From: Bacteroidia bacterium
GTDB taxonomy: Bacteria > Bacteroidota > Bacteroidia > B-17B0 > Aurantibacillaceae
Direction of reading: 5' to 3'
Length of the DNA stretch: 64,000 nt
NCBI GenBank assembly: GCA_016787785.1
Contig: JAEUTO010000003.1
Coordinates: 186,001-250,000 of the forward strand
The notes beneath the pieces are model-generated. The model had not been told where the DNA came from, made no database searches, and was given only the letters and a program-made list of their open reading frames with translations. A program made the translations under genes and the position numbers. Positions within the stretch are counted from its first letter, which is position 1. Every line of letters starts with the position of its first letter. Positions 1-64,000 of the stretch are shown here, piece by piece.

Positions 1-520
1 ACGACACATCTGCCCCATCATAAAGTTCTTGCGATCTGATGGTGTGCACTATTGGAAAGGTATATTCGTCAACATGAAAATCCTTTGTTTCAATAACACA
101 AGTAATTTCTTCGTATTTTAAAATACTTTCGAGATCAAATAATTGAAGTACGAGCAACTTATCTTTAGATGAACTAGATTCTGGTTTTTGTATTTGGTTT
201 TCTTTCTCATCGAGTTTAATAAAGCTCAAATCTATATTGTTTTGAGAATGACAATAAATGCTTGCGAACGTAATTAGGCCAAGAATAGTTGTTTTTAGGT
301 TTTTCATATTATTAATTTTTAGGGGTTTTAAGGTTTTGTTTTTATAAACAGCAACAGCTTCGAGCCTGGATTTGACATTTAACTTTGAAAACATGCGCCG
401 CAAATGAGTTTTAACGGTAGTAACAGATAACGTAAGTGTTTTGGCAATCTCATCATTTGATTTACCAGACATTAAACAAGCCATCACTTCCTTTTCTCGA
501 TCAGATAATTTTGTATTCAT
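1..520 (-). CDS. LuxR-type HTH domain fused in frame to a signal/membrane segment and extracytoplasmic region (C-terminus cut by window edge)
   Basis: An open frame runs without a stop from ATG at 520 to the left edge (173 codons). Residues about 5-62 are a LuxR/GerE helix-turn-helix (LSDREKEV, DEIAKTL, TVKTHLRRMFSKL). Residue 72 is a second methionine that opens a typical Bacteroidota signal sequence or single membrane helix (MKNLKTTILGLITFASIYC), followed by a polar, presumably periplasmic region of unknown family. An in-frame TGA lies a little upstream of 520, so 520 is the only ATG for the HTH part. Read as one protein, it is a ToxR/CadC-like membrane-tethered regulator. Alternatives are a secreted protein starting at 307 fused to an HTH remnant, or a second product from the internal start. 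The open frame is certain; the biology is not. Confidence 0.65.
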   Translation of the reverse strand, partial: MNTKLSDREKEVMACLMSGKSNDEIAKTLTLSVTTVKTHLRRMFSKLNVKSRLEAVAVYKNKTLKPLKINNMKNLKTTILGLITFASIYCHSQNNIDLSFIKLDEKENQIQKPESSSSKDKLLVLQLFDLESILKYEEITCVIETKDFHVDEYTFPIVHTIRSQELYDGADVS

Positions 521-559
521 AATTTGCGTAAAAGTACTACCGGTAAAAAGCCTCTTTTG

Positions 560-612
560 TCATCCAAAAGGATGAATTTTTGGAAATAATTACTTTTGTT
601 GTAAATTCATCC
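560..612. promoter_or_regulatory. Divergent promoter region with inverted repeats between two LuxR-family genes
   Basis: The 94-base gap between the divergent regulators holds TCATCC-AAAA-GGATGA (560-575). GGATGAAT (570-577) is matched again in inverted order by ATTCATCC at 605-612, just before the 615 start. A perfect TAnnTTTG -7 box (TACTTTTG, 591-598) points at the 615 gene and implies a leader of only about 10 bases. I see no good -33 TTTG at the usual spacing. The nested repeats overlap where a LuxR-type regulator would bind, so autoregulation or cross-regulation is a reasonable inference. Confidence 0.5.
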
Positions 613-614
613 TA

Positions 615-2246
615 ATGAACTACAAGACAAAAAACATACTTATATTACTTATTATCAGTTTATTAGGGAGTTTGCATGCGCAATACCCCTCCAATTTTAA
701 AATTTTAGTTGAAAGAACTGATAGCGTTTTAAAAAATAATAATGAAGGGGCTTTAAAATGGATCGAAAGAGAATTAGCAACGCAAGAAACTAAAAAAGAC
801 ACTTATTTTGAGGCCTACCTAAACGATAAAAAAGCTGATCTTTTAAGAACAAAAGGATTTTATGATGAATCAATAATTACACTTGAAACAAATCTTAAAC
901 TTAAAGAAAAGCTAAAAAACAGCAAATTTTTATCTGAAACATACACGCTCATTGGAAAAACATACGCCAACAAAGGTGATTACGAAAAATCAATAGCCGC
1001 GTTTTTAAACGCTTTAACTTTGCTTGAAAAAATAAGCGAAAAAAAAGGGATTGCTTTTAGCCTAAACAACATAGCTGTTGTTTACGATCTACAAAAAAAT
1101 TACTTTAAAGCAATGCAATATTACCAAAAATCAATTGCCATTAAACTTCAATTAAAAGATTCTTCAGGGTTAGCTGCCGGCTACAATAATTTAGCAATTA
1201 CTTTTTTTAATTTAAGGGACATTGATCGATCTATTGAATTTCATAAAAAAGCTTTGGCATTAAATGAAAGTCTTAAAAGAGAAGAGCCTCTTGCTCGCTC
1301 GCTTAACAACTTAGGCTTTGCTTTATATGAGAAAAAAGAAATGGATAATGCACTAAACTACCTTATGAGGGCTTACGCCATGCGATTAAAATTCGAAAAT
1401 CAAAAAGATATTGCAACCACACAAAACAATTTATCTTTGGTTTGGCTATCAAAAGGAAATATAGATAGCGCAGACTTATACAATAGAAATGTATTAATTG
1501 TAGCAAAAAAAATAAACGCATTTAATCTTTTAAAAGATGCTTACTCCGCTAAAGCAGAAATAGAATTCTCAAAAAAAAATTACAAGAACGCCGGATATTA
1601 TAAAGACTCATTAATAATGTACAAAGATTCACTAATAAACGAAAACAATATTCAATCTGTAGCAGAAATGGAAGCTAGATATGAATACGAAAAAATGAAA
1701 CGAGATATTAGTGAAAAAAGTTTAGATATTGCTATTAAGGAAAAGAGCATTAAAGACACCAAACTTAAAATGAGTTATTGGATAATTTGGTCATTGATTT
1801 TAATTTTACTTCTTTCTGTTTCAATTATAATCTTATACTCCACTAAAAAAAAGAAATCTATTGTTACGGCACAAAAATTACTTATTGAAAAGCAAAACGA
1901 TGACCTAAATAAAATAAACCGCTTGGTATCTGAAAAATTAGATAAAACCGCTTTAAGTTTGGATCAAAAAAACAGTATGCTTGACTTATTTTATAAAGAA
2001 CAAACACAAACAGATCTGCCACCTGAACTTTTAAACCTTTCAAAACGTGAAGTAGAAGTATTATCATACTTAGCGCTTGGTTGGAGCGACCAGGAAATAG
2101 CAGATGCATTATTCTTATCAAAGGCAACTGTTAAAACGCATTTAAGAAGAATTTACAGTAAACTACTAGTTAAGGGCAGAGCCGAGGCTGTAAGCATTGC
2201 TCATAAGTATAAAATAATCGGCATTTCAGAAATAGAAAAAAAATAA
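615..2246 (+). CDS. Periplasmic TPR sensor with transmembrane helix and C-terminal LuxR HTH
   Basis: 543 residues. A signal peptide is cleaved after about residue 22 (LHA before Q). Next comes a series of TPR units (residues about 60-340, with repeated Asn-Asn-Leu/Ala and Tyr-x-x-Ala-x-x-Tyr positions), one transmembrane helix (about 384-408), a short coiled coil, and a LuxR/GerE HTH over the last 69 residues (LSKREVEVLSYLALG, DQEIADALFLSKATVKTH). This architecture is a one-component regulator: the periplasmic TPR domain senses something and the cytoplasmic HTH acts on DNA. The family is common in Bacteroidota but its ligands are unknown. It is divergent from another LuxR-HTH gene, and its stop codon abuts that of the convergent lipid kinase. 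Confidence 0.85.
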   Translation: MNYKTKNILILLIISLLGSLHAQYPSNFKILVERTDSVLKNNNEGALKWIERELATQETKKDTYFEAYLNDKKADLLRTKGFYDESIITLETNLKLKEKLKNSKFLSETYTLIGKTYANKGDYEKSIAAFLNALTLLEKISEKKGIAFSLNNIAVVYDLQKNYFKAMQYYQKSIAIKLQLKDSSGLAAGYNNLAITFFNLRDIDRSIEFHKKALALNESLKREEPLARSLNNLGFALYEKKEMDNALNYLMRAYAMRLKFENQKDIATTQNNLSLVWLSKGNIDSADLYNRNVLIVAKKINAFNLLKDAYSAKAEIEFSKKNYKNAGYYKDSLIMYKDSLINENNIQSVAEMEARYEYEKMKRDISEKSLDIAIKEKSIKDTKLKMSYWIIWSLILILLLSVSIIILYSTKKKKSIVTAQKLLIEKQNDDLNKINRLVSEKLDKTALSLDQKNSMLDLFYKEQTQTDLPPELLNLSKREVEVLSYLALGWSDQEIADALFLSKATVKTHLRRIYSKLLVKGRAEAVSIAHKYKIIGISEIEKK

Positions 2247-3131
2247 CTATTTAAAATTTTTTCCAACTATCACACTTAATCCATTTGGATTGATTTCGAA
2301 AACAACTGTTTCTTTTTCAAAAGCGGGTTCACCATCAAAATGAATAACGTCCTTTTCTTGCCTCTCAATAATTAGTTTACTGCAAGCAAACGTTTCAATT
2401 AATTTACTTGTATCAGCTTTACGTCGCAATATTTTTGAGAGCAGCCCAAATACTTCATAAAATTTAAAAGGTCTTAATATCGAAACGTGAAAAAGACCGT
2501 CATTCATTACAGCTCCCGGAGCAATATAAAAATCATTTCCATACTGGCCGGCATTACCTACTGTTATTAAAAAAGCGGTACGCTCAATTTCAACATTGTT
2601 ATATTTTAATTTGTAAGTTTTGGGTTTATATGATGAAAATTCTTTCCATATTATTTTTACGTAACTCTTTAAACCGCGTTTAACACTTGTAGCAAATAAA
2701 TTTCCAATATGCGCGTCAAAACCTACACCACTGGTGCAAAAAAAAGGCATATTGTTTACCTCACCGCTATCAATCACTCGTGTTTTGCCTTCAATGATCT
2801 TATCTAGCGCTAGTTCTGTTTTCATGGGAAGGCCAAGGCTGCGAGCTAAACCGTTACCCGAGCCAGCAGGGATGATACCTAACGTAAGGCCTTTATTAAG
2901 AATAGTTTTTGCAACCATATTTACCGTTCCATCGCCGCCAACTGCAACCGCATCTGTAAAATTCTCGGAAAAAAGTTTCTGGGATATGGCATTAAATTCG
3001 TTAATATTTTGCCAGATAGCGATCTCATAATCAATTTTTCCCTTTAACTTTTGTTCAATTAAAGGCAATAATGTTGGACCCAGTTTTTTACCGGCTTTAG
3101 GGTTGATAATGAACAACAGCTTCCTTTTCAT
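2247..3131 (-). CDS. Diacylglycerol/sphingosine kinase-family lipid kinase (YegS/BmrU-like)
   Basis: 294 residues, the normal length for the DAGK-catalytic family. The N-terminus has INPKAGKK, the nucleotide-binding signature GGDGTVN lies near residues 65-71, and PAGSGNGLARSLG follows. The C-terminal beta domain includes HFDGEPAF. The protein should phosphorylate a lipid such as diacylglycerol at the membrane using ATP; the true substrate cannot be told from sequence. No signal peptide, so it is a cytosolic, peripheral enzyme. The stop codon immediately follows the stop of the convergent gene at 2246, leaving no room for a terminator. Confidence 0.85.
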   Translation of the reverse strand: MKRKLLFIINPKAGKKLGPTLLPLIEQKLKGKIDYEIAIWQNINEFNAISQKLFSENFTDAVAVGGDGTVNMVAKTILNKGLTLGIIPAGSGNGLARSLGLPMKTELALDKIIEGKTRVIDSGEVNNMPFFCTSGVGFDAHIGNLFATSVKRGLKSYVKIIWKEFSSYKPKTYKLKYNNVEIERTAFLITVGNAGQYGNDFYIAPGAVMNDGLFHVSILRPFKFYEVFGLLSKILRRKADTSKLIETFACSKLIIERQEKDVIHFDGEPAFEKETVVFEINPNGLSVIVGKNFK

Positions 3132-3239
3132 CTAAGCACGAAAATAGCAATATTATACAAGTATATTTAAGAAGCTTTGTGAAATGTGTGCGTTTTTTAC
3201 AACAAATAATAATTATATTTAAGCCTTTAAAATAATTCT

Positions 3240-4766
3240 ATGCAAAACACATTAAAAGCCTTAGGCTTAAAAGAAATAAACGAGGGTTGTTCAACAGGAA
3301 AGAACTGGTTCGCTAATGGCGATATTCTTGAATCTTTTAGTCCCGTTGATGGAAAATTAATCGGTAAAGTTAAAACAGCAAACAAAGCAGATTATCAAAA
3401 AGCTATTTCTGCAGCGTCGGATGCATTTAAATATTGGAGAAATATTCCTGCACCAAAACGTGGAGAATATGTGCGCCAGTTTGGTGATAAATTACGCACT
3501 AAAAAAACCGAGCTTGGTAAATTGGTTTCTTACGAAATGGGTAAATCTTTTCAGGAGGGTTTGGGCGAAGTGCAGGAGATGATAGATATTTGTGATTTTG
3601 CAGTAGGCTTGTCTCGTCAGTTATACGGTTTACAATTACATAGCGAACGCCCTAACCACCGTATGATGGAACAATGGCATCCTTTGGGAATTGTTGGCAT
3701 TATTTCTGCATTTAATTTTCCGGTTGCCGTTTGGGCATGGAATACAACTTTAGCATGGATCTGTGGTGACGTTTGTATCTGGAAACCATCCGAAAAAACA
3801 CCTCTATGTTCTATTGCCTGCCAACACATTTGGAATGAAGTAGCAAAAGAAAATAATTTACCTGAAGGCATTTCTTGTTTGGTAAATGGTGATTATAAAA
3901 TTGGAGAATACTTAACAGAGGATACGCATGTGGCTTTAATTTCGGCAACAGGCTCTACGCGCATGGGCAAAATTGTTGGCGCTAAAGTAGCAGAACGTTT
4001 TGGAAAAAGCATTTTAGAATTAGGTGGTAACAATGCCATTATCATTACAGAAAATGCCGACCTTGATACAACCCTTGTGGGCGCTGTATTTGGAGCAGTG
4101 GGCACGGCCGGCCAACGTTGTACTTCCACACGAAGATTAATCATTCACGAAAATATTTACCAAAAAGTAAAAGATAGTTTAGTAAAAGCTTATTCGCAAT
4201 TAAAGATCGGCGATCCTTTGGATGAAAAAAATCATGTTGGTCCATTAATTGATAAAGACGCAGTAAGAGGTTACATGGGTGCTTTAGAACGTGTAATTAC
4301 CGAGGGCGGAAAAATTATTGTACCGGGTGGCGTTTTAGAAGGTAAAGGATATGAAAGCGGCTGTTATGTAAAACCAGCTATTGCGGAAGCAAAAAACGAA
4401 ATGGCTATTGTGCAACACGAAACATTTGCGCCAATTTTATATTTAATGAAATACAAAACTTTGGATGAAGCGATCGCTCTTCAAAATGGCGTGCCACAAG
4501 GTCTATCAAGCGCTATCATGACATTAAATATGCGCGAAGCCGAATTATTTTTAAGCGCCTCGGGAAGTGATTGCGGAATTGCAAACGTAAATATTGGTAC
4601 CAGTGGCGCAGAAATTGGGGGCGCGTTTGGCGGCGAAAAAGAAACCGGTGGCGGACGCGAAAGCGGATCGGATGCATGGAAAGCCTACATGCGCAGACAA
4701 ACAAATACCATTAATTGGGGCAACACCTTGCCTTTAGCACAAGGAATTAAATTTGACCTAGGATAA
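3240..4766 (+). CDS. ALDH7-family aldehyde dehydrogenase (aminoadipate-semialdehyde/piperideine-6-carboxylate dehydrogenase-like)
   Basis: 508 residues aligning throughout to the antiquitin (ALDH7) family. Asn159 (AFNF), Lys182 (WKPSE), Glu260 (LELGG) and the catalytic Cys294 (GQRCTSTRR) are present. Members oxidise alpha-aminoadipate semialdehyde in lysine catabolism (bacterial AmaB/Pcd), though some act on other aldehydes. No lysine-degradation partners lie beside it, so the pathway is inferred from family only. The ATG at 3240 has no Shine-Dalgarno sequence, as is usual here. It differs clearly from the second aldehyde dehydrogenase at 7099 and is not a recent duplicate. Confidence 0.85.
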
Positions 4767-4817
4767 CGCTTCAACGGGCTTAGCATCGCGTAGTTGAGCG
4801 TGTAGAAATGGCTTTAT

Positions 4818-6065
4818 TTATTTCTCTTCTTCTTTAAATGGATTCCGTGGGATCCATTCTGAAGGTTGTAAGAAGGAGATGAAAGGTTTTTGAATTAATT
4901 TCGAAATTGTATTCTGAGGTTTTATATAACAGATCAAATTTTCAGCTTTAGCACCAACAGTTGTTTTAATTTCTGCGGCGGTTCTTCCTAAATTTACCTT
5001 ATTACGTTTGTTCTTGATAGCTTCATCTATCATGGCATACAAAATATTCTGATATAAATTGAATTGATTGTTCAATTCATAATCAAATCCAATATAATGT
5101 GCTTCTAAAGATCCGTCGGGCATTAAAAAACTACTTGCAAAAGCTATTATTTTATCTTCGTAAAAAAACGCCTTAACGGTAAACTCTTTTTCGAAAATAC
5201 TTTTAACGCTGCTAAAATAATTTTTCGGAAGTTTTATTAATTTAAATTTAGCTTTTTCAAAAATGCCTTCGTACAATTTATACAATTGTTTTTCATAAAG
5301 TTTAAGTTCATCAGCGCTTAAATATTTTACTTCAACACCTTCAGAACTTTTAAAGATAGATTTTGCCCTGTTGCGGTATTTCTTTGAGAACAGGCCGATA
5401 TAGGCACTTACAGAATCAATATTAGCGGGGATCTCTACAATTAAATTAGGTTCTACAAAAAAATCAGAATAGTTTTCATCTTCAAATAACGCTTTCGGCT
5501 TTAGCGGAACATGAAAATCTTTAAGCAAAATAGCAGAAATAGTGCGCGCCAGTTTCTCTTCTTTAGAAACAAGATCAATGATGTTCAGCAATACTTCGTG
5601 TGCTTGCTCCTGTGGGATCTTTTTATCGAACAAAAAACCATACTCGCCACTTACCAAATTATTACCGCAGGTAAATAAGCGCAGCAACACTTCGTCTTTA
5701 TTAGAATCAATGTACTTTTCAAATAAATTTAAACGTTTTGATTTTATGGTCTCTACCTGGTGATCCAATAGCTCACCAAAAACGGCGGCCTTAAAATCTA
5801 TGATTTGAAAATAAATAATACCGCAAGGTTGTCCTTTACAATAAACAATAACATAGCGTGATGTTAATTTTGTGTGCTCACCGGTCTCAACTATCTTTAA
5901 ATACTCTTTCTCTAAAAAAATAGTGTTCTTTTTGCCGATGCCATCCCAATCCTTTTCAGGTAAAGCAGCTGCTTTTTCATAAAGAGAAAAAGTAAAATCC
6001 TCATTCAGGCGGCGGAATGGTAAAAATCTTTTTTTAGATGAAACAGGTTTACAAAAAGCGAACAT
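4818..6065 (-). CDS. GNAT/FemAB-like acyltransferase, function unknown
   Basis: 415 residues without signal peptide or membrane helix. The C-terminal half resembles a GNAT or FemAB-type acyltransferase fold: an FFYEDKIIAFASSF strand, then HYIGFDYELNNQFNLYQNI and a helix leading to NLGRTAAEIKTTVGA, the region that usually binds the acyl donor. I recognise the fold pattern rather than a named enzyme. The substrate is unknown; a role in cell-wall or lipid modification would be typical of relatives. It is convergent with the ALDH7 gene across a 51-base gap holding a weak imperfect inverted repeat. Confidence 0.5.
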   Translation of the reverse strand: MFAFCKPVSSKKRFLPFRRLNEDFTFSLYEKAAALPEKDWDGIGKKNTIFLEKEYLKIVETGEHTKLTSRYVIVYCKGQPCGIIYFQIIDFKAAVFGELLDHQVETIKSKRLNLFEKYIDSNKDEVLLRLFTCGNNLVSGEYGFLFDKKIPQEQAHEVLLNIIDLVSKEEKLARTISAILLKDFHVPLKPKALFEDENYSDFFVEPNLIVEIPANIDSVSAYIGLFSKKYRNRAKSIFKSSEGVEVKYLSADELKLYEKQLYKLYEGIFEKAKFKLIKLPKNYFSSVKSIFEKEFTVKAFFYEDKIIAFASSFLMPDGSLEAHYIGFDYELNNQFNLYQNILYAMIDEAIKNKRNKVNLGRTAAEIKTTVGAKAENLICYIKPQNTISKLIQKPFISFLQPSEWIPRNPFKEEEK

Positions 6066-6178
6066 AATTTAGTTAAAATTACTAATTTAATTCCTTTTTG
6101 TAAGCCAAACTGTTTATTAAAAACATTAAATATTTTTTAACTCAGGTTTTAAAATTGAGTATATTTAAATCATCAATT

Positions 6179-7075
6179 ATGAAGTTTGACTTTAAACATA
6201 CACCCAGCATCGATCAGGTTGGAATTGAAGAACGGGTGGCTCGTTTTAATACCCGCAGCATAAAAAAAGAAACAAAATTAAGCGGCTTAAAGCTAGCTTT
6301 GAGCATGATAGACCTTACTACGCTTGAAGGAAAAGACACCGAGGGAAAGGTAAAGCAAATGTGTATCAAAGCCATGCATGTTTCTGATGATCTGCCTGGT
6401 TTACCAACAGTAGCAGCCGTTTGTGTATATCCCAACCACGTTAAAACAGCCAAACAGGTTTTAAAAGGTAGTAAGGTAAAGATCGCTTCGGTGGCAACCG
6501 CTTTTCCAAGTGGAAATTCTACTTTAGAAATTAAATTAGACGATACTAAACTTGCCATAGATAGTGGTGCTGATGAAGTAGATATGGTTATTAGTCGTGG
6601 TGAATTTTTAAAAGGCAACTACAATTTTGTGTTTGATGAAATTGCCGCCATTAAAAATGCCTGCGGCAAAGCAAGATTGAAAGTTATTTTAGAAACAGGC
6701 GAACTATCTACGCTGGATAATGTTAGAAAGGCCAGCGATATAGCCATTCTTGCCGGTGCTGACTTTATCAAAACCTCTACCGGAAAAATTCAACCTGCAG
6801 CAACCATGCCGGTTACGTTGGTTATGCTGGAAGCAATTAAGGATCATTATTTAAAAACAAATGTAATGATAGGCATGAAACCTGCCGGTGGAATTTCAAC
6901 TGCGAAAAGCGCTTTACAATATTTAGTAATGCTGAATGAAACCCTGGGACCAAAATGGATGACGAACGAATGGTTTAGGTTTGGCGCCAGTAGTTTAGCT
7001 AACGATATTGTTTTGCAATTAGGTAAAGAACAAAAGGGCGTTTATTATAGCAAGGATTATATTAGCATAGACTGA
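6179..7075 (+). CDS. deoC: Deoxyribose-phosphate aldolase
   Basis: 298 residues from ATG 6179. An upstream in-frame TTG at 6155 would add eight residues without homology support, so I prefer 6179. DeoC cleaves 2-deoxyribose-5-phosphate to glyceraldehyde-3-phosphate and acetaldehyde. The Schiff-base lysine is Lys198 in ADFIKTSTGK, preceded by KVILETGEL and followed by GMKPAGGIST. The protein belongs to the longer DeoC class with an N-terminal extension. It is followed after 23 bases by an aldehyde dehydrogenase that probably removes the acetaldehyde, so the two likely form a deoxynucleoside-salvage operon. Confidence 0.92.
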   Translation: MKFDFKHTPSIDQVGIEERVARFNTRSIKKETKLSGLKLALSMIDLTTLEGKDTEGKVKQMCIKAMHVSDDLPGLPTVAAVCVYPNHVKTAKQVLKGSKVKIASVATAFPSGNSTLEIKLDDTKLAIDSGADEVDMVISRGEFLKGNYNFVFDEIAAIKNACGKARLKVILETGELSTLDNVRKASDIAILAGADFIKTSTGKIQPAATMPVTLVMLEAIKDHYLKTNVMIGMKPAGGISTAKSALQYLVMLNETLGPKWMTNEWFRFGASSLANDIVLQLGKEQKGVYYSKDYISID

Positions 7076-7098
7076 TTTAAGATTTAAGAATTTTAGGA

Positions 7099-8559
7099 AT
7101 GAAAACAGAAGATACACTAACAGGCTTTGATTGGAAGTATGACCCAGCGCCGGAAGCAAAGGACCATATTAAACTTAAATCGCAATACGATCTTTTTATA
7201 AATGGAAAATTTGTAAAACCAAATAGCAAAAAATATTTTGATTCTTACAGCCCCGGCTCCGAAGAAAAATTAGCAAGTGTGGCGCAGGCCAATGTTAAAG
7301 ATGTTGATGCTGCCGTTATTGCCGCAAAAAATGCTTACGATAAAGTTTGGAAAAAAATGCCGGCGAAAGAACGCGCAAAATATATTTTTAGAATTGCCAG
7401 GGTAATACAGGAACGCGCACGCGAATTAGCCGTTATTGAAAGCATGGACGGTGGTAAACCCATCCGCGAAAGCAGAGATTTTGATATACCGACGGCAGCA
7501 AATCACTTTTTTTATTATGCAGGTTGGGCCGATAAATTAGAATACGCTTTTCCAAACCGTAAACCGGAATCATTAGGTGTTGCAGCGCAAATTATTCCGT
7601 GGAATTTTCCATTACTAATGGCCGCCTGGAAAATTGCGCCTGCTTTAGCTACCGGCAATACTGTAGTTTTGAAACCTGCCGAGAGCACATCTTTAACTGC
7701 TTTAAAATTAGCCGAGATCATACAAGAATGCGATCTGCCTCCCGGAGTTGTAAATATTATTACAGGCTTTGGTGATACAGGTGCAGCAATGGTTGCGCAT
7801 CCTCTGGTTAACAAAATCGCCTTCACAGGAAGTACTGATGTTGGAAAAATTATTCAGAAAGCAATTGCAGGCACAAATAAAAAAGCAACGTTAGAATTAG
7901 GCGGAAAGGCTGCCAACATTATTTTTGATGACGCACCTATTAACCAGGCGGTGGAAGGAATTGTGAACGGCATCTTTTTTAACCAGGGACATGTTTGTTG
8001 CGCAGGTTCACGTTTATTTGTGCAGGAAAATGTTGCTGAAGAAGTTATTCAAAAATTAAAAGCACGCATGCAAACGTTAATTGTTGGCGATCCTTTAGAT
8101 AAGAATACAGACATTGGCGCTATTAATAGCAAAGAACAATTAGATAAAATAAATGAGTATTTAAAAATTGGTGTTAAAGAAGGCTTAGAGTTATATCAAA
8201 CATCAGCAGCCATTCCTAAAAAAGGCTTCTATTGCAAACCCACTTTATTTATTGGTGCCGCGCAAAGTAATCGCGTGGTGCAGGAAGAAATATTTGGGCC
8301 TGTATTAACCATTCAAACTTTTAGAACAATTGAAGAAGTTATTGAAAAAGCAAACAACATACCATATGGCTTAAGTGCTGGAGTTTGGACGGACAAGGGT
8401 TCTAAGATCTTTAACCTTACATCTAAATTACGTGCTGGTGTTATTTGGGCAAATACTTATAATAAATTCGATCCAACATCACCTTTTGGTGGATATAAAG
8501 AAAGTGGCTTTGGCAGAGAAGGTGGCTTACACGGACTAATGCCCTATTTAAAGTTTTAG
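7099..8559 (+). CDS. Aldehyde dehydrogenase (ALDH16-like), DeoC partner
   Basis: 486 residues. Residues Asn169 (PWNF), Lys192 (LKPAES), Glu266 (LELGGK) and catalytic Cys300 (GHVCCAGSR) are in place. The N-terminal approx. 28 residues (DTLTGFDWKYDPAPE) precede the usual ALDH start and resemble ALDH16-type proteins found beside deoC. The likely role is NAD(P)-dependent oxidation of the acetaldehyde released by DeoC to acetate; this rests on adjacency (23-base gap, same strand) rather than a specificity motif. The C-terminus ends GLMPYLKF. A membrane glycosyltransferase gene follows after only 4 bases. Confidence 0.85.
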   Translation: MKTEDTLTGFDWKYDPAPEAKDHIKLKSQYDLFINGKFVKPNSKKYFDSYSPGSEEKLASVAQANVKDVDAAVIAAKNAYDKVWKKMPAKERAKYIFRIARVIQERARELAVIESMDGGKPIRESRDFDIPTAANHFFYYAGWADKLEYAFPNRKPESLGVAAQIIPWNFPLLMAAWKIAPALATGNTVVLKPAESTSLTALKLAEIIQECDLPPGVVNIITGFGDTGAAMVAHPLVNKIAFTGSTDVGKIIQKAIAGTNKKATLELGGKAANIIFDDAPINQAVEGIVNGIFFNQGHVCCAGSRLFVQENVAEEVIQKLKARMQTLIVGDPLDKNTDIGAINSKEQLDKINEYLKIGVKEGLELYQTSAAIPKKGFYCKPTLFIGAAQSNRVVQEEIFGPVLTIQTFRTIEEVIEKANNIPYGLSAGVWTDKGSKIFNLTSKLRAGVIWANTYNKFDPTSPFGGYKESGFGREGGLHGLMPYLKF

Positions 8560-8563
8560 TGTT

Positions 8564-10051
8564 TTGATAATTCCTCAAAAACACACTAATACTTTTCTTT
8601 TTTGCGCAGTTGTTGCATTTTTTCATTTCATCACCGGCCTCGTCGGCATTCTTAACCACGAAATTTGGTCAGATGAAGCACATCATTTTTTATTAGCGCG
8701 AGATAGTTCCAGCCTTACTGAATTATACAAAAACGCCGCGTACGATGGTCATCCGTTACTTTGGGATGGTTTGTTATTTTTAATTACCCGCTTTAGCTCT
8801 TCTGTAATATATATGCAGCTGCTTAACATTTCAATTATGTCGGGTACCGTATTTTTATTTTTGAAACATGCCCCATTTAAAAAAGTCTTCTCAGCTCTTA
8901 TTGTATTTGGATGTTTTTTTATTTACGAATACCATATCATTAGCAGGAATTACGCAATAAGCGTTTTCTTCATAACGCTTGTGTTTATTCAGTTAAACAA
9001 ACCTGTTAAAGATCATTTATCAATTGCAATGTGTTTACTGGCACTATCGTTTACACATATATATTCAATACTAATTGTGATTACTTTATGCCTGGTTTTA
9101 ATATTCACAAATAAAAACACAGGGGTTAAATGTGTTTATCTTGCCTTACTTGTTATTGGCACATTGATCTTGTTTTCGTTAAAGGTGCCGGCAGACCATA
9201 TATTATTTAAATACGATATTGATCCCCTGCTTAGTTTTAAACGTTTTGGCAAAGCTTTTTCTATTTATTTAAAAGGTATATTACCTCTACCAGATTTCAC
9301 ATCTTCTAAAGTTTGGAATTCGAACCTTATCATAGCATGGTCAAAACCTTTTGCGGTAGTTCTTTCATTTGTTTTTGCGTTGGCTCCTTTCTTCATCTTT
9401 AAAAAAGAAAGATTTGTTTTGTTCTTTTTTTACTTTTCTACAGTGTTTATTTGTGTCTTCATTTATGTTTCACCGATCATAGTTGCGACAAGACATGCCG
9501 GTTTTATATTCGTAATACTTATATTCTCTTTTTGGTTGCGAAATATTTTATACCCTACTGAGGGCGAAAAAAATAAGGTGTACCAAAAAATTGCAATTGT
9601 TGTTTTAGCACTTCATGTTGTGTCGGGCTTCTATTTATTTGTTACAGATGTAAAACGGCCCTTTTCAAATTCAAAAAACGCAGCTATTTATTTACAGAAA
9701 AACAACCTGCAAAATAAAGTAATATTGCTTTCGAATTTAAGCTCGGGCCCTGCGGTTTCTGCCTATTTAAATAAAAAAATAATGTATCTTGAGACTGGTG
9801 TAAATAGCTCTTTCTGTACCTGGAATACTTGGCCTTTTATTCTAACAAAACCCAATTTTGAGAGAAAACTACAGAGGTTGGCTAAAAATGACACATCAGT
9901 TTTACTGGTAAATACTTTTTATTTAAAAAAAAATCTTGGCAATTCAATTGATAGCTTACCTGGTTTTAAGATCCTAAAACTAACTACTTTTGATGATGCT
10001 ATGGTTGATGTTGAGAATTACAACGTATATTACCTTATAAAAAATAATTAA
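8564..10051 (+). CDS. GT-C-type membrane glycosyltransferase (ArnT/PMT-like family 39)
   Basis: 495 residues with about ten membrane helices. The first periplasmic loop contains WSDEAHHFLLA and, further on, GHPLLWDGLLFLI, matching the acidic motif and His-Pro of family-39-like GT-C enzymes, which transfer sugars from polyprenyl-phosphate donors. The donor and acceptor cannot be read. The start is a TTG at 8564; the next in-frame ATG would remove the first helix and the acidic motif, so TTG is required. It lies 4 bases after the aldehyde dehydrogenase stop and 13 bases before another GT-C-like gene. Confidence 0.75.
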   Translation: MIIPQKHTNTFLFCAVVAFFHFITGLVGILNHEIWSDEAHHFLLARDSSSLTELYKNAAYDGHPLLWDGLLFLITRFSSSVIYMQLLNISIMSGTVFLFLKHAPFKKVFSALIVFGCFFIYEYHIISRNYAISVFFITLVFIQLNKPVKDHLSIAMCLLALSFTHIYSILIVITLCLVLIFTNKNTGVKCVYLALLVIGTLILFSLKVPADHILFKYDIDPLLSFKRFGKAFSIYLKGILPLPDFTSSKVWNSNLIIAWSKPFAVVLSFVFALAPFFIFKKERFVLFFFYFSTVFICVFIYVSPIIVATRHAGFIFVILIFSFWLRNILYPTEGEKNKVYQKIAIVVLALHVVSGFYLFVTDVKRPFSNSKNAAIYLQKNNLQNKVILLSNLSSGPAVSAYLNKKIMYLETGVNSSFCTWNTWPFILTKPNFERKLQRLAKNDTSVLLVNTFYLKKNLGNSIDSLPGFKILKLTTFDDAMVDVENYNVYYLIKNN

Positions 10052-10064
10052 TTTTACAAAGCAC

Positions 10065-11444
10065 TTGCATTTATATAAGACCATAAAACAATTAAACGCC
10101 AACTGGGTAATTCTTATTACACTTATTGCGATTACCTGGGTTAATTTTAATATTGTACGCTGGCAAAAAGGTAACATCATAACAAATGATGTAATTAGTT
10201 ACTATTGTTATTTGCCCGCTACTTTTTACGAACACGATCTTTCACTTGCATTTACAGACGACTCACTTAATCGCGAGTTAGAAGGAAGATACTATTGGCC
10301 AAGTATAGATGCCAATGGGAACAAAATAATTAAAGTAAATATGGGCATGGCTGTAAGCTATCTTCCATTTTTTGCCGCCGCTCATGTTTACTGTAAATTA
10401 TTTAACGAAGAGGCAAATGGCTTTTCAGATCCTTATCATTTTGCCGTTCAGTTCTCATCTCTCTTTTATTTTTTGATCGGACTCTTTTTTTTATTAAAGA
10501 TCTTAAAACTATATTTTAATCAAAAAGTGGTTTTTATTACTTCGCTTGCCATCATTTTTGGAACTAACATAATTTATTACCTGACCAATGGCGCGGGAAT
10601 GGCCCACCCGGTTGATTTTTCGCTTATTGCCGCGTTTATATATTATACTGTTAAGTGGCATCAATCGCAGACGCTTAAACGCACTTTAATAATAGGTTTA
10701 CTTGGTGGCATGATAACCCTGGTCAGGCCAATAAATATCTTTATATTTTTTGTTTTCTTTTTTTATAATGTAAGCTCGTTCAAAGATGTGAGTGTTAAAA
10801 TAAAATTCTTCTTAAAAAATTACAAACACCTTTTTTTGATCGCTATTTGCGGCGTACTGATCTATCTTCCCCAACTAATTTACTGGAAATATGTGACCGG
10901 AAATTATTTTGTGAATTCTTATATGGGCGAGCGGTTCTATTTTAATAACCCGCATATTATTGACGGTCTTTTTAGTTTTAGGAAAGGCTGGTTAGTCTAT
11001 TCTCCAATTATGATATTTTCATTAATAGGCTTTTATTATTTGCGAAAAAACAATAAGCTGCTTTTTGTTACTTTATTACTATTTACTTTATTCTATTTTT
11101 ATATAGTTTTTTCCTGGTGGTGCTGGTGGTACGGGGGTTCTTATAGCCAGAGGGCTTTAATAGATATTTACCCGCTTCTTGCCATACCATTTGCAGCATT
11201 TGTTGCGCATATTCAAAATTTCAATAAACTAAAAAGATCTGTTGTTTACACGTTAATGGTGTTGTGTCTCCTGCTAAACATCTTTCAAACCATGCAGGCT
11301 AAATGGAATATTATTCATTATGACAGCATGACCAGGGAAGCATATTTTGACGCCCTTTTTAGGATAACCAAAAACCCGGAGCGTGAAAAATTCTTAAAAC
11401 ACCCTGATTATGATAAGGCGATGCGGGGTATTGATGAATATTAA
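10065..11444 (+). CDS. Polytopic membrane protein, GT-C glycosyltransferase-like (paralogue of the gene at 34468-36198)
   Basis: 459 residues, about ten membrane helices. The first loop has an acidic patch (NDVISYYCYLP), and later segments TLVRPIN, GERFYFNNP, FSFRKGWLVYSP and SQRALIDIYP correspond one-to-one with motifs in the protein at 34468-36198, so the two are paralogues. The family is usually annotated hypothetical; topology suggests a polyprenyl-phosphate-sugar glycosyltransferase. The start is TTG at 10065, directly followed by hydrophilic residues and the first helix. It sits in the envelope block with the preceding GT-C gene. Confidence 0.6.
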   Translation: MHLYKTIKQLNANWVILITLIAITWVNFNIVRWQKGNIITNDVISYYCYLPATFYEHDLSLAFTDDSLNRELEGRYYWPSIDANGNKIIKVNMGMAVSYLPFFAAAHVYCKLFNEEANGFSDPYHFAVQFSSLFYFLIGLFFLLKILKLYFNQKVVFITSLAIIFGTNIIYYLTNGAGMAHPVDFSLIAAFIYYTVKWHQSQTLKRTLIIGLLGGMITLVRPINIFIFFVFFFYNVSSFKDVSVKIKFFLKNYKHLFLIAICGVLIYLPQLIYWKYVTGNYFVNSYMGERFYFNNPHIIDGLFSFRKGWLVYSPIMIFSLIGFYYLRKNNKLLFVTLLLFTLFYFYIVFSWWCWWYGGSYSQRALIDIYPLLAIPFAAFVAHIQNFNKLKRSVVYTLMVLCLLLNIFQTMQAKWNIIHYDSMTREAYFDALFRITKNPEREKFLKHPDYDKAMRGIDEY

Positions 11445-11448
11445 TTAT

Positions 11449-11456
11449 TACTTTTG
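11449..11456 (+). promoter_or_regulatory. TAnnTTTG -7 box upstream of the 11462 gene
   Basis: TACTTTTG matches the Bacteroidota -7 consensus and ends 5 bases before ATG 11462, which would make the transcript almost leaderless. No -33 element is obvious. Confidence 0.35.
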
Positions 11457-11461
11457 CTTTG

Positions 11462-12172
11462 ATGATCAATCGTTTATTTATCGTTTCATTTATTTGTTTT
11501 TTTGCTTTAACCGCCAGTGGCCAAAAACAGAAAAATGAAATAAATGATTTTGCTGTTGTATTACATGAAGAGGCGGTTAATAAAGTTATTGCTGCGGTTG
11601 GCGATATAAAAGGTACTAATGATTATGAGGTACTGCTTATTAGTGGTAAATATCATTGGACCGTGCAAAATCCGAAAATAAACATTCGGCCGGATAGTAG
11701 CGATTTTACCTGCGACGCTTTGGTAAATGTTGGCCCCTTTGATTACAAAACAAAAGTAGTTGGTAACGTAAAAATTACTTATGATAATGAAAAGAATCTG
11801 ATCTTCATTAAAATATCAAGAGCCATTTTTGAATTATATACCATGATCTTTAATAAAAAGATTCACATTAAAGACATACATCTGGAAGATTACTTTAAAG
11901 AGCCCTTTGCTTTTGAGGGGCCTAAAACCATGGCAACAGATATGGAATTTATGATGCCCGATAGCACCATGAAAAAAATATATGTTCAGCCAACTGCTTG
12001 CAAAATGGAATTAAGATGGAAGGAAATTTGCACCTCATGCGAAATTGTGGCTGCCGACAAGCCTTTTAAGCCCGTTTTGAAATTAATGCCCCCAATTGAA
12101 GCTACAAAAACTACCACCACCACGTTGCCAAAAGCTACCCCAACTTCTACTACCCCGACTCAAAAAAAATAA
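11462..12172 (+). CDS. Secreted protein of unknown function
   Basis: 236 residues from ATG 11462 (a TTG one codon upstream is possible). A signal peptide (LFIVSFICFFALTASGQ) is cleaved near residue 20. The body is strand-rich with alternating hydrophobic residues (e.g. DALVNVGPFDYKTKVVGNVKI), and ends with a Thr/Pro-rich tail from about residue 215. Two cysteines (EICTSCEI) lie near residue 190. I do not recognise the family; a beta-sandwich or lipid-binding fold is a guess. Its placement between a membrane glycosyltransferase and a CapD-type dehydratase suggests an envelope role. Confidence 0.6.
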   Translation: MINRLFIVSFICFFALTASGQKQKNEINDFAVVLHEEAVNKVIAAVGDIKGTNDYEVLLISGKYHWTVQNPKINIRPDSSDFTCDALVNVGPFDYKTKVVGNVKITYDNEKNLIFIKISRAIFELYTMIFNKKIHIKDIHLEDYFKEPFAFEGPKTMATDMEFMMPDSTMKKIYVQPTACKMELRWKEICTSCEIVAADKPFKPVLKLMPPIEATKTTTTTLPKATPTSTTPTQKK

Positions 12173-12190
12173 GTAAATTTATGCTTACTT

Positions 12191-14077
12191 ATGTACAGAC
12201 TTTTTAAGCTGTTTTGGCAATATAATTTACCGCGTTGGTCAATTCTTTTTATTGACACCTTTGTTTGCGCGTTTGCCTTATCCTTAGCCTTTTTTATTCG
12301 TTTTTATTTCGACTCTGTGATGTCGGCAATTGATAAAGCAAATTTACCCTTTGATTTTTTGATCGTTCTTAGTATCCGTTTTATTTCTTTCTTCATCTCC
12401 AAAACGTATAAAGGCGTTGTAAGGTATACAAGCACGAGAGACACTACGCGTATTTTTTTAGTTGTACTTGCGGGAAGTTCTTTGCTTTTCATCCTCAATG
12501 TAATTTCTCTGAATTTTGTTTTGGGTTATTATTTTATTCCAAATTCAATTATTATTATTGACGGTCTTGTAACATTGTTCATTATGATAAGTTCAAGACT
12601 CGCAGTTAAAGCTTTGTATTTTGAAATTAAGAACCCAACCAAAGAAAAAATGCATGTAATTATTTACGGCGCCGGTGAAGCGGGCATAATTACCAAGCGT
12701 ACACTTGACCGGGATGCAGCTATAAAGTATAAAGTTGTTGCTTTTATTGATGATGATGAGGAAAAATTAGGCAGGAGTCTTGAAGGAATATTCGTTTATC
12801 CTCAGAGTAAACTTCCGGAACTGATAAAAGAGAATGAAATAGAGTTAGTGATCATTTCAATCCAAAAGATCTCACCAAAAAAGAAGAACGAAATAACCGA
12901 TATTTGTTTAGAGAATAATATCAGAGTATTGAATGTACCACCAGTGACCAGTTGGATAAATGGAGAACTAAGTTTTAACCAGATCAAAAGCATTAAGATC
13001 GAAGACCTTTTAGAACGGGATCCCATCAAACTAGACGACGATTTAATTAGTACCCAGCTTAAGAACAAAGTAATTTTAATTACCGGAGCTGCCGGAAGCA
13101 TAGGCAGCGAATTGGCAAGGCAATGTGCTAATTATTCTCCAAAAAAAATATACCTGTTAGACCAGGCAGAAAGCCCTTTACACGAGCTTGATCTGGAGTT
13201 TGCTGAAAAATTTAAAGACACAGCTTTTGAGGTTGTAATGGCTGACGTTAGAAACAACGAGCGAATGAAACATGTTTTTAATACCTTTAAACCTCAGATC
13301 GTTTTTCATGCCGCCGCGTACAAACATGTACCTATGATGGAAAACAATCCATCTGAATCTATTTTCACAAATATACTTGGAACAAAAAACACAGCCGATC
13401 TGGCCAACGAATTTAATGTTGAGCGTTTTGTTTTTGTAAGTACAGATAAGGCTGTAAACCCAACCAACGTGATGGGTGCCAGTAAACGTATCTCAGAAAT
13501 ATATATTCAGAGCTTAGGTAAAACTTCTAAAACAAAATTTATTACCACCCGTTTTGGAAATGTACTTGGGTCTAACGGTTCGGTAATTCCAAGATTTAAA
13601 AAACAAATAGAGGCCGGCGGACCAATTACTATTACACATCCCGATATAACACGTTATTTTATGACCATCCCAGAGGCCAGTCAGTTAGTTTTGGAAGCTG
13701 GAAGTATTGGCAAAGGGGGAGAGATATTTGTATTTAACATGGGCAACTCTGTTAAGATAGTAGACCTTGCAAGAAAAATGATCCTGCTATCGGGTTTAAA
13801 AGAGAACAGAGATATAAAAATTGTTTTTACCGGATTAAGGCCGGGCGAAAAATTATTTGAAGAGTTATTGGCGGATAATGAAAATACACTGCCAACACAT
13901 CACAACCAGATCTTAATTGGAAAAGTTAGAGAGTATGATTATGTAGAAGTGAAAGGTATAATTGAGGAATTAATAAAAACGTTTAATACTCAAAACAATG
14001 AGTTGATCGTTCAGCGCATGAAAGATCTTGTGCCGGAATTTAAAAGTAATAATTCTGTATTTCAAAAATTAGATTAA
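12191..14077 (+). CDS. Membrane-bound nucleotide-sugar 4,6-dehydratase/epimerase (CapD/WbpM/PglF family)
   Basis: 628 residues. Four N-terminal membrane helices (to about residue 140), a first Rossmann domain (YGAGEAG near 158), then the catalytic SDR domain with TGAAGSIGSE near 297, HAAAYKHVPMMENNP, and FVSTDKAVNPTNVMGASKR near 415-430. The usual Tyr of YxxxK is Met, as is normal for this subfamily. Relatives convert UDP-GlcNAc to 4-keto-6-deoxy sugars at the start of capsule, O-antigen or glycoprotein sugar synthesis. It lies 18 bases after the secreted unknown and is separated from pafA by one base. Confidence 0.9.
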   Translation: MYRLFKLFWQYNLPRWSILFIDTFVCAFALSLAFFIRFYFDSVMSAIDKANLPFDFLIVLSIRFISFFISKTYKGVVRYTSTRDTTRIFLVVLAGSSLLFILNVISLNFVLGYYFIPNSIIIIDGLVTLFIMISSRLAVKALYFEIKNPTKEKMHVIIYGAGEAGIITKRTLDRDAAIKYKVVAFIDDDEEKLGRSLEGIFVYPQSKLPELIKENEIELVIISIQKISPKKKNEITDICLENNIRVLNVPPVTSWINGELSFNQIKSIKIEDLLERDPIKLDDDLISTQLKNKVILITGAAGSIGSELARQCANYSPKKIYLLDQAESPLHELDLEFAEKFKDTAFEVVMADVRNNERMKHVFNTFKPQIVFHAAAYKHVPMMENNPSESIFTNILGTKNTADLANEFNVERFVFVSTDKAVNPTNVMGASKRISEIYIQSLGKTSKTKFITTRFGNVLGSNGSVIPRFKKQIEAGGPITITHPDITRYFMTIPEASQLVLEAGSIGKGGEIFVFNMGNSVKIVDLARKMILLSGLKENRDIKIVFTGLRPGEKLFEELLADNENTLPTHHNQILIGKVREYDYVEVKGIIEELIKTFNTQNNELIVQRMKDLVPEFKSNNSVFQKLD

Positions 14078-14078
14078 T

Positions 14079-15722
14079 ATGCAAAAACGCTTTACACTTT
14101 TTACTTTCATACTATTTTTAAATCTTAATTCCATTTGCGCACAAACAGCGGCTGTGGCAAACACAAAACCAAAACTTGTTGTTGGAATTGTGGTTGATCA
14201 AATGCGAAACGATTACATTTATCGGTACTGGGATCGTTACGGCAATGGTGGTTTTAAAAGACTGGTGAATAATGGCTATTATTTTAAGAATGCGCATTAC
14301 AACTATATTCCAACCTACACTGGTCCGGGGCATTGTAGTATTTATACAGGAGCAACTCCGCGCACGCACGGTATTATTGCAAACGATTGGTTTGTAAGAA
14401 AAATGGGCAGAGAGAGATATTGTTGCGAAGACACTTCGGTTAGAACAATTGGCTCGCAAAGTAAATATGGATTAATGTCTCCACGCAAACAATTAAGTTC
14501 AACAATTGGTGATGAATTAAAAATGAGTTCTAACAACAAATCAAAAGTATTTGCCGTTGCTTTAAAAGACAGGAGCTCTATATTTCCGGCCGGACACTCA
14601 GCCGATGCTGCTTTTTGGCTTGATGATTCTACTGGAAATTTTATTTCCTCAAGCTGGTATCTTGAAGAACTACCACAATGGCTAATAGCTTTTAACACGA
14701 AAAATTATGTAAAAACATATTTGGAAAAAGACTGGCAAACATTATACCCACTTGAAACTTATACTAATTCAATAGCTGATGAAAATAGATATGAAATTTC
14801 GCCGAACAAAAAGGAAAAAGCCGTTTTTCCTTACGATTATAAATTACAGTTAGAAAAAAATAAATACGCAATAATAAGAGCAACACCCTACGGAAACTCT
14901 TTAACAAAAGACATTGCCATTGCCTGTGTAAAAAATGAAAAATTAGGCAAAGATGACGAAACAGACCTTCTTAGTGTCAGTTTTTCAAGTCCCGATATTG
15001 TTGCCCACTCCTATGGCCCAAGATCAATTGAAGTGGAAGATATTTATTTAAGATTGGATAAAGATATTGAAGAATTGTTGAACGAATTGGATAAAGAAGT
15101 TGGAAAAAATAATTACACTGTTTTTTTAACTGCAGATCATGGGGGAGCTGATGTGCCGAATCATTTGATCGATAATAAAATTCCGGCAGGCTATTTAAAA
15201 GATAATAAACTGACGAAAAAAATAAAAACTTATTTTGAGCACAGCTATTGCGATACTTTATTATTTACATGCGTAACTAATGAGCAGATATATTTGAATA
15301 ATAAAAGAATAGAGGAAGAAAAATTAAATCTAGATGAGATAGAAAAAAAGCTGTCTGATTTTTTAATAACCGTTCATGGCATAGCAGAGGCATATCCATC
15401 AAAGGTTTTAAAAAACGAATCGTTTGATAAAAATGATTACAGGGCTTTATTGCAAAACGGATATAATCATAAATTAAGTGGTAATGTTTGCTTCATTTAT
15501 AATCCGGCCTGGATGGATTATACCGAAAAAGGCACAACACATGGCGCAGGTTACAATTACGATACCCATGTACCTGTTCTGTTTTATGGCAACGGAATAA
15601 AAAAAGGGGAAACGTACACTTACACAACTATTACACAAATTGCACCAACCATTTGCGAATTATTGAAGATCAATCAGCCAAACTCTACTCTGGCTGAACC
15701 TTTAAATAATTTTTTCAAATAA
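14079..15722 (+). CDS. pafA: PafA-type alkaline phosphatase (phosphate-insensitive)
   Basis: 547 residues with signal peptide (LNSICAQ, cleavage near residue 21). The alkaline-phosphatase fold shows Asp40 (VVDQMRNDY) as metal ligand and the nucleophile Thr81 in YTGPGHCSIYTG, which distinguishes PafA from the Ser-type PhoA. Later metal-binding segments are FSSPDIVAHSYGP, TADHGGADVP and THGAGYNYDTHVP. PafA is periplasmic, Zn-dependent and releases phosphate from sugar-phosphate monoesters. It starts one base after the dehydratase stop, and its own stop codon abuts that of the convergent AsmA-like gene. Confidence 0.88.
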   Translation: MQKRFTLFTFILFLNLNSICAQTAAVANTKPKLVVGIVVDQMRNDYIYRYWDRYGNGGFKRLVNNGYYFKNAHYNYIPTYTGPGHCSIYTGATPRTHGIIANDWFVRKMGRERYCCEDTSVRTIGSQSKYGLMSPRKQLSSTIGDELKMSSNNKSKVFAVALKDRSSIFPAGHSADAAFWLDDSTGNFISSSWYLEELPQWLIAFNTKNYVKTYLEKDWQTLYPLETYTNSIADENRYEISPNKKEKAVFPYDYKLQLEKNKYAIIRATPYGNSLTKDIAIACVKNEKLGKDDETDLLSVSFSSPDIVAHSYGPRSIEVEDIYLRLDKDIEELLNELDKEVGKNNYTVFLTADHGGADVPNHLIDNKIPAGYLKDNKLTKKIKTYFEHSYCDTLLFTCVTNEQIYLNNKRIEEEKLNLDEIEKKLSDFLITVHGIAEAYPSKVLKNESFDKNDYRALLQNGYNHKLSGNVCFIYNPAWMDYTEKGTTHGAGYNYDTHVPVLFYGNGIKKGETYTYTTITQIAPTICELLKINQPNSTLAEPLNNFFK

Positions 15723-18137
15723 TTATTTGTGTCCTAAACTTAATTTTAGTTTTTTCGGGGGGCCTGAATAATTAAGCTTTAATCCTTTAGAGTTTTCGGC
15801 AGTTTGGCCGCTGCTTGCGGGAATATAATTTTTACCACGTTTCTTTAGATTATTCCACGGAACTAAGATATTTATATTAGAATTCTCTTTAAAATGATAG
15901 GTGCCGCTAACAAATAAATTTAATACATTCGAAGCTATCTCCATTTCCTCTATCTGCATTTCAAAACCTTTTATTTGGCAGGTCTGGTTTATCTCGCTAA
16001 AAGAAATGTCTTTAAAATCCCGGTTCCTAAAAATGTAGTCTGATATGTTTTGCAAAGGTTGAAAGTTTAAAAGATGTCCCTCGGTTAATTTTACTTTTAT
16101 TTCACCGTCCATCGTATTACCAATAACTTCCATCTTTTCATCAAGCTCTGTTTTGATCTTTGCGTCAACAAAAATATTTCCCTGCAAATGCTCGCTCTCT
16201 ATTGCCTTTTGGCCAAAGTTCTCAAATTCAGAAAATAATGAATTCACATCCATATCTTCGATCTTAACCTCAGCAGTAATTTTATTGAGATCATAAATGG
16301 TGCCTTTAGCAAACAACTTACCATTGCAGGCGTTCATGTTTACCGATCTAACATCCAGCAATTTGTTCTTATACACCAGGTTAATGCTTGCATTTGTTGC
16401 TTTAACATTTCGAACGAACATTCTTTTAGCTAACAAAGAAACATTAAATTCAAAATTACTTTGCTCGGCTTTTATAGTCTTTTTATAAGCTGTTGTGGTT
16501 GCTGCGGTTGCTGCTGCTTCCGTCCTTCTGGCAGTGCTATCTTTTTTATTTGCTTTAACAGATAAGTATGGATTTAAATTAAAGCTCTCAGATCTGGCTG
16601 ATAATGTTGCTTTAAAGCCCTGTGTAAAACCCAACACATAGCTGGTAAAATTTTTAACATCGCCTTTTAAAGTCACATTGCCCGCATCCGTCTTTAAAAA
16701 TAAGTTTTCAAATTGCAGGTCTTTATTTTTAAGATTTGCGTTACCAACAATCGTATATACATAAGGCTTATTTATCTCCTGGTAACTTAAATTATTAAAA
16801 AATAAACCTGCATCCAATTTCATAGGAGCGTCTAAAAATTCGTTCTTATTTAATTTCTTGGTTGGTCCGCTGTATTTAATTTTTGCAACGCAATTGCCTT
16901 TTAAAATAAAATCCTTTCCGGGTTTAAAATCTATCTTTGTTGCTGTAATAAATAAATTGGCATCAATATTAATTTGAGGGTCATCAAAATTTACAACTGT
17001 AACTGACGCTGTAAATGGGAAATCGTAAAGGTTGCCTGTTATTGAATTAAAAATTACTCTGGCATGTTCGGTATCTCCCTTTTGTTTTGACGAGTCTAAG
17101 CTTACAATGGTTCCGTAAAAAGATAAGTTAGAATACGGTATTTTACTATTACCAATTGTTACATCGTTATTTTTACCGCTTAATTGTGCAATAATAATTG
17201 GATCTTGTTTTATACCAAGATTAGCTATGATTAATATTTTAGCATCAATATTTTTATTGACATTAAAATTTGCCAATTTTTTTTGCAGATTCGTGTTAAG
17301 AAGGCTCATGCCCTTTTTATAATCAATATTTTCACTTTGAATGGATAATACTAATTGCTTTTTTTCTTTAAGATCAATGAATGTGGTAACATAATAAGGG
17401 TGATTTCCCATGGTAACAATAGAGGGCTGATGAATAAAGATAGACTGGCTTTTAGTAAAAATACTGATGCTTAGGTTAAGATCTGCAGTCGTGTTCTTTA
17501 AGAATGGGCCTTTTTCAGGTTTAAACATTAAGCCACCGATATTAACCTCGCCCATGAACTTTGCTTCAATACCATCTTGTTCATTTTTTAACTTAATTAC
17601 ATTATCTACAAAATGCACATCAACATTTTGTCCCTTTTCTTTATCTAAAAAATTAAATTGTGTATTTAAAATGGTGATCTTCTTTATTTCAAATTCTATT
17701 GGGCTTGCAGAAGTTTTAGCAGCCGTTTGTTTTAATTCAAAATTATTAGACCCATCTTTATTCTTTATTAAATTTATTGTTGCATTTTTTATAGATACAG
17801 ATCCAACACTAAATTGTTTTTTAAAGAGTTTTAATATATCCAGCGAAAGAGCAACTGACCCGGCTTGTAAAATTGGTTCGTTTTTATTTGGAGATAGGTT
17901 ACTGAAAAGAGAGATATTCTTTAATTGAATAGATGCATCAGGCCAATTACTGAAAAATGACACGTTAAGGTCCTCTATTTTTAATATCATCCCCTGATTT
18001 TCCTTTAAATTTTCAATTAATGTTGTAGCAAGTTCTTTTTTATAAAAGGTAATTAAAATAAAAACAGATGTTGCTAATAATAGAGTTAGGGCGAGAAGCC
18101 CTATAAAAAAACGTTTAATATATTTTTTATACCGCAC
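15723..18137 (-). CDS. AsmA-like family protein
   Basis: 804 residues. One N-terminal membrane helix (residues about 8-30, FFIGLLALTLLLATSVFIL) is followed by a long strand-rich periplasmic region with the AsmA pattern: EDLNVSFFSNWPDASIQLKN early, and a C-terminal AsmA_2-type end (GQIKVKLTEGHLLNF-like, LFVSGTYHFKENSNI, LKLNYSGPPKKLKLSLG). AsmA-like proteins are thought to carry lipids between membranes. The start is GTG at 18137; no in-frame ATG lies before the membrane helix. An Ala/Thr-rich insert sits near residue 545. Its stop abuts that of pafA. Confidence 0.8.
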   Translation of the reverse strand: MRYKKYIKRFFIGLLALTLLLATSVFILITFYKKELATTLIENLKENQGMILKIEDLNVSFFSNWPDASIQLKNISLFSNLSPNKNEPILQAGSVALSLDILKLFKKQFSVGSVSIKNATINLIKNKDGSNNFELKQTAAKTSASPIEFEIKKITILNTQFNFLDKEKGQNVDVHFVDNVIKLKNEQDGIEAKFMGEVNIGGLMFKPEKGPFLKNTTADLNLSISIFTKSQSIFIHQPSIVTMGNHPYYVTTFIDLKEKKQLVLSIQSENIDYKKGMSLLNTNLQKKLANFNVNKNIDAKILIIANLGIKQDPIIIAQLSGKNNDVTIGNSKIPYSNLSFYGTIVSLDSSKQKGDTEHARVIFNSITGNLYDFPFTASVTVVNFDDPQINIDANLFITATKIDFKPGKDFILKGNCVAKIKYSGPTKKLNKNEFLDAPMKLDAGLFFNNLSYQEINKPYVYTIVGNANLKNKDLQFENLFLKTDAGNVTLKGDVKNFTSYVLGFTQGFKATLSARSESFNLNPYLSVKANKKDSTARRTEAAATAATTTAYKKTIKAEQSNFEFNVSLLAKRMFVRNVKATNASINLVYKNKLLDVRSVNMNACNGKLFAKGTIYDLNKITAEVKIEDMDVNSLFSEFENFGQKAIESEHLQGNIFVDAKIKTELDEKMEVIGNTMDGEIKVKLTEGHLLNFQPLQNISDYIFRNRDFKDISFSEINQTCQIKGFEMQIEEMEIASNVLNLFVSGTYHFKENSNINILVPWNNLKKRGKNYIPASSGQTAENSKGLKLNYSGPPKKLKLSLGHK

Positions 18138-18238
18138 TATAAATGATCAGGAAATAAAAAGGTAGGTAAATTTTTGCAATGCCATGTATTTGGTAACAAT
18201 TATCTGCAAATTTTGTGCCAGCGGTTTACTTTCAAAAG

Positions 18239-18517
18239 TTAGCTGCGCTGATCCGCTGAGGGGAGTCCCTCAAAATTTTATACCCTTTCAGGGTCTTTTT
18301 TGTTTTACAATCAATCTTTTGAAAATAAATTTCGTTATTAGGATTAGCTGCGCTGATCTCGGGGGAGGGACACAACCAGCAAATTTAAACTCTTTCAGAG
18401 TTAATTTTTGTTTTATGATCCGTCTTTTGAGAACAAGGTTTCATATTAGGGATTAGCTGCGCTGATCCACTTAAATACGAGTTTCTGCTCAACAAATTTC
18501 AAATCCTTTCAGGATTT
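18239..18517. repeat. Three tandem REP-like units: palindromic core plus covarying hairpin
   Basis: The core TTAGCTGCGCTGATC recurs at 18239-18253, 18344-18358 and 18453-18467 (spacing 105 and 109 bases). Each is followed by a small hairpin with constant loop TTTCA but different stems: ACCC/GGGT (18282-18294), ACTC/GAGT (18389-18401) and AAATCC/GGATTT (18501-18517). A T-rich run follows each hairpin. The stems change on both sides together, so base pairing is conserved rather than sequence. The rest of 18138-18572 shows no gene; a 90-codon frame from 18184 reads straight through the repeats and is not credible. Related units lie at 24363-24655. Confidence 0.75.
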
Positions 18518-18575
18518 TGTTTTTGTTTAAAAACTTGACTTATGAAAGTAAACTTCCAACGTCTCGTTTTTAAAC

Positions 18576-18602
18576 AAAAAAAACCCCGCTAAAGCGGGGT
18601 TT
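18576..18602 (-). terminator. Intrinsic terminator of tRNA-His
   Basis: Perfect 10-base-pair stem (18581-18590 with 18593-18602, sequence AAACCCCGCT and its complement) and a two-base apex, followed on the minus strand by an uninterrupted T run. It lies 11 bases past the 3' end of the tRNA. Confidence 0.85.
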
Positions 18603-18612
18603 AAGTTTGTTG

Positions 18613-18687
18613 GGTAAATGATGGGATTCGAACCCACGACCCTCGGTACCACAAACCGATGCTCTAACCAGCTGAGCTACATCTACC
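18613..18687 (-). tRNA. tRNA-His (GTG anticodon)
   Basis: Minus-strand cloverleaf. The acceptor stem pairs GTAGATG with CATTTAC; the D arm GCTC/GAGC, anticodon stem TCGGT/ACCGA with loop TTGTGGT (anticodon GTG), and TTCGAAT T-loop are all present. The base before G1 (18687) is G and the discriminator is C, the G-1:C73 pair typical of tRNA-His. No CCA is encoded. A -7 box lies upstream at 18699-18706. Confidence 0.93.
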
Positions 18688-18698
18688 ATTTAGGAGGG

Positions 18699-18706
18699 CA
18701 AATGTA
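18699..18706 (-). promoter_or_regulatory. -7 box for tRNA-His
   Basis: On the minus strand TACATTTG matches TAnnTTTG and ends 11 bases before the tRNA 5' end, appropriate for initiation just upstream of it. No -33 TTTG is seen at normal spacing. Confidence 0.5.
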
Positions 18707-18759
18707 ATAATTTTTTAGATAATTTTAAATAAGCTTCTAATAAATTTCAAATTATTGGC

Positions 18760-21700
18760 TTAACGTATGAGCGTTACGTTTCCTTTTTTGAAGTTCTCTT
18801 CGCCATTAATGCATTTTACTTTCAAATACCAGCCAAAAACACCAACATCAGCCGGCCGGCTTTTATAGATACCATCCCAGCCTTTTGATTTATCGGTAGT
18901 TTCAAAAACCTTTTCGCCCCAGCGATTATAAACCGCAAAGAATACTTCATCCACTTTTAAGCCTCTTACAAATAAAATATCGTTTTTCCCGTCACCGTTA
19001 GGTGTAAATGTATTGGGCACAAAAAAATCATTATCAATACATCCCGCCGAATAAGCCTCTACACTGACCTGTACCTGCTCTTTACATGCTCCCAGAGTCG
19101 CTACCGCGGTATAAGTTGTAGGTCTGTCAGGATAGGCTGTTACTGTATAACCAAATGCAGGCGTGGTGCTTCCAGGTGGTAACCATGTTACAATTGCTCC
19201 AGGATCACCAACATAGGTTAAAGTGGTAGCGCTCCCGGTAGTAACAATTACCGGATTTGCATAGGCACTTATTGGTGTTGTTGAAAGCTGCGTTACGTTT
19301 ACACTTGTCGTTAATAAAAAAGCGCAGGCGGTTGGGCCTATCATAGCAGTTGTTGTAATTACCACAGAGTATTGTGTACTAATGGTTGGCGTTGCACTCG
19401 GATTAGCTATATTTGAGTAGTCAAGAGTAAGCGATGGGGTCCAAACATAAGAAGTTCCACCGGTAGCGGCGAGTTGAGCACTACCTCCTTTGCAAATTAT
19501 TTTTGCTGGATTTACTGTAACCGGCGGTGGCACCGGAACTGTGATCACCTGCTCTAAAGTATCCTTACAGCCATCGGTATTTGTTGCTATTAAAGAAATT
19601 GTATGTGTACCCCCATTTGTATAAAAATTATAAGGGTTTTGAACTGTGCTTGTTGCTGTTGCAGACAGAGACCATTGCCAAGAAGCAATATTGACCGTAG
19701 AAAGGTCACTAAAATACACGCCTCCACCACAAGGATTAGTACTAAAATTAAAATTTGCAGTAGGTTTTGGATTTACGACAACATTAGTAGTAAGTGTTTT
19801 TAGACAATTATTACCTCCTGTATTATTAAAAATTGTGACCGTATAAATGGTAGTTGTAGTTGGTGTAACAACAGGATTTGCAATACTTGTATTACTTACC
19901 TGCGAAGTTGGCGACCAAGTATAACTTGTACCACCACTAGCAGCAATAGTTGCAGATTCGCCAAAACAAATTACCGAACCACTTGCTACACCAGGTTGGA
20001 AATTAAACATGGAAACAGTATTTGTTTTTACATCAGTACAACCATTAATATCGGTAACGGTTAAACTAACCGTGTATGTGCCGCTGACCGAGTAGGTATG
20101 GGGCGGATTTGTAGCTGTGCTGACGGGACTGCCATCACCAAAATTCCAGGAATAAGGATTTGTTGTAAAACTGCCAGTAGAAGAATTTGTGGTCGCAATA
20201 GTGTTCGTGCAAGGTGTTGCGATCAAAGAAAAACTAGATACAGGTTTGGGGTATACAGTTATAAATGTAACAGAACTGTCTTTTATATTACAAGATGCCG
20301 GATCAATAACAACCAGCGACACAGTAAAATTACCCGGTGTTGTATAGGTAACAACAGGATTAATAGTTGTTGAAGTTGTTTGCCCATTACCTAAATACCA
20401 AATGTAGGATGTGTTTGTACCCGTTGGGGGTGTTGCGTTTGTAAAGGTTACTGTTAAGGGTAAACAGCCGCTTACCGTATTTGTATTAATGGTTGATACA
20501 GCTAATTGTAGTTGAAAATCTAATTTTATTACACCATTATTACAATTAAAATTATCGGTATTGTGATTTGGATTACCTGGCGTGTTTGGCCAGGCACCAG
20601 GCGTTACAGGAAAATCCTGATTAGCGCCTGTAACAGAATTACCGCCACAACCTGCACAAACAGATTGGTATATTTTTCCCTGTGGATCAAAACGGGAAGT
20701 TCCTCCATCAACATGTTCCTGGCTAATATTACCCCCAAAATAAGAGCCGTATTTTAAAGCCGCAGCGTTTGAATCCAATCCCATAAAATAAAAATCAAAT
20801 CCATCTGTTGTACTTTGTGTGGGCAACAATAAAGGCATATTACTTAACGATACGCTAGGTAATAAGAAGTTTGCACCCCACCCCGATATGTAAATGTTAT
20901 TGCAATTATCAACTGAAAAGGCTGCAGGTGATATGTCGAAATTGTTTGTGTAGTTTCCAAATACGGTAGACATATTCAACGTTGATAGATTAAAATTCAA
21001 TCTCGAAATAAACTGGTGTGTACCCGGAACATTAAATACGGTTGGTGATGTAGCGGCCTTTAATACCGGCATATTACCAAGTGATTGGCCGTAGATATAA
21101 ATGTTATTTTTTTTATCGGCCTGAATAAAAAAAGATTGATCGTACTGGGAAGTTCCAAAATACGTTCCGTTTAAAACAGCATTACCGGCAGGATTAACTC
21201 TGATAATATAACCATCGGCATTACCACCCTGGTAAGACGATTGATAGCCCCCCGTTGCATAAGGAAAATTGTTACTGCTTGTTCCGCCTGTAACATACAC
21301 TTCAAAATTATTTCTAACTATCAATCCATAACCTGCATCAGTTGCACTTCCACCAATAAATGAAGAGTAAATAAGGTTGGTAAGACCGGGATTAAATTTT
21401 GCAAGAATACCATCCTGAGTACCATTTAAACTATTATCAAATCCATTTACTGTTGGAAAATTTGACGAACGTGTAGAGCTCGCAATATAAATATTGTTGT
21501 TTGCATCCACTTGTATCTCACCCCGGCTTTGATCTCCATAATTAGTTTGTAAACTATCATAATCTGGTTGATAAATGGTAATGTTACCGGTTGTTGGTGG
21601 TGTTGCCGGTACAACAAAACCATTTGAGTATTGGTCTGTATGATTAAGCCCATCATTACCACTTCCGCCGAGGTAAGTAGAAGCCATTAAAGTACTACCC

Positions 21701-22917
21701 GCATTATTTAATTTCCCAATATAAATATCTGTACCATTATGAAAACGTAAGCCGTTGTAATAGAACATTAAAAAAGTACCACCATTAAATGAATTATCAA
21801 AAGCATTAGTTGTTGTAGGAAAGTTAGTACTGCTTGTTGAACCAAAAAAACAAAGGTTATTACTCTTGTCAACGATCATACTATTTATAGATTCGGTATA
21901 ATTACCGCCAAGATAGGTAGAGTATAAAAGATTAGTACCTGTAGAATTATACTTTGTTATTACAACATCTGTATTTCCATAATAAACCGGGCCGTTAAAT
22001 AAAGCGCTATATGCGCCTGGTGTTACCGGGTATCCAATGTTAAATATTGTCCCGCCTGAGTATAAGTTACCCTGAGGGTCAAATGTAGCAGTCATTCCAA
22101 AGTTGTCTGCAGTAGAGCCGCTCTGAGCGGCAAATACAAGAAGTGGATCAATAACAAGTTCGTAATTCTTATTATAGCCATTTGGGAAATCAAAACTCAA
22201 AACTTTGTTTTTTAACACGTAATTGCAAACAACCTGTTTTATTTTTCCGTTTATCAGCTGATAAGCATAAGGCCTTTGTTCTTTGATCTCATTTACTTCA
22301 AGCTTTAAATATACTGCCCCATTTTTTAAAACAATTTTATCAACGCCTTCGTACTTCAGGTTAATATCGCTTGTATTTCCGTTTGGCTTAACATGAAAAT
22401 TATATTTTAAACCATTAACTGATGTTATTACTTCATAATCAATTTTATTATATAAATTTCTTAACCATACTTGATGGTAGTTACGCACGTTACCTTTCCA
22501 TTTACTTTGATCATTTCCAATGAAAAAATTCTCATAATCGCTACCTTCCTGTAATTTTTCTGTGATCACATTTGTATTGCATCCAACAAAATGAATTTTA
22601 TAAGCGTGAGATCTTATATCAAAATTTTTATCCTTACCCTTTAAGATACCTCCATGATGAATGCTGCGGAATTTCTTTTTGTCATAAAAATTAAAAGTAA
22701 GGCAGTTTTGTTCTAAAAATAATGCGCCCCCATCCAACTGAGCCCTAAATAAAATTTTAGAGTCCCATTGTCCCTTATTTTCTGTAAATTTTAAGGTAGG
22801 GCTTACAAATGGAGAAATTATACTTTTTAGTGAATCACTTTGAGAAAAAACATCCACAAAGCTTCCAATAAAAAAAAGTAATATAAGGCCTTTTTTAAGC
22901 ATTAACCAAATATACAT
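18760..22917 (-). CDS. Giant secreted protein with SBBP-type propeller repeats, PKD domains and type-B T9SS C-terminal signal
   Basis: 1385 residues from ATG 22917; the ATG at 22902 gives a cleaner signal peptide (MLKKGLILLFFIGSFVDVFSQ). The N-terminal ~220 residues open with FTENKGQWDSKILFRA, typical of proteins carrying SBBP beta-propeller repeats. Residues about 240-800 contain repeated STYLGG-, NNIYI- and FP-T-like units. About 830-1270 hold three or more PKD-like domains (NFGDGSPVS-type turns) with alternating Thr/Ser-rich Ig-like segments. The last 90 residues (FVPNTFTPNGDGKND, VYNRWGEKVFE, GWDG, GWYLKV) are the gliding-motility-associated type-B T9SS sorting domain. It is exported across the outer membrane and probably surface-anchored or released; ligand unknown. 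Confidence 0.92.
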   Translation of the reverse strand: MYIWLMLKKGLILLFFIGSFVDVFSQSDSLKSIISPFVSPTLKFTENKGQWDSKILFRAQLDGGALFLEQNCLTFNFYDKKKFRSIHHGGILKGKDKNFDIRSHAYKIHFVGCNTNVITEKLQEGSDYENFFIGNDQSKWKGNVRNYHQVWLRNLYNKIDYEVITSVNGLKYNFHVKPNGNTSDINLKYEGVDKIVLKNGAVYLKLEVNEIKEQRPYAYQLINGKIKQVVCNYVLKNKVLSFDFPNGYNKNYELVIDPLLVFAAQSGSTADNFGMTATFDPQGNLYSGGTIFNIGYPVTPGAYSALFNGPVYYGNTDVVITKYNSTGTNLLYSTYLGGNYTESINSMIVDKSNNLCFFGSTSSTNFPTTTNAFDNSFNGGTFLMFYYNGLRFHNGTDIYIGKLNNAGSTLMASTYLGGSGNDGLNHTDQYSNGFVVPATPPTTGNITIYQPDYDSLQTNYGDQSRGEIQVDANNNIYIASSTRSSNFPTVNGFDNSLNGTQDGILAKFNPGLTNLIYSSFIGGSATDAGYGLIVRNNFEVYVTGGTSSNNFPYATGGYQSSYQGGNADGYIIRVNPAGNAVLNGTYFGTSQYDQSFFIQADKKNNIYIYGQSLGNMPVLKAATSPTVFNVPGTHQFISRLNFNLSTLNMSTVFGNYTNNFDISPAAFSVDNCNNIYISGWGANFLLPSVSLSNMPLLLPTQSTTDGFDFYFMGLDSNAAALKYGSYFGGNISQEHVDGGTSRFDPQGKIYQSVCAGCGGNSVTGANQDFPVTPGAWPNTPGNPNHNTDNFNCNNGVIKLDFQLQLAVSTINTNTVSGCLPLTVTFTNATPPTGTNTSYIWYLGNGQTTSTTINPVVTYTTPGNFTVSLVVIDPASCNIKDSSVTFITVYPKPVSSFSLIATPCTNTIATTNSSTGSFTTNPYSWNFGDGSPVSTATNPPHTYSVSGTYTVSLTVTDINGCTDVKTNTVSMFNFQPGVASGSVICFGESATIAASGGTSYTWSPTSQVSNTSIANPVVTPTTTTIYTVTIFNNTGGNNCLKTLTTNVVVNPKPTANFNFSTNPCGGGVYFSDLSTVNIASWQWSLSATATSTVQNPYNFYTNGGTHTISLIATNTDGCKDTLEQVITVPVPPPVTVNPAKIICKGGSAQLAATGGTSYVWTPSLTLDYSNIANPSATPTISTQYSVVITTTAMIGPTACAFLLTTSVNVTQLSTTPISAYANPVIVTTGSATTLTYVGDPGAIVTWLPPGSTTPAFGYTVTAYPDRPTTYTAVATLGACKEQVQVSVEAYSAGCIDNDFFVPNTFTPNGDGKNDILFVRGLKVDEVFFAVYNRWGEKVFETTDKSKGWDGIYKSRPADVGVFGWYLKVKCINGEENFKKGNVTLIR

Positions 22918-22960
22918 TAAACTAGTTTATTTTACAAGAGGAGTATAGCCCGATTTTTAG

Positions 22961-22968
22961 TACTTTTG
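22961..22968 (+). promoter_or_regulatory. -7 box for der
   Basis: TACTTTTG, a perfect TAnnTTTG, ends 7 bases before ATG 22976. The leader would be very short, and there is no clear -33 box. Confidence 0.45.
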
Positions 22969-22975
22969 CAGCCTT

Positions 22976-24283
22976 ATGCCAAATATTGTTGCTATAGTAG
23001 GAAGACCGAATGTTGGAAAATCGACACTGTTCAATCGTTTAACAGAAACGCGCCAGGCCATTGTTGACGAGGTTTCGGGCGTTACACGCGATCGCCATTA
23101 CGGAAAATCTGAATGGGGTGGTGTTGAATTTAGCTTAATAGATACAGGTGGGTATATTAAAGGAAGTGACGATATTTTTGAAGGAGAAATTCGCAAGCAA
23201 GTAGTTATTGCAATTGAAGAATGTTCCGCTATTTTGTTTGTTTCGGATGTAACTGAGGGCGTTACCCAATTTGACACAGAAGTGGCCAATATCATAAGAA
23301 AAAGCAAAAAACCTGCTTTGGTTATTGCCAATAAAGTAGACAGCCACGATAAAGCGGCCTATGCGGCAGAGTTTTACCAGTTTGGACTTGGGGAGGTTTT
23401 TCCCATTTCTGCCATTACAGGCAGTGGTACCGGCGACCTTTTAGATGCATTAATAAAGATCCTTCCAAAAGATGAGAGAGCCATTGAAGAAGCTGATATT
23501 CCACGTATTGCCATTGTTGGCCGCCCTAATGTTGGAAAATCTTCTCTAACCAATGCACTTTTGGGCGAAGAACGTAATATTGTTACTCATGTTGCAGGCA
23601 CAACACGCGATACCATTAACTCGCGCTATACAAAATTTGGTCATGATTTTTACCTTGTAGATACTGCGGGTATGCGTAAAAAGGCCAAAGTACATGAAGA
23701 TCTTGAGTTTTACAGTGTATTAAGGACCATTAAAGCAATTGAAGATTGTGATGTTTGTTTATTAATGATAGACGCTCAGGATGGTGTTGAAGCACAGGAT
23801 CTGAGTATTTTAAGCCTTATTGAAAAGAACCGTAAAGGCCTTGCTATTATTGTAAATAAATGGGACCTGGTTGAAAAAGACACAAAAACCGCTAAAGAAT
23901 ACGAAGAGAAAATTAGAGAACGTATTAAGCCATTTAAGGATATTCCTATCATTTTTATTTCTGTTCTTGACAAACAACGTATCATGAAAGCTGTGGAAGT
24001 GGCCATGATGGTTTATGAGAACAAAATGAAACACATTCCTACCCGTCAATTGAACGAATTTTTACAAGGTGTAATGGCTACTTACCCGCCGCCTGCAGTA
24101 AAGGGCAAATACATAAAAGTTAAATACATTACACAACTAAAAACCGAGCCTTTATTTATCTTCTACTGCAATTTACCGCAATACGTAACAGAATCCTATA
24201 AACGTTTTTTAGAGAATAAGATCCGTGAAGAATATGATTTTAGCGGAGTTCCTATCGTAGTAAGTATGCGTAAAAAGGTATAG
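22976..24283 (+). CDS. der: Ribosome-associated GTPase Der (EngA)
   Basis: 435 residues, normal length. Two tandem GTPase domains with Walker A motifs GRPNVGKST (9-17) and GRPNVGKSS (near 181), each with DTGG/DTAG and NKVD/NKWD, followed by the C-terminal KH-like domain (from about 350). Der is essential for maturation of the 50S ribosomal subunit. It stands alone between the T9SS gene (divergent) and the tRNA-Gln island. Confidence 0.98.
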
Positions 24284-24362
24284 TTTTTTGCCTTTGATCT
24301 CAAGTTTATTTCCTGATTAAGAAAAATTAACAGAATTGTTTTTGTTACATAATCCTACATGG

Positions 24363-24447
24363 ATTAACTCGCTGCGCGCGTTAATATAAAAGAGTCGTTT
24401 CTATCTACAAGCTCTTATGGATTAGCTCGCTGCGCTCGTTGATCCAT
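24363..24447. repeat. Two degenerate palindromic copies of the tRNA-island repeat
   Basis: 24363-24385 is a nearly perfect palindrome (ATTAAC ... GTTAAT around CGCTGCGCG). 24417-24447 has ATGGAT and ATCCAT ends around TAGCTCGCTGCGCTCG. Both are variants of the GGATTAGCTGCGCTGATCC core seen at 18239-18467 and 24550-24568. No gene is visible between 24284 and 24708. Confidence 0.6.
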
Positions 24448-24448
24448 A

Positions 24449-24529
24449 GCAGAGGTTAATGCTCAACAAAACCCTTTTCGCTTTCGCGAAAAGTGGTTTA
24501 TTGTTTTATATCTCGTCGCGAAAGCAAGC
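24449..24529. repeat. 81-base direct repeat, copy A
   Basis: Identical to 24571-24651 except for one base near the 5' end (GCAGAGG versus GCGGAGG). It contains a perfect hairpin CTTTTCGC-TTTC-GCGAAAAG (24474-24493), the shared segment TGCTCAACAAA also found in the third unit at 18486-18496, and a T-rich stretch. Confidence 0.85.
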
Positions 24530-24570
24530 CTAGTAAACAACCTGCCATGGATTAGCTGCGCTGATCCGCA

Positions 24571-24651
24571 GCGGAGGTTAATGCTCAACAAAACCCTTTT
24601 CGCTTTCGCGAAAAGTGGTTTATTGTTTTATATCTCGTCGCGAAAGCAAGC
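24571..24651. repeat. 81-base direct repeat, copy B
   Basis: Second copy, 122 bases downstream of copy A, immediately preceded by a full palindromic core (TTAGCTGCGCTGATC at 24552-24566). It holds the same 8-base-pair TTTC-loop hairpin at 24596-24615. A 67-codon frame from 24581 runs through this repeat and into the tRNA antisense and is not a gene. Confidence 0.85.
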
Positions 24652-24680
24652 TTTCTCTCCTCGATATAAAACAATAAACC
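24617..24680. repeat. 18-base perfect inverted repeat enclosing a smaller hairpin
   Basis: Arms 24617-24634 and 24663-24680 (GGTTTATTGTTTTATATC and its exact complement) are separated by 28 bases, which themselves contain GAAAGC-AA-GCTTTC (24642-24655). The right arm overlaps the left side of the tRNA-Gln terminator, so alternative pairings are possible. Confidence 0.8.
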
Positions 24681-24703
24681 CCCAAAGTAAACTTTGGGGG
24701 TTT
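24668..24703 (-). terminator. Intrinsic terminator of tRNA-Gln (possibly bidirectional)
   Basis: A 12-base-pair stem (24676-24687 with 24692-24703, core CCCCCAAAG) with a four-base loop. On the minus strand it is followed by TTATTGTTTT; on the plus strand by TTTTGTTGTT. It lies 5 bases past the tRNA 3' end. Confidence 0.8.
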
Positions 24704-24708
24704 TGTTG

Positions 24709-24779
24709 TTGCCCGAGCTGGATTCGAACCAACATAGTCGGTACCAAAAACCGAAGTCCTGCCATTAGACGATCGGGCA
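24709..24779 (-). tRNA. tRNA-Gln (TTG anticodon)
   Basis: Minus-strand cloverleaf of 71 bases. Acceptor stem TGCCCGA/TCGGGCA, anticodon stem TCGGT/ACCGA with loop TTTTGGT giving anticodon TTG, TTCGAAT T-loop, discriminator A, no encoded CCA. A full promoter lies upstream. Confidence 0.93.
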
Positions 24780-24795
24780 ATTAAATTTAAGACTG

Positions 24796-24825
24796 CAAAA
24801 ATACAACTTTTTTAGTTCTATCAAA
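24796..24825 (-). promoter_or_regulatory. Promoter of tRNA-Gln (TTTG-N18-TATTTTTG)
   Basis: Reading the minus strand, a -33 TTTG (24825-24822) is followed after 18 bases by TATTTTTG (24803-24796), close to the Bacteroidota primary sigma consensus. The -7 box ends 16 bases before the tRNA. Confidence 0.65.
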
Positions 24826-24892
24826 TATTTTTTCGAAAAAAACGTTCTAAAACAAACCAAGTAAAATACTATCTTCGCAACACTATTTAACT

Positions 24893-27800
24893 ATGATGAC
24901 AAAGGAGTTTATAAAACTAAATAATATCATTGGCTGGCTGGTTTGGGCCATTGCTACGTACACCTATTGCTGCACAATAGAGCCAACAGCAAGCTTCTGG
25001 GACTGCGGCGAGTATATTGCCTGTTCTTATAAATTAGAGGTTGGTCACCCGCCAGGGGCTCCGTTTTTCCTGCTTTTAGGTAGATTTTTCTCATTATTAG
25101 GTGGTGGCGATCCCTCGCATGCAGCTATGATGGTTAATATCATGAGCGCCCTGTCGAGCTCATTTACCATCTTATTTTTATTTTGGACAATTACCCGTTT
25201 AGCTATAAAAGTATACGGCAAAAAGGTAGCAGATCTTGCAAAACCGCAACAATGGGCCGTTTTAGGCGCAGGTATTGTTGGTGCATTGGCTTATACATTT
25301 TCAGATTCGTTTTGGTTTAGCGCTGTAGAAGGCGAGGTTTACGCTATGTCTGCCTTATTTACTGCTATTGTATTTTGGGCCATTTTAAAGTGGGATGAGG
25401 AAGACTCGGTTAACCCAACAAGCGCTTTGCGTTGGTTAATATTGATCAGTTATTTGATCGGCATCTCTATCGGGGTCCATTTACTAAATTTATTGGTGAT
25501 ACCAGCCATAGGGTTTGTTATCTATTTCAAAAAATACACCTTTAGCTGGAAAGGATTTTTTGTTGCGGGTATTTCATCTGTTTTAATTTTAGGTTTTGTG
25601 CAAAATTTGATCATTCCTAAAGTTGTAAAATTTGTGAGTGATTACGAAGTATTCTTTACCAATAAAATGAGCCTGGGTTTTAGTACAGGAACCATTTTCT
25701 TCTTTTTACTTTTGATCGTTTCTCTTACATTTTTAATTCTTTACACCTTAAATAAAAAAGAACAGCATTATAAAATAGGTTTTTATGCCGGCGTTATTCT
25801 GTCATTGTTTGCGATAATTACTGCCCCAAGTGGTAGTGGCATGTTTACACGTTTGATTGTGCTTGGTGGAATTTTATATGCTATCCATAAATTCAAATCA
25901 AAAACCGTTACGTTACACGCTGTATTCTTAAGCTTTGCAACTTTGTTAATTGGTTATTCTTCTTTCTTTGTATTGGTAATACGTTCGCAGGCTAATACAC
26001 CAATGGATGAGAATGATCCGGAAAACGCGCCAAACATGTTATCGTATTTATTGCGTGAACAATATGGCGACTGGCCAATTTTATACGGACAATATTACAA
26101 CGCACCAACAGTTTCAAAAAGTGAATTCGGCAGTGGTGATCCTATATTTGCAAAGGATGAAAAAAATAAAAATTATAAAGTAATCGATTCAAGAAAAAAT
26201 TCAATTCCAAAATATCAAAAAGAATTTTGTACTGTTTTCCCACGTATGTGGAGCGGGCAAAGTCACCACGAATCTGCTTACAAATATTGGGGTAATATTG
26301 CAGAGCATCACAAAACAAAAAATATCGAAGGGCGTGATGGTGAGCCTCAAACGGTAGAGATCCCAACAATGGCCGCTAACCTTATTTATTTTAAAGATTA
26401 CCAAATTACGTATATGTACCTGCGTTATTTTTTCTGGAATTTTATTGGCAGACAAAATGATGTGCAGGGATTAATGCGCAATACAATGGAAGGTAACTGG
26501 GTAACGGGTATAAAAGGTTTTGATGATTTTATTTTAGACACAGATACATCACAAAAGATCTACCGCGATAAAAATAATTTTGCACAAAATCATTTTTACG
26601 CATTGCCATTTATTTTAGGTTTACTAGGTATGATCTTTCATTTTAGACGCAATAAACCTGATGCCTGGATCGTATTAAGTTTCTTTTTACTAACCGGCTT
26701 GGCAATTGTGGTGTATCTTAACCAAACACCTTACCAGCCGCGTGAACGTGATTATGCATACGCCGGCAGTTTTTATGCCTTCGCTATATGGATAGGTTTT
26801 GGTGTGTTATTTATTTACGATCTTTTAAGTCGTAAAGCGGCAACGATGGGTATTGCTATTGGATCAACTGCATTAAGTATGGTTATTCCGGGCATTATGG
26901 CTAAAGAAGGCTGGAATGATCACGATCGTTCTTTAAGAACTATGTCACGCGATTGTGCCATTAATTATTTACAAAGTTGTGCGCCTAATGCGATCTTATT
27001 TACAAATGGTGATAACGATACATTCCCGCTTTGGTATGCGCAGGAAGTTGAGGGTATTAGAACCGATGTGCGTGTTGTGAATTTAAGTTTATTGCAAACA
27101 GATTGGTATATTAAACAAATGCGCAGAGCTGCTTACGATAGCAAACCTGTGCCGTTTACAATTCCTGAAGAAAAACTGGAAGCATCTAAATTAGAGTACC
27201 TGGTTATTAATAGTCAGAATACAAAACCAATGAGTATGAAAGAGGCACTTGATCAGGCGATAAGTGATGATCCTGCAAGTAAGTACGATAATGGTGGCGA
27301 GTTGATAGACGTTATTCCTACTAAAAACTTTTACATTAATGTAGATAGTTTAACAGTAATGCGCAATAAAGTAATAAGTGTAAAAGATACAGCGCGTTTA
27401 GCAAAAAGAATTAGCTGGGATCTTGGCGGCAGAAGTTACATTACAAAAAATGATCTGATGGTATTAGATCTTGTTGCGCACACTAAATGGGATCGTCCAA
27501 TTTATTTTGCTGTAACAACCGGCGATGAAGCTTATGTTGGATTAAAAAAATATTTTCAACTTGAAGGTTTAGCATACAGGTTTGTGCCTATAAAACAAAC
27601 TGAGATGGAAGAGTCGCAAGGTGGCCGTGTAAATACAGATGCCATGTACGATAATATCATGAATAAATTTTTGTGGGGCGGTATGGATAAAAAAGGAATT
27701 AATTTAGATGAGAATTGTATTCGCATGACAGGTAATTTACGCATGCAAATGGGCGTATTAGCAGGTGCATTAATTAACGAAGGCAAAAATAAAAAAGCAA

Positions 27801-28168
27801 AAGCAATTTTAGATAAGTGTTTGGAGGTTATGCCTGACGAAAACATTCCATATGATGCAACCATCTTTACAATTTGCGCTGGTTATTACCAGATCGGTGA
27901 AATGAAAAAAGCAAATGAGCTTGCGAAAAAATTATTTGATATTTTTGAAGGCGACCTTAAAATTTATAACGCGCAAAAACCTAAACACAGAGTTGCCTTT
28001 GGCAGAGAAGTTAATCAGTGCAAAGAATTATTGAAACGCTTAACGGGTATGGCGCAATCATTTAAACAGGAAGAATTAATGAAGGAATTTGTTAAACGCA
28101 TGTCGGCCATTATTCCTCCTGAAGAATTAGCTCCTGAAGAACAGCAGCAATTGCCCCAAATGCAATAA
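24893..28168 (+). CDS. GT117-family (DUF2723) protein O-glycosyltransferase-like membrane protein
   Basis: 1091 residues. The N-terminal half has at least ten membrane helices with the family signature near the start: [27 protein letters not shown], which corresponds to the acidic loop and HPPG of DUF2723. After residue about 590 comes a soluble region including [27 protein letters not shown] and IDVIPTKNF, then a helical TPR-like C-terminus (from about 940). The family is described as a GT-C type glycosyltransferase acting from the periplasmic side; acceptor unknown. The start could also be the second ATG (24896). TATCTTCG at 24870-24877 is a weak -7 box. Confidence 0.85.
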   Translation: [1091 protein letters not shown]

Positions 28169-28170
28169 AT

Positions 28171-28266
28171 GTTTAACCACTAAGAGCACTAACAAGGCGC
28201 AGGGTGCACAAAGACATGTTTTACTTTGTGAATTTTGACTGAACTCTGTGTTCTTTGTGGTTAAAC
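28171..28266. repeat. Nested imperfect hairpin with CACAAAG-type repeats
   Basis: The outer arms GTTTAACCACTAAGAGCAC (28171-28189) and its partner at 28248-28266 pair at 17 of 19 positions. An inner perfect pair CACAAAG/CTTTGTG lies at 28207-28213 and 28224-28230. It fills the gap between the GT117 gene and the deacetylase and resembles dispersed non-coding repeats of the ACCACAAAGAACACAGAG type seen in many bacterial genomes. Confidence 0.75.
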
Positions 28267-28288
28267 TTTACATCTAAAAATATTTAGA

Positions 28289-28912
28289 TTGAAAAATATT
28301 TTACTTATACAGCCTAAATCATTTTTAAAATTGATCTATCCAAAAGCTGTATGGAAAGTTAATACCACCGAAAAGATCATTTACCTGACGTTTGATGATG
28401 GTCCCATCCCAGGCCTTACAGAGTGGGTTTTAGACGAATTAAAAAGGTTTAACGCAAAAGCTACTTTCTTTTGTGTAGGCTCAAATATCCTTAAAAATCC
28501 CGGAATTTTTGAACGTATAAAAGCAGAAGGCCATAAGGTAGCCAACCACACGATGCATCACCCTAGGGGCTTTAAGACCGAAACTGTAAATTATATAAAT
28601 GAGGTTGAAGAGTGCAGGAATATTGTTAAAAACAATCTTTTCAGGCCGCCATATGGGCAGCTGAAACGTGCGCAGTACAAGGCTTTGCTGGATAAAGGCT
28701 TTAAAATTATCTTTTGGGATGTGATCAGCTACGATTATGAGAAAATAAGTGAAAAAGCCTGTTTTAATAACGTTATTACCAACACCAAACCCGGTAGTAT
28801 TGTGCTGTTTCACGATAATTACAAGGCTGAAAAAAATTTACGCTATTCTTTGCCGTTATATCTGAAACATTTTGCACATTTGCACTACCAATTTAATGTT
28901 ATAGAATCATGA
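28289..28912 (+). CDS. Polysaccharide deacetylase (NodB homology, CE4)
   Basis: 207 residues. The NodB motifs are in order: TFDDGP (residues about 34-39, catalytic and metal-binding Asp), the metal histidines in NHTMHHPR (about 91-96), and RPPYGQ (about 118). It removes N-acetyl groups from a glycan such as peptidoglycan or a polysaccharide. There is no clear signal peptide, so it may be cytoplasmic or loosely exported. The start is TTG at 28289; the next in-frame ATG is within the domain. Its stop overlaps the next gene's start by four bases (ATGA). Confidence 0.85.
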   Translation: MKNILLIQPKSFLKLIYPKAVWKVNTTEKIIYLTFDDGPIPGLTEWVLDELKRFNAKATFFCVGSNILKNPGIFERIKAEGHKVANHTMHHPRGFKTETVNYINEVEECRNIVKNNLFRPPYGQLKRAQYKALLDKGFKIIFWDVISYDYEKISEKACFNNVITNTKPGSIVLFHDNYKAEKNLRYSLPLYLKHFAHLHYQFNVIES

Positions 28913-29253
28913 GGCGAGTATTACAGTTTACGTTCTTTTTTGCTTTTTTGCTTTTTATATCATGCGGCTCAAATTCTAATACCGTAGTTGAAAAAACGTT
29001 TCATGTTTGGGGTAATAACGAAATTTGCAAACACAATATTGAAAAAGCCTGTAAACTTAATGGCGTATCGGATGCTAACTGGAACCAGGATTCAAAACTC
29101 TTAAAATTTAAAATTGATACAGCGATCTTAAATACCGATGCTGTTTTAAAATCGGTTGCAAGTGCGGGTTACGATAACGAATTATTTTTTGGTAACGATT
29201 ACGCCTACTCTAATTTACCTGAGGCCTGCCAATACGAAAGAAGGGATAATTAA
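28909..29253 (+). CDS. Small lipoprotein with degenerate HMA-like (heavy-metal-associated) domain
   Basis: 114 residues. The signal ends in LLFISC, a lipobox with Cys19. The rest has the ferredoxin-like pattern of HMA domains (VWGNNEICKHNIEKA, then a strand, a DTAILNTDAVLKSVASAGYDNE helix). In metal-binding relatives two cysteines sit as CxxC; here the first position is Asn and only the second Cys remains, so classical metal transfer is doubtful. It is translationally coupled to the deacetylase (ATGA overlap). The cellular role is unknown. Confidence 0.65.
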   Translation: MRRVLQFTFFFAFLLFISCGSNSNTVVEKTFHVWGNNEICKHNIEKACKLNGVSDANWNQDSKLLKFKIDTAILNTDAVLKSVASAGYDNELFFGNDYAYSNLPEACQYERRDN

Positions 29254-29255
29254 TT

Positions 29256-29903
29256 TTATTCCGACAAAGCCAAAACTTTAAACACCACTTCATTATTATT
29301 TCCTGTTGGAAGCGAGTTCTCAATTTTAACACTAACCCTTTCTTCAGATCCCAACAGTTTTTTTAAATTATAAGCTGCCTTTATTTTACTTTCTTCTGTT
29401 GTAGCGAAAGGAGAATTCACATTTACGATCATGATTTTTAACCTTGGGTCTTTTCCCAAAAAGTATTCCTTATATAAATTAAGATAATATTTAGTTGCAT
29501 TTTGGTCGATACTTAGATCTTCTTTAAAAACAATGTTTGTGAAATTGCAATTAAAATCTTTGTGCATTTTTGTTAAATAAATTTTTGCAGTGTCCACAGG
29601 TTTCGACATTTGCTTTATCTCGTAGATCTGCGGCACATATCCTTTTAAGTAAACTTTAACATGATTAAACTTTCTGTAATCCTCTGAGTAATGATTAGCA
29701 TTGCTTTTAAGAAAAAGCCAGTTTGATCTTTTAGCTGTAACTATTTTATACGTTCCATTATTATCGTTTGAATAATGATGTTCGCATTCTAATGGCTTTT
29801 TCGAAAGGTTATCAAAAGAAAGTACTTTTATTTCTTTTTTACTTTGCGCTATTGATGTAGTTGAGAGAATGAGAAACGGAAATATGTATAAAATTTTTCT
29901 CAT
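29256..29903 (-). CDS. Secreted protein with OmpA-like C-terminal pattern, last gene of the suf operon
   Basis: 215 residues with a signal peptide (LILSTTSIAQ). The first half is a short strand-rich domain; residues about 110-215 (NIVFKEDLSIDQNATKYYL ... LKIMIVNVNSP ... KIKAAYNLKKLLG) have the strand-helix order of an OmpA-like peptidoglycan-binding domain, but the usual Arg and Asp anchors are not obvious. Function unknown. It follows the DUF2480 gene by 12 bases on the same strand, so it is probably transcribed from the suf promoter. Convergent with the HMA-like gene (2-base gap). Confidence 0.55.
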   Translation of the reverse strand: MRKILYIFPFLILSTTSIAQSKKEIKVLSFDNLSKKPLECEHHYSNDNNGTYKIVTAKRSNWLFLKSNANHYSEDYRKFNHVKVYLKGYVPQIYEIKQMSKPVDTAKIYLTKMHKDFNCNFTNIVFKEDLSIDQNATKYYLNLYKEYFLGKDPRLKIMIVNVNSPFATTEESKIKAAYNLKKLLGSEERVSVKIENSLPTGNNNEVVFKVLALSE

Positions 29904-29915
29904 ACTTAATTTCCT

Positions 29916-30419
29916 TTATTTGGCTTTATAGAGTGGTACCGTACTGCAAGGCTCACCATACATTATACTTTTAGCAAGAGGTTTCAATAAAGTAGTTAAC
30001 TGCACATATGCATTGGTTGGTAGTTCTTTTTCGCCACAACCTTTTATAACTACACGGGCGTCTTTAAATTGGGAAGTATCTAAGGTATTTAATTTTTCTG
30101 AGAACAAAATGTTTTCTATGTCTTTTAAATTTCCAAAAATAATTCTTTTAGCGTAAGGTTCTAATGCAAGTGTCAGTAACATATAAGCCCAGGTGGGCAC
30201 AATGGCATCTGCGGTACAAATTAAGCCCACAACTTTATCTTTATAAATAGTCCAATCATTAGCTTTAATAAATTCACGAAAATCTTTTTCTCGTAGAATT
30301 TGCTCCATGAACAAATGCGGTTTAATATCAAATAGAATACGCTCGCCCGGAACGTAAAATTCTTCCAGGTCGATGGTAACGATGCCGCTGTTAGCTACTT
30401 TATTTGTTATTTCGTTCAT
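29916..30419 (-). CDS. DUF2480 family protein
   Basis: 167 residues, cytosolic. It matches DUF2480 (IVTIDLEEFYVPGERILFDIK at the N-terminus, GLICTADAIVPTWAYMLL, VIKGCGEKELPTNAYV), a Bacteroidota family regularly found at the end of suf operons. Biochemical function is unknown. Neighbours: 8 bases after the DUF59 gene, 12 bases before the secreted protein. A link to Fe-S protein maturation is inference from position. Confidence 0.85.
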   Translation of the reverse strand: MNEITNKVANSGIVTIDLEEFYVPGERILFDIKPHLFMEQILREKDFREFIKANDWTIYKDKVVGLICTADAIVPTWAYMLLTLALEPYAKRIIFGNLKDIENILFSEKLNTLDTSQFKDARVVIKGCGEKELPTNAYVQLTTLLKPLAKSIMYGEPCSTVPLYKAK

Positions 30420-30427
30420 TTTATTTT

Positions 30428-30757
30428 TTACATAAATCCTAATTCCAGTTGAGCTACCTCGCTCATCATTTCTTTTTCCCAGGTTGGCTCAAAAGTTAAT
30501 TTTAACTCAACGGATTTTACACCAGCTACTAATTTACATTTATTTTCTACTTCAGCCGGTAAACTCTCTGCTACCGGGCAGTTGGGCGATGTTAAGGTCA
30601 TAACGATCTTTAAATTGTTCTCATCATCCAAATGCAACTCATATATCAAACCCAATTCCCAAACATCTACAGGAATTTCCGGATCAAAACAGGTCTTGAT
30701 CTCTTCAATAATGCGTTGCATTAACTCTGTATTTTTTGTTACAATAATCGCAGCCAT
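30428..30757 (-). CDS. MIP18/DUF59-family Fe-S assembly protein (SufT-like)
   Basis: 109 residues. DUF59 hallmarks: CFDPEIPVDVWELGLIYEL and later MTLTSPNCPVAESLP, with the conserved Asp-Pro-Glu and Cys of the family. Members help target or finish Fe-S clusters on client proteins. Located between sufE (9 bases) and DUF2480 (8 bases) in the suf operon. Confidence 0.88.
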   Translation of the reverse strand: MAAIIVTKNTELMQRIIEEIKTCFDPEIPVDVWELGLIYELHLDDENNLKIVMTLTSPNCPVAESLPAEVENKCKLVAGVKSVELKLTFEPTWEKEMMSEVAQLELGFM

Positions 30758-30766
30758 ATTCTATTT

Positions 30767-31183
30767 CTATTTAATAAAAGCCAACGCGTCGGCCTTCATT
30801 TTATTTATCATACTTACAAGTCCGTTTGCCCGTGTTGGACTCAAATGTTCTTTTAAACCAATTGTATCCACAAATTTCAGATCTGCTTTTACAATATCTT
30901 CGGGTTTATGGTTTGACAATACTCTTACCATTAATGCTACCATTCCTTTAGTAATAATTGCATCAGCATCTGCTGTATAAACAACATTTCCTTCTTTTAA
31001 TTCTGAGTTTAACCACACCCTACTCTGGCATCCTTTTATAATTCTGTCTTCTGTTTTAAATTCTTCCTTTATCAAAGGCAAAGACTTTCCAAGATCGATG
31101 AGGTGTTCGTATTTACCTTCCCAATCATCACCAAAGATGTCAAACTCTTCTACAATTTCTTTTTCTATTTCTTGAATAGTCAT
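30767..31183 (-). CDS. sufE: Cysteine desulfuration protein SufE
   Basis: 138 residues. Cys52 in IKGCQSRVWL is the sulfur-accepting residue; the family segment GMVALMVRVLSNHKPEDI follows. SufE takes persulfide sulfur from SufS and passes it to the SufBCD scaffold. It starts 19 bases after sufS. Confidence 0.95.
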   Translation of the reverse strand: MTIQEIEKEIVEEFDIFGDDWEGKYEHLIDLGKSLPLIKEEFKTEDRIIKGCQSRVWLNSELKEGNVVYTADADAIITKGMVALMVRVLSNHKPEDIVKADLKFVDTIGLKEHLSPTRANGLVSMINKMKADALAFIK

Positions 31184-31202
31184 TAGTCTTTTGTCGTTAG
31201 TC

Positions 31203-32420
31203 TTAGCTCAACATTTTAATCACTTTCACCAGCTTCTCAATAAAAATATCTATCTCTTCTTTTGTATTATAAATGGCGAACGAAATTCTAACAGTGCCTT
31301 GAACATTTAAACAGTTCATTAAAGGTTGTGTACAATGGTGCCCCGTTCTCACAGCAATACCGTATTTATCTAATAAGGTTCCAACATCAAAAGGATGTTG
31401 TCCTTCTACGTTAAATGAGATCACCCCTGCTTTATGGTTACTTTTTCCATAAATAATTACTTCAGGTATTTCGCTCATCTTTTTTTGAGCATATTGCACC
31501 AATTCGTGCTCGTGATCAAAAATGGCATTAATACCAACTAAATTCACGAAATCAATTGCAGCTGCAAAACCAATAGCTCCCGAAATATTTGGCGTACCCG
31601 GTTCAAAACGTAATGCGCCATCGGCATATTCAGTTTTTTCGAAGGACACTGTTTTAATTGTGCCTCCACCCGGTTTTGAAGTAGCAAGATCTTTTAACCA
31701 TTTCTCAGAAAGATATAAAAGTCCAATACCAGTTGGTCCGTACATTTTATGCGCACTACATACAAAAAAATCCACATTCAGTTTTTGAAGATCGATGGGC
31801 ATATGTGGTGCAGATTGCGCACCGTCTACCAAAACTGGAATATTATTTTTTTGAGCTATTGTCTTAATTTTTTCAAGATCGGTTATTAAACCCAAAGTAT
31901 TTGAAACATGTGTAATGGCGATTAATTTTGTTTTCGAAGAAATTAATGCGGGAATTGCAGCATAATCAATTGTTTGATCATCTAATAAAGAAATAACTTT
32001 TAGTTTCCCTCCATTTTCTTCTGCCCATAATTGCCATGGCAAAATATTTGAATGATGCTCGTAGGTAGACAAAATAATTTCGTCGCCTGCTTGTAAATAA
32101 TTTTTTGCCAAACCCTGTACAACCATATTTATTGAATCGGTTGTGCCGGCTGTAAAAATAACTTGCTGGTCATTCTTTACATTAAAATGTTGGGCAACTG
32201 TTTTACGGGCTTGCTCAAATAATTCTGTTGCCTTTCTGCTAAGTGTATGAACACCGCGGTGAATATTTGAATTGGAATTTTTGTAATAATCAGAGATGCT
32301 TTCAATAACAGAAAGAGGCTTTTGACTGGTTGCACCATTATCAAAATACACAAGATCGTAACCATTTATTTTTTGGTTAAGAATAGGAAATTGATCGCGT
32401 ATTTTATTTTGCTCTTTCAA
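31203..32420 (-). CDS. sufS: Cysteine desulfurase SufS
   Basis: 405 residues, group II desulfurase. Pyridoxal-phosphate Lys225 (CSAHKMYGP), His pair in YEHHSN (121-123 region), catalytic Cys363 in RTGHHCTQP. It mobilises sulfur from cysteine for SufE. The start is TTG at 32420, immediately after the sufD TAA stop (no spacer), implying translational coupling. Confidence 0.96.
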   Translation of the reverse strand: MKEQNKIRDQFPILNQKINGYDLVYFDNGATSQKPLSVIESISDYYKNSNSNIHRGVHTLSRKATELFEQARKTVAQHFNVKNDQQVIFTAGTTDSINMVVQGLAKNYLQAGDEIILSTYEHHSNILPWQLWAEENGGKLKVISLLDDQTIDYAAIPALISSKTKLIAITHVSNTLGLITDLEKIKTIAQKNNIPVLVDGAQSAPHMPIDLQKLNVDFFVCSAHKMYGPTGIGLLYLSEKWLKDLATSKPGGGTIKTVSFEKTEYADGALRFEPGTPNISGAIGFAAAIDFVNLVGINAIFDHEHELVQYAQKKMSEIPEVIIYGKSNHKAGVISFNVEGQHPFDVGTLLDKYGIAVRTGHHCTQPLMNCLNVQGTVRISFAIYNTKEEIDIFIEKLVKVIKMLS

Positions 32421-33695
32421 TTATAATTCGTTCTCGAACAAGTTTAAAATTTTATCCTTTAGTTCGTCTACTTCAATTTTATTAATTACTTCTTGCGCAA
32501 AGGCATTTAATAATAATTTTTTAGCGCTTTCGCGGCCAATACCTCTGGCATTTAAATAGAAAACAGCCACCTCATCAATTTTACCGGTTGATGTACCATG
32601 CGAACATTTTACATCATCAGCATAAATTTCTAATTGAGGTTTTGTATTTATTGTTGCATCATCGCTCAACAAAATATTTTTGCTACTTTGATAGGCATTT
32701 GTTTTTTGTGCATCTTTTCTTACATAGATCTTGCCGTTGAAAACGCCAGTGCTTTTATCGTTAATAATACCTTTATATAATTCATTACTCTCACAATTTG
32801 GCATTTGATGATCCATCAAAGTATGGTTATCTACTAACTGATTATTTTTTGTGGTAAACAAGCCATTTAAATGCGCTTCGCAATTTTGCGCAGCCAAAAC
32901 TACATTATGATTATTACGAACCAGCGAACCGCTTAAAGTAACGGTTGTGTTATCGTATTTACCATAACGGTTAATTGTAACCTGGTTTGTATTTACAGAA
33001 AAACCGTTTGCACCCTCGTTTTGAAACGTGTAAGAAGTTAATTTTGCATTTTCGCCGACAAATTTTTCACTTAAAAAATTAGTAAACACTTTTCCGGTAC
33101 CAATACAAATTTGCTCTTCAATAATGGTTGCCTCAGCATTTTTTCCTAGCTCAATTACATTTCTTGGATTTACTAACGCTTCTGAATTAGCACTTGAAAC
33201 ATACAAGATATGAATTGGCATTTGTAATTGTTCGTTATCTTCAATTTTTAAATGAAAGCCTGCCCCACTAAAAGCTGTGTTTAAAGCTATAAAAGCATCA
33301 GACTCCACGTTCGCTAATGAACCGATCAATTTTTTCTCTTCTTTATCAAGATTTGAAAAAGCAGTTAGGTGTAGGCCTTTTAAAATTAGTTTATCGCTTA
33401 AGCTTTCAGAATAATTACCGTTTACCACAACAAGCGTTAAAGCATCTTTTAATTTATATTGGGCAACATCGCTAACAACATTTAATTTTTGTTCAATATT
33501 CTTAAATTCCTTTTTAAAAATACCGTCAATATTACAATACTTATAATCTTCGTGTTTATTATTTGGAATACCTTTGTTCTCTAAATACAATAATGCTTTA
33601 GAAAGCCTGTCGTTATCAATAAAATCTACTTTCTCTGCCGTAGAAGAGATCTTATCGATAATTAATTGTGCAGTATTTGATTTCTCCGCTATCAT
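32421..33695 (-). CDS. sufD: Fe-S cluster scaffold component SufD
   Basis: 424 residues. The C-terminal beta-helix core carries KNILLSDDATINTKPQLEIYADDVKCSHGTSTG, the SufB/D signature, ending with the helical VFYLNARGIGRESAKKLL segment. SufD pairs with SufB and the ATPase SufC. It lies one base after sufC and directly abuts sufS. Confidence 0.95.
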   Translation of the reverse strand: MIAEKSNTAQLIIDKISSTAEKVDFIDNDRLSKALLYLENKGIPNNKHEDYKYCNIDGIFKKEFKNIEQKLNVVSDVAQYKLKDALTLVVVNGNYSESLSDKLILKGLHLTAFSNLDKEEKKLIGSLANVESDAFIALNTAFSGAGFHLKIEDNEQLQMPIHILYVSSANSEALVNPRNVIELGKNAEATIIEEQICIGTGKVFTNFLSEKFVGENAKLTSYTFQNEGANGFSVNTNQVTINRYGKYDNTTVTLSGSLVRNNHNVVLAAQNCEAHLNGLFTTKNNQLVDNHTLMDHQMPNCESNELYKGIINDKSTGVFNGKIYVRKDAQKTNAYQSSKNILLSDDATINTKPQLEIYADDVKCSHGTSTGKIDEVAVFYLNARGIGRESAKKLLLNAFAQEVINKIEVDELKDKILNLFENEL

Positions 33696-33696
33696 A

Positions 33697-34458
33697 TTAC
33701 TTTTCTAAACTTTCAAACTGTTTTTTTATTTCATCATACCCCTTGGCCTCTAATTCCAACGCCAATTCTTTACCGCCAGATCTCACGATCTTTCCGTTAT
33801 ATAAGATATGTACAAAATCAGGAACGATGTAGTCCAGCAACCTTTGATAGTGAGTGATCACTACAAAAGCATTATCTTTGCTCTTTAACGCATTAACACC
33901 TGTTGCAACAATACGTAAGGCATCAATATCCAAACCGCTATCTGTTTCATCTAATACCGCTAACTTCGGATTTAACATCGCCATTTGAAAGATCTCGTTC
34001 CTCTTTTTTTCGCCGCCGCTAAATCCTTCGTTCACACTTCTATTAGTTAATTTTCCATCAAGCTCTACCAGTTTTTGTTTTTCTTTTACCAAAGCCAAAA
34101 AATCTTTCGCAGGCATTTCTTCTTGTCCATGATATGCACGAATTTCATTTAACGCGGTCTTTAAAAAATTAATATTGCTTACTCCGGGTATTTCTACAGG
34201 ATATTGAAAAGCTAAAAACAATCCTTCACGTGCTCTGTCTTCAGCTGCGAGGTCCAACAGGTTCTTACCGTTAAAAATTACTTCGCCTTGCGTAACTTCA
34301 TAATCTTCACGTCCGGCCAATACACTTGCCAACGTAGATTTCCCAGAACCGTTTGGGCCCATAATGGCATGAATTTCTCCGGCCTTAATTTCTAAATTAA
34401 TTCCTTTTAATATTTCTTTGTCGCCAATAGAGGCATGTAGATTTTTAATTGTTATCAT
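33697..34458 (-). CDS. sufC: Fe-S assembly ATPase SufC
   Basis: 253 residues. ABC ATPase with Walker A GPNGSGKS (34-41), signature NEGFSGGEKKRNEI, Walker B AVLDETDSGLD and the switch His in VITHYQR. The SGGEKKR signature with Glu-Thr-Asp after Walker B is characteristic of SufC. It normally follows sufB directly; here a membrane protein gene separates the two (gaps of 9 and 10 bases). Confidence 0.96.
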   Translation of the reverse strand: MITIKNLHASIGDKEILKGINLEIKAGEIHAIMGPNGSGKSTLASVLAGREDYEVTQGEVIFNGKNLLDLAAEDRAREGLFLAFQYPVEIPGVSNINFLKTALNEIRAYHGQEEMPAKDFLALVKEKQKLVELDGKLTNRSVNEGFSGGEKKRNEIFQMAMLNPKLAVLDETDSGLDIDALRIVATGVNALKSKDNAFVVITHYQRLLDYIVPDFVHILYNGKIVRSGGKELALELEAKGYDEIKKQFESLEK

Positions 34459-34467
34459 GTTCTTGTT

Positions 34468-36198
34468 TTAAATATTATAACTATAATCGAATATTTTTAC
34501 GTTTAAATTTTTTATAAAAAAGGCCTCTTTGCTTTTGTTCCAGATAAAAAAACTTAGCTTATCGTTTTGTTCAAATTTTCCGGTAACACCCATTGCAAGC
34601 GTGCATTTTTTCCATTCACAACAGTCAGTTGAAGGGATTTCATTTAGCCTGAATGCTTCATAAATTTTTTCTTTGTTTGCCGGATCAGAGCCTACAATAT
34701 TAAATAAAGCATTGTAAGAAGAGTTTCTTGAAACTTCTTTACGTTCAAATTCAGCTACCACATAAAAATTGTTCGATTTTCTTTTAATGTCAACATTACA
34801 ACCTGCAGCATATTCAATATCTTTAAAATTATATATGCTATCAAAAACTACATTTGGTTGTTTGGCATTTTTACTTTCAAATAATAATTCGCTTCCTTTT
34901 TTTGAATATAATGGCAGATCGTTAGCGCCGCCAAGACTATCGCCATAAGCTTTATTTGTTTTTAAGAACACATAGGCGTATTTATCAAAGTTCATACCGT
35001 TACCTTTAATAATGCCATTTCGGTATTGATAAATATATAAAAGGTTCAAGCATAAAAAAAGAAAAGCCAAAGCGCCTGCAGTATATTTTAGCTTAGGCGT
35101 AAAGTTTTGGAACATATATGCGCCCGCAATTAAAAACATTGGAACAAAATCAACAAAAGTACGAATGCCAAAGCCATCAAAATAATTATAGGCCCAATAC
35201 GAACCAAAGATGTAAAAGATGATGGCTAATGAGAAAACAAAAACAAAGCCTTTATACCTGTTGATATTAAACATAGGAATTAAACCAAACAACCATAAAA
35301 GACAAAGGGGAACGTAAATGAATAAACCATTGTTAAATCCAAACAACATTTTAAATACCGATGGGTCATTAAAATAAAAACCGTTACCGGCGTAAGAATC
35401 CTGAATAAGTTTTCCGTTTTGATTGTACCAGGCCACACTTTGGATTGAACAAACCAAACATAAAACAACTGTGGATAAGTAGAAGTTTTTTGATCTTAGA
35501 ATTACTTTTACTGTACTTATAAGGTCGTATTTATTTTGAAAAAAGAAGGGTACAAAAAGCAATAAAACTACGTTTACCGGACGTACGAGAATAATTAAGC
35601 CTAAAATAAAAGCGCTTAAATAATAGTACTTTGTTTTTCTTTTTTGAAAAAGGTTCAATACAAAATAAAAGAAAGCGCATGTTAACGCAAAGGCGTATAC
35701 ATGCGGCATGCCAGGCTCGTTAACGGTATAGCTAAAAAGATGTGTGCCAAAACAGGTTAAAAAAAGAAGCGCCACCACATAATTTGCTTTTACATTCAAT
35801 TGCAATAATAATTTTTTTATGAAGATCAGTCCAACTGTGCAATAAAAGATCCCGGCAAAATAAACGCCCATTTGAAAGGGTAAAGAAAAACCGTCGACAG
35901 CAAAACCAAAGATCTTTGAGAAAAGTAAAGCTGCAAAAAAGAAGGGCGCGATCAATATAGCAACCCCAATGGTGTGAACATTAATTGTACCGGTAGGTGT
36001 TTCTATCAAATACCAATCGTTTCCGCTTTGGTGCGTAAAATTATTGTCGATAAAAAGTGAAACCAGGTAAGAATAATAATCGCGTGCATCACCATCAATT
36101 GCGATCTTTCTGTCGAAACTAAGTACTACAAAAAAAAGTACAACAACACAAAATGCTATAACAAGGTTTAAATAATTATTTTTTACAAATGAATTCAA
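34468..36198 (-). CDS. Polytopic GT-C-like membrane protein inserted between sufB and sufC
   Basis: 576 residues. About ten helices to residue ~420, with an acidic first loop (DGDARDYYSYLVSLF), LIILVRPVNV, GNGFYFNDPS, FGFNNGLFIYVP and RTFVDFVP. It then has a ~150-residue soluble C-terminal extension (KGSELLFESKNAKQPNVVFDS ... FFIWNKSKEAFFI) that looks strand-rich. The motifs match the paralogue at 10065-11444, which lacks the extension. Likely a polyprenyl-linked glycosyltransferase; nothing in it suggests Fe-S chemistry. Start TTG 36198. The tight spacing to both suf neighbours means it is probably co-transcribed. Confidence 0.7.
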   Translation of the reverse strand: MNSFVKNNYLNLVIAFCVVVLFFVVLSFDRKIAIDGDARDYYSYLVSLFIDNNFTHQSGNDWYLIETPTGTINVHTIGVAILIAPFFFAALLFSKIFGFAVDGFSLPFQMGVYFAGIFYCTVGLIFIKKLLLQLNVKANYVVALLFLTCFGTHLFSYTVNEPGMPHVYAFALTCAFFYFVLNLFQKRKTKYYYLSAFILGLIILVRPVNVVLLLFVPFFFQNKYDLISTVKVILRSKNFYLSTVVLCLVCSIQSVAWYNQNGKLIQDSYAGNGFYFNDPSVFKMLFGFNNGLFIYVPLCLLWLFGLIPMFNINRYKGFVFVFSLAIIFYIFGSYWAYNYFDGFGIRTFVDFVPMFLIAGAYMFQNFTPKLKYTAGALAFLFLCLNLLYIYQYRNGIIKGNGMNFDKYAYVFLKTNKAYGDSLGGANDLPLYSKKGSELLFESKNAKQPNVVFDSIYNFKDIEYAAGCNVDIKRKSNNFYVVAEFERKEVSRNSSYNALFNIVGSDPANKEKIYEAFRLNEIPSTDCCEWKKCTLAMGVTGKFEQNDKLSFFIWNKSKEAFFIKNLNVKIFDYSYNI

Positions 36199-36208
36199 AA
36201 TACAAATA

Positions 36209-37663
36209 CTATCCCACGCTGCCTTCCAAACTTACTGCTAATAGTTTTTGGGCTTCAACGGCAAACTCCATTGGGAGTTTATTTAATACTTCTTTACAAT
36301 AACCATTTACAATTAAGCCAATTGCTTTTTCGTTATCGATACCGCGTTGCTTACAATAAAATAACTGGTCTTCACCAATCTTGCTTGTCGTCGCTTCGTG
36401 TTCAACTACCGCGGTCTTATCTTTAATTTCTATATAAGGAAAAGTATGTGCGCCGCATTTGTCGCCCATTAATAAGCTATCACACTGCGAAAAATTACGC
36501 GAATTACTTGCGCCTTTACGAATTTGAACCAACCCACGGTAACTATTATTGCTAAAGCCTGCGCTTATGCCTTTTGAAATAATTGTGCTACGGGTATTTT
36601 TACCAATGTGGATCATTTTTGTTCCGGTATCTGCTTCTTGCATATTATTGGTTAAAGCAACTGAGTAAAATTCACCAACACTATTATTTCCTTTTAAAAT
36701 AACCGAAGGATATTTCCATGTAATGGCAGAACCTGTTTCAACTTGCGTCCAACTGATCTTTGAATTATCTTCTAAACAAATGCCGCGCTTGGTAACAAAA
36801 TTAAAGATACCACCTTTACCATTCTTATCTCCGGGATACCAGTTTTGTACTGTACTATATTTTACTTCTGCATTTTTATGGGCTATAATTTCAACAATAG
36901 CAGCGTGCAACTGATTCTCGTCACGTTGCGGTGCTGTGCAACCTTCCAGATACGAAACATAACTTCCCTCGTCTGCCACAATTAAAGTACGCTCAAACTG
37001 ACCGGTACCAGTTGCATTGATCCGGAAATAAGTTGAAAGCTCCATGGGGCATCTAACGCCTTTGGGTATGTAGCAAAAAGAGCCGTCGCTATAAACGGCC
37101 GAGTTTAATGCTGCAAAATAATTATCAGTGTAGGGAACAACAGTTCCCATATATTTTTTAATAAGATCGGGGAATTCGTGAACCGCTTCGCTGAACGAAC
37201 AAAAAATAATTCCTTTTTCAGAAAGTGTTTCTCTAAAAGTTGTTTTAACCGAAACGCTATCAAAAACCGCATCAACAGCAATGTTTGATTGCACACCACT
37301 TAAACGTTTCTGCTCTTCCAGAGAGATGCCCAATTTGGCAAATGTTTTTAAAAGTTCAGGATCAACTTCATCTAAACTTTTTAATTCGGGTTTAACTTTT
37401 GGCGCAGAGTAATAACTTATATCCTGATAATTGATTTTTGGATAATGTAAGTGCGCCCAGTTGCTTGGCTCAGGTAATGTTTGCCAATGACGGAAAGCTT
37501 TCAATCTAAACTCTAGCAACCATTCCGGTTCGTTCTTCTTTTTACTAAGTGCCGTTACAACATCCTCGTTCAAACCTTTTGCAAAAGTATCCGAATCAAT
37601 ATTGGTCGTAAAACCAAATTCATAATCTTTATTAATATGTTCCTGTAAGATCTCGTTTGCCAT
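36209..37663 (-). CDS. sufB: Fe-S cluster scaffold SufB
   Basis: 484 residues, usual length. Recognisable segments: [80 protein letters not shown] and the C-terminal [19 protein letters not shown] with the cluster-related Cys. It forms the SufBCD scaffold on which clusters are built. It follows the A-type carrier gene by 37 bases. Confidence 0.97.
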
Positions 37664-37700
37664 TTTGTATTTATAAATTTTGAATTTTCAACTTTGAATC

Positions 37701-38027
37701 TTAAACCGAAAAAGATTCTCCACAACCACAAGTGCGGTTAGCATTAGGGTTATTAAATACAAAACCTTTACCATTAAGGCCGCCGGTATACTCCAATTCA
37801 GTTCCCACCAGGTACAAAAAGCTCTTGCGGTCAACCACTATCTTAATTCCTTTGTCTTCAAACATCTGGTCGCCTTCTTTTATTTGGTTATCAAACTCCA
37901 ATTTATATGACAAGCCGGAGCACCCACCACCATCTACCCCAACTCTTATAAAAGTATCCACAGGACGGTTTTCTGTCTTGATAAGATCGAGGGCATGATT
38001 CTTTGCATTTTCTGTTACAGTGATCAT
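37701..38027 (-). CDS. sufA: A-type Fe-S carrier (SufA/IscA/ErpA family)
   Basis: 108 residues. The three cluster-binding cysteines are in GGCSGLSYK and near the C-terminus in TCGCGESF. It transfers nascent clusters from SufBCD to apoproteins. First gene of the suf operon, so sufA is the likely name, though sequence alone cannot separate SufA, IscA and ErpA. Promoter and inverted repeats lie immediately upstream. Confidence 0.9.
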   Translation of the reverse strand: MITVTENAKNHALDLIKTENRPVDTFIRVGVDGGGCSGLSYKLEFDNQIKEGDQMFEDKGIKIVVDRKSFLYLVGTELEYTGGLNGKGFVFNNPNANRTCGCGESFSV

Positions 38028-38065
38028 AACTATATGGTTTTTAATTATTTAACAATTATTCTTAA

Positions 38066-38118
38066 TTAGATTAAATCTAAATTAGTGCAAAAATACCATA
38101 AAAATGGTATCTTTACAA
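38066..38118 (-). promoter_or_regulatory. suf operon promoter with two inverted repeats
   Basis: On the minus strand a -33 TTG (38118-38116) is followed after 20 bases by TATTTTTG (38095-38088), the best-formed promoter in the window. A perfect inverted repeat ATACCAT-AAAA-ATGGTAT (38093-38110) fills the spacer and overlaps the first bases of the -7 box. A second palindrome TTAGATTAAATCTAA (38066-38080) lies just downstream, near the expected start of transcription. Both positions suit a repressor that blocks RNA polymerase. An Fe-S or iron/redox sensor would be logical, but the sites do not match IscR type 1 or type 2 consensus closely. Confidence 0.7.
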
Positions 38119-38284
38119 GTATAAAACCTAAAAATTAAAGAAGCTTAACGCTTTGCATCAAAAAATCGCTGAGTTTCAAAATAATCGCGCAAAAAAGGTC
38201 TGTTTTATATTAACACTCAATTGATTAAAACCTTTTGGTTTAAGCTAACGAACCTTAATAATTTTAAATAATTTCATGCTTTAA

Positions 38285-39094
38285 TTGAAAAGAACCGTCC
38301 TTATAATTTTCGCAGTTTTTTGCAGTATTATTTGCTTCCCGCAAACGAACGATACTTTATATGTTCATTACATTGAACACGCACCTTTTTCTACAACAGA
38401 AAATGCTGCACCAAAAGGGCTTGAAGTAGATATTATAAATGATTATATACTCTGGCAAAAAACCACAAAAAAAATAAATTTCACGCCAAAATACGTTCCA
38501 TTTACCGACCCAGATCTTTTTTATGCAAGCGTAAAAAATTCTTCGCGCAACACTATTGGATTGGGAGCTGTAACGATTGTTCCGGAGAAAGCAAAAGAGA
38601 TTGAGTTTACGAATGCATATCTAAAAAATGTTGCTTTTTGCATTTCAAATGGTAATGCAACAGATATTAAAACAAAAACTCAGCCTGAAATAATTAAAAC
38701 CTTTGGCAGCATGACTGCGTTAACAGTTACCAACACCACTTTAAACAAATATGTAAATGAATTGAAAAAAAGTTACTTACCCGAACTTAAACTCATTGCG
38801 CAACCAAACGGCACTAAAATACTAGATGAAATTGCAAAGAATATTTTATATTTTGGTTACGTAGATGCAATTACTTTTTGGTATTATGTAAAAAATAATC
38901 CAACAAAATTTGTGAAGATTCAAAAACCGCTCATTCAAACAAAAGAAGAATTTGGTTTTATTTTACCTAAAGGGTGCAATCAAAAGGTTTTATTCAATGA
39001 GTTTTTTGCGGGATTTAAAAAAACAAAAAATTATCATTTAATCCTTGAAAAACATTTGGGTTCTTACATGGGTCAAATAATGGCTGTTAATTAA
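38285..39094 (+). CDS. Periplasmic solute-binding protein-like (SBP family 3)
   Basis: 269 residues. Signal peptide (TVLIIFAVFCSIICFPQ), then the family-3 binding-protein order: LYVHYIEHAPFS, GLEVDIINDYI, a two-strand region with IGLGAVTIVPEKAKEIEFTNAYL, and a second lobe ending EEFGFILPKGCNQK. Family-3 proteins bind amino acids or related ligands. There is no ABC transporter or sensor kinase next to it, so it is an orphan. Start TTG 38285 is needed to include the signal peptide. Confidence 0.75.
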   Translation: MKRTVLIIFAVFCSIICFPQTNDTLYVHYIEHAPFSTTENAAPKGLEVDIINDYILWQKTTKKINFTPKYVPFTDPDLFYASVKNSSRNTIGLGAVTIVPEKAKEIEFTNAYLKNVAFCISNGNATDIKTKTQPEIIKTFGSMTALTVTNTTLNKYVNELKKSYLPELKLIAQPNGTKILDEIAKNILYFGYVDAITFWYYVKNNPTKFVKIQKPLIQTKEEFGFILPKGCNQKVLFNEFFAGFKKTKNYHLILEKHLGSYMGQIMAVN

Positions 39095-39119
39095 CCATTT
39101 TTCATAAGACCCTTCTTAG

Positions 39120-39704
39120 ATGCAAAAAATTACAGAGATCAAAGAGTTTTACACTGTTAAGCGTAAAGAAAAAGTTAATGGCGAAGAGGTCTTAGTTGAC
39201 AAAAAATTATACCGCTATCGTGATGTGAATTATGTAGATGGTTGGGCCAGATTTGGTCATTGGTTGCTGGATTATGTATTCAGGGTGATCTTTGAACTGG
39301 CAATTGGTGTTGTTTTAGGAGTTATACTCGCGCTAACCGGAAATATTGGACTTTTATCCGATCCATCAATTGAAACTTACAACAATATATTTAGTTGGCT
39401 GATCTTTCAGCCGCTTTATTATTTTCTGTTCGAATATGCCATGCAAGCCTCGCCTGCAAAAGCCTTATTAGGTAGAATAGTTGTAGATGAATATGGCAAC
39501 AAACCAACAGCCCGCCAGTTCTTTATCCGTTCCATATCAAGAGTTGTACCGTTTGAGGCCTTCTCCTGCTTATCATCTCTGGGCTGGCACGATAACTGGA
39601 GTAATACGTTTGTGTTGAGAAAAAAGGACCTTAAAGAACTAAAACTTCTTCAAAAAATAAATGAGATTGACAGCACTTCCGTATCTTTACCAAAAGAAAT
39701 ATGA
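39120..39704 (+). CDS. RDD family membrane protein
   Basis: 194 residues. Starts with a 40-residue charged segment, then the RDD hallmark (YVDGWARFGHWLLDYVF) and two to three helices, with the second conserved part LLGRIVVDEYGNKPTARQFFIRSISRVVPFE. RDD proteins are small membrane proteins, some involved in ion or transport functions; the role here is unknown. Its last four bases overlap the start of the DUF3109 gene. Confidence 0.85.
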   Translation: MQKITEIKEFYTVKRKEKVNGEEVLVDKKLYRYRDVNYVDGWARFGHWLLDYVFRVIFELAIGVVLGVILALTGNIGLLSDPSIETYNNIFSWLIFQPLYYFLFEYAMQASPAKALLGRIVVDEYGNKPTARQFFIRSISRVVPFEAFSCLSSLGWHDNWSNTFVLRKKDLKELKLLQKINEIDSTSVSLPKEI

Positions 39705-40276
39705 TAGCCATTGATAAAACATTAATTAGCGAAGACCTTTTAGACAAAAAATTTGTCTGTGATCTTAACGCCTGTAAAGGCGCTTGTTGTGTTGCAGGCG
39801 ATAGTGGCGCGCCACTTGATAAAGACGAGCTTAAGATCCTTAAATCAGTAGTAGATAAAGTAAAACCTTACATGGTTAAAAAAGGAATTAAAGCTATTGA
39901 AAAACAGGGGGCCTATGTAATTGATGGCGATGGCGATTATACTACTACGCTGGTAAGCCCGGGAGCAGAGTGCGCATTTGTTTTTTTTGATGAAAATAAA
40001 ATTGCCAAATGCTCTATTGAACAAGCCTATTATGAGGGAAAGATAGATTGGAAAAAACCTATTAGCTGTCATTTATATCCTATACGCATTACAAAACATA
40101 AAGATTATGATGCGGTAAATTATGACAAATGGGATGTTTGCAAGCCTGCTTGTGAATGTGGTGCAAAATTAGATGTGCCGGTTTATAAATTCCTCAAAGA
40201 TCCATTGATTCGAAAATATGGCAAAGAGTGGTTCAAAGAACTAGAGAAGAGCGCAAAACTTTTTTTGAAAAAATAA
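39701..40276 (+). CDS. DUF3109 family cysteine-rich protein
   Basis: 191 residues. The N-terminal cysteine cluster CDLNACKGACC, plus ECAF, KCSIEQAYYEGKI, SCHLYPIRI and CKPACECGA, are the DUF3109 pattern and suggest a metal or Fe-S site. Bacteroidota-typical family of unknown function. ATGA overlap with the RDD gene (39701-39704) and a 6-base gap to the next gene indicate an operon. Confidence 0.85.
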   Translation: MIAIDKTLISEDLLDKKFVCDLNACKGACCVAGDSGAPLDKDELKILKSVVDKVKPYMVKKGIKAIEKQGAYVIDGDGDYTTTLVSPGAECAFVFFDENKIAKCSIEQAYYEGKIDWKKPISCHLYPIRITKHKDYDAVNYDKWDVCKPACECGAKLDVPVYKFLKDPLIRKYGKEWFKELEKSAKLFLKK

Positions 40277-40282
40277 TAACAC

Positions 40283-41212
40283 ATGAAGATTTTAATTACA
40301 GGGTCCAACGGTTTGCTTGGCCAAAAGTTGGTTTACAAACTTAGAAATCGTAAGGACATTACATGCATTGCCACTGCCCGCGGCGAGAACAGATTGGTTA
40401 AACAAGATGGATATATTTATGAAACACTGGATATAACAGATCTTAAAAATGTGGAGGAAGTTTTTTCGAAATACACGCCGGATGTAGTTGTTAATACTGC
40501 TGCTATGACCAATGTGGATGCCTGCGAAACGGAAAAAGAAGCTTGTTGGTCCATGAACGTTACTGCGGTGCACAATCAGGTAAAAGCTCTTGAACTTTTA
40601 AAAAGCAATAACACAGGCTACAAACCACACTTTATTCATTTAAGCACCGATTTTATTTTTGATGGAACACATGGCCCGTTAGACGAAAACGAAAAACCAA
40701 ATCCCTTAAGTTATTATGCCGATAGCAAACTTGCAGCCGAACTAATTGTACAAGGATCTTTTTTAGACTGGGCAATTGCGCGCACTGTGCTCGTTTATGG
40801 CATTGTAGATAATATGAGTAGAAGCAATATTGTGCTTTGGGTAAAATCAAATTTAGAACAGGGTAAAACCATTAACGTTGTTGATGACCAGTTTAGAACC
40901 CCAACTCTGGCCGAAGATCTGGCAGACGGTTGCATTTTAATTGCTCAAAAAAGAGCGAAAGGCATTTATAATATTTCTGGAAAAGATTATTACAGCATTT
41001 TAGAACTAGCGCATGTAGTTGCAGATTATTACAAATTAGATAAAAGCCTGATTAAGCCAAGCAAGAGTGCCGATATTAAGCAACCTGCCAAACGTCCGCC
41101 AATAACGGGTTTTATAATTGATAAAGCCAAAAAAGAACTGGGTTATAACCCGCACAGTTTTACTGAAGGTATTAAGATCCTCGAAGAACAGATCAAGGAA
41201 ATGTCAAAATAG
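40283..41212 (+). CDS. SDR-family dTDP-4-dehydrorhamnose reductase-like (RmlD/RfbD)
   Basis: 309 residues. N-terminal TGSNGLLGQ nucleotide motif, then NTAAMTNVDACE, a Ser-Thr-Asp (HLSTDFIFDG), YYADSKLAAE with the YxxxK pair, and DDQFRTPTLAEDLADG, all typical of RmlD. Such enzymes make the final reduction to dTDP-rhamnose or a related deoxysugar. No rmlABC genes are in the window, so a different substrate remains possible. It follows the DUF3109 gene by 6 bases. Confidence 0.8.
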   Translation: MKILITGSNGLLGQKLVYKLRNRKDITCIATARGENRLVKQDGYIYETLDITDLKNVEEVFSKYTPDVVVNTAAMTNVDACETEKEACWSMNVTAVHNQVKALELLKSNNTGYKPHFIHLSTDFIFDGTHGPLDENEKPNPLSYYADSKLAAELIVQGSFLDWAIARTVLVYGIVDNMSRSNIVLWVKSNLEQGKTINVVDDQFRTPTLAEDLADGCILIAQKRAKGIYNISGKDYYSILELAHVVADYYKLDKSLIKPSKSADIKQPAKRPPITGFIIDKAKKELGYNPHSFTEGIKILEEQIKEMSK

Positions 41213-41314
41213 GTTAATTAAACAACCTGTTTACAATCTCCGGTTGATATCTTACGTTTAAAACAAAAATGCATCCTTTCATATTCTTTAACTTTATTAG
41301 ATTGAATTAATAAA

Positions 41315-42817
41315 GTGGCAAGCGGCATCAAAAAACTGGCAGGGCAAACTGTAATCTACGGTTTAGGTACAATTGTGCCCCGCTTTTTAAATTATCTTTT
41401 AACACCACTTTTAACCTACGGATTTACTGCTGCAGAATACGGTATCAATAGCGAGTTATATGCCTACATTTCTTTTTTAAATGTGATTTTTACTTATGGC
41501 ATGGAAACTACTTTTTTTAATTTCAGTTCTAAATTAGAAAACAAACAAGACGTTTATAATACCGCGTTACTTTCATTGATTCTTTCTTCTGTAGTTTTTA
41601 GTTTGTTGTTTTTAGTTTTTGCAGGATCAATTGCAGAAAGATTATCAACACCAAACTCCGTTTATTTACCACAATTTGTTATCTGGAGTGTATTGATCGT
41701 GGCAAGTGACGCAATAACAGCAATTCCCTTCGCTCAATTACGTTCTGAAAATAAAGCCATGAAATTTTCTGTTTTAAAACTAAGTAATGTTGTGGTAAAT
41801 TTCGCTTTAACTATTTTCTTTTTAAAAATTTGCAAATCAAGTTACGATAATGGCGAAACAAATTTTATGGCCTCTCTTTACAATCCAGAAATTGGAATTG
41901 GCTATGCTTTTCTTGCCAACCTTCTGGCCAACTGTTTTACACTTGTACTTTTATCAAAGCAATTTGCAACTTTAAAATTTTCATTAAACATAGATTTACT
42001 AAAAAAAATGTTAAGCTACGCCTGGCCGTTAATTATTTTAGGTTTTGCCGGCATGATAAACGAAACATTAGATAGGATCATTCTTAAAAAATTAATTGTA
42101 GATAAGTCTGAGGCGCAGATAGCGCAAGGCGTTTATGGCGCCTGCTACAAGATCGCTATTTTGATGACCATTTTTATACAAGCTTTTCGTTTTGCTGCAG
42201 AGCCTTTCTTTTTTAATAAAGCAAAAGAAAAAGATTCTACAAAGTCGTATGCTCTGGTAATGAAATACTTTGTTATTTTTTGTTTATTCCTTTTTTTAGC
42301 AACTACATTAAATTTAGAATGGATAAAGCTCTTTATCGGTCCAAATTTCCGGAGCGGTTTAAATGTTGTACCCGTTTTGTTGATGGCTAATTTATGTTTG
42401 GGTGTAGTTTATAATTTAGCTATTTGGTATAAATTAAATGGCCAAACAAAATTCGGAGCCATAATTGCTATTGTAGGGGCAATTATTACAATTGTAGTGA
42501 ATGTTATCTTTGTACCAAAATACTCTTACGTAGCCTCAGCCTGGGCAACTCTCGCCGCTTATGCCGGCATGATGATACTTTCATATATTTTGGGTCAAAA
42601 ATATTTTCCAATAAAATATAACGTACGGGCAATAAGCGTTTATGTAATTATTGCTTTAGGTTTTTATTTCTTAACCTTTACGTATAGTGGTATAGAAAAC
42701 ACATTCTTAAAACTGGTACTGAATAATTTGTTGGTAATCTTATTTGCGTGGTTCGTTTATAAATTAGAATTTCCTAATCTGAAAAAACTACGCGCAAATG
42801 GCAACACTACAAGTTAA
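41315..42817 (+). CDS. Polysaccharide/lipid-linked oligosaccharide flippase (Wzx-like MATE/MOP family)
   Basis: 500 residues, about 12-14 helices. The N-terminus ([31 protein letters not shown]) and the AEYG loop are characteristic of polysaccharide-biosynthesis flippases. It would move lipid-linked saccharides across the inner membrane. GTG start at 41315; the ATG options all cut into helix 3 or later. Its 3' end overlaps dut by 20 bases in another frame. Confidence 0.85.
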
Positions 42818-43241
42818 GGTCATCAACCAATCTAAACACGCTCTACCCGAGTACGCAACCATACAGGCAGCCGGACTGGACCTAAAATCAAATATCAGCG
42901 AACCTATTGTTTTAAAACCTTTACAACGCCAGTTAATTCCAACAGGTTTATTTATTGAATTACCAAATTCTTACGAAGCACAAATAAGACCACGTAGTGG
43001 TTTGGCTTTTAAAAATGGTATTACGGTTCTCAATTCACCCGGCACTATTGATGCCGATTACCGAGGAGAAATAAAAGTGTTGTTAGTGAATCTTTCTAAC
43101 GAAGAGTTTACCATTAACGATGGCGAACGCATTGCGCAAATGGTAATAGCCAAACACGAACAAATTGCCTGGGTACAAGTTTCTGTTTTGGAAGAATCTA
43201 ACAGAGGCGCCGGAGGTTTTGGCAGTACCGGAAAAAAATAA
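42798..43241 (+). CDS. dut: dUTP diphosphatase
   Basis: 147 residues, trimeric dUTPase family. Motifs in order: AGLDLKSN (near 26), [34 protein letters not shown] and the C-terminal Gly-rich arm [10 protein letters not shown]. It hydrolyses dUTP to dUMP. It starts 20 bases inside the flippase gene and is convergent with a TPR gene (4-base gap). Confidence 0.96.
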
Positions 43242-43245
43242 AATT

Positions 43246-43941
43246 CTATTTACAAAAAGTTTGTTTTATCTCTTCGGCCATTTGCGAGCCGGATTTAATG
43301 GCATCATTTATTATTGCGCAAGACCTTGCGTCATCCTTTTGTTTGTGATATATATACGCCAGATCAATATAAGCGTCAAAATTTTTCGGGTCAAGATTTA
43401 TTGTTGTTTCATAATCTTTAATGGCCTTGGTATGATCGCCAATATTCTCATGACATGATGCACGGTAACAATAGGCTTGCGAATACATAGGTTTTGCAGA
43501 AAGGCAAGTGGTTAGATCTTCGATTGCTTTTTTATAGTTTGCCGAAGCGCCAAAAGCCAATGAACGATTATACAGCGCATTTACATGATTAGGGAATTTG
43601 GTTAAAACAATATTGAACTCTTCAATACTTTTTGCGTAATTTTTTTCGGCTAAAAAAATGAGGCCGTCTAAAAAATGTGCTTCTGTAAAATTAGGATAGG
43701 TTTTAATCAACAAGGCACAATTGGTTTGTGCTTCTTTTAAACTATTTATTTTTAAATAGATCAACCCTTTGTAAAATAGTGCACTGTCTTTATGGTAATT
43801 TTTCGTGATACACGAATCCATCTGATGTAAAGAGGTCTTAAAGGCGCTCACAAGTATACATTCTCTTACTTTAGAGAACACTGTTTGGCCGTGACCAAGC
43901 AAACCAATTATAACAAGGGTGTATAAAAAAATAGCTCTCAT
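43246..43941 (-). CDS. Secreted TPR protein
   Basis: 231 residues. A short signal peptide (LYTLVIIGLLGHGQ) precedes five or so TPR units (residues about 50-225; e.g. ALFYKGLIYLKINSLKEAQ, ALYNRSLAFGASANYKKAI, AYCYRASCHENIGDHTKAI). Acts as a periplasmic protein-interaction scaffold; partner unknown. Monocistronic by appearance. Confidence 0.8.
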   Translation of the reverse strand: MRAIFLYTLVIIGLLGHGQTVFSKVRECILVSAFKTSLHQMDSCITKNYHKDSALFYKGLIYLKINSLKEAQTNCALLIKTYPNFTEAHFLDGLIFLAEKNYAKSIEEFNIVLTKFPNHVNALYNRSLAFGASANYKKAIEDLTTCLSAKPMYSQAYCYRASCHENIGDHTKAIKDYETTINLDPKNFDAYIDLAYIYHKQKDDARSCAIINDAIKSGSQMAEEIKQTFCK

Positions 43942-44016
43942 GTTTTAAAGATAACAAAAAAAATCATTTGAGACAATTTATGCTAATTACCTCGCAAAAC
44001 CGCGCCTTAAGCCAAG

Positions 44017-44718
44017 CTATACGGCAATAACAGCCCACATTCTGCCGGTTTTTCCTTTGTCTTGTCGGTAACTAAAAAAATCACTTTCAAAGGTGCAACG
44101 GTTCATGACCCATATATTTTGTTCCGGAATCTTGCTTTGCAATAACACAAATTTATTACAGGCAATAAGGTCTATTTTATTCTCTTTCCAACAAGATGAG
44201 GGAAAACCTGCATTAGCAAATTGCTCTATAACTTCATTTCCAACTTCAAAATTATTTTGGCAAATTCCTTGTCCAATGGCTACCTGAATGTTTTTTTCAT
44301 CCGCTCCCAATTTTAGCATTTCATTAATTGCATTTTGGGCTATATAATTTACGGTACCGCGCCAACCCGCATGGGCTGCTGCAATAACATTATTTATGTT
44401 GTCGTGAAATAATAACGGATAACAATCGGCAATGCTAACAGCCAACACTAAATTTTTTTGATCAGTAACTAAAGCGTCGCCCTCTTGCTGACCAATTTTC
44501 GCACTACAAACTTTGTTGCCGTGAACTTGTTTGAGATAAGATAAATTATCAATTGATAGCTTTAAATTAGCTAGTGCCGATTTTCTGTTTTCTAAAATGT
44601 TTGAGGGCTCATCCTCTGAACCGCCTAAATTTAAAGAATCAAAAGGTGCTTTTGAAATGCCTCCTTCTCTTGTTGAAAAGCCGTGTGTGCAATTTATGTT
44701 AGGAGACTTTAGCCACAT
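44017..44718 (-). CDS. pgeF: Peptidoglycan editing factor PgeF (YfiH/polyphenol oxidase family)
   Basis: 233 residues. Family residues: FSTREGGIS, QVHGNKV, the ADCYPLL metal Cys, AAHAGWRGT metal His and GQGICQNNFEVG. The YfiH/PgeF family hydrolyses wrongly incorporated residues in cytoplasmic peptidoglycan precursors; some relatives act on purine nucleosides. The 32-base gap to pyk is upstream in the minus direction. Confidence 0.88.
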   Translation of the reverse strand: MWLKSPNINCTHGFSTREGGISKAPFDSLNLGGSEDEPSNILENRKSALANLKLSIDNLSYLKQVHGNKVCSAKIGQQEGDALVTDQKNLVLAVSIADCYPLLFHDNINNVIAAAHAGWRGTVNYIAQNAINEMLKLGADEKNIQVAIGQGICQNNFEVGNEVIEQFANAGFPSSCWKENKIDLIACNKFVLLQSKIPEQNIWVMNRCTFESDFFSYRQDKGKTGRMWAVIAV

Positions 44719-44750
44719 TAAAAACGAAAAGGAATTTCTGTTATCGACTA

Positions 44751-46178
44751 TTAATTGATATAGCTCAATTTCATCATATTGGTTCTGCCTTTTTCTTTCA
44801 TCGGCATACTTGCAATATTAATAACAAGGTCGTCATCTTTTACAAACCCTTTTTGTTTTACAAAATCTTTAAGATCGGTTATCGTGTCATCTGTACTTTC
44901 GTACTTGTTATAATAAAACCCGCGAATGCCCCATACCAAACTTAATGTTGTAAGCAAAGGTTGATTATCTGTAAAAATAAAAATATGCGCTTTAGGGCGG
45001 TGACTCGATAATTTAAATGCCGTATAACCACTATTGGTCATACTAATGATAGCTTGTGCGCCGGCATGGTGCGCTAAAGAACAGGCGTTATAACAAATAC
45101 TATCTGTTATGTAAGTAATGGTTTTAATTTGCGGTGTGTGCTCTTTATAATAAATACTGTCCAGCTCTTCTACTTGTGTAATGATACGGCGCATCATTTC
45201 AATTACTTTAACCGGATATTTTCCAACAGAAGTTTCTGCACTCAACATTACCGCATCAGCGCCATCCATTACTGCATTGGCAACATCGTTTACCTCAGCA
45301 CGTGTTGGAGTGTAGCTGGTGATCATGCTCTCCATCATTTGCGTTGCAATGATAACCGGTTTACCGATCTCTACACATTTTTGCACGATCATTTTTTGAA
45401 GTAAGGGCACTTGTTCCATTGGCAATTCAACACCAAGATCGCCACGGGCAACCATTATACCATCGGTTACATCAATAATATTATCAATTTCCTTTATCGC
45501 CTCGGGTTTTTCTATTTTTGCGATCACGCGCGCTCGTTTGCCTTTTTGTTTGATAATATCTTTTAACTCAACAATATCAGTAACGCTTCTAACAAACGAT
45601 AAGCCTATCCAGTCAAAATCCTGCTCCAACGCAAATTCGAGATCGCGAATATCTTTTACCGTTAAACAAGGCAACGATATTTTTGTGTTAGGTAAATTAA
45701 CTCCTTTTTTAGAAGACAGGGTGCCTCCTACTAAAACCTCACAGCGTACAAGATCTTTGCCGTTTGTATCAATAACTTTTAAATGTATTTTCCCATCATC
45801 AATTAAAACGGTCTCCCCTGCTTTAACGTCTTGCGGAAATTGCGGATAGGTAATATAAATTTGATGTTCATCGCCTTCCTGCTCTTTTGTGGTAATAGAA
45901 ATTAAATTGCCGTTAATAAGATTGGCGCTGTTATCTTTCATAACACCAATGCGCAATTTTGGTCCTTGTAAGTCGGCTAAAATACCAACGTGACGATTTA
46001 ATTTTTTATTTAACTCACGAATGTTTTTAACCGTGTGTAAAACGGCTTCGTAATCGCCATGCGAAAAATTTATCCGGCAAATATCCAGACCTTCTTTGAA
46101 CATACCTTCCAATACATTAATATCAGAAGTTGCAGGCCCCATAGTAGCAACAATTTTTGTGCGGTTAAAATGACTCAT
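44751..46178 (-). CDS. pyk: Pyruvate kinase
   Basis: 475 residues. Pyruvate kinase barrel with KIVATMGPA, ICRINFSHGDYE, ADLQGPKLRIG, the IAKIEKPEAI catalytic Lys, the MVARGDLGVE loop and IATQMMESM. The C-terminal regulatory domain is normal in length. It makes pyruvate and ATP from phosphoenolpyruvate. No Fe-S or sugar motif is unusual. It probably shares a transcript with pgeF. Confidence 0.97.
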   Translation of the reverse strand: MSHFNRTKIVATMGPATSDINVLEGMFKEGLDICRINFSHGDYEAVLHTVKNIRELNKKLNRHVGILADLQGPKLRIGVMKDNSANLINGNLISITTKEQEGDEHQIYITYPQFPQDVKAGETVLIDDGKIHLKVIDTNGKDLVRCEVLVGGTLSSKKGVNLPNTKISLPCLTVKDIRDLEFALEQDFDWIGLSFVRSVTDIVELKDIIKQKGKRARVIAKIEKPEAIKEIDNIIDVTDGIMVARGDLGVELPMEQVPLLQKMIVQKCVEIGKPVIIATQMMESMITSYTPTRAEVNDVANAVMDGADAVMLSAETSVGKYPVKVIEMMRRIITQVEELDSIYYKEHTPQIKTITYITDSICYNACSLAHHAGAQAIISMTNSGYTAFKLSSHRPKAHIFIFTDNQPLLTTLSLVWGIRGFYYNKYESTDDTITDLKDFVKQKGFVKDDDLVINIASMPMKEKGRTNMMKLSYIN

Positions 46179-46260
46179 AGTAAATAGTGCTTAAATAACG
46201 ACATCTAAGTTAAAAAAATAAGAACAGCTTTAAAATTATTTAATGGTTATTTTAATGCTA

Positions 46261-46806
46261 TTAAAGCCCTGGAGGGGTACCAAAGTTATTGGGGTTGATG
46301 GTTGTTGTATTTGTACCATTCAAAAAAGATCTTTTGCGATTGCAACGCTCTACACTGGAAATGGCTATTTCTAGGGTTTTATTATCAAAAGTTGAAGCGG
46401 CAACAAGCTTATAATGTTCTATGGCCTTATCCAGATTTCCTTCTGCTTCAAACATAATGGCCCATTCGTTATTAATAGTAGACCTGTTAATGCCAACAAC
46501 CGATTCTGCTTTTGTAAGCAATGCTTTTAGCTCTTCGAACCTCTTTAAGTTAGAAAGTAAGATGGCATAATTATAATAAATGGCACAGTAATCAGGACTT
46601 GTTTGATAAGCAATTTTATAATGCAATTCGGCTTTTGCGTAATCTTTTATCTTGGTTTCATAAATAAAACCTAAATGATTATGCGCCTTTCCGAATGTTG
46701 GTTCAACTGAAATTATACTCTCTAAAATTGAAACCGCTTCTTCGATCTTATTATCTTTTATTAATTGATCGGCATTGCTAAGTAATTGTTCATTATGAAT
46801 GCTCAT
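46261..46806 (-). CDS. Cytosolic TPR protein
   Basis: 181 residues, no signal peptide. TPR-like helices over residues 5-155 (EEAVSILESIISVEPTFG, AHNHLGFIYETKIKDYAKAE, NYAILLSNLKRFEELKAL). Ends with a short unstructured Asn/Thr/Gly tail. Function unknown. It follows the COG3650-like lipoprotein by one base, so it is the last gene of the split-transketolase operon. Confidence 0.75.
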   Translation of the reverse strand: MSIHNEQLLSNADQLIKDNKIEEAVSILESIISVEPTFGKAHNHLGFIYETKIKDYAKAELHYKIAYQTSPDYCAIYYNYAILLSNLKRFEELKALLTKAESVVGINRSTINNEWAIMFEAEGNLDKAIEHYKLVAASTFDNKTLEIAISSVERCNRKRSFLNGTNTTTINPNNFGTPPGL

Positions 46807-46807
46807 G

Positions 46808-47263
46808 TTAGTTTACATTTGTGGTTGCACAGCCTTTGTATGTTTTTTTATTGTATTTAATAGAAATACTTCTTTCTCTTTTTTCGCCACTGGTTTCTTC
46901 AGTGCAAGGTTTATCATTAACAGAAATTGAAAGTGCATTTTCAGGAATAGTTTTGCTGTAAGAATCGTTATCCGCGCCGCTAAAGTCATTTTCCAAAATG
47001 AGACTGTCTGTCCCGTTTTCAATTAGTAAGCGCAAATGATCTGCAAAAAATTCTGCATACCAGCCAGGCTCGCTACCTCTTGCGATCAGCAAGGGTTTAG
47101 CAGTTTTAGAAATTCTCGTAACCTCAGCAATCTGACTTGTATCGGGAATTGTTACGATTGCACTATCGGTTTTTCGAAGTTGAGGAACTTCAACAGTTTC
47201 TTCATTACGAATGTTGCAGGACATGAATGTTCCAACAACTATAAAATAACCGATCCATTTCAT
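46808..47263 (-). CDS. Lipoprotein with COG3650-like domain
   Basis: 151 residues. Signal ends VVGTFMSC, a lipobox with Cys16. A disordered 40-residue linker leads to RGSEPGWYAEFFADHLRLLIENG, the signature of COG3650-type membrane proteins, and ends with a strand-rich part and a KTYKGCATT segment that carries the second Cys. Role unknown; relatives are envelope lipoproteins, some resembling lysozyme inhibitors. 4-base gap to the small lipoprotein upstream and 1 base to the TPR gene. Confidence 0.75.
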   Translation of the reverse strand: MKWIGYFIVVGTFMSCNIRNEETVEVPQLRKTDSAIVTIPDTSQIAEVTRISKTAKPLLIARGSEPGWYAEFFADHLRLLIENGTDSLILENDFSGADNDSYSKTIPENALSISVNDKPCTEETSGEKRERSISIKYNKKTYKGCATTNVN

Positions 47264-47267
47264 TAAA

Positions 47268-47435
47268 TTAGTGTTCTGAATGTGTCGTGTCTTTTACCAC
47301 GTTAGTTGAATCTTCTCCCAAATTTGTAAGTACTTCTAACTTACTTGTTGGAATATTCTCTTGTTCTCCGTCCTTAGGCACATTGCAGGCTACAAAAGCT
47401 ACTGCAACAATAAAATACAATGTTACTTTTTTCAT
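47268..47435 (-). CDS. Small lipoprotein (55 residues)
   Basis: A 55-codon frame with ATG at 47435 and TAA at 47268-47270. The first 17 residues (MKKVTLYFIVAVAFVAC) form a signal with lipobox Cys17. The mature part is acidic, polar and without known domain. It is packed between genes on both sides: 3 bases from the transketolase C-subunit stop and 4 bases from the next lipoprotein start, which supports it as a real gene. No homologue recognised. Confidence 0.75.
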   Translation of the reverse strand: MKKVTLYFIVAVAFVACNVPKDGEQENIPTSKLEVLTNLGEDSTNVVKDTTHSEH

Positions 47436-47438
47436 GTT

Positions 47439-48398
47439 TTATTTATTTTTACGTGAGATTACTTTTTCAACTGCCTTAATAATGTCCACAGAATCTAAAC
47501 CATATTTTTTCATTAATTCATCTGGCGTTCCGCTTTCTCCAAACGAATCGTTAACAGCAACAAACTCTTGTGGTGTAGGATGATTACGTGATAAAAATTG
47601 TGCAACACTATCGCCTAATCCACCATTCATTTGATGTTCTTCGGCGGTAACAACACATTTTGTTTTTAAAACTGATTTTAAAATAGCGTCTGTATCTAGT
47701 GGTTTAATGGTATGAATATTTATGATCTCCGCACTTATGCCTTTTGCAGCTAAGGCTTCTCCTGCTTCGATCGCTTTCCAAACCAAGTGCCCTGTAGCAA
47801 GAATTGTTACATCTGTTCCTTCGTTCAACATTACTGCTTTACCGATCTCAAATTTTTGATCGGCAGGTGTAAAATTAGGAATGGTTGGGCGACCAAAACG
47901 CAGGTACACCGGACCATCATACGCCGCTATAGCAATAGTAGCAGCTTTGGTTTGATTATAATCGCAAGGATTGATAACTACCATGTGCGGCAACATTTTC
48001 ATCAAACCAATATCTTCTAATATTTGGTGTGTAGCACCGTCTTCTCCCAATGTAAGTCCGGCATGCGAAGCGCAGATCTTTACATTTTTACCAGAGTAAG
48101 CAATACTTTGACGAATTTGATCATAAACACGGCCGGTACTAAAATTAGCAAAGGTGCCGGTAAAAGGTATTTTGCCACCAATCGTTAAGCCGGCTGCAAT
48201 GCCCATCATATTTGCTTCCGCAATTCCAATTTGGAAAAAACGTTCGGGATGCTCTTTTTGAAAAGCATCCATTTTTAAAGAGCCTGTAAGGTCGGCACAA
48301 AGTGCTACAACGTTTGGATTTGTTTTTCCTAATTCAGATAAACCGGCGCCAAAGCCCGAACGTGTATCTTTTTTTTCTGTGAATGTATATTTTTTCAT
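47439..48398 (-). CDS. Transketolase, C-terminal subunit (split transketolase)
   Basis: 319 residues covering the pyrimidine-binding and C-terminal transketolase domains: CADLTGSLKMDAF, the catalytic Glu in IGIAEANMMGIAAGL, and ASHAGLTLGEDGATHQ. It must pair with the N-terminal subunit at 49829-50677 to form a thiamine-diphosphate enzyme that moves two-carbon units in the pentose phosphate pathway. Split transketolases are known in Bacteroidota. Here a VWA gene lies between the two halves. Confidence 0.93.
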   Translation of the reverse strand: MKKYTFTEKKDTRSGFGAGLSELGKTNPNVVALCADLTGSLKMDAFQKEHPERFFQIGIAEANMMGIAAGLTIGGKIPFTGTFANFSTGRVYDQIRQSIAYSGKNVKICASHAGLTLGEDGATHQILEDIGLMKMLPHMVVINPCDYNQTKAATIAIAAYDGPVYLRFGRPTIPNFTPADQKFEIGKAVMLNEGTDVTILATGHLVWKAIEAGEALAAKGISAEIINIHTIKPLDTDAILKSVLKTKCVVTAEEHQMNGGLGDSVAQFLSRNHPTPQEFVAVNDSFGESGTPDELMKKYGLDSVDIIKAVEKVISRKNK

Positions 48399-48409
48399 GA
48401 GTGTTTTAT

Positions 48410-49798
48410 CTATAATAACCTAACGGTTTGCGCTATGCCGGATTTTACTTCAAAGTTTCTTTCAATGGTCTTGATCGTTTCTTTTGCAAACTCGTACCTG
48501 AAAACCACTTTGTATTTACCCGGCTGTAAATATATAATTTCGCTTTGTAAAGTGGGATTTAAGTTACAAACCCAAACAACTGTTTTTCCATCATCTACGT
48601 AAATACTACCATAACCCGTGCCCTGTTTGCTAAACAAAATATTACCGCTGGTTGGGATCTTAATGGTGTTGGTGCTGCTTTGTTTTATGTCCACATCTTT
48701 TAAATTAATTCTTGGCAGTGTAAGCACTTCCAGGTCATACTTGCCAATAATGTATTTCTCGATCTTGCCAAAATCCTGCACGTTAAGCGTTTGCAATTCT
48801 CCACCCTTCCTTACCAATGTTGTTGGATAGTATTTATTGATGGTACCATCCAATTCTAATTTTAAATAGCCTTGTGGCGCATCTAATTTTATAATATTGT
48901 GTTTACCTTTTGTAATGGATATATTTTTCTTTTCCTGCACAGGAATAGTGTGCACTACAAGATCGTATTTCATATCAGGATCGAGCACTAAAGTGTCGGG
49001 ATTACCCCTATGATTGATCGTATGCAAATAGTTGTATTTAATATTGGTTGTACCTGCTTCGTAAAAGGTCATATCCACATCTGTTTCTGTTGGTTTTTTC
49101 AAGATGTCGAGTAGATCAACCTGCACCGTTGTTTGTGTAATTGCCTCTGTTAAAACCAGTTTCAACACATCTTTAAAATTTGCTTCGTTGCTAACATCAT
49201 AAAATTTTCCCATGCAGGCAAACACATCAGCAAATTTTGCATCAAGCCCAACGCCAATTACAAATGGACGTAAGAAAATTCCTTTCTTTTGCAACTCAGC
49301 ACTTACTACACAAGGGTAACCATTGCATTCTTCTATACCATCTGTGATTAAAATTACAATGTTTCGGTAGTTTGCTTTTGCAGTAAAATCAGCAGCGCAC
49401 TCACCAAGCGAATAAGCTATTGGCGTGGTTCCCATAGGTTCCAACTTTTGAATGCGTTGTTTTATTTTTAAAGAATTTATGTTAGCCTCCGCAAAAGGCA
49501 CTTCGAGTTTGGTATCCTTACAATTACGGTCTTTAAAAAAAGTGGTATGCCCGTAACAACGCAGCGCCAGCTCTAAATTCGGAAGATTTTTTAAGCTATC
49601 AAGAAATTCGCCCATTACTTTTTTTGCAACCTCGATTTTTATGTTGCTGTTCCATGGTGCATACATGCTGTATGAATCATCAAAAATAAAAAGGATGCGG
49701 TTGGTGACCTGCGAAGACGCAGAATGTGAAATTATAAATGTTAGATTATAAATTATAAAATATTTTATTAAATTATTTTTATTCAATAAAAATTTCAT
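48410..49798 (-). CDS. Secreted von Willebrand factor A domain protein, between transketolase subunits
   Basis: 462 residues. Signal peptide (IIYNLTFIISHSASSQ), then a VWA domain from about residue 32 with a complete MIDAS motif (FDDSYSMYA), the threonine TTPIAYS and LITDGIEE. From about 230 to the end there are strand-rich repeats, probably Ig-like. Probably periplasmic and metal-dependent in ligand binding; ligand unknown. Start ATG 49798 lies in an AT-rich stretch. It is 11 bases from tktC and 30 bases from tktN. Confidence 0.85.
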   Translation of the reverse strand: MKFLLNKNNLIKYFIIYNLTFIISHSASSQVTNRILFIFDDSYSMYAPWNSNIKIEVAKKVMGEFLDSLKNLPNLELALRCYGHTTFFKDRNCKDTKLEVPFAEANINSLKIKQRIQKLEPMGTTPIAYSLGECAADFTAKANYRNIVILITDGIEECNGYPCVVSAELQKKGIFLRPFVIGVGLDAKFADVFACMGKFYDVSNEANFKDVLKLVLTEAITQTTVQVDLLDILKKPTETDVDMTFYEAGTTNIKYNYLHTINHRGNPDTLVLDPDMKYDLVVHTIPVQEKKNISITKGKHNIIKLDAPQGYLKLELDGTINKYYPTTLVRKGGELQTLNVQDFGKIEKYIIGKYDLEVLTLPRINLKDVDIKQSSTNTIKIPTSGNILFSKQGTGYGSIYVDDGKTVVWVCNLNPTLQSEIIYLQPGKYKVVFRYEFAKETIKTIERNFEVKSGIAQTVRLL

Positions 49799-49828
49799 TT
49801 AAAATTCAACATTTAAAATTTATAATTT

Positions 49829-50677
49829 CTAGTAATCTTTTTCCGTTTCTTCTAACTGCAATAAGGCTTTTGCTAATTGATCATCGTTTGGTGCCGAGCC
49901 ATGCCATTTGTGTGTTCCCATCATATAATCAATGCCCATACCCATTTCGGTCTCCATCAATATCATAATTGGTTTGCCTTTACCCACTAAATTTTTTGCT
50001 TCGTTAAAAGAGGCAATTACTTTTTCAATATCATTGCCATTTTTGTTTTCTAAAACTGTCCAACCAAAAGCCTCAAATTTTGCCTTTAAGTTTCCAAGAG
50101 ATAAAACAGTTTCAACGTCACCATCAATTTGTCTGCCGTTATAATCAACCGTAGAAATAAGATTATCTACCTTGTTTGCAGCCGCATACATGGCCGCTTC
50201 CCAGATCTGGCCTTCCTGCAATTCGCCATCGCCATGCAAACTGTAAATAATAGCATTGTCTTTATTTAATTTTTTTGCCAAAGCCGCGCCAATAGCAACG
50301 CTCATACCCTGCCCTAAAGAACCGCTGGCAATGCGCACCCCCGGTAAACCCTCGTGGGTAGTTGGGTGGCCCTGTAAACGTGAGTTTAACTTGCGAAAAG
50401 TTTTTAATTCATCAATCGGGAAATACCCGCAACGGGCTAAAACACTGTAAAAAACCGGGCTAATGTGTCCGTTACTTAAAAAGAAGAGGTCGTCATTCTT
50501 ACCATCCATGGTAAAAGCCTTTGGATCGTGTTTCATTACCACCTTGTAAAGGGCTACAAAATACTCCACACAGCCTAACGAACCTCCCGGATGCCCCGAG
50601 CTAACAGCGTGCACCATTCTAACAATATCCCTTCTAACCTGGGTAGATAATTTTTTTAAAGCTTCAATATTGGCCAT
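49829..50677 (-). CDS. Transketolase, N-terminal subunit (split transketolase)
   Basis: 282 residues: the thiamine diphosphate-binding half with SSGHPGGSLGCVEYFVALY and the TPP motif GDGELQEGQIWEA followed by NKVDNL. It is the first gene of a six-gene minus-strand operon with VWA, tktC, two lipoproteins and a TPR protein. A -7 box (TAATTTTG) is upstream at 50697-50704. Confidence 0.93.
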   Translation of the reverse strand: MANIEALKKLSTQVRRDIVRMVHAVSSGHPGGSLGCVEYFVALYKVVMKHDPKAFTMDGKNDDLFFLSNGHISPVFYSVLARCGYFPIDELKTFRKLNSRLQGHPTTHEGLPGVRIASGSLGQGMSVAIGAALAKKLNKDNAIIYSLHGDGELQEGQIWEAAMYAAANKVDNLISTVDYNGRQIDGDVETVLSLGNLKAKFEAFGWTVLENKNGNDIEKVIASFNEAKNLVGKGKPIMILMETEMGMGIDYMMGTHKWHGSAPNDDQLAKALLQLEETEKDY

Positions 50678-50696
50678 TTGTACGATGTATTTGCGG

Positions 50697-50704
50697 CAAA
50701 ATTA
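50697..50704 (-). promoter_or_regulatory. -7 box for the split-transketolase operon
   Basis: TAATTTTG on the minus strand, ending 19 bases before ATG 50677. No -33 TTTG at usual spacing. Confidence 0.4.
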
Positions 50705-50810
50705 GCATTTGCCTATTGCTTATAAGTCTAATGTTGATAATAATTACAGGATGTTAAAAACTAAAAAAATATTGTTTTTAGGGCTTTCGCCAAAAAGCCT
50801 CTGATATTAG

Positions 50811-50818
50811 TATATTTG
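50811..50818 (+). promoter_or_regulatory. -7 box for ychF
   Basis: TATATTTG on the plus strand, ending 31 bases before ATG 50850, in the 172-base divergent gap with the transketolase operon. The -33 region is poor (TTTCG 21 bases upstream). Confidence 0.45.
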
Positions 50819-50849
50819 CACGTTTTATTATTATTAAATTTATTAGTTT

Positions 50850-51950
50850 ATGGCCCTAAAATGTGGAATTGTTGGATTACCTAATGTTGGAAAATCGACC
50901 CTGTTTAATTGTTTGAGTAACGCAAAAGCCCAGGCGGCAAATTTTCCTTTTTGCACCATCGATCCTAATGTTGGAACGACCACTGTGCCCGATGAACGCT
51001 TAACTAAACTGGCTGATATTGTAAAACCACAGAACATTTTACCTACTACTGTTGAGATAGTTGATATTGCCGGACTTGTAAAAGGCGCCAGCAAAGGCGA
51101 GGGCCTTGGAAACAAGTTTCTGGGAAATATTCGCGAATGCGATGCTATACTTCATGTTTTAAGATGTTTTGACGACGATAACGTTGTGCACGTGGATGGT
51201 AAGGTAGATCCTGTAAAGGATAAAGAGATCATTGATACTGAACTTCAGTTAAAAGATCTTGAAAGTGTTGACACTAAAATGAAGAAATACGAGAAGTTGG
51301 CCAAAGTTGGTACCGATAAAGACGCGGTAAAAACGTTTAATGCTTTAACTAAGTTAAAAAACACACTTGAGAGTGGCCAGTCTGCAAGGGCTTGTGCTTT
51401 AGAGGAAAATGAATTGCCTTTTATTGCCGATCTACATTTATTGACCATTAAACCGGTAATGTACGTTTGTAATGTGGATGAGGCTTCTGCAAAAACAGGC
51501 AACAAACACGTTGACGCGGTAAAAGAAGCAGTGAAAAATGAAAATTCTGAAATTTTAATTATCACCGCCCAAATGGAAAGTGAAATTGCTGCTTTAGAAA
51601 CCTTTGAAGAAAAACAAATGTTCTTAGGCGATATGGGATTAGATGAACCGGGTGTAAATAAATTAATTAAATCGGCTTACAAATTATTAAAGCTAGAAAC
51701 TTATTTTACAGCTGGTGTAAAAGAAGTGCGCGCGTGGACCATCACTAAAGGCATGAAAGCCCCACAGGCAGCCGGTGTTATACATACCGATTTTGAAAAA
51801 GGATTTATTAAAGCAGAGGTTATTGCTTACAATGATTTTGTAACATTAGGATCTGAGGCCGCTTGCCGCGATGCCGGAAAATTAAAAATAGAAGGAAAAG
51901 AATACGTTGTGAATGATGGTGACGTGATGCATTTCCGCTTTAATGTTTAA
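50850..51950 (+). CDS. ychF: Redox-regulated ATPase YchF (Obg-family)
   Basis: 366 residues. Walker A GLPNVGKST (9-17), DIAGLVKGASKGEGLG switch II, and the altered NVDE in place of NKxD that explains ATP over GTP preference in YchF. A coiled-coil insert (about 125-200) and C-terminal TGS domain (about 280-366, TITKGMKAPQAAGVIHTDFEKGFI) complete it. It acts on ribosomes and in stress regulation. Confidence 0.97.
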   Translation: MALKCGIVGLPNVGKSTLFNCLSNAKAQAANFPFCTIDPNVGTTTVPDERLTKLADIVKPQNILPTTVEIVDIAGLVKGASKGEGLGNKFLGNIRECDAILHVLRCFDDDNVVHVDGKVDPVKDKEIIDTELQLKDLESVDTKMKKYEKLAKVGTDKDAVKTFNALTKLKNTLESGQSARACALEENELPFIADLHLLTIKPVMYVCNVDEASAKTGNKHVDAVKEAVKNENSEILIITAQMESEIAALETFEEKQMFLGDMGLDEPGVNKLIKSAYKLLKLETYFTAGVKEVRAWTITKGMKAPQAAGVIHTDFEKGFIKAEVIAYNDFVTLGSEAACRDAGKLKIEGKEYVVNDGDVMHFRFNV

Positions 51951-52035
51951 AACCAATTCAGAATTAATAATTTAAAATTTAAAAGAAGTACTGATTCCTT
52001 TTTAATTTTAAATTTTGACTTTTAAATTATATAGA

Positions 52036-52812
52036 ATGAACAACCACGAAATTGATTACAAATTATTTGGCGAAGAGATGCAGTGTGTGGAAGTTGAACT
52101 TGACCCACAAGAAGCTGTTATTGCCGAACCCGGAAGTTTTATGATGATGACGGACGGTGTACAAATGGAAACATTGTTTGGTGATGGAAACCAAAAAGGT
52201 TTTATGGATAAATTATTTTCTGCCGGAAAACGTTTGTTAACGGGCGAGAATTTATTTATGACCGTTTACTCAAATATTTCCACACAAAAGCGTCAGGTAA
52301 CGTTTGCTGCACCATATGCGGGAAAAATTATTCCAATGAATCTTGCACAGCTTGGCAATAAAATTATTTGTCAGAAAGACAGTTTTTTATGTGCCGCTAA
52401 AGGCGTTGCAGTTGGCATTGAATTTCAGAAAAAATTAGGCACCGGTTTATTTGGTGGCGAAGGTTTTATTATGCAGAAGCTGGAAGGCGATGGCATGGCC
52501 TTTGTGCATAGCGGCGGACACGTAATTGAAAAAGAATTGAAAGCCGGTGATATGCTAAAAATTGATACCGGTTGTATTGTTGCTTTTACAAGCACCATTA
52601 ATTACGACATACAATTTATTGGTGGCGTAAAAAATACTTTGTTTGGTGGCGAAGGTGTATTTTATGCCGTATTAAAAGGTCCTGGAAAAGTTTGGATCCA
52701 GACACTTCCTATTAGTCGTTTGGCAGGAAGAATTTTATCTTACGGCCGTGGAAGCAGGAAAGAAGAAGGCTCTATACTTGGCGGCCTCGGAAATTTAATT
52801 GATGGAGATTAA
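52036..52812 (+). CDS. AIM24/TIGR00266 family protein
   Basis: 258 residues from ATG 52036 (the TTG at 52015 would add a hydrophobic stretch not shared by the family). TIGR00266 pattern: VELDPQEAVIAEPGSFMMMTDGV, then Gly-rich strands (GLFGGEGFIMQKLEGDGMAFVHSGG, NTLFGGEGVFYAVLKGPGKVWIQTLPIS). Double-psi beta-helix cytosolic proteins of unknown function. It is preceded by an AT-rich hairpin (51970-52025) and ends 90 bases before a four-helix-bundle gene. Confidence 0.88.
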   Translation: MNNHEIDYKLFGEEMQCVEVELDPQEAVIAEPGSFMMMTDGVQMETLFGDGNQKGFMDKLFSAGKRLLTGENLFMTVYSNISTQKRQVTFAAPYAGKIIPMNLAQLGNKIICQKDSFLCAAKGVAVGIEFQKKLGTGLFGGEGFIMQKLEGDGMAFVHSGGHVIEKELKAGDMLKIDTGCIVAFTSTINYDIQFIGGVKNTLFGGEGVFYAVLKGPGKVWIQTLPISRLAGRILSYGRGSRKEEGSILGGLGNLIDGD

Positions 52813-52871
52813 TTCCATTTCGAGTTACGGGTTAATTATTCCGGGTTGTAGGAATAAATAAAAAACTGAAA

Positions 52872-53320
52872 ACACGAAATACTAAATAATTTTTAATAAA
52901 GAATGGCAACGATTACAAAATTTGAAGATTTAGAAATTTGGCAGCTATCCAGAAATTTGAATAAAGATATTTATCCTTTTCTCAAAACATTAAACGATAC
53001 TAAAAATTATGAACTTCAAAAACAACTTGATAGATCTGCCGGATCGATAATGGACAATATTGCGGAAGGGTTCGAGAGGGATGGTAATCGTGAATTTATT
53101 CAGTTTCTTGCTATTTCAAAAGCTTCAACTGGCGAAGTTCGTTCACAGCTTTACAGAGCGTATGACAGAAACCTTCTCGAAAAAGAAAAATTCGATCAGT
53201 TTCAAAATGATTGTCAGGTAATCGGAAATAAAATTGGTAAGTTTATAACTTATTTGAATAAATCAACTATTAAAGGAAAGAAATTCAGTAATTCAAACAC
53301 GAAATAAATAACACGAAATA
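52872..53320. repeat. ACACGAAATA direct repeats flanking the four-helix-bundle gene
   Basis: ACACGAAATA occurs at 52872-52881, 53297-53306 and 53311-53320. The middle copy contains the gene's stop codon. The leaders of the four-helix gene and parE also look alike after the repeat (TTTTAATAA followed by an AGATGGCAA-type start). This is consistent with insertion of a cassette into the parE leader with duplication of a short target, but could be chance in AT-rich DNA. Confidence 0.45.
52903..53307 (+). CDS. Four-helix-bundle protein (23S rRNA intervening-sequence family)
   Basis: 134 residues, all helical. FEDLEIWQLSRNLNKDIY, LQKQLDRSAGSIMDNIAEGFER and EFIQFLAISKASTGEVRSQLYRA are the TIGR02436 family pattern (S23/IVS protein). 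In other bacteria the family is encoded inside 23S rRNA insertions; here it stands free, 26 bases before parE. Function unknown. Possibly cotranscribed with parE. Confidence 0.85.
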   Translation: MATITKFEDLEIWQLSRNLNKDIYPFLKTLNDTKNYELQKQLDRSAGSIMDNIAEGFERDGNREFIQFLAISKASTGEVRSQLYRAYDRNLLEKEKFDQFQNDCQVIGNKIGKFITYLNKSTIKGKKFSNSNTK

Positions 53321-53333
53321 GTTTTAATAACAG

Positions 53334-55190
53334 ATGGCAAAATCAAATTATACAGAAGACAATATTAGGTCGTTAGACTGGAAAGAACACATTCGTACGC
53401 GCCCCGGCATGTACATTGGTAAATTAGGAGATGGAAGCGCTTTTGATGATGGAATTTATGTGCTCCTAAAAGAGGTAATGGATAACTCTATTGATGAGTT
53501 TATGATGGGTGAAGGAAATCGTATAGATATTAACGTAAAAGACGGCGTTGTTTCTATTCGCGATTTCGGGCGTGGTATTCCATTGGGTAAAGTTGTTGAA
53601 GTTGTTTCAAAAATGAATACCGGTGGTAAATACGATAGCGAGGCCTTTAAAAAATCTATTGGTTTAAATGGTGTGGGTACAAAAGCGGTTAACGCTTTAT
53701 CCATTAATTTTAGAGTTACCGCTTACCGCGATGGACAAGCGAAATCTGCAGATTTTAGCAAAGGCGAATTGGTAAAAGAATACAAGCTTGTTTCTACAAC
53801 TGAAAAGAACGGAACGTTAGTTGAATTTCGCCCGGATGATAGCATCTTCAAAAAATACCATTTCGTACACGAGTATATAGACCGCATGGTTTGGAACTAT
53901 GCATTTTTAAATACAGGCTTAACCCTTACATTAAACGGTAATGAATATGCTTCTAAAAATGGATTAAAAGATCTATTAGAAAAAAATATTACCGGCGAAA
54001 CTTTATACCCTATTATTCACCTAAGAGGAGAAGATATTGAGTTAGCAATGACCCATAGCAACGAACATTTTTCTGAAGAGTATTATTCGTATGTGAACGG
54101 GCAATACACAACACAAGGCGGAACGCACCTAGCTGCTTTTCGTGAAGCGGTTGTAAAAACAGTGCGCGAATTCTATAAAAAAGAATTTGAACCAAGTGAT
54201 GTGCGTAAATCAATTGTTGCCGCTATTGCTGTAAAAGTGCAGGAGCCTGTTTTTGAATCGCAAACCAAAACAAAATTAGGTAGCGCCGAAATTGCGCCGG
54301 GCGGGCAAAGTATTCGCGGCTTTATTGGCGATTTTATAAAACAACAGTTAGACAATTATCTTCACAAAAATCCTGAAGTGGCAAAAGCCATTGAAGCAAA
54401 AATCTTAGCCAATGAGCGTGAGCGTAAAGAATTATCGGGCATTCAAAAATTAGCGAGAGAGCGTGCAAAAAAATCTTCTCTTCATAATAAAAAACTGCGC
54501 GATTGCCGCACGCATTTAGATGATACGAAAGATCCACGTCGTTTAGAAACATCTATCTTTATCTGTGAGGGAGATTCAGCAAGCGGATCTATCACAAAAA
54601 CACGTGACGTAAATACGCAGGCAGTGTTTAGTTTAAAAGGAAAACCTTTGAACTGCTTTGGTCTTGGAAAAAAAGTGGTTTACGAGAACGAAGAATTTAA
54701 TTTATTACAAGCCGCTTTAAATATTGAAGATAATTTAGAAGAACTGCGCTATAATAATGTAATTATTGCTACCGATGCTGATGTAGATGGTATGCACATT
54801 CGTTTATTATTGCTGACCTTCTTTTTACAGTTCTTTCCTGATCTTGTAAAGAACAATCACGTTAAAATTTTGCAGACGCCATTATTTAGGGTAAGAAACA
54901 AAAAAGAGACCGCTTATTGTTATAGCGACGAAGAAAGAAAGGCTGCAGTAGCAAAATTGGGCCCAAAACCCGAAATTACCCGTTTTAAAGGTTTGGGTGA
55001 GATCTCGCCTGACGAATTTAAGCACTTTATTGGCAAAGACATCCGTTTAGAGCCGGTGTTAATTGACCAGAAGTCAAGCATAACGGAGCTTTTGAACTAT
55101 TATATGGGTAAAAACACGCAGGGTCGCCAGGACTTTATTATTGAGAATTTGCGCATTGAAAAAGACACAGAAAAAGAATTAATAGGTTAA
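53334..55190 (+). CDS. parE: DNA topoisomerase IV subunit B
   Basis: 618 residues, the length of ParE rather than the longer GyrB in many phyla. GHKL ATPase domain with [22 protein letters not shown] and [13 protein letters not shown]; the TOPRIM domain with CEGDSASGS (near 412) and [12 protein letters not shown]. The IFKSTDE-type C-terminal contact with the A subunit is [13 protein letters not shown]. Three lipoprotein genes separate it from parC at 58778. Confidence 0.93.
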
Positions 55191-55215
55191 CAAACGTTAA
55201 TTTCGGAAATTTTGA

Positions 55216-55223
55216 TAAATTTG
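55216..55223 (+). promoter_or_regulatory. -7 box for the lipoprotein cluster
   Basis: TAAATTTG lies 48 bases before ATG 55272. A small inverted repeat TTAAC-AAAC-GTTAA (55187-55200) overlaps the parE stop codon and sits near the -33 position. The lipoproteins may therefore have their own transcription start. Confidence 0.4.
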
Positions 55224-55271
55224 GAACGCGATTTGAATTTAACTTTAATATACACAAAAAAAACCATAAAA

Positions 55272-55847
55272 ATGAAAACAATTAACTTACTATTAATACC
55301 AGCTATTGCAGTTTTAACTCTGGCGGGTTGTAAATCAAAAAAGAAACCAATTCAAAAGGAAACTGGTGCTGTAGAGATCTCAGTTCCATTTAGCACAAAA
55401 GAATTTCGTTCTGACGAAGATAACTTTAGAGCAAAACAAGTTGGAAAATCTCCTGATCTTGCAACTGCTAAGAAAATAGCGTTTCAAAATGCTAAATCTG
55501 AAATGGCTGCTAATATTAACAGTACTATAAAAAGAGTAACTGATCAATATACCAATCAACGTACTGTTGGTAACACTCAGGAATTCGAAAATAAATTTGA
55601 AGAATTAGCGCGTGAGGTTGTAAATTTAGAGATCTCTAACGTAAGAGAGATCGGTGAGAAGATCTTCAAAGAAACTGATAACTCTTATAGCTATTGGATC
55701 GCGATCGAAGCAAGCAAAAAAACTATTTTTGATAAAGTAGATGCTAAGATCTCTAACGATGCTAAATTAAAATTAGACTACGATAAGCAAAAATTCCAAA
55801 GCATTTTTGATGCTGAAATGAAAAAATTAGCTGAAGAAGGAAAATAA
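55272..55847 (+). CDS. Lipoprotein, LPP20-like
   Basis: 191 residues from ATG 55272, where the signal peptide begins (an upstream in-frame TTG at 55212 would add 20 residues with no support). Lipobox LTLAGC gives lipidated Cys20. The body (DLATAKKIAFQNAKSEMAANI ... EEFENKFEEL-like region) resembles LPP20/LpoB-type repeats in which Ala-rich helices follow short strands. Outer-membrane lipoprotein of unknown role. An intrinsic terminator follows 9 bases after its stop. Confidence 0.75.
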   Translation: MKTINLLLIPAIAVLTLAGCKSKKKPIQKETGAVEISVPFSTKEFRSDEDNFRAKQVGKSPDLATAKKIAFQNAKSEMAANINSTIKRVTDQYTNQRTVGNTQEFENKFEELAREVVNLEISNVREIGEKIFKETDNSYSYWIAIEASKKTIFDKVDAKISNDAKLKLDYDKQKFQSIFDAEMKKLAEEGK

Positions 55848-55856
55848 AAAAAACCT

Positions 55857-55890
55857 AAAAAGAGCATCTCTAAAAGGATGCTCTTTTTTT
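55857..55890 (+). terminator. Intrinsic terminator after the first lipoprotein gene
   Basis: Perfect 12-base-pair stem (55857-55868 with 55877-55888, core AGAGCATC/GATGCTCT), an eight-base loop and a T run to 55890. The ATG at 55878 lies inside the 3' arm. Confidence 0.85.
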
Positions 55891-55901
55891 ACCCAAATTT
55901 T

Positions 55902-57263
55902 TTGAAACAAATTTATCCCATATTCATTTTAATTGGATCGTTAGTTCTTTTCGGTTGTAATGGATCTAAAAAGTATTTTAAAGCGGCTGAACGTCTTGAA
56001 AAACAGGGTTTAGTTAACGAAGCTGCAGAATATTATTTAGAATCGCTGCAAAGAAAACCAACCAATGTTGACGCAAGGGTTAAATTAAAAGAGGTAGGAC
56101 AAAAATATACTTCTAATCTTGCTTCCGATTTTTTCAGAAATTATAATACCCAGCAATTAGAATCATCTTTAGAAAGCTTCGAGAAATTAAAAGCCTTTAC
56201 CGGTAAAACCGCGGCATTAAGTGTTGTTATGGATTACCCAAAAGGTTATGAAGATGATTATCAAAAAACAGTAGAAAATTACTGTTCAAAAAATTACAAC
56301 CAGGCTTATAGCATGGTAAATCAAAAAAAATATAACGATGCATTAACGTACATCTCAAATATTAAGAAGTACAATCCTAATTATAAAACAACGCAGCAAT
56401 TAGAGATCGTTTCTCATTGCGAACCATTATACCAAACCGCTGTTAGTAGTTTAGAAAATAAGAACTATGCCAGCGCTTTAATTTCTCTCTCAAAAATAAA
56501 AGAAAGAACTGAAAACTATAAAGACTTTAAAGAGTTGTATGATCTGTCTTCGGCAGAACAAACCAAAGAGTTTATTTTAATTCAACCTAAAAACTCTACC
56601 GATAATTCTGAAAAAGAAATTGAAGAATATCTGTTCAATAACTTTACGCAAACTGCTACCCAAAAATTTTCGAACATCAAACTCATAAATAACACGCCAT
56701 TTGAAGAGTCCGGCGGGTCGTCAGACATGTTAAGCAATAACACTAACGTAGATCTTATTCAGGCTATACGAAAAGCTACCGGTGCTGATTATTTTTATAC
56801 CTACGATGTTTCCAATAAAAAAGAAATAAATACCGGCCCTACAAAAAGTTCTTACACTTCTTATCTTGAAGTTAAGACCAGAAAAAACGATACGTTGGTA
56901 ATTACAGAATATCAGCCCGTTAATTACAGCTTGGTAAAAGGGTCGCGCACCTATTCGTACGATTATAAATACAAAATAATTAACGCATTTTCGAACCAGA
57001 TCGTTTCATCGCAAACTCAAAACATGATAAGCCAGGACGCTATGGAGTATAACGAATTCACTAAAAGCTTTAATGGCAATATCAATAATCTTTTTCCATA
57101 CAATCCGCATCAAACGGCTCCTGCAGCGCAATACAATCCGCGCAGCTGGCGTAGCATGTTTCAGGCAAAAAATACTTTAAAATCTTTTGATGAGCTGAAA
57201 AGTGAAACAAATAGCAAAGCAATTAATTTTTTTACAACCTCTGTAAGCAATAACATAAAATAA
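55902..57263 (+). CDS. Lipoprotein with TPR-like repeats
   Basis: 453 residues from TTG 55902, which begins a proper lipoprotein signal (MKQIYPIFILIGSLVLFGC, Cys19). The ATG at 55878 would place the start inside a terminator stem and add eight residues with no signal-peptide benefit. Residues about 25-200 are helical repeats (AAEYYLESLQRKPTNVDARVK, YNQAYSMVNQKKYNDALTY); the rest contains KNSTDNSEKEIEEYLFNNF and a strand-rich domain like those of CsgG/LpoB-type activators. Function unknown. Confidence 0.7.
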   Translation: MKQIYPIFILIGSLVLFGCNGSKKYFKAAERLEKQGLVNEAAEYYLESLQRKPTNVDARVKLKEVGQKYTSNLASDFFRNYNTQQLESSLESFEKLKAFTGKTAALSVVMDYPKGYEDDYQKTVENYCSKNYNQAYSMVNQKKYNDALTYISNIKKYNPNYKTTQQLEIVSHCEPLYQTAVSSLENKNYASALISLSKIKERTENYKDFKELYDLSSAEQTKEFILIQPKNSTDNSEKEIEEYLFNNFTQTATQKFSNIKLINNTPFEESGGSSDMLSNNTNVDLIQAIRKATGADYFYTYDVSNKKEINTGPTKSSYTSYLEVKTRKNDTLVITEYQPVNYSLVKGSRTYSYDYKYKIINAFSNQIVSSQTQNMISQDAMEYNEFTKSFNGNINNLFPYNPHQTAPAAQYNPRSWRSMFQAKNTLKSFDELKSETNSKAINFFTTSVSNNIK

Positions 57264-57266
57264 AAA

Positions 57267-58673
57267 TTGAAAAATATACTTTACATATTTTTAGTGTTTG
57301 GTGTTTTAGCAGGATGCAAAAGCAAAAAAGAAGTTGCCGTTGCCGCTACTGAGGTAAAAGTGCCGCTATGGGTTAGCAGCCGGCCAAACAACGGTTTTAA
57401 ATATGTTGGTATTGGTGTATCTGATAAAGGCAAAAGCAGTAACTATCAAATTGATGCTAAGAAAAATGCGCTTTACGATCTGTCATCAGAAATAAAAGTA
57501 AATATTTCAAGTAACTCTGTTCTGTATACCGTACAAAACAATAATAATTTTAATGAAAATTTTAACTCCTTAATAAATCTTACAAATACCGATAACATTG
57601 AAGGTTACCAGTTGGTTGATTCGTATGAGAATGAAAAGCAATATTGGGTATACTATCAATTAGATAAAGCCGAATACGCCAACCAAAAAGCGCAAAAAAA
57701 ACAGCAAATTATTTCTAAGGCTACTAACTTAATTAATTTAAGTTTTAATGATGAAAAAAATAAAGACTTCTCATCTTGCTTAAAAAAACGAATACAGGCA
57801 TTTGGTGTACTAACTCCTTACTTAAGCGAAGAAATTAGTTTTGATGCGGCGCAAACCAACGGCATTAAAACTGTTTTTGACCTAACTTCTATCATTCAGC
57901 AGCAATTACAATCAATCTCGCTTGTACAACAAAAAGAACTGCCAATTTTAAAACCTTACCAATTAACCTATGCGCCGTTGGTTTACGGCTTAGAATTAAA
58001 AACAAAAACGCCTTTGCAAAACTTCCCCTTCATTATTAGCAGCGATGAAGAAAAAATTAAGATCAACGAAAAAACAACTACCAATAATAATGGCGAGCTG
58101 CAATTAAAAGTAAATTATGTTGAACCTATCAACCAAACCGCGGCATTTGCTTTAAGTCCCGATATCTCGAGTTTGATGGGCTCCGACTCGTTAGGTCGCG
58201 CCGGTATTACGGTATTAAAACAATTCATTCAAACCCCCTCATTAAAAGTACAGGCAAGGGTAAATAACATTAATATTTTTATTAGCGCCAGCGAAAAGAA
58301 TTTTGGTAAACCAACTAATTTAAATTTGATAGAATCAATTATCAGCAAAAAATTTAATGGTCAGGAAGTTCAGGTTGTTAGTAAAGCCGCCGATGCAGAT
58401 TATATTATTGAGTCGGTTGCCGAAACACAGGAAGACATTAGTAGCGATATTTTAGAAAGCAACTATAAAATAAAATTAGCAGCATTAATAATTTCTTTGC
58501 AATTAAAAGACAATGTTACCCAGGAAGTGATCTTTAAAACCCAGGTAAACGATGTGTATGGTTACGCCAATAACATTGAAAAGGCAGGCATGAACGCCTA
58601 TACTAACCCAAAGCTTAACACCAAGCTTTCTGAAGCGCTTTTCTTTTTAAAAAGGAAAATTTTGGTTTATTAG
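57267..58673 (+). CDS. LPP20 family lipoprotein
   Basis: 468 residues from TTG 57267, with lipobox LAGC (Cys17). Residues about 30-125 (VPLWVSSRPNNGFKYVGIGVSDKG, AKKNALYDLSSEIKVNISSN) are an LPP20 domain as in the first gene of the trio. A middle strand-rich domain and a C-terminal LpoB/CsgG-like region (SLKVQARVNNINIFISASEKNF, KAADADYIIESVAETQED) follow. The 3-base gap to the second lipoprotein indicates co-translation. Role unknown; outer-membrane complex is a guess. Confidence 0.72.
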   Translation: MKNILYIFLVFGVLAGCKSKKEVAVAATEVKVPLWVSSRPNNGFKYVGIGVSDKGKSSNYQIDAKKNALYDLSSEIKVNISSNSVLYTVQNNNNFNENFNSLINLTNTDNIEGYQLVDSYENEKQYWVYYQLDKAEYANQKAQKKQQIISKATNLINLSFNDEKNKDFSSCLKKRIQAFGVLTPYLSEEISFDAAQTNGIKTVFDLTSIIQQQLQSISLVQQKELPILKPYQLTYAPLVYGLELKTKTPLQNFPFIISSDEEKIKINEKTTTNNNGELQLKVNYVEPINQTAAFALSPDISSLMGSDSLGRAGITVLKQFIQTPSLKVQARVNNINIFISASEKNFGKPTNLNLIESIISKKFNGQEVQVVSKAADADYIIESVAETQEDISSDILESNYKIKLAALIISLQLKDNVTQEVIFKTQVNDVYGYANNIEKAGMNAYTNPKLNTKLSEALFFLKRKILVY

Positions 58674-58749
58674 CAGCCATTTGTGAATATTTCGTCTTAT
58701 TTTTTTCCACCAAAGCCACTATTTCTAGGTTTTTTGTGATTTCGTAATG

Positions 58750-58757
58750 TATATTTG
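58750..58757 (+). promoter_or_regulatory. -7 box for parC
   Basis: TATATTTG ends 20 bases before ATG 58778. No convincing -33 TTTG at 18-21 bases; a TTTG lies only 13 bases away. It suggests parC can be transcribed apart from the lipoproteins. Confidence 0.45.
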
Positions 58758-58777
58758 CAATTATTTTATTTTTTTAG

Positions 58778-61426
58778 ATGAGCGATATTTTTGACGGAGT
58801 AGATAACGAGAACCACCACGAGGTGAATAAAATAACCCACGTGAGTGGCATGTTTAAGAATTGGTTTATTGATTATGCCAGCTACGTTATTCTTGAGCGC
58901 GCTGTGCCGGCGATGGAAGACGGGCTTAAACCCGTGCAACGCCGTATTTTACATAGCATGTGGGAGTTGGAAGATGGGCGTTACAATAAGGTAGCCAATC
59001 TTATTGGTAACACAATGAAGTATCACCCGCACGGTGACGCCAGTATTGGCGATGCCATGGTAGCGCTCGGACAAAAAGATCTATTGATTGACTGCCAGGG
59101 AAACTGGGGTAATATTTTAACCGGCGATTATGCTGCTGCCCCCCGTTATATCGAGGCCCGCCTCTCTAAATTTGGTCAAGAAGTAATTTTTAATCCAAAA
59201 ACTACTAACTGGGGTTTAAGTTACGATGGCAGGAATAAAGAACCAATTACACTTCCGGTAAAATTTCCTTTGGTATTAGCGCAAGGTGTAGAGGGTATTG
59301 CCGTTGGTTTAGCTACAAAAATATTACCACATAATTTTAATGAGTTGATCGATGCTTCAATCCAAATTTTAAAAGGAAAAAAAGCAACCATCTACCCTGA
59401 TTTTATTACCGGAGGTATTGCCGATTTTAGCGATTACAAAGACGGGCTACGTGGCGGAAAAATCAAGATCCGTGCGCGTGTAAAAGAATTAAATTCTAAA
59501 ACGATCATCATTACCGAAATTCCTTTTGGAACAACAACAGGCTCTTTAATAGATTCTATTTTAGCGGCCAACGATAAAGGGAAAATTAAAATTAAAAAGG
59601 TTGAAGATAATACCGCAGAAAACGTTGAGATCTTAATCCATTTACAACCCGGCATTTCTACTGATAAAACAATTGACGCACTTTACGCTTTCACAAACTG
59701 TGAAATGAGTATTTCGCCAAATGCCTGTATCATTGAAGGTGAGAAGCCAAGGTTCTTAGGTGTTAGTGAGATCCTTAAAATTTCTACGCACCAAACACTG
59801 GCACTTTTAAAACGCGAGTTAGAAATTGAACAACTTGAGTTAGAAGAAAAATGGCACTTTGCTTCTTTAGAAAAAATATTCATTAAAGAAGAAATGTACA
59901 TCGACTTTAAAAAATATAATAACAAAGAAAATTTATTTGAATATTTATACGAACGCTTTAAACCCTTTAAGAAGAAATTAATTCGTGATATAAGCGATGA
60001 CGATCTTCACCGCTTAACGCAAATTCCAATGATCCGTATCACCCGCTTTGATACTATTAAGGCCGAAGCGCAAATGAAGGAGTTGGAAGAAAAAATAGCA
60101 GCAGTAAAAAATCATTTAGCGCATCTTACCGATTACGCGGTTGAATATTTTAAGAATTTAAAAAAGAAATACGGTACAGGTCGCGAACGCAAAACCGAGA
60201 CCAAACAATTAGAAACTATTATTGCTACTGAAGTAATAATGGCTAATGAAAAATTATACGTAAACCGTGCCGAAGGTTTTATTGGCACCAGTTTAAAGAA
60301 AGATGAATTTGTTACCGATTGCTCGGCATTGGACGACATTATTGCTTTTACCAAAGATGGTAAAATGAAAGTGGTGAAAGTTGCAGACAAATCGTTTATT
60401 GGTAAAGACATTATTTATCTGGCCATCTTTAAAAAGAATGATGAGCGCACAACGTATAATATGATCTACACCGATGGACCAAAAGGCATCACTTTTATTA
60501 AACGTTTTAATGTTACCGGTGTTACCCGCGAAAAAGAATACGATCTTACAAAAGGTACACCCAACTCAACCGTGCATTGGTTCACTATAAATCCAAATGG
60601 TGAAGCAGAAAAAGTAATTGTTATTTTAAAACCATTAAGTGGTGTGCGCAAGTTGGAACTGGATATAGATTTTACTGAGATCCCTGTTAAGGCAAGAACA
60701 TCGGTAGGAAATATTGTTACCAAATACGCTATTAAAAAAGTAGTGCTAAAAGAAAAAGGTGCTTCTACCTTAGGTGGCGAAGATTATTGGTTTGATGAAA
60801 CAACGCACCGTTTAAACAAGAACGAAAAAGGAACTTATCTTGGTAATTTTAGTGGTGATGATAAAATACTTACTGTTACCAGCACAGGTTTTTATAAACT
60901 TTACACGTATGATATCTTAAATCATTTTGATGAAGATACTATTCTCATAGAAAAATATTTCCCTAATCAAACGCTTACGTGTATCTATTTTGACGGGCAA
61001 AGCAAATCGTATTTCACAAAACGTTTTGCGCCTGAGAATACAACCAATAAAACTCTTATAATTACTGAGCACGAGCAATCGCGGGTTGAGTTGATCACAA
61101 CGCAGATCAACCCTGTTATTGAAGTAAAATTTGCGAAGGAAAAAGGTGTTGAAATTCCGGAAGAGACGATCAACATGGTTGAGTTTAGTCCTGCTGTAAA
61201 CATTAAAGCAAAAGGAAAAAAATTAAGTTCTTATAAAGTAAAAGAAATTAGTTTAAAAGAACCCGAAGAAATAAAAGCAGCGCGTAAATTTTTAAAGAAA
61301 GAGTCTGACGATGAAAAAACAGGTTTATCGCCTGTAGAATTGCATCGCCGGGCCATGGAAAAATTAAGCAAAGCCAATAATAAAGATTTTTTGGACGGTG
61401 ATGGGCAAATAACTTTTGAGTTCTAA
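58778..61426 (+). CDS. parC: DNA topoisomerase IV subunit A
   Basis: 882 residues. Catalytic Tyr124 in APRYIEARL; QRRILHSMWE, KYHPHGDASIGDAMV and GIAVGLATKILPHNF identify the type IIA breakage-reunion core. The C-terminal ~330 residues are a beta-pinwheel with repeated Lys/Gly turns. It forms topoisomerase IV with ParE to decatenate chromosomes. It overlaps the convergent ruvC by 4 bases. A ~60-residue acidic/Lys-rich tail after the pinwheel ends in GDGQITFEF. Confidence 0.93.
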   Translation: MSDIFDGVDNENHHEVNKITHVSGMFKNWFIDYASYVILERAVPAMEDGLKPVQRRILHSMWELEDGRYNKVANLIGNTMKYHPHGDASIGDAMVALGQKDLLIDCQGNWGNILTGDYAAAPRYIEARLSKFGQEVIFNPKTTNWGLSYDGRNKEPITLPVKFPLVLAQGVEGIAVGLATKILPHNFNELIDASIQILKGKKATIYPDFITGGIADFSDYKDGLRGGKIKIRARVKELNSKTIIITEIPFGTTTGSLIDSILAANDKGKIKIKKVEDNTAENVEILIHLQPGISTDKTIDALYAFTNCEMSISPNACIIEGEKPRFLGVSEILKISTHQTLALLKRELEIEQLELEEKWHFASLEKIFIKEEMYIDFKKYNNKENLFEYLYERFKPFKKKLIRDISDDDLHRLTQIPMIRITRFDTIKAEAQMKELEEKIAAVKNHLAHLTDYAVEYFKNLKKKYGTGRERKTETKQLETIIATEVIMANEKLYVNRAEGFIGTSLKKDEFVTDCSALDDIIAFTKDGKMKVVKVADKSFIGKDIIYLAIFKKNDERTTYNMIYTDGPKGITFIKRFNVTGVTREKEYDLTKGTPNSTVHWFTINPNGEAEKVIVILKPLSGVRKLELDIDFTEIPVKARTSVGNIVTKYAIKKVVLKEKGASTLGGEDYWFDETTHRLNKNEKGTYLGNFSGDDKILTVTSTGFYKLYTYDILNHFDEDTILIEKYFPNQTLTCIYFDGQSKSYFTKRFAPENTTNKTLIITEHEQSRVELITTQINPVIEVKFAKEKGVEIPEETINMVEFSPAVNIKAKGKKLSSYKVKEISLKEPEEIKAARKFLKKESDDEKTGLSPVELHRRAMEKLSKANNKDFLDGDGQITFEF

Positions 61427-61980
61427 ACTTTCCTCTTAGGATTATCCGTTAAAAAAGCTTTCCAGCCGGTGTATGATTTAGTTCCTGCGCCGGCTTTTTT
61501 ATTTTGGTAATAGTGGCAAAGTGCCGCGCCAATAGCATCGGTAGCATCTAAAAATTGTTGTTCTTTTTCTATGCCTAAAATTTGCACCAACATAGCGGCC
61601 ACCTGTTCCTTGCTGGCATTACCATTACCGGTAATACTCATTTTTATTTTTTTTGGTGAGTATTCTGTTATTGGGATATTTTTACTTAATGCCGCTGCAA
61701 TAGCCACGCCCTGTGCCCTACCCAGCTTTAACATGGATTGTACGTTCTTTCCAAAAAAAGGTGCTTCAATGGCAAGTTCATCGGGTTTGTATTCTTCAAT
61801 AATAGCAACCGTGCGATCGAAGATCATTTTTAAACGAACAGCGTGATCATCAAATTTATCGAGCTTAATTACGCCAATGCCAATAGGTTTTACCACATTG
61901 TTTTGTATGTGAATAAGACCGTAGCCCATCACTACTGTCCCGGGGTCAATTCCTAATATAATTCTGTCGTTAACTGCCAT
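61423..61980 (-). CDS. ruvC: Crossover junction endodeoxyribonuclease RuvC
   Basis: 185 residues. The four acidic catalytic residues can be placed: ILGIDPGT (near residue 11), ELAIEAPFF, and DATDAIGAAL with the final Asp pair; SITGNGNASKEQVAAMLV is the typical DNA-binding segment. It resolves Holliday junctions. The stop codon overlaps the parC stop by 4 bases. No ruvA or ruvB is adjacent. Confidence 0.95.
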   Translation of the reverse strand: MAVNDRIILGIDPGTVVMGYGLIHIQNNVVKPIGIGVIKLDKFDDHAVRLKMIFDRTVAIIEEYKPDELAIEAPFFGKNVQSMLKLGRAQGVAIAAALSKNIPITEYSPKKIKMSITGNGNASKEQVAAMLVQILGIEKEQQFLDATDAIGAALCHYYQNKKAGAGTKSYTGWKAFLTDNPKRKV

Positions 61981-62003
61981 TAAAAATGTAAATTTAGCCT
62001 AAT

Positions 62004-62978
62004 TTGCAAGAGCGAAAAAAAATAATTTCCACTATTATTAAAGTGCTGATAGGCCTTGGAAGTTTTTTTATCATTTACCTCCGATTAAAAAGTGATCTTA
62101 CTCCCGAAAAATTAGATCTATTAACAGACTTAATAATTTCGTTAAAAGGATTATTATGTTTTGGTCTTTGTTTATTGTTAATTCCAATTAACTGGGGAAT
62201 TGAATCTTACAAATGGCAAATAATAACTGAGCCGGTAGAAAAAGTTAGTTTTAAAACAGCCATGCATTCTGTTTATGCCGGCGTTTGCCTGGGAAACTTA
62301 GCGCCCGGAAGGGCTACGGAGTTTTTAGCAAAAATTATTTTTTTCAAAATAGAAAATCGGCCAAAAATTACAGCGTTACATTTTATTAATGGCATGTTTC
62401 AATTATGTATTACCTATTTATTTGGCCTAAGTGCTTTATTAATTCAATTGAACCAATTTAATAACGAAAATGTTTGGCTGGCTTACACAACAAGTGCCAT
62501 TGCTATTTTAGTTTTTTCTGTTTTTATTTTCTCCTTAATTAAGATCGATCTTATTTTAAATTTCATCACCAAAAAACTAAATAAACAACAAGCGTTGGAT
62601 GATTTTAAGTACCGATTCACTATAAAAAAATTGCTTCAATTATTTGGCTTTTCTTTAATACGATACTTGGTATTCTCTTTTCAATTTATTTTATTGCTCT
62701 ACTTATTTAACCAGGGCAATTTTAATTTTTCTATATTTACAGGTATAGCATTGTATTATTTGGTTATTACTACCATTCCCATGATCAGTGTATTAGAGGG
62801 GCCCATAAGAGCCGCCATTGCTTTAATAGTTTTTCACGATTCAGGAGTTTCTGATTCTGTTTTAGCCTTATCTTCGGTATTGATCTGGTTAATTAATATT
62901 ATTGTACCAAGCATTTACGGCTATAGTATTTTATTGAAACAAAATTTTGATTTTAAACTTTTTGGTAAACAAAAATGA
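62004..62978 (+). CDS. Lysylphosphatidylglycerol synthase-type TM family protein (UPF0104)
   Basis: 324 residues, eight or so helices. GVCLGNLAPGRATEFLAKIIFFK near residue 93 and the last helices (TIPMISVLEGPIRAAIALIVF) are typical of the UPF0104/LPG-synthase TM family. In other organisms relatives act with GT2 enzymes in lipid or glycan modification (e.g. AglD). It overlaps the following GT2 gene by an ATGA, so cooperation is plausible. TTG start at 62004. Confidence 0.75.
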   Translation: MQERKKIISTIIKVLIGLGSFFIIYLRLKSDLTPEKLDLLTDLIISLKGLLCFGLCLLLIPINWGIESYKWQIITEPVEKVSFKTAMHSVYAGVCLGNLAPGRATEFLAKIIFFKIENRPKITALHFINGMFQLCITYLFGLSALLIQLNQFNNENVWLAYTTSAIAILVFSVFIFSLIKIDLILNFITKKLNKQQALDDFKYRFTIKKLLQLFGFSLIRYLVFSFQFILLLYLFNQGNFNFSIFTGIALYYLVITTIPMISVLEGPIRAAIALIVFHDSGVSDSVLALSSVLIWLINIIVPSIYGYSILLKQNFDFKLFGKQK

Positions 62979-64000
62979 TCACACTTTCTTACATAGTATT
63001 TAGTTGTTTGATCGTTTACGCTTGCGTGATGGCTTGGTTTGCCATTGGTTTTGTGAAGACACATTACTTTCAGTCAACTTACGAAAATACTACTCCACTA
63101 ACCATTATTATTTGTGCCCGTAATGAAGAAAAAACTATTGCACGCTGTTTAAATACAATTCTAAAACAAGATTATGATCTAACACAAGTGCAGCTTATTT
63201 TAATTAATGATGCAAGTACTGATAGAACCGTTTACCAGGCCGAAACTGTTTTAAAGAATTCAACTATTAATTATAAAATAATTACCAATCCGCAGCAAAA
63301 AGGAAAAAAACAAAGTATCACTTACGCAGTTTCACAAACAAATTGTGAGTTGTTAGTTTTACGCGATGCGGACACATTTACAACCTCAACCTTGTGGCTA
63401 CAAAACATTTCTGATTTTTATAAAACAACATCTGCCGATCTTATTATTGCACCAATTGTAATTGCTAATAATTTTGGAATTTTATGGGCGCTCCAGGCTA
63501 TAGAAAATAATGTACTCACAGTTTTAAATTGTGGTAGCGCCTATTTTAATAAGCCATTTTTATGCAATGGCGCGAATCTGATTTTTACGAAAACTATTTT
63601 CGAAAAAGTAAATGGTTTTGCCTCCCACATCAATATTGCGTCGGGTGATGATGTTTTATTTTTAGAGGACGTTAAAAAAATTCCAGATTCAAAGATCCAT
63701 TATTTAAAATCAGAGCAGGCAATTGTTTACACTTATCCATCATTTTCGTTCAGACAATTGATAAATCAAAAAATAAGATGGGCCTCAAAATTCAAAAACA
63801 ATAAAAATGCCCTTAATTTAATGTTGGCCCTGTTAAGTTTTGCTATAAACTTATTGTGGTTATTTTGCCTGTTTTATTGCTTTTTTGTCCCGCAAAACGG
63901 GGGATTTATCTTATTTTTCGTGCTTTTTAAGTTGATTATTGACTTTTTGTTGCTATTTTTAGCATCACGTTTTGTTAAAAACAAAGGTTTGGGTTGGTTT
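62975..64000 (+). CDS. Family 2 glycosyltransferase, membrane-anchored (C-terminus cut by window edge)
   Basis: At least 342 residues, open to the right edge. An N-terminal helix (5-25), the GT-A domain with ICARNEEKTIARCL, LINDASTDRT, the donor-binding DAD (131-133), GDD (224-226) and QxxRW (QKIRW, 265-269), then at least three membrane helices from about 280. The QxxRW motif is typical of processive or lipid-glycosylating GT2 enzymes. The start overlaps the previous stop by four bases. Confidence 0.85.
   Translation, partial: MITLSYIVFSCLIVYACVMAWFAIGFVKTHYFQSTYENTTPLTIIICARNEEKTIARCLNTILKQDYDLTQVQLILINDASTDRTVYQAETVLKNSTINYKIITNPQQKGKKQSITYAVSQTNCELLVLRDADTFTTSTLWLQNISDFYKTTSADLIIAPIVIANNFGILWALQAIENNVLTVLNCGSAYFNKPFLCNGANLIFTKTIFEKVNGFASHINIASGDDVLFLEDVKKIPDSKIHYLKSEQAIVYTYPSFSFRQLINQKIRWASKFKNNKNALNLMLALLSFAINLLWLFCLFYCFFVPQNGGFILFFVLFKLIIDFLLLFLASRFVKNKGLGWF

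Follow-up and report, generated by a model that had tools for sequence, protein, structure and literature searches.

What produced the three tandem hairpin-bearing units that stand behind a tRNA-His gene of a Bacteroidia bacterium, and what keeps their stems matched? We examined this question in a 64,000-nucleotide stretch of DNA (the window) from a 4.6 Mb genome of 16 contigs (G000), together with related copies in other genomes. A preliminary description of the locus had noted three hairpins with ACCC, ACTC or AAATCC stems beside TTTCA at a similar position in each unit, with changes on one side of a stem matched on the other, and both observations were borne out in all three hairpins. Our analysis indicates that a palindromic mini-element without genes, roughly 100-200 bp long, has probably inserted repeatedly at the 3' end of tRNA-His, and that the array records these events.

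The array lies behind tRNA-His and points at the gene, between the start of a reverse-strand open reading frame (ORF; 15723-18137) and the reverse-strand tRNA itself. The units are marked by the 15-mer TTAGCTGCGCTGATC, which starts at 18239, 18344 and 18453 (start-to-start spacing of 105 and 109 bp) and is followed in each case by a TTTCA hairpin at a similar distance; at up to two mismatches the 15-mer has four copies in the window compared to 0.08 expected. Each unit consists of palindrome A (GGATTAGC-TGC-GCTGATCC or a variant), a variable stretch, the TTTCA hairpin, a T-rich tail and an imperfect palindrome B (for example TTATGAAAGTAAACTTCCAA). The feature had been given an extent of 18239-18517, where the hairpins do lie, but it is larger and continues through the tRNA-His terminator and gene to 18686. 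A terminator scanner lists the unit 1 hairpin and the tRNA-His terminator, and the unlisted hairpins of units 2 and 3, with stems poorer in G+C, are putative terminators. The loop described as constant is so within this array, but the orthologous array of G018 has TTTCG, TATCA and TTCCA by eye, and the tRNA-Gln array of the window has other hairpins. Just past tRNA-His, the reverse strand holds a 1385-residue ORF with repeated domains (18760-22917), the C-terminal stretch of which presumably resembles a gliding/type IX secretion tail.

Features of the tRNA-His and tRNA-Gln arrays in the window.
Feature	Position	Strand	Remark
tRNA-His array: palindrome A, unit 1 (outermost)	18238-18254	+	left arm decayed
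Inverted terminator hairpin, unit 1 (ACCC-TTTCA-GGGT)	18282-18294	+	T-rich tail to about 18307; listed by terminator scanner
Palindrome B, unit 1 (TTTTGAAAATAAATTTCG)	18317-18334	.	imperfect; by eye
Palindrome A, unit 2	18341-18359	+	
Inverted terminator-like hairpin, unit 2 (ACTC-TTTCA-GAGT), with T-rich tail	18389-18401	+	absent from scanner list
Palindrome B, unit 2	18424-18444	.	decayed; without tRNA-side partner here; compared with orthologous units
Palindrome A, unit 3 (tRNA-proximal; GGATTAGC TGC GCTGATCC)	18450-18468	+	
Inverted terminator-like hairpin, unit 3 (AAATCC-TTTCA-GGATTT)	18501-18517	+	absent from scanner list
Tail of unit 3 (TTTTTGTTTAAAAAC)	18520-18534	+	stem II with 18566-18580
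Palindrome B, unit 3	18540-18559	.	stem II apex
tRNA-side partner of unit 3 tail	18566-18580	-	stem II
tRNA-His terminator hairpin	18581-18602	-	fourth arm of junction
tRNA-His (GTG)	18612-18686	-	target gene
tRNA-Gln array: palindrome A, outermost	24361-24387	+	decayed; by eye
Palindrome A with longer tip	24419-24445	+	by eye
Inverted terminator hairpin	24474-24493	+	
Palindrome A, tRNA-proximal	24549-24567	+	
Inverted terminator hairpin	24596-24615	+	four-way-junction arm
Palindrome B (GCGAAAGCAAGCTTTC)	24640-24655	.	
tRNA-Gln terminator	24678-24702	-	four-way-junction arm
tRNA-Gln (TTG)	24708-24779	-	target gene

The same feature recurs elsewhere in this genome. The fourth window copy of the 15-mer starts at 24552, behind tRNA-Gln, with two variant units upstream of it in an array that spans about 24.4-24.7 kb. 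There are five exact 15-mers in the genome, all behind tRNA-His, tRNA-Gln or tmRNA, the tmRNA copy being the one outside the window; the general dispersal through intergenic DNA that is a REP trait was not found in this genome. Palindrome A is carried by only 3 of its 52 tRNA/tmRNA flanks, and these three head the 52 in inverted similarity by a narrow margin (37 each, the next two 34 and 34).

We then asked how widely the feature is distributed. Palindrome RGATTAGCTGCGCTGATCY occurs in at least 117 genome stretches (one genome per species) compared to about 7 expected by our own arithmetic, a lower bound that is biased to the exact pattern, and 114 of the at least 117 stretches listed have titles naming Bacteroidota or a group of it. 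The other titles among the matches listed are a Saccharibacteria bin (L141) and an alphaproteobacterium (L164), neither of which has a tRNA at its locus, while L153 is titled 'uncultured bacterium'. Several stretches (L106, L119, L126, L134, L139, L171, L178 and L184) appear identical to records of our G-series genomes, and the two sets overlap. Within that series, the 15-mer is exact in 11 of 60 genomes, our own included, and the reversed pattern in none; the match in G010 (L055), which is among these 11, lies in coding DNA and looks due to chance. A 19-mer with one free base, searched at up to two mismatches and thus biased to that threshold, yielded 81 sites in 21 of 39 genus genomes, and its reversed control one. 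Across a phylum-wide sample searched at up to one mismatch, 3 of 296 genomes, own included, carried the pattern, and we count this sparseness against the insertion reading. As the same feature recurs behind tRNA genes in many genomes, a chance origin is very unlikely.

Linkage to tRNA genes is oriented. Of the 161 copies listed, 118 have a downstream tRNA called by ARAGORN at no more than 1 kb, convergent each time, and none has a same-strand tRNA within that distance; 3 copies sit on the other side of a convergent tRNA, and those without a near tRNA comprise 18 with none found where the sequence ends within 400 bp, 17 with none in the locus and 5 with a far one. Counted per stretch, a whole convergent tRNA lies within 1 kb downstream in 87 of the at least 117 listed, at a median distance of 140 bp (ARAGORN), and some tRNA-less stretches end by eye at tmRNA-like or decayed tRNA-like 3' ends (e.g. 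L116 and L152). In the genus and two other genomes, a convergent tRNA lies within 700 bp at 58 of 85 sites and farther away at 4. The 23 sites without a called tRNA are counted against insertion; inspection by eye showed several to be chance matches in coding DNA and several to be tRNA-like ends that ARAGORN misses.

Some individual loci deserve mention. At a contig end of a Bacteroidales MAG (L083, 4294-4955), the exact pattern occurs five times with a spacing of 111-112 bp and no tRNA is called; the same genome has an array behind tRNA-Ser (L166). Arrays at tRNA-Ser-like 3' ends (tgcggag..., tttgcggtcaggg...) with no tRNA called are found in L228 (G030), L244 (G061) and L329 (G025), and the two units of L228, 182 bp apart, each retain a tRNA-Ser-like end. 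Around position 700 of L324 and L325 (G030), in reverse orientation, an A junction comes, by eye, after a clean tRNA-Met 3' end, and no whole tRNA is called beyond the element; the target tRNA-Met gene seems to have been lost or replaced there.

What lies on the far side of palindrome A is informative. At the clearest loci, the DNA left of A is a copy of the 3' end of the locus's own tRNA that begins at the T-loop (...GGATT) and reaches the 3' terminus; beyond this copy stands another trailer, often with a terminator (L105, L118, L153, L163, L165, L079, L056 and the tmRNA locus). With each tRNA flank counted once, the left flank matches the 3' end of its own tRNA in 25 of 194 copies (106 tRNA loci, among the matches listed) compared to 0 of 776 other-isotype pairings; the 169 copies below the threshold, among the matches listed, count against insertion. 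A nearest-copy version of this comparison used 70 of 72 copies, two being too near the locus end. In the non-tandem loci examined, clean repeats consist of 17-25 bp of a tRNA end (25 bp for both L105 and L153), and no short target duplication was seen there. The edge of the repeat falls near position 58 of the tRNA, and an origin by reverse transcription was considered.

The outer trailer is mostly unlike the present one, with similarity near baseline in 13 of 16 clean-repeat copies. The exceptions are L158, where old and new trailers are alike (score 40 compared to a baseline of 17), which counts against insertion, and two tandem units of L165. The latter locus, from Bacteroidetes MAG K_Offshore_80m_m1_206, has three units 159 bp apart behind tRNA-Leu, each with a tRNA 3' end, and the inner trailers of its two tandem units are identical over the 90 bases compared. 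Most clean cases therefore suggest the joint arrival of a new trailer, its terminator and a tRNA end, which is what insertion would predict and copying in place would not.

Between A and the tRNA lie two trailer halves in opposite orientation, with different terminator hairpins. We compared these halves and their folding in 62 intervals of 110-170 bp among the matches listed. The mean inverted-half score was 34.1 for a locus's own halves compared to 15.6 for the same isotype elsewhere and 15.2 for another isotype, and the own partner was the best of the 62 in 40 loci (n=62, among the matches listed). We take the inverted match from this 62-interval comparison because the clean-repeat comparison had overlapping segments in short intervals, above all L079, L105 and L114. 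Where examples were aligned, similarity is higher in the sequences flanking the two terminator hairpins than within the hairpins, and one strand can therefore form stem I, the (+) hairpin, stem II with B, and the (-) hairpin, giving a four-way junction with few loose bases. DNA folding yielded z of -9.1 for the Gln element on either strand and -6.2 for the His element. Across the 62 intervals (among the matches listed) the median z was -7.2, and a strict four-way test was passed by 22 of 62 compared to 14 of 1240 shuffles. A small control of 11 motif-less tRNA flanks gave a median z of -2.4, with 1 passing the four-way test and 3 at z of -4 or below; both the restriction of the four-way fold to 22 of 62 intervals and the partial passing of this control count against insertion.

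Palindrome A itself changes in a paired manner. Among the 81 genus sites, selected at up to two mismatches to the pattern, pair 7/13 is G-C in 60, A-T with both sides changed in 14, G.T in 2 and non-pairing in 5, and the outermost pair is G-C in 62, A-T in 10, G.T in 1 and non-pairing in 8. The T.G pair 5/15 is invariant in 81 of 81. Beyond the searched motif, the first outer position of the arms pairs in 94 of 140 copies compared to a shuffle maximum of 62, and the second in 67 compared to 56 (among the matches listed); these are the 140 distinct copies of the 161 listed after removal of L088 and L164 (chance coding matches), locus-end copies and duplicates. Enrichment is limited to these two positions, which counts against insertion. 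The idea that A needs a stable GNA-loop DNA mini-hairpin at its tip was dropped, because the tip varies in length and sequence. The T-N-C tip is nearly fixed in the pattern-selected genus sites. The tRNA-Gln loci of G010 and G017 (L277 and L265) have by eye long variable tips between GGATTAGC and GCTGATCC, indicating that mainly the base of A is conserved.

Together these results uphold part of the preliminary description: there are more copies behind tRNA-Gln, tmRNA and in other genomes, and compensatory changes recur, with stems of palindrome A not mutating independently (genome-wide covariation of the TTTCA hairpins was judged by eye). Its proposal of a structure under selection stands insofar as the paired changes point to a nucleic-acid structure that is either selected or kept matched by a mechanism, but the structure does not look like a free-standing RNA. 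The description had missed the tRNA link, the direct repeat of the tRNA 3' end and the identity of the TTTCA hairpins as part of inverted trailer/terminator copies.

We could follow the probable growth of one array across species. By eye, tRNA-His is followed by one unit in G006, two in G020 and three in G000 and G018, and in all these genomes the tail of the last unit finds its partner on the strand adjoining the tRNA: TACAAC with GTTGTAAAAC in G006, TATGA with TCATAAAAC in G020 and G018, and TTTAAAAAC with GTTTTTAAAC in G000. Unit 1 of G000 pairs with unit 2 of G018 and unit 1 of G020 (global scores 62 and 52), and its unit 2 with unit 3 of G018 and unit 2 of G020 (48 and 41). For unit 3 of G000 the highest score is with the only unit of G011 (30, the runner-up reaching 26), and unit 3 would therefore have been added or replaced after the split. 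The single unit of G006 scores at most 12 against all, and its tail is by eye nearly that of unit 2 of G018.

This polarity extends to the wider set. With each tRNA flank counted once, the tRNA-proximal unit is the best fit to the tRNA-side partner in 22 of 40 arrays, ties in 11 and loses in 7, compared to a chance level of 10.3 of the 29 untied arrays; 22 was reached in 0 of 10,000 draws. This scoring supersedes a first one with segments of unequal length (last unit best in 21, tied in 3 and not best in 16 of 40). The 7 of 29 untied arrays that contradict the polarity are counted against insertion, and because they include the automatic scores of the G018 and G020 tRNA-His arrays, the trend rests on the whole set.

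Based on these observations, we propose how such an element might be built. Read towards the tRNA, its first half would comprise the second half of A, often a purine-rich stretch, an inverted trailer copy with its terminator hairpin and T-rich tail, and B; its second half would bring a new trailer and terminator followed by a copy of the tRNA 3' end from T-loop to 3' terminus. The TTTCA hairpins would thus be the second, inverted terminators of the elements, and the joined element ends would constitute palindrome A (...GGATT joined to AGCTNCGCTGATCC...). If half of A and the tRNA end are added to the median distance of 140 bp, the full element would by our arithmetic measure about 175 bp. Insertion at the T-loop would rebuild a whole tRNA with a new terminator and push the old 3' end and trailer outwards. 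Later insertions would add beside the tRNA, the stranded tRNA-side half of older units would be lost and the displaced 3' end would decay, and loss of the tRNA-side halves would leave units of about 105-115 bp. When single-stranded, the element would fold into the four-way junction plus hairpin A, presumably the recombining form.

Mobility would call for a circular or single-stranded intermediate and for a recombinase acting in trans, either host XerC/XerD or one from a passing element, as the elements are too short for a gene and would have no integrase of their own. We rejected a dedicated integrase, since the number of PF00589 matches does not follow presence of the pattern (2-8 per genome in ten genomes with sites compared to 3-9 in ten without); this too counts against insertion. 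In G008, a draft of about 150 contigs with eight sites, we found only two tyrosine recombinases, matching XerD above and XerC below the curated cut-off. No autonomous gene-bearing form was seen: the ORFs between A and the nearest detected tRNA in L114 and L157, 3.9 and 3.3 kb away, look chromosomal by eye. In L114, A is near the contig end and the tRNA flank contains a run of N, and in L157, A stands beside a tRNA-like end uncalled by ARAGORN. Carriage by phages or plasmids was likewise rejected: the viral_contigs set held no stretch with the exact pattern, the plasmids gave no blastn match to the His unit and the phages none to the Gln element, and the lack of a vehicle in these sets counts against insertion.

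Without any mobility, template switching, fold-back copying and slippage during replication of palindromes could build the arrays locally, and such errors would also keep hairpins and inverted copies matched without selection. Quasi-palindrome correction is an established mutational process, and this reading draws on the trailer halves being locus-private inverted copies, on identical tandem units (L053 and L165) and on the likeness of old and new trailers in L158. We nevertheless consider it unlikely as the main explanation, because it leaves unexplained why the same A sequence recurs across many genera, convergent wherever a near tRNA is called, and accounts neither for the tRNA-end direct repeats nor for the displaced trailer, which in 13 of 16 clean cases does not resemble its replacement. 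In the window elements, the two terminator hairpins also differ in sequence, which is unexpected for a fresh fold-back copy. Copying errors of this kind at palindromes may well add to the upkeep of matched stems. A module that the host selects as a bidirectional terminator or insulator behind strongly transcribed tRNA genes, with duplication incidental, also leaves the tRNA-end direct repeats unexplained. Both halves are indeed terminator-like, with a hairpin and then a T-rich tail, unit 1 and the tRNA-His terminator are listed by the scanner, and orthologous units persist across species, but A is on few of the tRNA/tmRNA flanks of this genome. Moreover, of the 69 nearest left ORFs in 87 stretches among the matches listed (one copy per stretch, 18 without a left ORF), 31 face the array and 38 face away from it. 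This orientation is unbiased, ending convergent genes is therefore not a general role, and a convergent-gene terminator was rejected; we judge the module as a whole to be quite improbable.

The link to RAYT-associated REP families drawn in the preliminary description is not supported by the search for a transposase. At E ≤ 0.001, PF01797 matched nothing in this genome, nor in G030 with its nine pattern sites; in its favour, a match is present in 28 of 39 genus genomes. As in a REP/BIME-like family mobilised by RAYT (Y1 transposase), the copies are short palindromes between genes that alternate in orientation and possibly act single-stranded, but they are tied to tRNA genes, and long direct repeats of target sequence are to our knowledge not a REP trait, leaving this origin very improbable. 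We give scarcely any credence to a structured RNA, or a tandem array of small RNAs, read from the + strand, in spite of a unit order of hairpin A, linker and terminator and of the invariant T.G pair of A, which pairs on that strand. At the gathering score, Rfam matched only the two tRNAs in the window, with 45 further weak matches up to E 5 all under family cut-offs, and a known RNA family was rejected on this basis. Promoter-like sites are at chance level (2 compared to 1.5, in a scan that does not cover Bacteroidota promoters), and a single transcript containing the inverted pairing would have to run through both terminators, which is hardly to be expected.

We therefore return to insertion of a mini-element as the reading that we favour. 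A gene-free palindrome integrating at tRNA genes in many Bacteroidota would show how little integration needs and would explain hairpin patches and tRNA fragments behind tRNA genes. It would also leave a layer-by-layer record at single loci, such as the one, two and three units at tRNA-His. Far more tentatively, and with considerable doubt, we suggest that these elements might form a new class of mobile DNA: gene-free, roughly 100-200 bp long, moving as folded single strands (hairpin A plus a B-capped four-way junction), recombined into the tRNA T-arm by XerC/XerD-type host recombinases and evading counter-selection by supplying a perfect 3' end and a fresh terminator. If so, few known integrative elements would be as small, and tRNA genes in many Bacteroidota would be their hosts as parasites. 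The portions of the literature that our searches returned on such elements, tRNA integration and folded Xer sites contained no description of them.

By analogy, the elements would resemble tRNA-targeted islands in function and BIME or MITE elements in form. Short intergenic palindromes, clustered and in alternating orientation, are shared with REP/BIME sequences and RAYT, but here they are tied to tRNA 3' ends, have another sequence and a larger unit, and lack a RAYT in two A-bearing genomes. MITEs and other non-autonomous elements are similarly small, gene-free, repeated and presumably moved in trans; ours would seem to differ in having a defined gene position, no short target duplication seen and no autonomous relative found in the distances and the L114 and L157 ORFs examined. 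Integron attC and other folded att sites of XerC/XerD offer an analogy only, as imperfect palindromes that may recombine as folded single strands: XerC/XerD use folded single strands as att sites, and attC core boxes read RYYYAAC and GTTRRRY. Palindrome A reads GATTAGC..GCTGATC or GATTAAC..GTTGATC, in which the attC boxes fail by eye at one or more positions, and here there is no cassette gene and the target is a tRNA.

The parallel in function is with integrative elements targeted to tRNA and tmRNA genes. tRNA genes are classic docking sites of genomic islands, and integrases prefer their T-loop; the elements that we know of at tRNA genes carry integrases and cargo. Phages, integrative and conjugative elements (ICEs) and similar integrated mobile elements are described as leaving tRNA gene fragments (PMC9897764). 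The likeness lies in partial tRNA 3' ends beside a whole gene, and the difference in that the whole insert here is roughly 100-200 bp and palindromic. With islands, ICEs and tyrosine-integrase prophages at large, the elements share the repeat of the tRNA 3' end with its edge in the T-loop, the rebuilt tRNA and tandem accretion on the tRNA side; what sets them apart is a length of roughly 100-200 bp without genes or an integrase, a palindromic build with two opposed terminators, and ends that join in a hairpin.
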